Origin: a virus
DNA length: 20,339 nt
IMG/VR virus record: IMGVR_UViG_3300009527_000204
Location: 1 to 20,339 of that record
Reading direction: 5' to 3' (one strand)
A model generated the notes under the pieces. It ran no database searches and had not been told where the DNA came from. It saw only the letters and a program-made list of their open reading frames with translations. A program made the translations under genes and the position numbers. Shown piece after piece: positions 1-20,339 of the stretch. Every line of letters starts with the position of its first letter. The first letter of the stretch is position 1.

Positions 1-567
1 TCAGAACAGCGGCTGCTGGTCGCCGGCCAGTTGCCCGGCAGCACGCGCTTCGATGAGCAGCAGCTGCCGCTTGGTCTCGACGCCACCGGGCGCAGAGAAG
101 CCCGTCGCTGCGCCGCCCGCGCCCATGACGCGGTGGCAGGGCACGATGGGCGCGAACGGGTTGTGGCCTTCGGCGCGGCCGACCGCACGCGCCGCGCCGG
201 CATGGCCCAGCGCGACGGCGATCTCGCCGTAGGTTCGGGTCTGGCCGACGGGGATCTGGCGCGTCAACCACAGCGCGTCGCGGTCGAACGCCGGGACGGC
301 GCGGTCGTCCAGCTTGACGGCCAGCAGCTCACGGTGGTCGGCCGTCTCGCCGGCCAGCAGGCGCCGGATGAGGGCGATGGCCTCGCACACGGGCTCGGGC
401 GGCTCGGCCTCGGTGGCGGCTTCGAAACGGCGCTGCATCAGCTGGCGCAACGTGGCGACATCGGCGGCCGGCAGCTGCGAGCCGATCACGCCGTCGCTGC
501 CATCGCCGCGCCAGGCGATGCCGCAGTGACCGAGCGCGGTGGGGAAGACGGCGAACCGCGGCGTCAA
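1..567 (-). CDS. ogt: Methylated-DNA--[protein]-cysteine S-methyltransferase (Ogt/MGMT family)
   Basis: A 188-aa suicide repair enzyme of the cytoplasm. The family transfers the alkyl group from O6-alkylguanine or O4-alkylthymine in DNA to its own cysteine. The hallmark PCHR active-site motif is present in the segment VPCHRVMGAGG, preceded by the winged-helix recognition region (QTRTYGEIAVALGHAGAARAVG), whose arginine normally flips out the damaged base. Length matches the family. The start codon chosen is TTG (567-565); the TGA stop of dusA (571-569) lies one base upstream, so translation is probably coupled to dusA. The N-terminus TPRFAVFPTALGHCGIAW fits the usual start of the family. It is a host gene flanking the prophage, not phage cargo. 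The function call is firm; the ogt name is the generic one. Confidence 0.93.
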   Translation of the reverse strand: MTPRFAVFPTALGHCGIAWRGDGSDGVIGSQLPAADVATLRQLMQRRFEAATEAEPPEPVCEAIALIRRLLAGETADHRELLAVKLDDRAVPAFDRDALWLTRQIPVGQTRTYGEIAVALGHAGAARAVGRAEGHNPFAPIVPCHRVMGAGGAATGFSAPGGVETKRQLLLIEARAAGQLAGDQQPLF

Positions 568-568
568 C

Positions 569-1630
569 TCAAGCGCCCTGCCCCTGCCCCTGCCCCTGCC
601 CCTGCCCCTGCCCGAGCCGCGCGGCCGTCGCCATCGCGGCCACGTCGCGCGGCGGCAGCGTCTTCAGCCGGTGGTCGCTCCACACCTGCCGCCAGCGCCG
701 CGCGCCGGGCGTGCCGTTCCACAGGCCCAGCGCGTGGCGCATGGCATGCGCCCAGGAGCGCCCGGCGGCATGCACGCGTTCGAGGTAGTCCAGCCACGCT
801 GCTTCGACCTGCTCGCGCGACGCCGCAGGGTCGGGTTGGCCGAAGAAGCGCGAGTCCCACTGCGCCATGCTCCACGGCTCGTGATAGGCCTCGCGGCCCA
901 CCATGACGCCGTCCAGCACGTCGAGCTGCGCGGCAATCTCGTCCGGCGTCTTCAGGCCGCCGTTGATGGCGATGGTGAGCTGCGGGAACTCGCGCTTGAG
1001 CTGCGCCACGAGCTCATAGCGCAGCGGCGGAATCTCGCGGTTCTCCTTGGGCGACAGGCCTTGCAGCCAGGCATTGCGGGCATGGACGATGAAGACCTCG
1101 CAGCCCGCTGCGGCGACGGTGCCGACGAAGTCGCGCACGAAGTCGTAGCTCTCGTTGCGGTCGATGCCGATGCGGTGCTTGCCCGTCACCGGCAGCGTGG
1201 TCGCATCGCGCATCGCCTTCACGCAGTCGGCCACGAGTTGCGGCTCGGCCATCAGGCAGGCTCCGAACGCGCCCTTCTGCACCCGCTCGCTCGGGCAGCC
1301 GCAGTTCAGGTTGACCTCGTCATAGCCCCAACGTTCGGCCAGCTGTGCGCAGGCGGCCAGGTCGGCCGGCTCGCTGCCACCCAGTTGCAGCGCGACCGGG
1401 TGCTCTTCGGCATTGAAGTCCAGGTGGCGCGGCTGGTCGCCGTGCAGCAGCGCACCGGTCGTCACCATCTCGGTGTAGAGCAAGCTGCGCCGCGAGATGA
1501 GGCGATGAAGGTAGCGGCAGTGGCGGTCGGTCCAGTCCATCATTGGCGCGACGCTTAAGCGCCACCTACTGGGAGGAACGACCGTCATAGAGGAAATCGC
1601 CTCCCGGCGCTCTGTCTCGTTCTCGCTCAT
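569..1630 (-). CDS. dusA: tRNA-dihydrouridine(20/20a) synthase DusA
   Basis: A 353-aa FMN- and NADPH-dependent TIM-barrel enzyme that reduces uridine 20/20a in the D-loop of tRNA. Visible signatures are RLSVAPMMDWTDRHCRY near the N-terminus, the catalytic-cysteine region VNLNCGCPSERVQ, the KHRIGID and IVHARNAW segments, and INGG near the phosphate site. Two starts are possible. ATG 1630 has AGGA directly abutting it, which is a poor Shine-Dalgarno. ATG 1588 (residue 15, MTVVPPSR) has GGGAGG about 11 bases upstream and may be the real start. The residues before RLSVAPMM are probably encoded by prophage DNA. The C-terminus ends in an unusual (GQ)6GA tail encoded by a 6-bp tandem repeat, which looks disordered and is not part of the fold. 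The downstream neighbour ogt is one base away. Confidence 0.93.
   Translation of the reverse strand: MSENETERREAISSMTVVPPSRWRLSVAPMMDWTDRHCRYLHRLISRRSLLYTEMVTTGALLHGDQPRHLDFNAEEHPVALQLGGSEPADLAACAQLAERWGYDEVNLNCGCPSERVQKGAFGACLMAEPQLVADCVKAMRDATTLPVTGKHRIGIDRNESYDFVRDFVGTVAAAGCEVFIVHARNAWLQGLSPKENREIPPLRYELVAQLKREFPQLTIAINGGLKTPDEIAAQLDVLDGVMVGREAYHEPWSMAQWDSRFFGQPDPAASREQVEAAWLDYLERVHAAGRSWAHAMRHALGLWNGTPGARRWRQVWSDHRLKTLPPRDVAAMATAARLGQGQGQGQGQGQGA
576..613. repeat. Hexanucleotide tandem repeat in the 3' end of dusA
   Basis: About six perfect copies of CCCTGC (plus strand) encode alternating Gly-Gln on the minus strand, just before the dusA stop and just upstream of the ogt TTG start. The unit is 6 bp, so slippage would change the tail length without breaking the frame. 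Confidence 0.9.
1526..1560. other. Probable attL region of the prophage, inside the 5' end of dusA
   Basis: This stretch encodes the conserved dusA residues VAPMMDWTD and the codons just before them. Integrases that target dusA are known to recombine in the 5' end of the gene and lie divergently beside it, as the integrase here does. The exact core cannot be fixed because attR is outside the window. Placement is inference; the integrase next to dusA is seen. Confidence 0.45.
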
Positions 1631-1674
1631 TCCTGCGCTTTTCCGCTCGTTTTTGGGTGCGGGGGTAACATCAA

Positions 1675-1700
1675 GTGCAACACAACCACGCTTGTTGCAC
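1675..1700. promoter_or_regulatory. 8-bp perfect inverted repeat between dusA and the integrase
   Basis: GTGCAACA (1675-1682) and TGTTGCAC (1693-1700) are separated by 10 bases, immediately before the integrase ATG at 1708. It could be an operator, an integrase arm-type site, or a hairpin in the integrase leader. The symmetry is seen; its role is not known. Confidence 0.4.
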
Positions 1701-1707
1701 CGACCCC

Positions 1708-2787
1708 ATGGGCACGATTATCCCGCGCAAGAGGAAGGACGGCTCCACGGGCTACACGGCGTTGATCAGAGTCAAGCGAGGTGGCAAGGTGATCCACTCG
1801 GAGTCGGAGACCTTCGACCGCGAGCAGGCCGCCAAGGTGTGGATGCGGCGGCGGGAGACAGAGCTGGCCGAGCCGGGCGCGCTGGTGAAGAAGCCAGACC
1901 CGCCACTGGCCGACGTGATCGACCAGTACAACCGCGAGAAGCAAAAGGCGCACGGCAAGACGAAGACCCAGGTGCTCAACACCATCAAGGCGTCCAGCCT
2001 GGGCGAGCTGCCCTGCTCGCAGATCGACAGCCCCGCGCTGGTGGCCTACTTCCAGAGCCTGCCTGGCCAGCCGCAGACACGCGGCAACTATCTGTCGCAC
2101 CTGGCCTCGGTCTTCACCGTCGCCAGGCCGGCCTGGGGCTATCCGTTGGACGCGCAGGCCATGGCTGACGCGCGGGTGGTGCTGGCGAAGCTGGGGCTGA
2201 TCTCGAAGTCAAAGGAGCGCACGCGGCGCCCTACCCTGGCCGAGCTGGACAAGCTCATGGCGCACTACGAGGTCATCCAGATCAAGCGCGCAGACAGCAT
2301 CCCGATGCAGCGCCTGATCTTGTTCGCCATCTTCTCGACGCGCCGGCAGGAGGAGATCTGCAGGGTGGTCGGCGCGGACCTGGACCGCGACGCGCTGCAG
2401 TTGGTGGTGCGCGACATGAAGAACCCCGGCGAGAAGGTGGGCAACGATGTGCGCACGACGCTGACGCCCGAGGCGCTGCAGCTGATCGACACCCAGCCTG
2501 CCACCACTGGCCGCATCTGGCCCCACAACTCCGACTCCGTCAGCACGTCGTTCACCAGGGCATGCCAGATCCTCGACATCGAGGACCTGCATTTCCACGA
2601 CTTGCGGCATGAAGGCATCAGCAGGCTGTTTGAACTGGGCTGGACGATCCCGCAAGTCGCTGCGGTTTCAGGGCACAGGTCCTGGCAGTCGCTGAAGCGT
2701 TACACCCACCTGCAGCGCACCGGCGACAAGTACGCGGGCTGGCCATGGTTGACTCAGCTCCTCAAAGACGCGGCTGTATCTCGCTAG
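1708..2787 (+). CDS. Phage tyrosine-type site-specific integrase (dusA-associated)
   Basis: A 359-aa tyrosine recombinase that inserts and excises the prophage through attachment-site strand exchange. The N-terminal GTIIPRKRKDGSTGYTALIR segment resembles an arm-type DNA-binding region; a SAM-like core-binding domain follows (about residues 65-150). The catalytic domain shows the first Arg in FSTRRQEEIC, the H-L-R-H box in FHDLRHEGISRL, the second His in SGHRSW and the nucleophilic Tyr in LKRYTHLQ. ATG 1708 was chosen because integrases of this group begin with MGTI; it lacks an obvious Shine-Dalgarno. An alternative GTG start at 1675 (11 more residues) has a GGGGG run about 9 bases upstream. 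The gene is divergent from dusA, and its position marks the left end of the prophage. Confidence 0.93.
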   Translation: MGTIIPRKRKDGSTGYTALIRVKRGGKVIHSESETFDREQAAKVWMRRRETELAEPGALVKKPDPPLADVIDQYNREKQKAHGKTKTQVLNTIKASSLGELPCSQIDSPALVAYFQSLPGQPQTRGNYLSHLASVFTVARPAWGYPLDAQAMADARVVLAKLGLISKSKERTRRPTLAELDKLMAHYEVIQIKRADSIPMQRLILFAIFSTRRQEEICRVVGADLDRDALQLVVRDMKNPGEKVGNDVRTTLTPEALQLIDTQPATTGRIWPHNSDSVSTSFTRACQILDIEDLHFHDLRHEGISRLFELGWTIPQVAAVSGHRSWQSLKRYTHLQRTGDKYAGWPWLTQLLKDAAVSR

Positions 2788-2954
2788 CAACAAACCGGAG
2801 AAATAACCTACTGCATTTGTAGGCTATTGTGGCGCCAATGGCTGCGAATGGCGTATTGGTGCAGCGCGTCAAAAGGCAAGACTTGGCACGCGCTTTCAAG
2901 CGCCATCCGTGGCTTGATACGACTGCCCCGTCATAGGGAAAACGCGGCGATTTG

Positions 2955-3004
2955 TTTAGCACTCTGCTTTAGCGACTGCTAAAAACAACTGTATAAAAAC
3001 ACTG
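2955..3004 (+). promoter_or_regulatory. Candidate promoter with overlapping palindromic operator (SOS-like motif adjacent)
   Basis: TTTAGC-GACT-GCTAAA (2968-2983) is a 16-bp dyad with perfect 6-bp arms, and an extra TTTAGCA half-site sits at 2955-2961. A TATAAA -10-like box follows at 2992-2997, and a weak TTAGCG -35 (2969-2974) lies inside the palindrome at 17-bp spacing. CTGT-N8-ACTG at 2989-3004 resembles a LexA box (CTGT-N8-ACAG) but has two mismatches. If real, it would drive the plus-strand gene at 3267 through a leader of about 260 bases. Confidence 0.35.
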
Positions 3005-3115
3005 CCGTAGCGACTTCCTGCACGCAAGTCAACGTGGGGATCATGTCCTGGCCACGTGTAGCGCGCGGTGACCGACCTCAACATAATGGGCAGCAGCGAG
3101 GGCCGGAGCCCAAGC

Positions 3116-3149
3116 AAAAACGGGCTGACCCCGAAACGAGGTCAACCCG
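3116..3149 (-). terminator. Rho-independent terminator reading on the minus strand
   Basis: On the minus strand the stem CGGGTTGACC / GGTCAGCCCG (10 bp with one mismatch, 9-base loop) is followed directly by TTTTT (3120-3116). The plus-strand side lacks a T tract. It could stop late-operon transcription that reads past the methyltransferase gene and antisense through the small gene at 3267-3542. Confidence 0.55.
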
Positions 3150-3266
3150 GTCTTGTCCCTCCGAAGAGAGAAACAAAAGCCTGAACTTTTGCCGTAGCAA
3201 GTGTGAGTTTAAACGGCGGCTGCTTCCTCGGATGAGGGTTTTCACCAAAAGCCCCTAAGGACCTCC

Positions 3267-3542
3267 ATGAACAACTTGTTCATTTCCTACGATTTGCACG
3301 CTCCCGTCAAGAACTACGACCGGGTCATTTCAAAGATCAAGAGCCTGGGCGGCGTGCCAGTGCTCAAGTCAATGTGGTACTTGAAATCCACCTCCACGGC
3401 ATCAGAAGTGTCCAAGGTCATCTGGGCCGTCATGGACGCTGACGACACGCTGCTGGTTGTTGATTCAAAGAACAACAGCTTCAGCGGCTACAACCTGAGC
3501 GAGCTTGCCAAGAAGCGCCTGGTTGAAGACTGGCAGAAGTAG
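3267..3542 (+). CDS. Small Cas2/VapD-like ferredoxin-fold protein ('SinR family'-type), possible moron
   Basis: A 91-aa cytoplasmic protein. The N-terminus NLFISYDLH has the beta-strand-then-Asp pattern of Cas2 and VapD proteins (Asp9 at the place of the Cas2 metal-binding Asp). A helix (KNYDRVISKIKSLGG) and paired strands (VLKSMWYLKST) follow, and DDTLLVVDSKNNSF looks like the last strand. Small standalone proteins of this look are common in phages and mobile elements and are often labelled SinR family, a misleading name. Whether it is a nuclease is unknown. The ATG has AAGGA five bases upstream. GC is about 52%, well below the late genes, and it lies alone and opposite to them between its own candidate promoter and a terminator, which suggests separate acquisition. 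No CRISPR repeats or other cas genes are visible. The gene is firm; the fold assignment is by pattern only. Confidence 0.7.
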   Translation: MNNLFISYDLHAPVKNYDRVISKIKSLGGVPVLKSMWYLKSTSTASEVSKVIWAVMDADDTLLVVDSKNNSFSGYNLSELAKKRLVEDWQK

Positions 3543-3562
3543 ACGTTAGAGCCGCTGCATAG

Positions 3563-3586
3563 AACCCGGCTTCGGCCGGGTTTTTT
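3563..3586 (+). terminator. Strong rho-independent terminator after the Cas2-like gene
   Basis: AACCCGGC-TTCG-GCCGGG is a perfect stem closed by a stable TTCG tetraloop and followed by TTTTTT (3581-3586). It begins 20 bases after the stop of the 3267-3542 gene and separates it from the convergent methyltransferase gene. Confidence 0.88.
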
Positions 3587-3595
3587 CCTCCTGCA

Positions 3596-4384
3596 TCAGA
3601 AAAGTCCTGCCGGCTCCGCCGCTTGGTCCCAGCTCCAAATCACCAGCTCGCGCCGGTCGGCCGGCTTGCCGCCACCGCCGACGGTGTAGGTGATCTCCAA
3701 GCTTTCCATGTGGAATCCGGCGAAGCACTCGCGAATGTCGGGGTGGTCGTTGATGCTGACCAGCATCTTGCCCTTGAGCCGGCGCATCGCAGCGGCCATG
3801 GCCTCATACTCGCTGAAGGGGAAGCCGATGCCGTAGCCCTCGGTCTGCCAGTAGGGCGGGTCTGCATAGAAGAACGTGTGCGGCCGGTCGTTGCGCTCCA
3901 GGCAGGCCAGCCAGGGAAGGTTCTCGATGTAGGCGTTCGTCAGCCGCAGGTGGGCCGCGCTCAGCGTCTCCTCGAGGCGCAGCAGGTTGACCGGCGGCGC
4001 TGTGGTGGCGGTGCCCCAGGTCTGGCCCTGAACCTTACCGCCGAAGGCATGGTGCTGCAGGTAGAAGAACCTGGCAGCGCGCTGCACGTCGGTGAGCGTC
4101 TCGGGCCGCGTGTCCTGCTGCCACTTGAAGACCTCACGGCTGCTGAGCTGCCACTTGAACTGGCGCACGAACTCCTCGAGGTGGTGCTTCACCACGCGGT
4201 AGAGGTTGGTCAGCTCGCCGTTGATGTCGTTGATGACCTCGACCTCGGCCGGCGGCCGCAGGAAGTAGAGCGCTGCGCCGCCGGCGAACAGCTCGACATA
4301 GCAGCTGTGCGGTGGGAAGCGGGGGATGAGCTGGTCGGCAAGACGGCGCTTGCCCCCTACCCAGGGGATGATCGGTTGGGCCAT
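3596..4384 (-). CDS. Phage DNA N6-adenine methyltransferase (D12 class, Dam-like)
   Basis: A 262-aa SAM-dependent enzyme that methylates adenine in duplex DNA. The N-terminus QPIIPWVGGKRRLADQLI and the SAM-binding ELFAGGAALYF are the first two signatures of D12-class enzymes. The catalytic DPPY motif follows in FFYADPPYWQTEGYG. The region between would hold the target recognition domain; specificity cannot be read, so GATC is only a guess. ATG 4384 was chosen because family members start just before QPIIPWVGGK and TGGAG lies a few bases upstream. ATG 4405, seven residues longer, has GGGAGG at 8-base spacing and is a real alternative; 4453 is less likely. It is the last gene of the late operon, after the lysis genes. 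Protection of phage DNA from host restriction is a plausible role (inference). Confidence 0.88.
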   Translation of the reverse strand: MAQPIIPWVGGKRRLADQLIPRFPPHSCYVELFAGGAALYFLRPPAEVEVINDINGELTNLYRVVKHHLEEFVRQFKWQLSSREVFKWQQDTRPETLTDVQRAARFFYLQHHAFGGKVQGQTWGTATTAPPVNLLRLEETLSAAHLRLTNAYIENLPWLACLERNDRPHTFFYADPPYWQTEGYGIGFPFSEYEAMAAAMRRLKGKMLVSINDHPDIRECFAGFHMESLEITYTVGGGGKPADRRELVIWSWDQAAEPAGLF

Positions 4385-4514
4385 GTGACTCCAGGGGGGA
4401 TACATTGCGCCCGCCTCCCGGGAGGTGGCGGGGCCTTGGCTGGTCACAGGCATGGACTGTGGGTGGCGGCTGTCGACGGCGCTCCAACGCCGGCGGCGGT
4501 CGCCTCGTCTTTGC

Positions 4515-5054
4515 TCAGCGCTGGGTTAGCGCGTCGTAGGCGCGCTCGCAGGCCAGGCCGGCGGTGCGGGCTCGGTCGGCGGCTTCAGCAAGCTCTCCCG
4601 CAGCGTCGTCAATCCGACGTTGCACCTCAGTGAGCAGATCAGCGGCGGCGCTGGCTGGCGAGCTGCTCGGGGAAGCGGCGGGATCAGCGGGGGCGGGACA
4701 ACGACTGGCGGCAGCGGCGGCGAAACGGTGCTGCAGGCGCTGGCCAGCACCGTCAGCAGTGCCGCGCTCAACAGTCGTGCGGGCTTGGTCAAGTTCGGCT
4801 TCATGGGTGATCTCCGTATGGGCGGCTTTCCACCCCTGTTCCTTGGCTCGATAGGACTTGCTCGCGCTGGCGGCTGCCGCCGCGTATGCAGCGCGATCGT
4901 CTGACCTGGCCTTCTGCTCCGTGAGCACCTGGTGGCGCGCGTTGTCCAGGCGGCTCGACTGGACGGCCAGGCCGATGCACAAGGCCACGATGACCCACAC
5001 CCACCACGGCAGCTCGCGGAGGAGCGCAAGAGCGGCCTTGACGGCGGCGGTCAT
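4515..5054 (-). CDS. Inner-membrane spanin subunit (Rz-like)
   Basis: A 179-aa type II membrane protein. An uncleaved N-terminal anchor is visible at about residues 16-32 (PWWVWVIVALCIGLAVQ), followed by a long Ala/Glu/Arg-rich periplasmic helix with coiled-coil character. With an outer-membrane lipoprotein partner, such proteins fuse the inner and outer membranes in the last step of host lysis. The call is supported by its place directly after the endolysin, with the ATG overlapping the endolysin stop (ATGA), and by a lipoprotein frame nested inside it. The sequence fits the DUF2514/Rz type of beta- and gammaproteobacterial phages. Confidence 0.85.
   Translation of the reverse strand: MTAAVKAALALLRELPWWVWVIVALCIGLAVQSSRLDNARHQVLTEQKARSDDRAAYAAAAASASKSYRAKEQGWKAAHTEITHEAELDQARTTVERGTADGAGQRLQHRFAAAAASRCPAPADPAASPSSSPASAAADLLTEVQRRIDDAAGELAEAADRARTAGLACERAYDALTQR
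4526..4804 (-). CDS. Outer-membrane spanin lipoprotein (Rz1-like), nested inside Rz
   Basis: A 92-aa lipoprotein lying wholly inside the Rz-like gene in another frame. It starts MKPNLTKPARLLSAALLTVL, followed by the lipobox-like ASAC with Cys24 as the likely acylated residue. A proline-rich stretch (SPPLPPVVVPPPLIPPLPR) comes next, typical of Rz1 proteins. CGGAG lies about 7 bases upstream of the ATG at 4804. After signal peptidase II cleavage the protein would sit in the outer membrane and bind the C-terminal end of Rz across the periplasm. Embedded Rz/Rz1 pairs are the lambda arrangement; here both stops are nearly coincident. It is easily missed by gene callers that disallow overlaps. Confidence 0.85.
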   Translation of the reverse strand: MKPNLTKPARLLSAALLTVLASACSTVSPPLPPVVVPPPLIPPLPRAARQPAPPLICSLRCNVGLTTLRESLLKPPTEPAPPAWPASAPTTR

Positions 5055-5665
5055 ACAAACGCCCTCACCGCCTGCTCGAAGCGCTGGCGGCGGTCAGACA
5101 GTCCGGCCAGAGCCGGGCCGTTGATGGCCTTGGTCATGGCATCGACGTTGGACGCGTCGGCCATGGTGTTGCAGCCAGCGGCGGCCCAGTACCACCCGGC
5201 GGTCATCGCCGCGTGGATGGGCTGGGCGACGAGATCCGGCGAGGCCTTGTAGGGCTGGTTGATCGCCGCCTCGGCCGCCATGTAGTTGGCCCGGCCAGTG
5301 AGCTGAAGCAGGCCCCGGCCGCGATAGGCCCAGCCGTCGCCACTGGCTTCGTCGCCGTTGCCGTTGCGATTCGCATAGACCCTGTTGGCCAGCGCCTGCG
5401 GGTTGCGCAGCAGCTGGGCGGCGTCGCCGAGGCTCGGCACGCGCCTGGGCCACATGGCGCGCACGCGCTCGGCGGTCGTGTAGAAGAGGTTCTCCTCGAG
5501 GTGGACGAAGCCAGCGCTTTCGTGCGCGCACTGGCTGACCCAACCGGCCTCGCGCACCGGGGTGTTGATGCCGAAGTGGCGGGCGGCCGTCGACAGCGCC
5601 TCGGCGAAAAGCCGGGCTTGTGTCGGCGCGATGCCGGCGGCGATCAGGGTTGCAACGGTGATCAT
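5051..5665 (-). CDS. Phage endolysin, glycoside hydrolase family 19 (chitinase-like)
   Basis: A 204-aa peptidoglycan hydrolase that cleaves the glycan backbone during lysis. The GH19 endolysin pattern is clear: CAHESAGF with Glu49 as the probable general acid, LEENLFYTTAERV with a second Glu (57/58), ANRVYANRNGNGDEASGDGW, and YRGRGLLQLTGRANY. There is no signal peptide, so export would depend on a holin. ATG 5665 has AAGGAAGG about 6 bases upstream and starts two bases after the upstream stop; longer readings into the upstream gene have no family support. Its stop overlaps the Rz ATG (ATGA), so the lysis genes are translationally coupled. Length fits the family. Confidence 0.93.
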   Translation of the reverse strand: MITVATLIAAGIAPTQARLFAEALSTAARHFGINTPVREAGWVSQCAHESAGFVHLEENLFYTTAERVRAMWPRRVPSLGDAAQLLRNPQALANRVYANRNGNGDEASGDGWAYRGRGLLQLTGRANYMAAEAAINQPYKASPDLVAQPIHAAMTAGWYWAAAGCNTMADASNVDAMTKAINGPALAGLSDRRQRFEQAVRAFV

Positions 5666-5667
5666 GG

Positions 5668-5994
5668 TTAGCCTTCCTTGACTCTGGTGCGGAGAATGAG
5701 CACCGCGAAGCCGACGGCAATACAGACGTGCTCCAGGCTTGGCGGTGTGGGGTTGAAGAAGGGCGAGGCCAGGACGCCGGCGCCGCCCAGGGCAAGCAGG
5801 AACCACGCGGCACGCTTGAGCCAGGCCACACACACCTCGCGTGGCCGCAGCGCGGCGCGCACGGCAGGCGGCACCAATGGCGGACGCATACGCTCCAGCT
5901 TGTTGAGCGCCTCGGCCAGGATGACGAGGCCAGCCAAGCAGTGGATGGCCCACACCCACACCGGCACGGCAATGAGCACGGCGCCGGCACTCAC
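5668..5994 (-). CDS. Small membrane protein of the lysis cassette (holin or antiholin candidate)
   Basis: A 108-aa protein with about three hydrophobic segments: residues 3-26 (AGAVLIAVPVWVWAIHCLAG and beyond), 58-80 (KRAAWFLLALGGAGVLAS) and 88-101. A basic, proline-containing loop lies between the first two and a short charged tail (RTRVKEG) ends it. I do not recognise the family. Its position between another membrane protein and the endolysin, and a GTG start overlapping the upstream stop (GTGA at 5994-5991), point to a role in timing or pore formation at lysis. Which of the two adjacent membrane proteins is the holin cannot be told from sequence. Confidence 0.75.
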   Translation of the reverse strand: MSAGAVLIAVPVWVWAIHCLAGLVILAEALNKLERMRPPLVPPAVRAALRPREVCVAWLKRAAWFLLALGGAGVLASPFFNPTPPSLEHVCIAVGFAVLILRTRVKEG

Positions 5995-6383
5995 GATGTG
6001 CTCCCCGGTTGGCCAGACTGGGCCGTGCCGCTCATCTTGCGGATGGCCCAGCGCAGGAAGTGCTGGGCTGATGAGCCGACGACGAACGCTGCCCCAAGCA
6101 GGAACGACTCAGGCACCTGCATGGCGGGCGCCAGGTAGCCTGCTGTGAGGCTGGACGCGACGGCGAAGCCGATGCGGCGCCCGCTGGTGCGCAGCAGCTC
6201 GCGCCAGGTGTCTCCGGTGCTGGGAACGGCGTTGAAGAGGGCAATGGCGGCAATGGCGCCGGCAAAGCCCGCGACGAGCACGTCGGGGCGCAGGCCAAGC
6301 GGCACGCCCAAGAGCGTGATCGCGGGCACGGCCACAGTAGCCGCGACCAGCGTGCCGGTCGCAGTGGATACGGGTTCGGGCAT
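5991..6383 (-). CDS. Putative holin (130-aa multi-pass membrane protein)
   Basis: A 130-aa protein dominated by hydrophobic segments at about residues 10-31, 34-55, 70-88 and 92-108, with a short hydrophilic N-terminus (MPEPVSTATG) and a polar C-terminal tail (SGTAQSGQPGSTS). Size, topology and position two genes upstream of the endolysin fit a holin, which would permeabilise the inner membrane and release the endolysin. AAAGG lies 5 bases before the ATG at 6383. The family is not recognised with certainty; a different phage membrane protein is possible. Confidence 0.75.
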   Translation of the reverse strand: MPEPVSTATGTLVAATVAVPAITLLGVPLGLRPDVLVAGFAGAIAAIALFNAVPSTGDTWRELLRTSGRRIGFAVASSLTAGYLAPAMQVPESFLLGAAFVVGSSAQHFLRWAIRKMSGTAQSGQPGSTS

Positions 6384-6444
6384 GGGGGCCTTTCGGGTGC
6401 TTGAGGTGGAGCGGTGCCTGCAGTGAATGGCGGAGCTGGGTCAG

Positions 6445-6759
6445 TCAGACCGGCGCCGCGCCTTCGTAGCCGAACTGCGCGCCTTCGCCTGGCGGTTGGC
6501 TCAGGAACTGGTAGATGGCGTCCAGCACCGACTTCGTGCCTTCGTTTGCCGGGATGCATCGCACCTCGCTTCGCACGGGGTTCTTTCCGTCCAGGCGGGC
6601 TTCGTGGCTCAGGTACTCGCCGATCTCCAACTCCACCAGCACGGTGATGCCGTCGGCCTGGTAAGCCGGCGGCGGATTGAAGTTGAAGTTGGCCCGAAGG
6701 ATGCGGTGATAGGTCGTGGTGACGCCCGAGGGCAGCTCACGGGGCAGAGACATTGCCAT
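6445..6759 (-). CDS. Phage protein of unknown function (104 aa)
   Basis: A 104-aa soluble protein lying between the tail-fibre-associated genes and the holin candidates. Its middle part (ITVLVELEIGEYLSHEARLD) looks like beta strand and the end (TKSVLDAIYQFLSQPPGE) like a helix. No signal peptide, membrane segment or catalytic motif is visible. Two in-frame ATGs are possible (6759 and 6753), and both leave it almost abutting the lipoprotein stop at 6765, so it belongs to the same transcript. I do not recognise the family; a structural or assembly role at the tail tip is only positional inference. Confidence 0.75.
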   Translation of the reverse strand: MAMSLPRELPSGVTTTYHRILRANFNFNPPPAYQADGITVLVELEIGEYLSHEARLDGKNPVRSEVRCIPANEGTKSVLDAIYQFLSQPPGEGAQFGYEGAAPV

Positions 6760-6764
6760 GGCGT

Positions 6765-7601
6765 TCAGAGGTAGGGAGTGAGGTCGATGATGAGAGTCGG
6801 CGCCGGCCCGAGGCCGCCCTGCAGCAAGGGCGCAAAGTCGGGGCTGCCACCTGTCGAAGTCCAGCGGCTGCCCACCACGCGGTCGATGGCGCCGCTGGAC
6901 AGCCGCACGGCCACGTTGACGGTGCGCGAACCGAACTGGTAGCCGCCACCAGCGCCGCCAACTGCGGCCACGACGACACCGGGGTAGGTGGGCAGCGTCG
7001 CCGCAGTGGAGTCCCACACACCGCCAGTTGGCAAACCAGACACGGCTGGCAACGTGACAAAGGAATGCACCAGCAAGGGCTTGCGTGTCGTGTCCCACTG
7101 AACCTCGCCGCTCGCGCCCAGCACGCGCGACCCCCACGCCTCAGCCGGCGATGTGCCGGCGGCAAGCCTGCCGAAGCAATACACCTGCGGCGTGACGCTG
7201 GCACGCACGAGGATCTCGTAGGTTGTGCCGGAGACCAGTCGCACGACGGGCGCCTCGACCCAGTTGCCGTCGCCAGGCGTCATGCGGAACACCGGCAATG
7301 GAGCGCCGTTGGGCGACGCGATCGTGAAACGCGCAAAGGAGCCGTCAACGCCCGACTCGATGACGAAGCCGGTGAACACGGGCTGACCGAGATAGTGCAG
7401 CGCGGCGGCTTGGCTGCTCACGGCCAAGTTGCCGCTTGCTGTGTAGACCACGATGCCGTAGCTCATGAGGTCGATTCCCTGTGGTGAATTGGTCGATGCA
7501 GTGATCGGTGCGGTCGGTGTTGGCGTACTGACCGGAGGACCGCCTCCGCCGCAAGCTGCGAGAACCAAAGCGAAAGTCAAGAGAGCAGTGAAAGCCTTCA
7601 T
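6765..7601 (-). CDS. Phage-encoded lipoprotein with two diverged copies of a tail-associated domain
   Basis: A 278-aa protein with a clear lipoprotein signal (MKAFTALLTFALVLAAC, Cys17 in the LAAC lipobox), then a Gly/Pro/Thr-rich tether (about residues 18-40). Gly at +2 suggests outer-membrane sorting. Two regions starting near residues 47 (MSYGIVVYTASGNLAVSS) and 156 (AWGSRVLGASGEVQWDTT) resemble each other and the start of the upstream 98-aa protein (TWGQRVLNSDGSFQFDTS). AGGAGG precedes the ATG at good spacing. An internal ATG at 7466, exactly where MSYG begins, has a weaker AGGGA about 9 bases upstream and would give a 233-aa cytoplasmic form. The domain resembles tail-fibre-associated proteins; a lipid-anchored version might act in superinfection exclusion (inference). 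Function is otherwise unknown. Confidence 0.8.
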   Translation of the reverse strand: MKAFTALLTFALVLAACGGGGPPVSTPTPTAPITASTNSPQGIDLMSYGIVVYTASGNLAVSSQAAALHYLGQPVFTGFVIESGVDGSFARFTIASPNGAPLPVFRMTPGDGNWVEAPVVRLVSGTTYEILVRASVTPQVYCFGRLAAGTSPAEAWGSRVLGASGEVQWDTTRKPLLVHSFVTLPAVSGLPTGGVWDSTAATLPTYPGVVVAAVGGAGGGYQFGSRTVNVAVRLSSGAIDRVVGSRWTSTGGSPDFAPLLQGGLGPAPTLIIDLTPYL

Positions 7602-7610
7602 GCGAGCCTC

Positions 7611-7907
7611 CTAGTTGACGAAGACGAAAGCCGTTCGCGTCGCGCCTGCCTCTGCGAACGTTGGAAAGGTGACGACGGGGTGGCCGCTGGCGTAGCTCAC
7701 CGTGATCGCCGCCGGGCCTGACTTAGGACCGACGTGCGACCAGAAGACCGTGCGGCCGGCCCACTGCGGGTAGCTGATGACCTGCTGCGGGGCGCCATTG
7801 ACGCCGTACACCACGATGTCGATCAGCAGCGCGCCTCGGTAGAGGGCCTGGCTCGTGTCGAACTGGAACGAGCCGTCCGAGTTGAGCACTCGCTGGCCCC
7901 AAGTCAC
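7611..7907 (-). CDS. Tail-tip-associated protein of unknown function (98 aa)
   Basis: A 98-aa, beta-rich protein beginning MTWGQRVLNSDGSFQFDTS. The GTG start (7907) overlaps the stop of the tip-protein gene (GTGA), so translation is coupled. The N-terminal pattern (aromatic-Gly, two residues, Val, Gly, then Asp/Ser-Thr) is shared with two segments of the downstream lipoprotein, which suggests a duplicated domain. Similar small proteins occur after tail-fibre genes in other phages. Attachment to or maturation of the tail tip is a guess from position. Confidence 0.78.
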   Translation of the reverse strand: MTWGQRVLNSDGSFQFDTSQALYRGALLIDIVVYGVNGAPQQVISYPQWAGRTVFWSHVGPKSGPAAITVSYASGHPVVTFPTFAEAGATRTAFVFVN

Positions 7908-10900
7908 AGCAGGTATCCCGAAACGACGCGGAGGTTGCCGTCGCCGTCGAAGATGCGCTGCCGATTGGCCTCCAGCTCCTGGCGCCCACCCGACGAAGCA
8001 GTGCGCAGCAGGCCCACGTCGGCCGTGATTGCGCTGAGCTGGCTGACGCTCAATGCCTGTGCGCCAACAGACCCATTCACAAGCAGATTGCCGTTGACCA
8101 GAGCCGCCCAGGTCAGCCAGGTGCTGCCATTGAAGTACCGGCTCTGCGTAAAGCCGGCGCTCGCGTTGTACAGCGTGACGCGGTCAAGCACGACGGGCGA
8201 GCCATACCCTGCATCGCTGATCGCCGCAGCTGCTTCACTATCGCTCCAGCCGCTGCCAGAGATGGAGCGGCTGGCCTCAATGCTGCCTCGCTGGCCGTTG
8301 GTGCCATTGGCGCCATTGGCGCCAGCGGGACCTTGCGGACCAGTGGCACCAGGAGCACCGGGGGCACCGGGGGCACCGGGAGCACCATCGGCACCGTTCG
8401 CCCCATTTGCACCATTTGCACCATTGCTGCCGGCCTGGCTTTTGCTAACCGAGAAGCGTTTGGTGATGGTGCCAAAGCCACCGCGGCCAACAGTAATGTC
8501 GACATAGCCCGCAGGCGTGCCGGCGGCAAGCCCGTCGATAGTGACGGTGTAGCCGCTGCGGCTGGCGCTGACGCCGCTACTGGCGGAGATCGAAGGCGTC
8601 CAGTTAGCGGTGTCATCGGTGATGCCGACGTAGACGGCAATGGTGCTGCTGTTGCCGGCGTAGCTGGTGACGTTGCCTGCTGGGTCAGCAGGAAAGACCG
8701 TGGCCTCGTTGCTCAACGTGGCGGTAACCGCAGGCGCCCCATCCGTACCATTTGCGCCGGGCGCGCCGTCCGCGCCCGGGGTGCCCGGCGCACCAGGCGA
8801 ACCGGGGGCACCTGGGGCACCTGGGGCACCTGGGGCTCCGGGTGCTCCGGGTGCTCCTGGCGCACCATTGGCGCCGGACTGCCCGTCGCGCACCTTGACG
8901 ATGGTCGTCTCAGCGCTGTACGTCGCCACGGTGTCCGTGACGGTTGCCCGCACTGTGATGCTGTCGGTCAGCATGCTGGCCGCCTCAACGCTGACGACGT
9001 CACCACTGCCGGTGATGCTGGCCGTGCCGCTGATGACGGACCAGTTGACGCTCCCGGCCAGTAAGCCGGTTCGTTTCGCGGTCAAAGTGATCGAACTCGG
9101 ACTGACTCCACCGGCGGCGGGATACTGAAACGTCAGCGCAGAGGCGTGGACCAGCAAGCTTTTTCCCGCGATGCCGGGCAGCAGCTGGGCCATGGCGCCC
9201 GTGACGGTGTACGTGACGGCGGCCACCTCGCCGAGGCTCTGCTGACCGCCGCCGAAGACGTTGAAGCTCGTGAACTTGAAGTGGAGCGTGCTGCCGATCA
9301 GAGAGAGATCGAGGTCGCCGCTTTTGACGACCAAATCATCGACCCGGACAAAACGGTCCCCTGCGCTGTGAGCGCTTTGCAGGGTGCCGTAGGCGCCGCG
9401 CACCAGACCGCCGAGGGTATAGGCGCCCGCGCCCACCAGGGCCGAGGTTTCGTAGGCGAAGTACTCCTGCGCGCCAGGGCCGACCCAGCACAGCGTTTGC
9501 AGCGTGGCGGCATCTTCTGAGCTGCCGCCAAGCAGCTGTTGGCCGCCCAGGCCCTGCACGCCGACCGTGCTGCTGATTGCGCCGGCGAGATAGCCGTAGC
9601 GCGCAGAGCCTGTGACCGTGCCGATCTGGCGGTAGTTCAGACCGTCCAGGCTGACATGCACATGGCAGCCGCCCCACGATGGCCCGCTGCCGCGAACAGC
9701 AACGTAGACCTCGAGCCCCGTGCGTGTGAGCTGGGCCGGCGCCTCGAAGATGACGGGCTCGTCAGTGTTGCCCGGCGCCGCGTTGTAGTCTGGCGAGTAG
9801 CCAGAGCCAGCCTGGGCACCGTAGCGGGGCGCGGTGGCGGTGCCGATGGGGGCGTCCTCGGCCACGATGGCGATGCGGCGGTCGTCAAGCTCCTCGACCT
9901 CAAGGATGCGCACGGGCCGGCGGAAGAGCCCGCGGCTTGGCTCGGTGAGGGTGACGAGGCGCAACGGCCGCAGGCGGCAGAACTGCCAGGTGAGGTTGAA
10001 CTCGTAGCGGTTGCGCTTGACGAGTTCGTCTTGCACCAGCTGCTGCGCGATCTGGGCGCCGATGGCAGGGTCTTTGACCTCGGGGGCGGCGATGGCCGGC
10101 TTCTCGCGACGGCCGAAGGTTTCGATGCTGGCCAGGTCGTCACGCGAGATGGGCTGCTTGGCGTAGCCGGACGCGCGGTTCTCGATCTCGAGGGTGATGA
10201 CGTTGAAGCCGACGTCGTCGCTGTTGGCTGCGGAGGACTCGGCGCCCAGGCCGTGGTGGCGGCGGATGCGGACCGAAGGCTCGCCGTCGTCGGGCTTGAA
10301 GTGGTCCAGCGTCAGGTCAAAGTCGGGCGTCACCTCGGCCGTGAAGCTGGCGCCGTGGGCGCTGAGGTCTTCGTCGCCCAGCGGCACCAGCTCAATGGCA
10401 GAGCCGGTGTACGCGGCCTTGGTGTTGGTGAGCATGAGCAGTTGGGCCAGCCAGTCAAGACAGCTGCGTTGCTCCGTGAGCACGGGACTGAGCCACAGAC
10501 CGGCGGCGCGGCAGTAGGCCTGGTAGCGGTCCAAGCCGAGCAGCCGCTCGGCTGGCCAGCCGCCGCCGGAGCGGGTGTCGGTGAGGAGGCGTTCAACAGC
10601 CAGACGCGGGTCACCATCCAGCACGGTGCCGGCACCGGGGACGCTGCCCAGGCCGCCGGCGTCCAGCTCGAAGTTGTGATTGGGCAGGCTGGCGCTGCTG
10701 TCGAGTTCGTAGGCCTGGGCGTAGGCGTAGGCCAGGCCGCTGTAGCCGAGGGCCTTGCTGGGGGCGTTGGTGGACAGCCAGCTCCAGACGGCCTGGCCGA
10801 TGTTGCCGAGCTGCAGGGACAGGCCGCCGGCGGCGAAGCTGGCGAACTGGCTCTTGCCGCGCCACATGGCGCCAGAGCCCACGAGAGGCCCCCTGGCGAG

Positions 10901-11140
10901 CGCGATGAGCACCGAGGCCTGGTAGGTGTAGCTGACGGTGGTTTGCGAGCCCCCACCGCCCTTGCCGCCGCTTTGGGTCTCGCTTTGCTTGATCGCCTTG
11001 AAGGCGTTGTAGTCGAGCAGGTTGCCGGCGACGCGGCCGCGCCCGGTGAGCACCCAGGGGATGGTCTTGCCGTACTCGCTGCCCTGGATGCGAACGCCGC
11101 TGAGGCTCGGCTGCTCGTTGGTGAAGTTGGAACCGCCCAT
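7904..11140 (-). CDS. Tail tip/host-specificity protein with two collagen-like blocks
   Basis: A 1078-aa protein at the place of lambda J or gene transfer agent gp15, last of the tail-tip set. The N-terminal part (MGGSNFTNEQPSLSG, then IPWVLTGRGRVAGNLLD) and the following region up to about residue 600 look like the hub/tip core. From about 650 come beta-sandwich-like domains, then a collagen-like block of 17 Gly-X-Y triplets (753-803), a domain of about 100 aa, a second block of 16 triplets (904-951), and a C-terminal receptor-facing segment with GNLLVNGSVGAQALSVSQL. Such triplet blocks trimerise in phage fibres. ATG 11140 was chosen because upstream in-frame residues are Arg/Pro-rich shadow sequence and the ATG overlaps the peptidase stop (TGATG). 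It probably determines host range. Confidence 0.9.
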   Translation of the reverse strand: MGGSNFTNEQPSLSGVRIQGSEYGKTIPWVLTGRGRVAGNLLDYNAFKAIKQSETQSGGKGGGGSQTTVSYTYQASVLIALARGPLVGSGAMWRGKSQFASFAAGGLSLQLGNIGQAVWSWLSTNAPSKALGYSGLAYAYAQAYELDSSASLPNHNFELDAGGLGSVPGAGTVLDGDPRLAVERLLTDTRSGGGWPAERLLGLDRYQAYCRAAGLWLSPVLTEQRSCLDWLAQLLMLTNTKAAYTGSAIELVPLGDEDLSAHGASFTAEVTPDFDLTLDHFKPDDGEPSVRIRRHHGLGAESSAANSDDVGFNVITLEIENRASGYAKQPISRDDLASIETFGRREKPAIAAPEVKDPAIGAQIAQQLVQDELVKRNRYEFNLTWQFCRLRPLRLVTLTEPSRGLFRRPVRILEVEELDDRRIAIVAEDAPIGTATAPRYGAQAGSGYSPDYNAAPGNTDEPVIFEAPAQLTRTGLEVYVAVRGSGPSWGGCHVHVSLDGLNYRQIGTVTGSARYGYLAGAISSTVGVQGLGGQQLLGGSSEDAATLQTLCWVGPGAQEYFAYETSALVGAGAYTLGGLVRGAYGTLQSAHSAGDRFVRVDDLVVKSGDLDLSLIGSTLHFKFTSFNVFGGGQQSLGEVAAVTYTVTGAMAQLLPGIAGKSLLVHASALTFQYPAAGGVSPSSITLTAKRTGLLAGSVNWSVISGTASITGSGDVVSVEAASMLTDSITVRATVTDTVATYSAETTIVKVRDGQSGANGAPGAPGAPGAPGAPGAPGAPGSPGAPGTPGADGAPGANGTDGAPAVTATLSNEATVFPADPAGNVTSYAGNSSTIAVYVGITDDTANWTPSISASSGVSASRSGYTVTIDGLAAGTPAGYVDITVGRGGFGTITKRFSVSKSQAGSNGANGANGANGADGAPGAPGAPGAPGATGPQGPAGANGANGTNGQRGSIEASRSISGSGWSDSEAAAAISDAGYGSPVVLDRVTLYNASAGFTQSRYFNGSTWLTWAALVNGNLLVNGSVGAQALSVSQLSAITADVGLLRTASSGGRQELEANRQRIFDGDGNLRVVSGYLL
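8288..8431. repeat. Second collagen-like repeat block (16 Gly-X-Y triplets)
   Basis: On the minus strand this encodes triplets such as GAN, GAP, GAT and GPQ without interruption. At DNA level it is an imperfect 9-bp tandem array (variants of GCACCGGGG on the plus strand), prone to recombination or copy-number change. Confidence 0.9.
8732..8884. repeat. First collagen-like repeat block (17 Gly-X-Y triplets)
   Basis: An uninterrupted run of 17 triplets, mostly GAP, within the tip protein gene. Near-identical 9-bp units (GGGGCACCT variants) are repeated in tandem around 8806-8865. It follows a KVRDG linker, a common way for phage fibre proteins to enter a collagen-like segment. Confidence 0.9.
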
Positions 11141-11598
11141 CAGATGGCCTTGGCAAAGAGGGTGAAAGCGCGCATGTCGCGGCCGGCAAAGACAGCGGCG
11201 TCGAGCCGGTCCTGGGTGACCTCGCCGGCCTGCGCGAGGGCGTGTGCGACCTCGAGGTGCTCGCCGCGCTGCACGACGAGGCCGGCGTGGCTGAAGGTGC
11301 GGCCAAAGCGCCAGACGAGCACGTCGCCTGCCTGCAGCGGCTCGCCGGCGGCCATCGGGCGCAGCCAGGCGTCGAGGCCGGCGAGATAGACCTCCTCGCT
11401 GCGATGGAGGTGCCACTGCGGCGCATAAGGCCGGGGGTCGAAAGCAGCGGGCAGCGCGCCGCAAGCCTTGAAGACGGCCACCAGCAGCATCAAGCAGTCG
11501 ACGCCGACGCCGTGCACGCAGGCCTGGTGGTGATAGGGCGTGCTGATCCAGCGCTGGGCTTCTTCCTGAAGCAGCGCGCGAAGGTCGAGGGGGGTCAT
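11140..11598 (-). CDS. Tail-tip NlpC/P60-family peptidase (gp14-like)
   Basis: A 152-aa cysteine peptidase predicted to cut peptide cross-links of the cell wall during DNA entry. The catalytic Cys35 lies in GVDCLMLLVAV and the catalytic His104 in FSHAGLVV; His119 (EVAHA) fits the third position. The conserved LQAGDVLVW lies before the His. ATG 11598 was chosen because homology begins at MTPLDLRALL and it sits one base past the upstream stop (11602-11600); the longer frame to 11772 is Arg/Ser/Pro-rich shadow. Its stop overlaps the tip-protein ATG. In the Rhodobacter gene transfer agent the peptidase occupies the same slot between hub and tip protein. Confidence 0.9.
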   Translation of the reverse strand: MTPLDLRALLQEEAQRWISTPYHHQACVHGVGVDCLMLLVAVFKACGALPAAFDPRPYAPQWHLHRSEEVYLAGLDAWLRPMAAGEPLQAGDVLVWRFGRTFSHAGLVVQRGEHLEVAHALAQAGEVTQDRLDAAVFAGRDMRAFTLFAKAI

Positions 11599-11599
11599 G

Positions 11600-12460
11600 T
11601 CAGGCGGCCGTCTCGGGCGCTGGGACGTGGGGCTCGCCTCGGAAGCGCAACAGGTTGCCGAGGGCGATGCAGCGGGCCTTGGTGCGGTCGCAGCCCGGGC
11701 GGATGGCGAAGGTGTCGCCGATCTCTGGCTGCTGGGGCCACGGGAGCACGGTCTGCACCGCGCCGCCGGCATAGGCCCTCACGGTGCGCTGCTCGCCAGC
11801 CAGCTCGCCGCTGGTGAAGCGAATTGCGCCCAGGTCAAAGAAGCCGCTGGCCTGCCCGAGGCCCGTGGCGATGTAGTCGAGACGCCCACCGGACAAGCCG
11901 GTGACGGTGCCGGTGACCGATGCGGCCACAGGGTTGAGGCCGCAGTTGGGGTCATAGATGGTGTTGCGGCAGCCAGGCTGGTAGATCTCGGCGGGCACCT
12001 GGCGGGTGAGCTGAGCCAGCAAGCTGCGCACGGACACATCGACTGTGCCCAGGCCCAGGTCGGCCGGCCCGGTCTTACCCTCGAAGCGGGTGTCGTAGCC
12101 CTTGTCGACACCGGCCGCATCCTGGAAGAGCCATTCGAGCAGCACGTCGGCGCCGTCGAGGCCGCCACGCGCGGCGAAGTGCATCATGGGCACGCCGGCG
12201 ACGGTGTCCAGCGTGTCGACGTTGAACGTGAACTGCACGTCGTCGATCTGCAGGTTGGCGTTGACCTTGAGGCGGTCTCGCTCGTAGCTGGCGGGCACGA
12301 AGGTGCGGCCGTCGGCGATGGTGAGCGGCACGTCGGCGTTCGTCCACCGCAGCACGACGCCCGTTCGCGTGGTGAGGGTAAGAAGGTCGAAGCGTTTGCC
12401 CTCGCAGGTGCTGGCCAGCCAGGCGTCCAGCGCGGCGAGTTCAGGGGCGGTCATGGGCAT
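11600..12460 (-). CDS. Tail hub protein, DUF2163/phage BR0599 family (gp13/L-like)
   Basis: A 286-aa structural protein that forms the ring between distal tail protein and tip. The N-terminal two-thirds fits DUF2163 (LTLTTRTGVVLRWTNADVPL) and the end fits the BR0599 domain (GCDRTKARC). Four cysteines are placed as two pairs, C164/C173 and C257/C264; in lambda gpL and in the gene transfer agent hub such cysteines hold an iron-sulphur cluster, so a cluster is likely here (inference). Start ATG 12460 or 12454 (MPMTAPEL); it lies just after the stop of the DUF2460 gene. Order with neighbours is that of the gene transfer agent tail tip. Confidence 0.9.
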   Translation of the reverse strand: MPMTAPELAALDAWLASTCEGKRFDLLTLTTRTGVVLRWTNADVPLTIADGRTFVPASYERDRLKVNANLQIDDVQFTFNVDTLDTVAGVPMMHFAARGGLDGADVLLEWLFQDAAGVDKGYDTRFEGKTGPADLGLGTVDVSVRSLLAQLTRQVPAEIYQPGCRNTIYDPNCGLNPVAASVTGTVTGLSGGRLDYIATGLGQASGFFDLGAIRFTSGELAGEQRTVRAYAGGAVQTVLPWPQQPEIGDTFAIRPGCDRTKARCIALGNLLRFRGEPHVPAPETAA

Positions 12461-12466
12461 GGCGCG

Positions 12467-13066
12467 TCAGCTGTACTGGTTGACGGTTTCGAGCGGCACG
12501 CCGTCGGCGCTGAAGAGCTGGTGCATGAAGCGCTTCAGGTCGAGCGTGTCGTCGGCGAAGGCGACGTGATAGAAAAAGCTGCCCGTCCACGCGACCGTGG
12601 CGCCTGTGGCAGCGTCGGCGGCCAGCGTCAGCGTGTCACGACCGAAAGTCGCTGCGACTGGACTGCCGTTGACCAGGGCGATTGGGGCGGCGCCGGTCGT
12701 GTCGACAGCGCCGACGCGGTCGACGGCGCCGCCTTCGGTGTAGACAAGCGGGAAGGTGCGACGGCTTGGAGCGCCGAGGCCGACGGTTTGGGCGATGACA
12801 GCATGGTTGGTTTCGTCCTGAAGGTAGAAGGGATCGAGCGCACCCTTGCGCGCCAAGAAGAAGCCGCGCAGCGTTTGCAGGTCGGCCACGCTGGGCCGGG
12901 CGCGCAAAAAGTTGTAGCGCAGGGTGAAGCGCCACACGGGGAAGACGCGCTCGCTCATGGCCGACCGGCGGCCGCTGGCAGCGCGGTGCACTCGGGTGTT
13001 GAAGCTCACGCTGATGCCACGCTCGGCGGACAGTCCTGCGAGCTTGGGGAAGACTGCGGTGCTCAT
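12467..13066 (-). CDS. Distal tail protein, DUF2460 family (gp12-like)
   Basis: A 199-aa tail protein. Recognisable family features are the N-terminal FPKLAGLSAERGISVSFNTRV, the RFTLRYNFLRARP segment, the LRGFFLARKGALDPFYLQD stretch and the C-terminal YHVAFADDTLDLKRFMHQLF. It should form the ring joining the tail tube and hub. It starts 2 bases after the tape measure stop and ends 6 bases before the hub gene. In lambda the equivalent place is gpM. Confidence 0.9.
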   Translation of the reverse strand: MSTAVFPKLAGLSAERGISVSFNTRVHRAASGRRSAMSERVFPVWRFTLRYNFLRARPSVADLQTLRGFFLARKGALDPFYLQDETNHAVIAQTVGLGAPSRRTFPLVYTEGGAVDRVGAVDTTGAAPIALVNGSPVAATFGRDTLTLAADAATGATVAWTGSFFYHVAFADDTLDLKRFMHQLFSADGVPLETVNQYS

Positions 13067-13068
13067 GG

Positions 13069-15633
13069 TCAGCCTGCCGTGCGGTTGCGAACGCGCTGCG
13101 CGAGAGCGCGCACGAGCTGGTCACCCTGCCGGCCCTTGAGCATGCGTTCGAAGCTGCGGGCGTCCAGTGCGTTGATGCTGAAGTTGCCACCACCACCGCC
13201 GCCGGTGAGCTGGCCGCCCATGGCCAGGTCGCCGATCATGCGGATGGTGTCGGCGTGCTTGGACGGCAGGATCATTTCGTTGCTGTGCGTTTGCACGATG
13301 GGGTTCATGCCCTTGGGGATGTCGAAGCCGCCCTCGGCGCTGAAGATGCTGCTGGCGAAGGACAGCACGCCGGCCAGCGCGACGCCGGCGGCGATGGGCG
13401 CCAGGACCGGGCCGACGTAGGGGATGGCGACGATGGCGCTGTACGCGCCCGCTGCGGCCTCGTAGGCGCGCATGGCGATGGTCTTGATGCTGCCGGCGGC
13501 CTGCACGGCGGTGATCTCGCCTTGCGTGACGGCTTCGGCCGCGACCTTCTCTTGGCCAAACATCCAGGTCATGGCCACCATGCGCGCCTGGTTGATGACC
13601 CATTGCGAGAAGGGCTTGGTGACCAGCTCGGACAGCAGGCTGCTGCCGATCTGGCGGGCGGTGTCGCGGATGCCGCCGGCGGTGATGCGCCAGCTGGCGG
13701 CGATGCGGTCGAAGCCCTGCTGCAGGGCCTGCTGGCTGGTGCCAAGCACGCTGCGCAGCGGGTCGGCCTGCTCGACAGCCTGCTCGCCCTTGTTGTCGGC
13801 GGTGAGGCCCTTGTAGCGGCGCTTGATGGCGGCGATCTCGGCCTGGATGCGCTCCACGGCGACGGGGTCGTTGACGCCGCCCTTCTCGGCCTCCAGCTCA
13901 GCCTGCTTGGCCAGCAGCTCGATCTCGCGGCGCTGCTCGATGGCGCGGCCGCGGATCTCGAGGAGCTGGGCTTGGGTGATGACGCCGAGGGCGCGGCGGA
14001 TTTCGGCCTGCTGCTGCTCGGCTGCCACTTCGTCGAGGCGGTCGGCCATCAGCGCCTCGCGGCGGATGCTGGCGATCTCGCGGAGCTTGGCTTCGTGGTC
14101 CCGCGCCATCTGCAGCTGGCGGCGCAGCGCTTCCTGATACTCGCGGCTGTCGACGCCGTAGAGCTGACCGACCGAGGCGACGTAGTTCTCCATCAGCCGC
14201 TTCTGCTCGGCGTACTGGCCAGCGGCGGCGGCGATCTCGACCTGCTTCTCGGCCAGGTCGGCAGCGGCCGCCTGCTTGCGAAGGCCTCGCTCGGCCGTGA
14301 GGTGGCGCTGCGTGGCGCCGAGCTTCTCGGCCTGGCTGAGGTCGGCACGGGACAGGATGCCCTGCCAGAAGCGGCTCTCTTCGGCGAGGCCCCACTCGGT
14401 GAACGTGCCTTGCAGGGCCATGCCGTCGGCGTAGGCCTTCTTCTGCTCTTCCAGCAGCGCGGCCCATTCGGCGCTGCGGTTCTTGTCGGGTTCCTTGGCC
14501 TTGAAGGTGTCGCCGAGCGTGCTGCCGTCGCTGCCCTTGGGCTTGGGCGGAGGCGGCGGGCCTTTGGCGTCTTCCTCGATCTTGGCGATCTCCACCTTGG
14601 TGGCGGCCGCCTGGCGCCCCAGCTCGGCCAGCTTGTCGGTCAGGAAGCGCATGCGACGCGCGGCGGCCTGGTTGCCGGGGTCGCGGTCGAGCGTGTTCTG
14701 CAGCCCGATCTGCATGAGCTGGACGCGCTCCATCTCTGAGCCCAGGTCGGAGAGCTTTGAGCGCAGCTTGCCGACGTCGTCGGTGCCGGTGATGCGCGCC
14801 ACACCCTTGCCGAAGGTCAGGAACGCGGCCTCGAGGACGCCAACGTCCTTCGCCGCCTGGATGAAGAAGTTGCTGAACTCCACCAACGTGGGCATGACCG
14901 CGTTGGTGATGGTGGCCCGCACGCCTTGCGAGGCGGTGTTGATGCGGTCCATGTTGTCGTTGAACTGCGCTGCGGCCTGGGCCGAGTCGTCGCTCATGAC
15001 GCCGTGCAGCTTGCGGAACTCCTCGCGCAGCTCGGTGATGCCCGCGCGGCCACTGTTCAGCAAGGGCAGCAGGCCGGGGCCGATGCGCTCGCCGAACCAC
15101 TTGACCGCAAGGGCGACTTTCTCCGGGCCGGCTGGCAGCTTGGCGAAGGTGTCGGCCAGGTCGTTCAGGACATCGTCGGAGCTGCGCAACTTGCCCTCGG
15201 CGTCCTTCGCGTCGATGCCGAGCTGCTTGAACAGCTTGCGCATGTCGGCATCGCCGCCGGCGGCCTTCGCGGTGGCGTCGCTGATCTTGACGAGCGCCTT
15301 GCCGAGCACTTCGGAGTCGGAGCCGCTCATCTTGGCGGCATAGCCCAGCTCGGTGAAAGTCTGCACGCTGACGCCGGCCGCCTCGGACGCATCGTTGGTG
15401 GCGTCCATCAGGTCGATCTGCCCCTTGACGCCGGCGGCGAGTAGGCCGCCGCTCACCAGCAGTCCCAACGAGGCCATGCGCGAATGCAGCGACAGCACCG
15501 AGCCGGTCACGCCGCTGACGGCGGCCTTGACCTTGTCAGACGTGCCGGTCGCGGCGTTGCCGAACAGCGCGAACTCGCGAATCGCCTGGTTGGCGTTCGC
15601 GAGGATCTCTACCCGTGCTTGTTGGTCAGCCAT
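13069..15633 (-). CDS. Tail tape measure protein
   Basis: An 854-aa protein, nearly the same length as lambda gpH (853 aa), which suggests a tail of about 130-150 nm by the usual length rule. The N-terminus (MADQQARVEILANANQAI and the hydrophobic SLGLLVSGGLLAAG) is typical. A long central Ala/Glu/Gln/Arg-rich helical region (about 330-640) is predicted coiled coil. A hydrophobic segment at about 720-760 (IVAIPYVGPVLAPIAAGVAL) may cross the host membrane during DNA entry, and GGFDIPKGMNPIVQTHSNEM near the end is a common tape-measure tail. It starts 10 bases after the stop of the gpT-like frame. It is the largest tail gene apart from the tip protein. Confidence 0.93.
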   Translation of the reverse strand: MADQQARVEILANANQAIREFALFGNAATGTSDKVKAAVSGVTGSVLSLHSRMASLGLLVSGGLLAAGVKGQIDLMDATNDASEAAGVSVQTFTELGYAAKMSGSDSEVLGKALVKISDATAKAAGGDADMRKLFKQLGIDAKDAEGKLRSSDDVLNDLADTFAKLPAGPEKVALAVKWFGERIGPGLLPLLNSGRAGITELREEFRKLHGVMSDDSAQAAAQFNDNMDRINTASQGVRATITNAVMPTLVEFSNFFIQAAKDVGVLEAAFLTFGKGVARITGTDDVGKLRSKLSDLGSEMERVQLMQIGLQNTLDRDPGNQAAARRMRFLTDKLAELGRQAAATKVEIAKIEEDAKGPPPPPKPKGSDGSTLGDTFKAKEPDKNRSAEWAALLEEQKKAYADGMALQGTFTEWGLAEESRFWQGILSRADLSQAEKLGATQRHLTAERGLRKQAAAADLAEKQVEIAAAAGQYAEQKRLMENYVASVGQLYGVDSREYQEALRRQLQMARDHEAKLREIASIRREALMADRLDEVAAEQQQAEIRRALGVITQAQLLEIRGRAIEQRREIELLAKQAELEAEKGGVNDPVAVERIQAEIAAIKRRYKGLTADNKGEQAVEQADPLRSVLGTSQQALQQGFDRIAASWRITAGGIRDTARQIGSSLLSELVTKPFSQWVINQARMVAMTWMFGQEKVAAEAVTQGEITAVQAAGSIKTIAMRAYEAAAGAYSAIVAIPYVGPVLAPIAAGVALAGVLSFASSIFSAEGGFDIPKGMNPIVQTHSNEMILPSKHADTIRMIGDLAMGGQLTGGGGGGNFSINALDARSFERMLKGRQGDQLVRALAQRVRNRTAG

Positions 15634-15642
15634 GGTGGTGGG

Positions 15643-15933
15643 TCAGTGAACGGTGCCGCCAGCGGCGGCGAACATCGACGCGAACTCGCGGATCGCGTCG
15701 TCTTCGGTTTCGGGGGTCACTGGCACAGGGTCTTCCTGCGGCTCGATGCCGAGGTAGGCCTGCACCATGGCCTGCAGCGGCGGAGAGCGCCGCCAGTGCC
15801 GACGGAAGGCGGCAAGGCGGTGCAGGTCCATCTGGTTCTCAACTTCATCCCAAGTCCAGCCGGTGAAGTCGATGGCCTCGACGATCAGGGTGTCCCAGTC
15901 GACGAGCCAGATGGGCTCTCCGCCGCCGTCTCC
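15643..15933 (-). CDS. gpT-like extension made by -1 frameshift (tail assembly chaperone GT)
   Basis: A 96-aa frame in the -1 phase of the gpG-like gene, overlapping its end and finishing 9 bases before the tape measure. It reads through WLVDWDTLIVEAIDFTGWTW and RLAAFRRHWRRSPPLQAMVQ, close to gpT-type chaperones, which have a Trp-rich start and an RHWRRxPP segment. The only late ATG (15831) lacks a good Shine-Dalgarno and would cut off the conserved WTWDEVENQ part, so production as a fusion is favoured. A GGGGG run at 15936-15932 within CCG-GGG-GAG of the gpG frame is the best slip site; a slip there gives a 191-aa GT protein. Frame relation is seen; slippage is inference from the lambda G/GT system. 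Confidence 0.75.
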   Translation of the reverse strand, partial: GDGGGEPIWLVDWDTLIVEAIDFTGWTWDEVENQMDLHRLAAFRRHWRRSPPLQAMVQAYLGIEPQEDPVPVTPETEDDAIREFASMFAAAGGTVH

Positions 15934-16217
15934 CCCGGCTGGGCCTGGGGAAACGACAGGCGGATGACCTCGTTGGCCAGCACGACTGCGGTGGGCTGAT
16001 CGAGCGCCTCCTCGACTTCCTCGAGCGTCAGCTCGGGCACGGTGCGCTGCAGCGACGCATGGATGACCGGGGCCAGCGTGTCGAAGATGTGGAAGGCGTC
16101 GGTGAAGCCGCCCACGGTCATCAGGCGGATGTTTTCCTTCTGCGCCTTGAGCTGCTTGAAGTTGAGCGCCAGTAGCGGGATGACCCGCCCGGCGACGGTG
16201 AGGGTCAGGCTGCTCAT
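15885..16217 (-). CDS. Tail assembly chaperone (gpG-like)
   Basis: A 110-aa protein lying between major tail protein and tape measure, the position of lambda gpG. It begins SSLTLTVAGRVIPLLALNFKQL and is helical in the middle (PELTLEEVEEALDQPTAVVL). Such chaperones coat the tape measure until tube protein polymerises and are absent from virions. The ATG overlaps the upstream stop (ATGA at 16217-16214). The last 15 or so residues are a low-complexity tail (SPSGSSTGTP) overlapping the -1 frame that encodes the gpT-like part. Confidence 0.82.
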   Translation of the reverse strand: MSSLTLTVAGRVIPLLALNFKQLKAQKENIRLMTVGGFTDAFHIFDTLAPVIHASLQRTVPELTLEEVEEALDQPTAVVLANEVIRLSFPQAQPGETAAESPSGSSTGTP

Positions 16218-16972
16218 TCGAAGCTCGTCAGGCTCAGCTCACCCACCAGGCCGTTGCTGTCGGCCTGGGCGGCGAACGAGAAGTCGGGCATGGAGAAGTC
16301 TTCAGCCTTGAAGCCGAATGCCAGGCTCTCGGCCACCAGCGCGTTGAGCGTGAGCGTGAGGGTCTTGCCTTGGAACTTCTGGCTGAAGATGGCGCGGAAG
16401 GTGGGCGCCTCGCCGGCGGGCTGGTTGTTGATGGCGAGGGTCTTGGCGCCGGCGGCCGTCGTCTTGTGGAGGTAGGAGAAGGTCAGGCCGTTGTCGTCCT
16501 CGTCGGCGTGGAACGTGTAGACGCCGGTGGTCTCGTTGACGGCGTACTGCTTGACGGCCGGCGTGTCTGCGACGCGCGTGTAGGTCTCGCCCGTGGCCGG
16601 GTTCTGGACGCCGAGATCCTCCAGGAAGTTCGCGCCGTTGGCGACCGTGACGGTGGTCGTGGCCACCGTGCCCGGCTCATCCAGCGCCAGCAGCTTGGCC
16701 TGGGCCAGCAGCGAGCTGCCCGGCTGCTGGAAGAACACCTGGTTCATCAGCGCGCCGTTGAAGCGGCCGGTCTTGGCCTTGCCGCTGATCTTGACGTTGC
16801 CTCGGCCGATGGCCTCGGCGAACTGGTTCTCGCCGAACAGCTCTTTGTTCGACGCCTTGAAGTCGAAGCTCGTCTCTTGCAGGGTGGCCACGCGGATGGA
16901 GGCCGCGATGGCTGCGCTGCTCTTCGCGAAGAGCACGCCTGAGTGAAAGGAAATTTGACCGCGACCAGGCAT
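16214..16972 (-). CDS. Major tail (tube) protein
   Basis: A 252-aa beta-rich protein, the subunit expected to form the stacked hexameric tube. Features include the N-terminal GRGQISFHSGVLFAKSSAA, a long Val/Thr-rich middle (ATTTVTVANGANFLEDLG) and a C-terminal region (FGFKAEDFSMPDFSFAAQAD) typical of siphovirus tube proteins. AGGAG stands 6 bases before the ATG. Position after the tail terminator and before the chaperone supports the call. The family assignment rests on size, position and style rather than a catalytic motif. Confidence 0.85.
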   Translation of the reverse strand: MPGRGQISFHSGVLFAKSSAAIAASIRVATLQETSFDFKASNKELFGENQFAEAIGRGNVKISGKAKTGRFNGALMNQVFFQQPGSSLLAQAKLLALDEPGTVATTTVTVANGANFLEDLGVQNPATGETYTRVADTPAVKQYAVNETTGVYTFHADEDDNGLTFSYLHKTTAAGAKTLAINNQPAGEAPTFRAIFSQKFQGKTLTLTLNALVAESLAFGFKAEDFSMPDFSFAAQADSNGLVGELSLTSFE

Positions 16973-16995
16973 GATGGGCTCCTAGGTTGTTGGGT

Positions 16996-17442
16996 TCAGT
17001 GGGTGAAGATGGACAGGTCGCTCTCGCGCACGGCGCAGCGAGCCCGGTAGGTGAGTTCGGCGATGCCGACCTCGCCGACTGCCGCCTGGCGCGGCTGGAC
17101 GGTGTAGAGGCCCAGCTGGGTGGCCAGGCCGCCGAGGGAGGGGTCGCGCATCAGCGCACCGTTGACGGCCGCGACGAAGGGGTCGGACACGCGGGTGCGT
17201 GGCGCGCCGCGGGTGTGGATGCTGACGATCACGTCGACCTCCATGTCGAGCAGGTCGTAGCCGCCCTCGCTGCCGAGCACGCTGATCTTTCGCGCCTGGC
17301 TGATGGCGATGTTGAGTGCGGGGCACTCGTCATCGCCGATCGGCGACATGCGCTCGAGGTGGATGCTGGTGGCCGGGATGGCCATCTGGGCGGACTGGCT
17401 GGCTTCGACGGCGTCGAGCAGCTGCTTGGCAAAAGTGGGCAT
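16996..17442 (-). CDS. Tail terminator protein (minor tail gpU-like)
   Basis: A 148-aa protein. The start AKQLLDAVEASQSAQMAIPA resembles the helix that opens tail terminators, and a strand-rich centre (YDLLDMEVDVIVSIHTRG) and C-terminal VGIAELTYRARCAVRESDLS fit the fold. It would cap the tail tube and join it to the neck. Position between the head-tail joining gene and the tube gene is the standard place. Direct motif evidence is thin, so the name depends on order and size. Confidence 0.75.
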   Translation of the reverse strand: MPTFAKQLLDAVEASQSAQMAIPATSIHLERMSPIGDDECPALNIAISQARKISVLGSEGGYDLLDMEVDVIVSIHTRGAPRTRVSDPFVAAVNGALMRDPSLGGLATQLGLYTVQPRQAAVGEVGIAELTYRARCAVRESDLSIFTH

Positions 17443-17447
17443 GGTTG

Positions 17448-17747
17448 TCAGGCGACCTTGAGGGCCACAGTGCTGAAGTAGCCGTCGCCGCGCTTTTGCG
17501 CTGGGGCGCGGACGGTGAAGGCGACGCCGGCGACGGTGATGGCGTCGCCCTGGCGGAGGGTGGGCAGGTCAGCGGTTTGGAACTCGAGCAGGTAGTCCGT
17601 CGCCTGGGCTTCGTCGCCGAGGAACAGGCTGTCGGGCTGCTGCCAGCCAGCGTCGAAGCCTTTCTCGGCCGGCGTGCCGGGCTTGTAGACACAAGGCTCC
17701 AGCAGGCCGGCCGACTTGAAGGCCGCGAAGAAGATCGAGTTGTCCAC
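17448..17747 (-). CDS. Head-tail joining protein (gpFII-like)
   Basis: A 99-aa neck protein. It begins MDNSIFFAAFKSAGLLEPCV, then has strands ending GDAITVAGVAFTVRAPAQKR, a pattern seen in small head-tail attachment proteins. A GTG start at 17747 has only a weak purine-rich site before it. The gene ends 6 bases before the tail terminator start, so the two are likely co-translated. An alternative is another small connector; the gene itself looks real. Confidence 0.72.
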   Translation of the reverse strand: MDNSIFFAAFKSAGLLEPCVYKPGTPAEKGFDAGWQQPDSLFLGDEAQATDYLLEFQTADLPTLRQGDAITVAGVAFTVRAPAQKRGDGYFSTVALKVA

Positions 17748-17762
17748 CGCCGCCTGCCTGCG

Positions 17763-18092
17763 TTAGAACACGCCGTTGAGACGGACGCGCACCGTGGCGG
17801 CGCCGTTGGCTTTCACCGCCGTGGCGACGCCAATCTTGGTGTTGCCACTGCTGCTGGTAGTGCAGCGCTTGTTGGTGTTGTCCCAGTAGATGGCGGCGCC
17901 GACGGTGGCGGTGTCGGTGCTCAGCGCCGTGAGGTCAAAGACGCCTTTGGTGACGCCTTCGACCTGTGCGCCGCTGAGAGCCGTGAATGCGGCAACGGCG
18001 AAGATGAGGCCGACCAGCATGCCGGCGCCCGAGGCGACGTCATAGGGGGCCGTGAGAGTGAGCGTGTCGCCCGGTTGAACGAAGTTCTTCAT
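17763..18092 (-). CDS. Capsid cement/decoration protein, DUF2190 family
   Basis: A 109-aa protein opening MKNFVQPGDTLTLTAPYDV, with SGAGMLVGLIFAVAAFTALSGAQVEGV and a C-terminal GVATAVKANGAATVRVRLNG. This is the DUF2190 pattern of proteins found next to capsid genes and shown or proposed to stabilise heads. AAAGGA precedes the ATG at 6-base spacing. It follows the capsid fusion gene after an 87-bp gap holding a terminator-like hairpin, which may adjust its expression relative to the capsid. Confidence 0.82.
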   Translation of the reverse strand: MKNFVQPGDTLTLTAPYDVASGAGMLVGLIFAVAAFTALSGAQVEGVTKGVFDLTALSTDTATVGAAIYWDNTNKRCTTSSSGNTKIGVATAVKANGAATVRVRLNGVF

Positions 18093-18125
18093 TGCGCGTC
18101 CTTTCAGGAGTGCAGGGTTGTCAGG

Positions 18126-18152
18126 GGAAAACGCGCGGCACCAGGGCCGCGC
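18126..18152 (-). terminator. Terminator-like hairpin after the capsid fusion gene
   Basis: On the minus strand a perfect 7-bp stem GCGCGGC / GCCGCGC with a 6-base loop is followed by GTTTTCC. The short U run suggests a partial terminator within the late operon rather than its end, since genes continue immediately after. Confidence 0.45.
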
Positions 18153-18179
18153 TGTCTCAGCTCGCGATGGCGCCGGCGA

Positions 18180-19586
18180 TCAGGCGCCGGGGTTCTTGAA
18201 CAAGCCGCGGAACTCGGTCGCCTTGGCGGCGAAGTCGAGGCGCGCCTTGATTTCGAGGCCGTCCACATCGAAACCCATGCGCTGCTCGGTGTAGAGGCCC
18301 TCTTCGCCTTCCAGGTAGGCGTACTCGACGGTGCGGATGCGGGACGGATCGGCGGCCAGGAACCATTCGAGCGGGTTGACGGCGTCGAGGCGGGGCTCGA
18401 CGACCAGCTCGTAGGCGTTGGAGAAGACGTTGACGTCCGCCGACTTTGCGGCCACCAGCAGTGCGCTCAGCAGCTTGCGCGCTTGCAACTCGCGAGCTGC
18501 GCTGACGATCAGGTAGCGGGCGACCAGGTTCAGCGGCTGGTTGTTGCCGCCAAAGTCGGTCTGCTTGCGCATGGCCTGCGTGGCTTCGTCCAGCGTGGTC
18601 TCGGTGATGCCGCCGGCGGTGCCGAGGTTCTTGTGGTCCGCGTGGAACAGCGCGACGCCGTCCGCCATCACGGCGTTGGCCTTCAGCACGTTGTAGACCG
18701 TGTCGCTCTCGAAGTCGGCAGCAGCGCGGCCGTACATCTCGGGGATCGAGCTGAGGGCGTCAAGGTCGTCGTTGATGACCGTCTGGCGCGTGATGCCCAC
18801 CACCTTGCCGTACGTCGCGAGCTGGATGGTCTCGCCGGCGTCGCTGATCTTGCCGCGCTTGAACTCGCCGAACTCGTTGGTCTTCTCGAGGGCAAGGCTC
18901 GCGGCGATAGCCACGCGAGTTGCCGGGCGGAAGTCAGACAGCGTGCCCTTGCGCGCCCAGGGACGGAAGGTTTGGCCAGCACTGGTGTAGGCCTCACGCA
19001 GCGTGCGATTGACGGTGTTGGCCAACGCGATGCTGAAGTCGCTGGTGCCGTGCATGGAGCGGAAACCCATGTCGTCGCTGTTGCCCATGGCCAGCGAGAC
19101 CATGGCGTTGCGGCTCATGCCTTCGGTGTTGACGCCCTGCAGCTCGAGGCTGCGGCGAGCCAGCTCGAACAGCGTGAAGCCGCGAAAGCGCCGGGCCGTC
19201 TCGGGCAGCGCGACAGTGGAGTTGGCACGGTGGGCCAAAGCCGCAGACATGTCGGCGCGGCGCTGCTGCTGCTCGTCCTGCGTGGTGGTGATGGCAGCGG
19301 CGCTGCGCGTGGGGCCGGTGTTGTTGGAGCGGGTCTCCAGCAGGCCGAACATCTCGGCGCGGGCGGCGTCGACGGTGATGCCGCGCGTGATCATCGACTC
19401 GACTTGTTCGTCGCTGATCAGCTCACCCTGCACGGTGCGGCGGAAGGCGCCGACGGCCGCGCGGATGCCGGCGGAGCGCGTGCGCTCGGCCTGCACGGCG
19501 GCCTCGGTGGCGGCGGCGGACGCCTGGGCCTGGGCGCGGGTGGCGGCCTCGGCAGCCGCTTGCGCTTGGAGTTCTTCGGGGGTCAT
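18180..19586 (-). CDS. Possible internally initiated scaffold-capsid protein (same frame)
   Basis: Within the capsid fusion gene, codon 252 is ATG (MTPEELQAQAAAEAAT) and is preceded by CAGGAG with a 6-base spacer, an excellent Shine-Dalgarno. Translation from here would give a 468-aa protein holding the coiled-coil scaffold-like part and the capsid domain but no protease. This would make surplus capsid subunits, much as lambda obtains Nu3 from within C. The start signal is seen; use of it is inference. Confidence 0.5.
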   Translation of the reverse strand: MTPEELQAQAAAEAATRAQAQASAAATEAAVQAERTRSAGIRAAVGAFRRTVQGELISDEQVESMITRGITVDAARAEMFGLLETRSNNTGPTRSAAAITTTQDEQQQRRADMSAALAHRANSTVALPETARRFRGFTLFELARRSLELQGVNTEGMSRNAMVSLAMGNSDDMGFRSMHGTSDFSIALANTVNRTLREAYTSAGQTFRPWARKGTLSDFRPATRVAIAASLALEKTNEFGEFKRGKISDAGETIQLATYGKVVGITRQTVINDDLDALSSIPEMYGRAAADFESDTVYNVLKANAVMADGVALFHADHKNLGTAGGITETTLDEATQAMRKQTDFGGNNQPLNLVARYLIVSAARELQARKLLSALLVAAKSADVNVFSNAYELVVEPRLDAVNPLEWFLAADPSRIRTVEYAYLEGEEGLYTEQRMGFDVDGLEIKARLDFAAKATEFRGLFKNPGA

Positions 19587-20339
19587 GGAACGCTCCTGTG
19601 GAGTGGTGGTTGTGGCAACAGCGGCTGCTGCTGGGTTGGGGGAAACGTTGGCGGCGAGCGCAGGGGCGTCGCGGGTGACGAACTCGCAGGGGAAGCTGCG
19701 GCCGCCGACAGCGCGTGAGGCCAGCTCGCGCAGCTGCTCGAGGTCGGGCCCGGTGCCCTCCCCCATCGCCCGTACGCCAGCCAGCGGGTCGGCGCCAATG
19801 GGCACGAGGGATTGCTCGACGGGTTCCCAGTCGATGGCCTTCCAGATGGGCAGGCCGCCCTCGACCTCGGGGTCGAGCTTCATGAAGCGGTGGACGATGT
19901 AGCCGACCGAGATGTGCCGGATGATCTTGTTGACGACGTCGCGCCAGATGGCGTTGACCTCTTCGTCGCGGTCACTGAAGCGGCAGACGCTGCGGCCCTC
20001 GGTCGCCTCCATCCACGCCTTCTCGGTGACGCCGAGCACGCTGGACAGGCTCCACTGCTGGTGGCTGTTGAGCAGCGGCGCGCCGCCGTTCATGCGGTCG
20101 AGCCGGATGTGCGTGGGGTCGAGGCTCAGCTCCTCGAGGTAGTAGGTGCCGGTCCACCAGTCATAGCGACGCACGCGTGCGCCGGTGGTCCACACGGTCT
20201 CGAAGGTGCGGGCGTCGGCATCGATGGTGGCGACGGGGACGGCGCGCGTTTGCAGCGGCAGGCTGCGCTGCTCTGCGGCAGGCGCGGCCAGCGCGATGGC
20301 CGCCGCTGCTGCAAGGGCTACTGCGGTTTGTTGGGGCAT
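18180..20339 (-). CDS. Prohead protease/major capsid protein fusion
   Basis: A 719-aa structural polyprotein. Residues 25-190 look like an HK97-type serine protease: His93 in NSHQQWSL, Ser144 in RHISVGYIV, and Glu175 in EPVEQSLVP at the places of the catalytic triad. Residues 240-310 form a Thr/Ala/Gln-rich, coiled-coil linker like a scaffold or delta domain. Residues from about 400 to the end are the HK97-fold capsid subunit (TLSDFRPATRVAIAASLALE, VALFHADHKNLG, VVEPRLDAVNPLEWFLAAD). Fusions of this kind are known in phages of Proteobacteria. The N-terminal 20 residues are Ala-rich and are not judged to be a secretion signal. The ATG is the last codon of the window, so a longer N-terminus cannot be excluded. 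Confidence 0.88.
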   Translation of the reverse strand: MPQQTAVALAAAAAIALAAPAAEQRSLPLQTRAVPVATIDADARTFETVWTTGARVRRYDWWTGTYYLEELSLDPTHIRLDRMNGGAPLLNSHQQWSLSSVLGVTEKAWMEATEGRSVCRFSDRDEEVNAIWRDVVNKIIRHISVGYIVHRFMKLDPEVEGGLPIWKAIDWEPVEQSLVPIGADPLAGVRAMGEGTGPDLEQLRELASRAVGGRSFPCEFVTRDAPALAANVSPNPAAAAVATTTTPQERSMTPEELQAQAAAEAATRAQAQASAAATEAAVQAERTRSAGIRAAVGAFRRTVQGELISDEQVESMITRGITVDAARAEMFGLLETRSNNTGPTRSAAAITTTQDEQQQRRADMSAALAHRANSTVALPETARRFRGFTLFELARRSLELQGVNTEGMSRNAMVSLAMGNSDDMGFRSMHGTSDFSIALANTVNRTLREAYTSAGQTFRPWARKGTLSDFRPATRVAIAASLALEKTNEFGEFKRGKISDAGETIQLATYGKVVGITRQTVINDDLDALSSIPEMYGRAAADFESDTVYNVLKANAVMADGVALFHADHKNLGTAGGITETTLDEATQAMRKQTDFGGNNQPLNLVARYLIVSAARELQARKLLSALLVAAKSADVNVFSNAYELVVEPRLDAVNPLEWFLAADPSRIRTVEYAYLEGEEGLYTEQRMGFDVDGLEIKARLDFAAKATEFRGLFKNPGA

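Follow-up and report, generated by a model that had tools for sequence, protein, structure and literature searches.

The window analysed here, a 20,339-nucleotide stretch of viral DNA (IMG/VR record IMGVR_UViG_3300009527_000204), carries a small cas2-like gene, cas2L, between a tyrosine integrase gene and a D12 adenine methyltransferase gene. A Dus gene (PF01207) adjoins the integrase, and as read from the ORF map of the window, the strong genes other than cas2L and the integrase are all located on the minus strand. The locus comprises the following features:

1708–2787, plus strand: tyrosine integrase (PF00589) beside dusA, left border of the cargo slot
2955–2983, no strand assigned: operator-like repeats, a TTTAGC half-site at 2955 and the palindrome TTTAGC-GACT-GCTAAA at 2968–2983
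2992–2997, plus strand: candidate −10 element TATAAA, with a weak −35 element (TTTAGC) 18 nt upstream
2998–3266, plus strand: 5′ leader of cas2L, about 260 nt, with no convincing ORF
3121–3149, minus strand: intrinsic terminator for leftward (late) transcription, inside the cas2L leader (z −5.0)
3267–3542, plus strand: cas2L, 91 aa, PHROG_1090, from ORF, profile and fold evidence
about 3563–3587, plus strand: intrinsic terminator of cas2L (−17 kcal/mol, z −3.4)
3597–4453, minus strand: D12 adenine methyltransferase (PF02086), last gene of the late operon and right border of the slot

The cas2L ORF is intact, starts with ATG, and has an AAGGACC-like Shine-Dalgarno sequence directly 5′ of the start. 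A preliminary description of this DNA had singled out a lower-GC gene (about 52%) beside an integrase. The composition is borne out, with 52.2% GC in cas2L and 53.5% in the region 2955–3586, compared with 65.1% in the integrase, 66.2% in the methyltransferase and 68.0% in the rest of the window, and the integrase is confirmed by Pfam. Elsewhere in the window, the host dusA gene contains a hexanucleotide repeat, (CCCCTG)n at 575–611, which gives its product a C-terminal Gln-Gly tail and could vary in length. On the minus strand, a 719-aa ORF at 18180–20339, open at the window end, resembles a fusion of prohead protease and major capsid protein, and a 1186-aa tail-tip-like protein (7904–11464) contains two collagen-like GAP-repeat stretches.

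The two terminators that had been proposed to flank the gene, one on the minus strand and a strong one on the plus strand, both fold significantly. The cas2L terminator has the structure AACCCGGC-TTCG-GCCGGGTTTTTT. The leftward hairpin, read on the minus strand from 3149 to 3121, has 13 pairs followed by T5 (−28.6 kcal/mol), and is weaker on the plus strand (−18.5 kcal/mol) because G-U pairs are lost. As for the suggested promoter/operator, the palindrome and half-site are real, and the TTTAGC/GCTAAA hexamers are unique to this site within the window, but the promoter falls short of what was suggested: the −35 element matches at three of six positions with a spacing of 18 nt, and a strict sigma-70 scan of positions 1–6000 returned no promoter. 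In the leader, the search for a same-strand ORF with a ribosome site ahead of cas2L was negative, and the 74-aa ORF at 3034–3258 has no match in plasmids. An RNA partner for cas2L was considered and rejected, since Rfam gave sub-threshold chance matches only and the whole leader folds no better than shuffled sequences (z −0.96).

The window protein matches PHROG_1090, a phage protein family without known function, with an E-value of 1.5e-19 (residues 1–87 against profile positions 1–86 of 90), and the PADLOC Cas2_II profile with 1.5e-4. It has no match in Pfam and none to the NCBIfam cas2 models; among 28 diverse homologues, seven match CRISPR_Cas2 (PF09827), the best at 9e-7. Homologues were gathered from phages, plasmids, bacterial genomes and IMG/VR, and a tight four-sequence alignment served as the query for scanning the bacterial genome and IMG/VR collections. 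A DNA-level search of 2780–3600 in phages gave nothing relevant. Plasmid matches to the family include shrimp-disease Vibrio plasmids, and in a survey of Burkholderiales the family is present in only 5 of 399 genomes. Tyr8, Asp9, Leu10 and Asp60 are invariant in the 28 homologues, which settles the question of Asp9 conservation raised earlier, and Tyr17, Ile24, Ser35, Trp37, Asp57, Leu62 and Val64 are nearly invariant; the window copy keeps all family-invariant residues. Enterobacterial members have dN/dS values of 0.03–0.32, from few substitutions, indicating purifying selection.

Structure prediction and fold search bear out the 91-aa Cas2-like ferredoxin fold proposed in the preliminary description. 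The AlphaFold2 model, calculated from 22 sequences, has a pLDDT of 94.5 and a pTM of 0.85. The best Foldseek matches are Cas2 chains, with a probability of about 1.00 and E-values of only 0.007 and up, and the top 12 rows in VIA-align are all Cas2 structures (Z 8.0–8.8), with BPSL1038 (Z 7.3) and GhoS (Z 6.3) appearing in lower rows. PDB sequence searches gave weak matches only, BPSL1038 among them (E 0.1). Profile alignment against genuine Cas2 proteins from the genome searches gave an E-value of 0.0011 and an hhalign probability of only 21%; despite this low probability, three motifs are colinear, pairing YDL with YDV, kVQKSxW with RVQxSVFE, and D.nDsL with D.eDsL. Asp9, at the end of strand 1, occupies the Cas2 catalytic position and aligns with the Cas2 YDV motif, and the QKSxW-type turn is kept (Ser35, Trp37). 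These results place the window protein in the Cas2 superfamily, as a divergent member. In the earlier label "Cas2/VapD-like" the first term holds, while the second is less apt, as Cas2 chains outrank VapD structures and a VapX/VapW-type partner is missing.

The window is a fragment; in it, neither Cas1 nor a CRISPR array or other spaced direct repeats were found. A VapX/VapW/VapY-type antitoxin gene was not found adjacent to cas2L, nor a second Cas2-fold ORF of the VapW kind in the window. On these grounds we do not regard cas2L as a CRISPR adaptation gene, or as part of an established toxin-antitoxin pair.

Related proviruses were fetched by means of the two bordering genes, 11 with integrases that are 52–72% identical to that of the window and 80 with D12 methyltransferases that are 65–88% identical. 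cas2L is absent from all 91. A survey of the neighbourhoods of dusA-type integrases shows that it is not a standard companion of these enzymes (0 of the 11 integrase relatives). Atypical composition, absence from close relatives and an own terminator show that cas2L is moron-like cargo, and the solo status attributed to it earlier also agrees with the terminators on both sides and with homologues that lie mostly opposite lytic genes. The slot following the D12 methyltransferase is variable among the relatives (45 slots sampled). One slot contains a type VI retron (RT 1.6e-88, HTH 2.5e-35), another a type II restriction-modification system whose nuclease is EcoO109I-like, and a third PD-Lambda-5 A and B (8.8e-227); a further type II methyltransferase and one more reverse-transcriptase profile were also matched by slot proteins, members not being separated. 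Cargo slots of this kind were recorded at L093:4928–6317 (−), L096:6146–8650 (−) and L119:5031–7507 (+). Among the relatives whose lysis cassettes are closest to that of the window, the slot has a different recombinase in L115 and L122 and an integrase of the window kind in L144.

In other phages, the homologue is a lone gene that mostly faces the lytic genes. The homologue loci include the Z region of P2-EC53 and R18C, Mannheimia 587AP2, Enterococcus phiFL1A, Klebsiella phi4.1, Staphylococcus SN8 and Pasteurella Pmp11, and in three E. coli elements (L057–L059) the homologue adjoins a tyrosine integrase. When PADLOC was applied within 3 kb of the homologues at about 30 sampled loci, it detected Thoeris (ThsA 1.4e-200, ThsB 1.3e-68), a BfiI-type restriction enzyme with its methyltransferase, HEC-08, two capP proteins and an orphan methyltransferase. 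The Thoeris pair is located in Shewanella (L017:2724–4657, plus strand), about 340 bp upstream of the cas2L homologue, and the BfiI-type genes were assigned to locus L015 from the sequences. These raw occurrences are only suggestive of an association with defence.

About half of the homologue loci have a small ORF (40–85 aa) upstream of cas2L. In the P2-type loci this ORF is DUF3606 (PF12244, 2e-18), a "GRDAxTGQF" family of 40–50 aa precedes cas2L in L015, L022, L024 and L025, and another family is present in L012. Recurrent small upstream ORFs were noted, for instance, at L004:3766–3942 and L024:4817–4939. In several loci an intrinsic terminator lies between the small ORF and cas2L. The upstream ORFs are mutually unrelated, and they are absent in the window, which argues against an obligate antitoxin; the enterobacterial version may still belong to a toxin-antitoxin pair.

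We give an even chance to the reading that cas2L is an autonomous lysogenic-conversion gene, encoding a solo Cas2-fold nuclease that acts in superinfection defence or growth control. The predicted role is based on the slot and on the neighbours of the homologues. The gene lies in the cargo slot bounded by the integrase and the late-operon end, and in the lysogen its candidate promoter would drive its transcription. Its product would form a homodimer in which the paired Asp9 residues cut nucleic acid, either RNA or DNA, and this solo nuclease would protect the lysogen from superinfecting phages, or restrain growth once one is sensed. After induction, antisense late transcription would oppose cas2L and end at 3121; from the layout, late transcripts are expected to cross cas2L before reaching that terminator, unless stopped earlier. 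Counting against the lysogenic-conversion reading is the weakness of the promoter, and against a defence role that recognised defence genes occupy only about 4 of the 45 methyltransferase slots. Many Cas2 and VapD proteins have nuclease activity only in vitro, where its purpose is unclear, and this weighs against a nuclease acting in defence. More tentatively, PHROG_1090 as a whole might be an unrecognised anti-phage system of a single gene (or with a small partner), its solo Cas2-fold nucleases being borne by phages, prophages and plasmids in defence slots, among them the fun(Z) locus of P2-like phages, and working without Cas1 or CRISPR, a proposal that we consider possible but doubtful.

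Because VapD and Cas2 are homologous, and one VapD is toxic in an Asp7-dependent manner while VapDs induce SOS (PMC11980593), the protein might instead be a VapD-like toxin that serves for addiction or growth inhibition, its antitoxin being a small protein or RNA encoded in the leader. The ORF of 40–85 aa that precedes cas2L in enterobacterial and some other homologues would fit such a module. Yet these ORFs are often split from cas2L by a terminator, they share no relationship and about half of the loci lack them, and in the window there is no such ORF, the 74-aa leader ORF being matchless and the leader fold unexceptional; with neither a VapX/VapW homologue nor a second Cas2-fold gene in the window, we find a toxin rather unlikely. 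A regulatory ribonuclease similar to GhoS, or a housekeeping RNA-processing factor, acting on phage or host mRNA and not in defence, is suggested by the presence of GhoS, a Cas2-fold endoribonuclease antitoxin, among the structural matches, and by the position of cas2L antisense to the 3′ end of the late transcript. However, relatives with the same integrase or methyltransferase manage without cas2L, so that this type of phage does not need it, and the family occurs in unrelated phages, plasmids and genomes, which makes such a function distinctly unlikely.

A protein that binds or bridges DNA without catalysis, such as one that helps the integrase as Cas2 helps Cas1, could explain why cas2L adjoins the integrase here and in the three E. 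coli elements; Cas2 scaffolds Cas1, and spacers can be acquired without its nuclease activity (PMC11980593). This is highly improbable, since the homologue lies away from the integrase in R18C and in the Mannheimia and Klebsiella phages, and the invariance of Asp9 suggests catalysis. An integrase accessory protein in particular is rejected on account of the 52–72% identical integrases, all 11 of which come from proviruses without cas2L. That cas2L is a decaying passenger ORF without function might be proposed from its low GC content and lone position, the DNA-level search in phages having given no close relative from which to measure selection on the window copy, but the ORF is intact with its invariant residues and a confident fold, related copies have dN/dS below 0.35, and the family is widely spread, leaving this explanation with very little probability.

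Solo Cas2-fold proteins as such are already known, as exemplified by VapD, BPSL1038 (PMC10491678) and the staphylococcal phage copies annotated "Cas2". Such proteins are frequent, with no settled biological role, and the present family ties them to a position for cargo that recurs in temperate phages, next to recognised defence systems. What is new is that, as shown by modelling, PHROG_1090, including the moron at the fun(Z) locus of P2, has a predicted Cas2 fold together with this recurrent position. It has been proposed that Cas2 arose from a toxin or defence nuclease that stood alone (PMC3506569), and the cas2L family bears on the question raised there.

Compared with CRISPR Cas2 (PF09827), the window protein shares the fold (Z 8.8), the Asp at the catalytic position, the QxS turn and the D..DsL motif, but its gene is not accompanied by Cas1 or an array within the window, the protein is below Pfam detection, and it has W in place of F in VQKSxW. 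With VapD of the VapXD, VapWD and VapYD families it has in common the Cas2-type ferredoxin fold, the conserved Asp and Ser, and the frequent stand-alone gene, VapD proteins being found with various antitoxins as well as on their own (PMC11980593). The window differs in lacking a VapX/VapW/VapY gene, and the structural match is weaker than to Cas2 (9kan at Foldseek rank 28). GhoS also has the Cas2 fold, whereas the window contains no ghoT partner and the proteins show no sequence match. BPSL1038 of Burkholderia pseudomallei (PDB code 7vxr) is likewise a solo Cas2-fold protein with an Asp in the same place, from a genome without known CRISPR (PMC10491678). Its D-X20-SST motif (PMC10491678) is absent from the window protein, where the spacing from Asp9 to Ser35 is 26 residues and Ser35 belongs to a K-S-M-W turn (LKSMW) with no SST, and the identity is 15%.

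The R18C locus is where P2 carries its fun(Z) immunity gene, and the two ORFs there were called morons for which PSI-BLAST gave no clue (PMC6823313); a predicted fold can now be assigned to the one that belongs to PHROG_1090. Most of the P2-type region is present in 102 of 5,426 complete E. coli genomes, and because of these copies the function is testable in laboratory E. coli. The P2-EC53/R18C protein (a 279-bp ORF in R18C) is 44% identical to the window protein, and is also encoded by a lone low-GC cargo gene opposite the late genes. In the fun(Z) locus, however, the P2-type copies are preceded by a DUF3606 ORF and then a terminator, whereas the window copy stands partnerless between integrase and methyltransferase.
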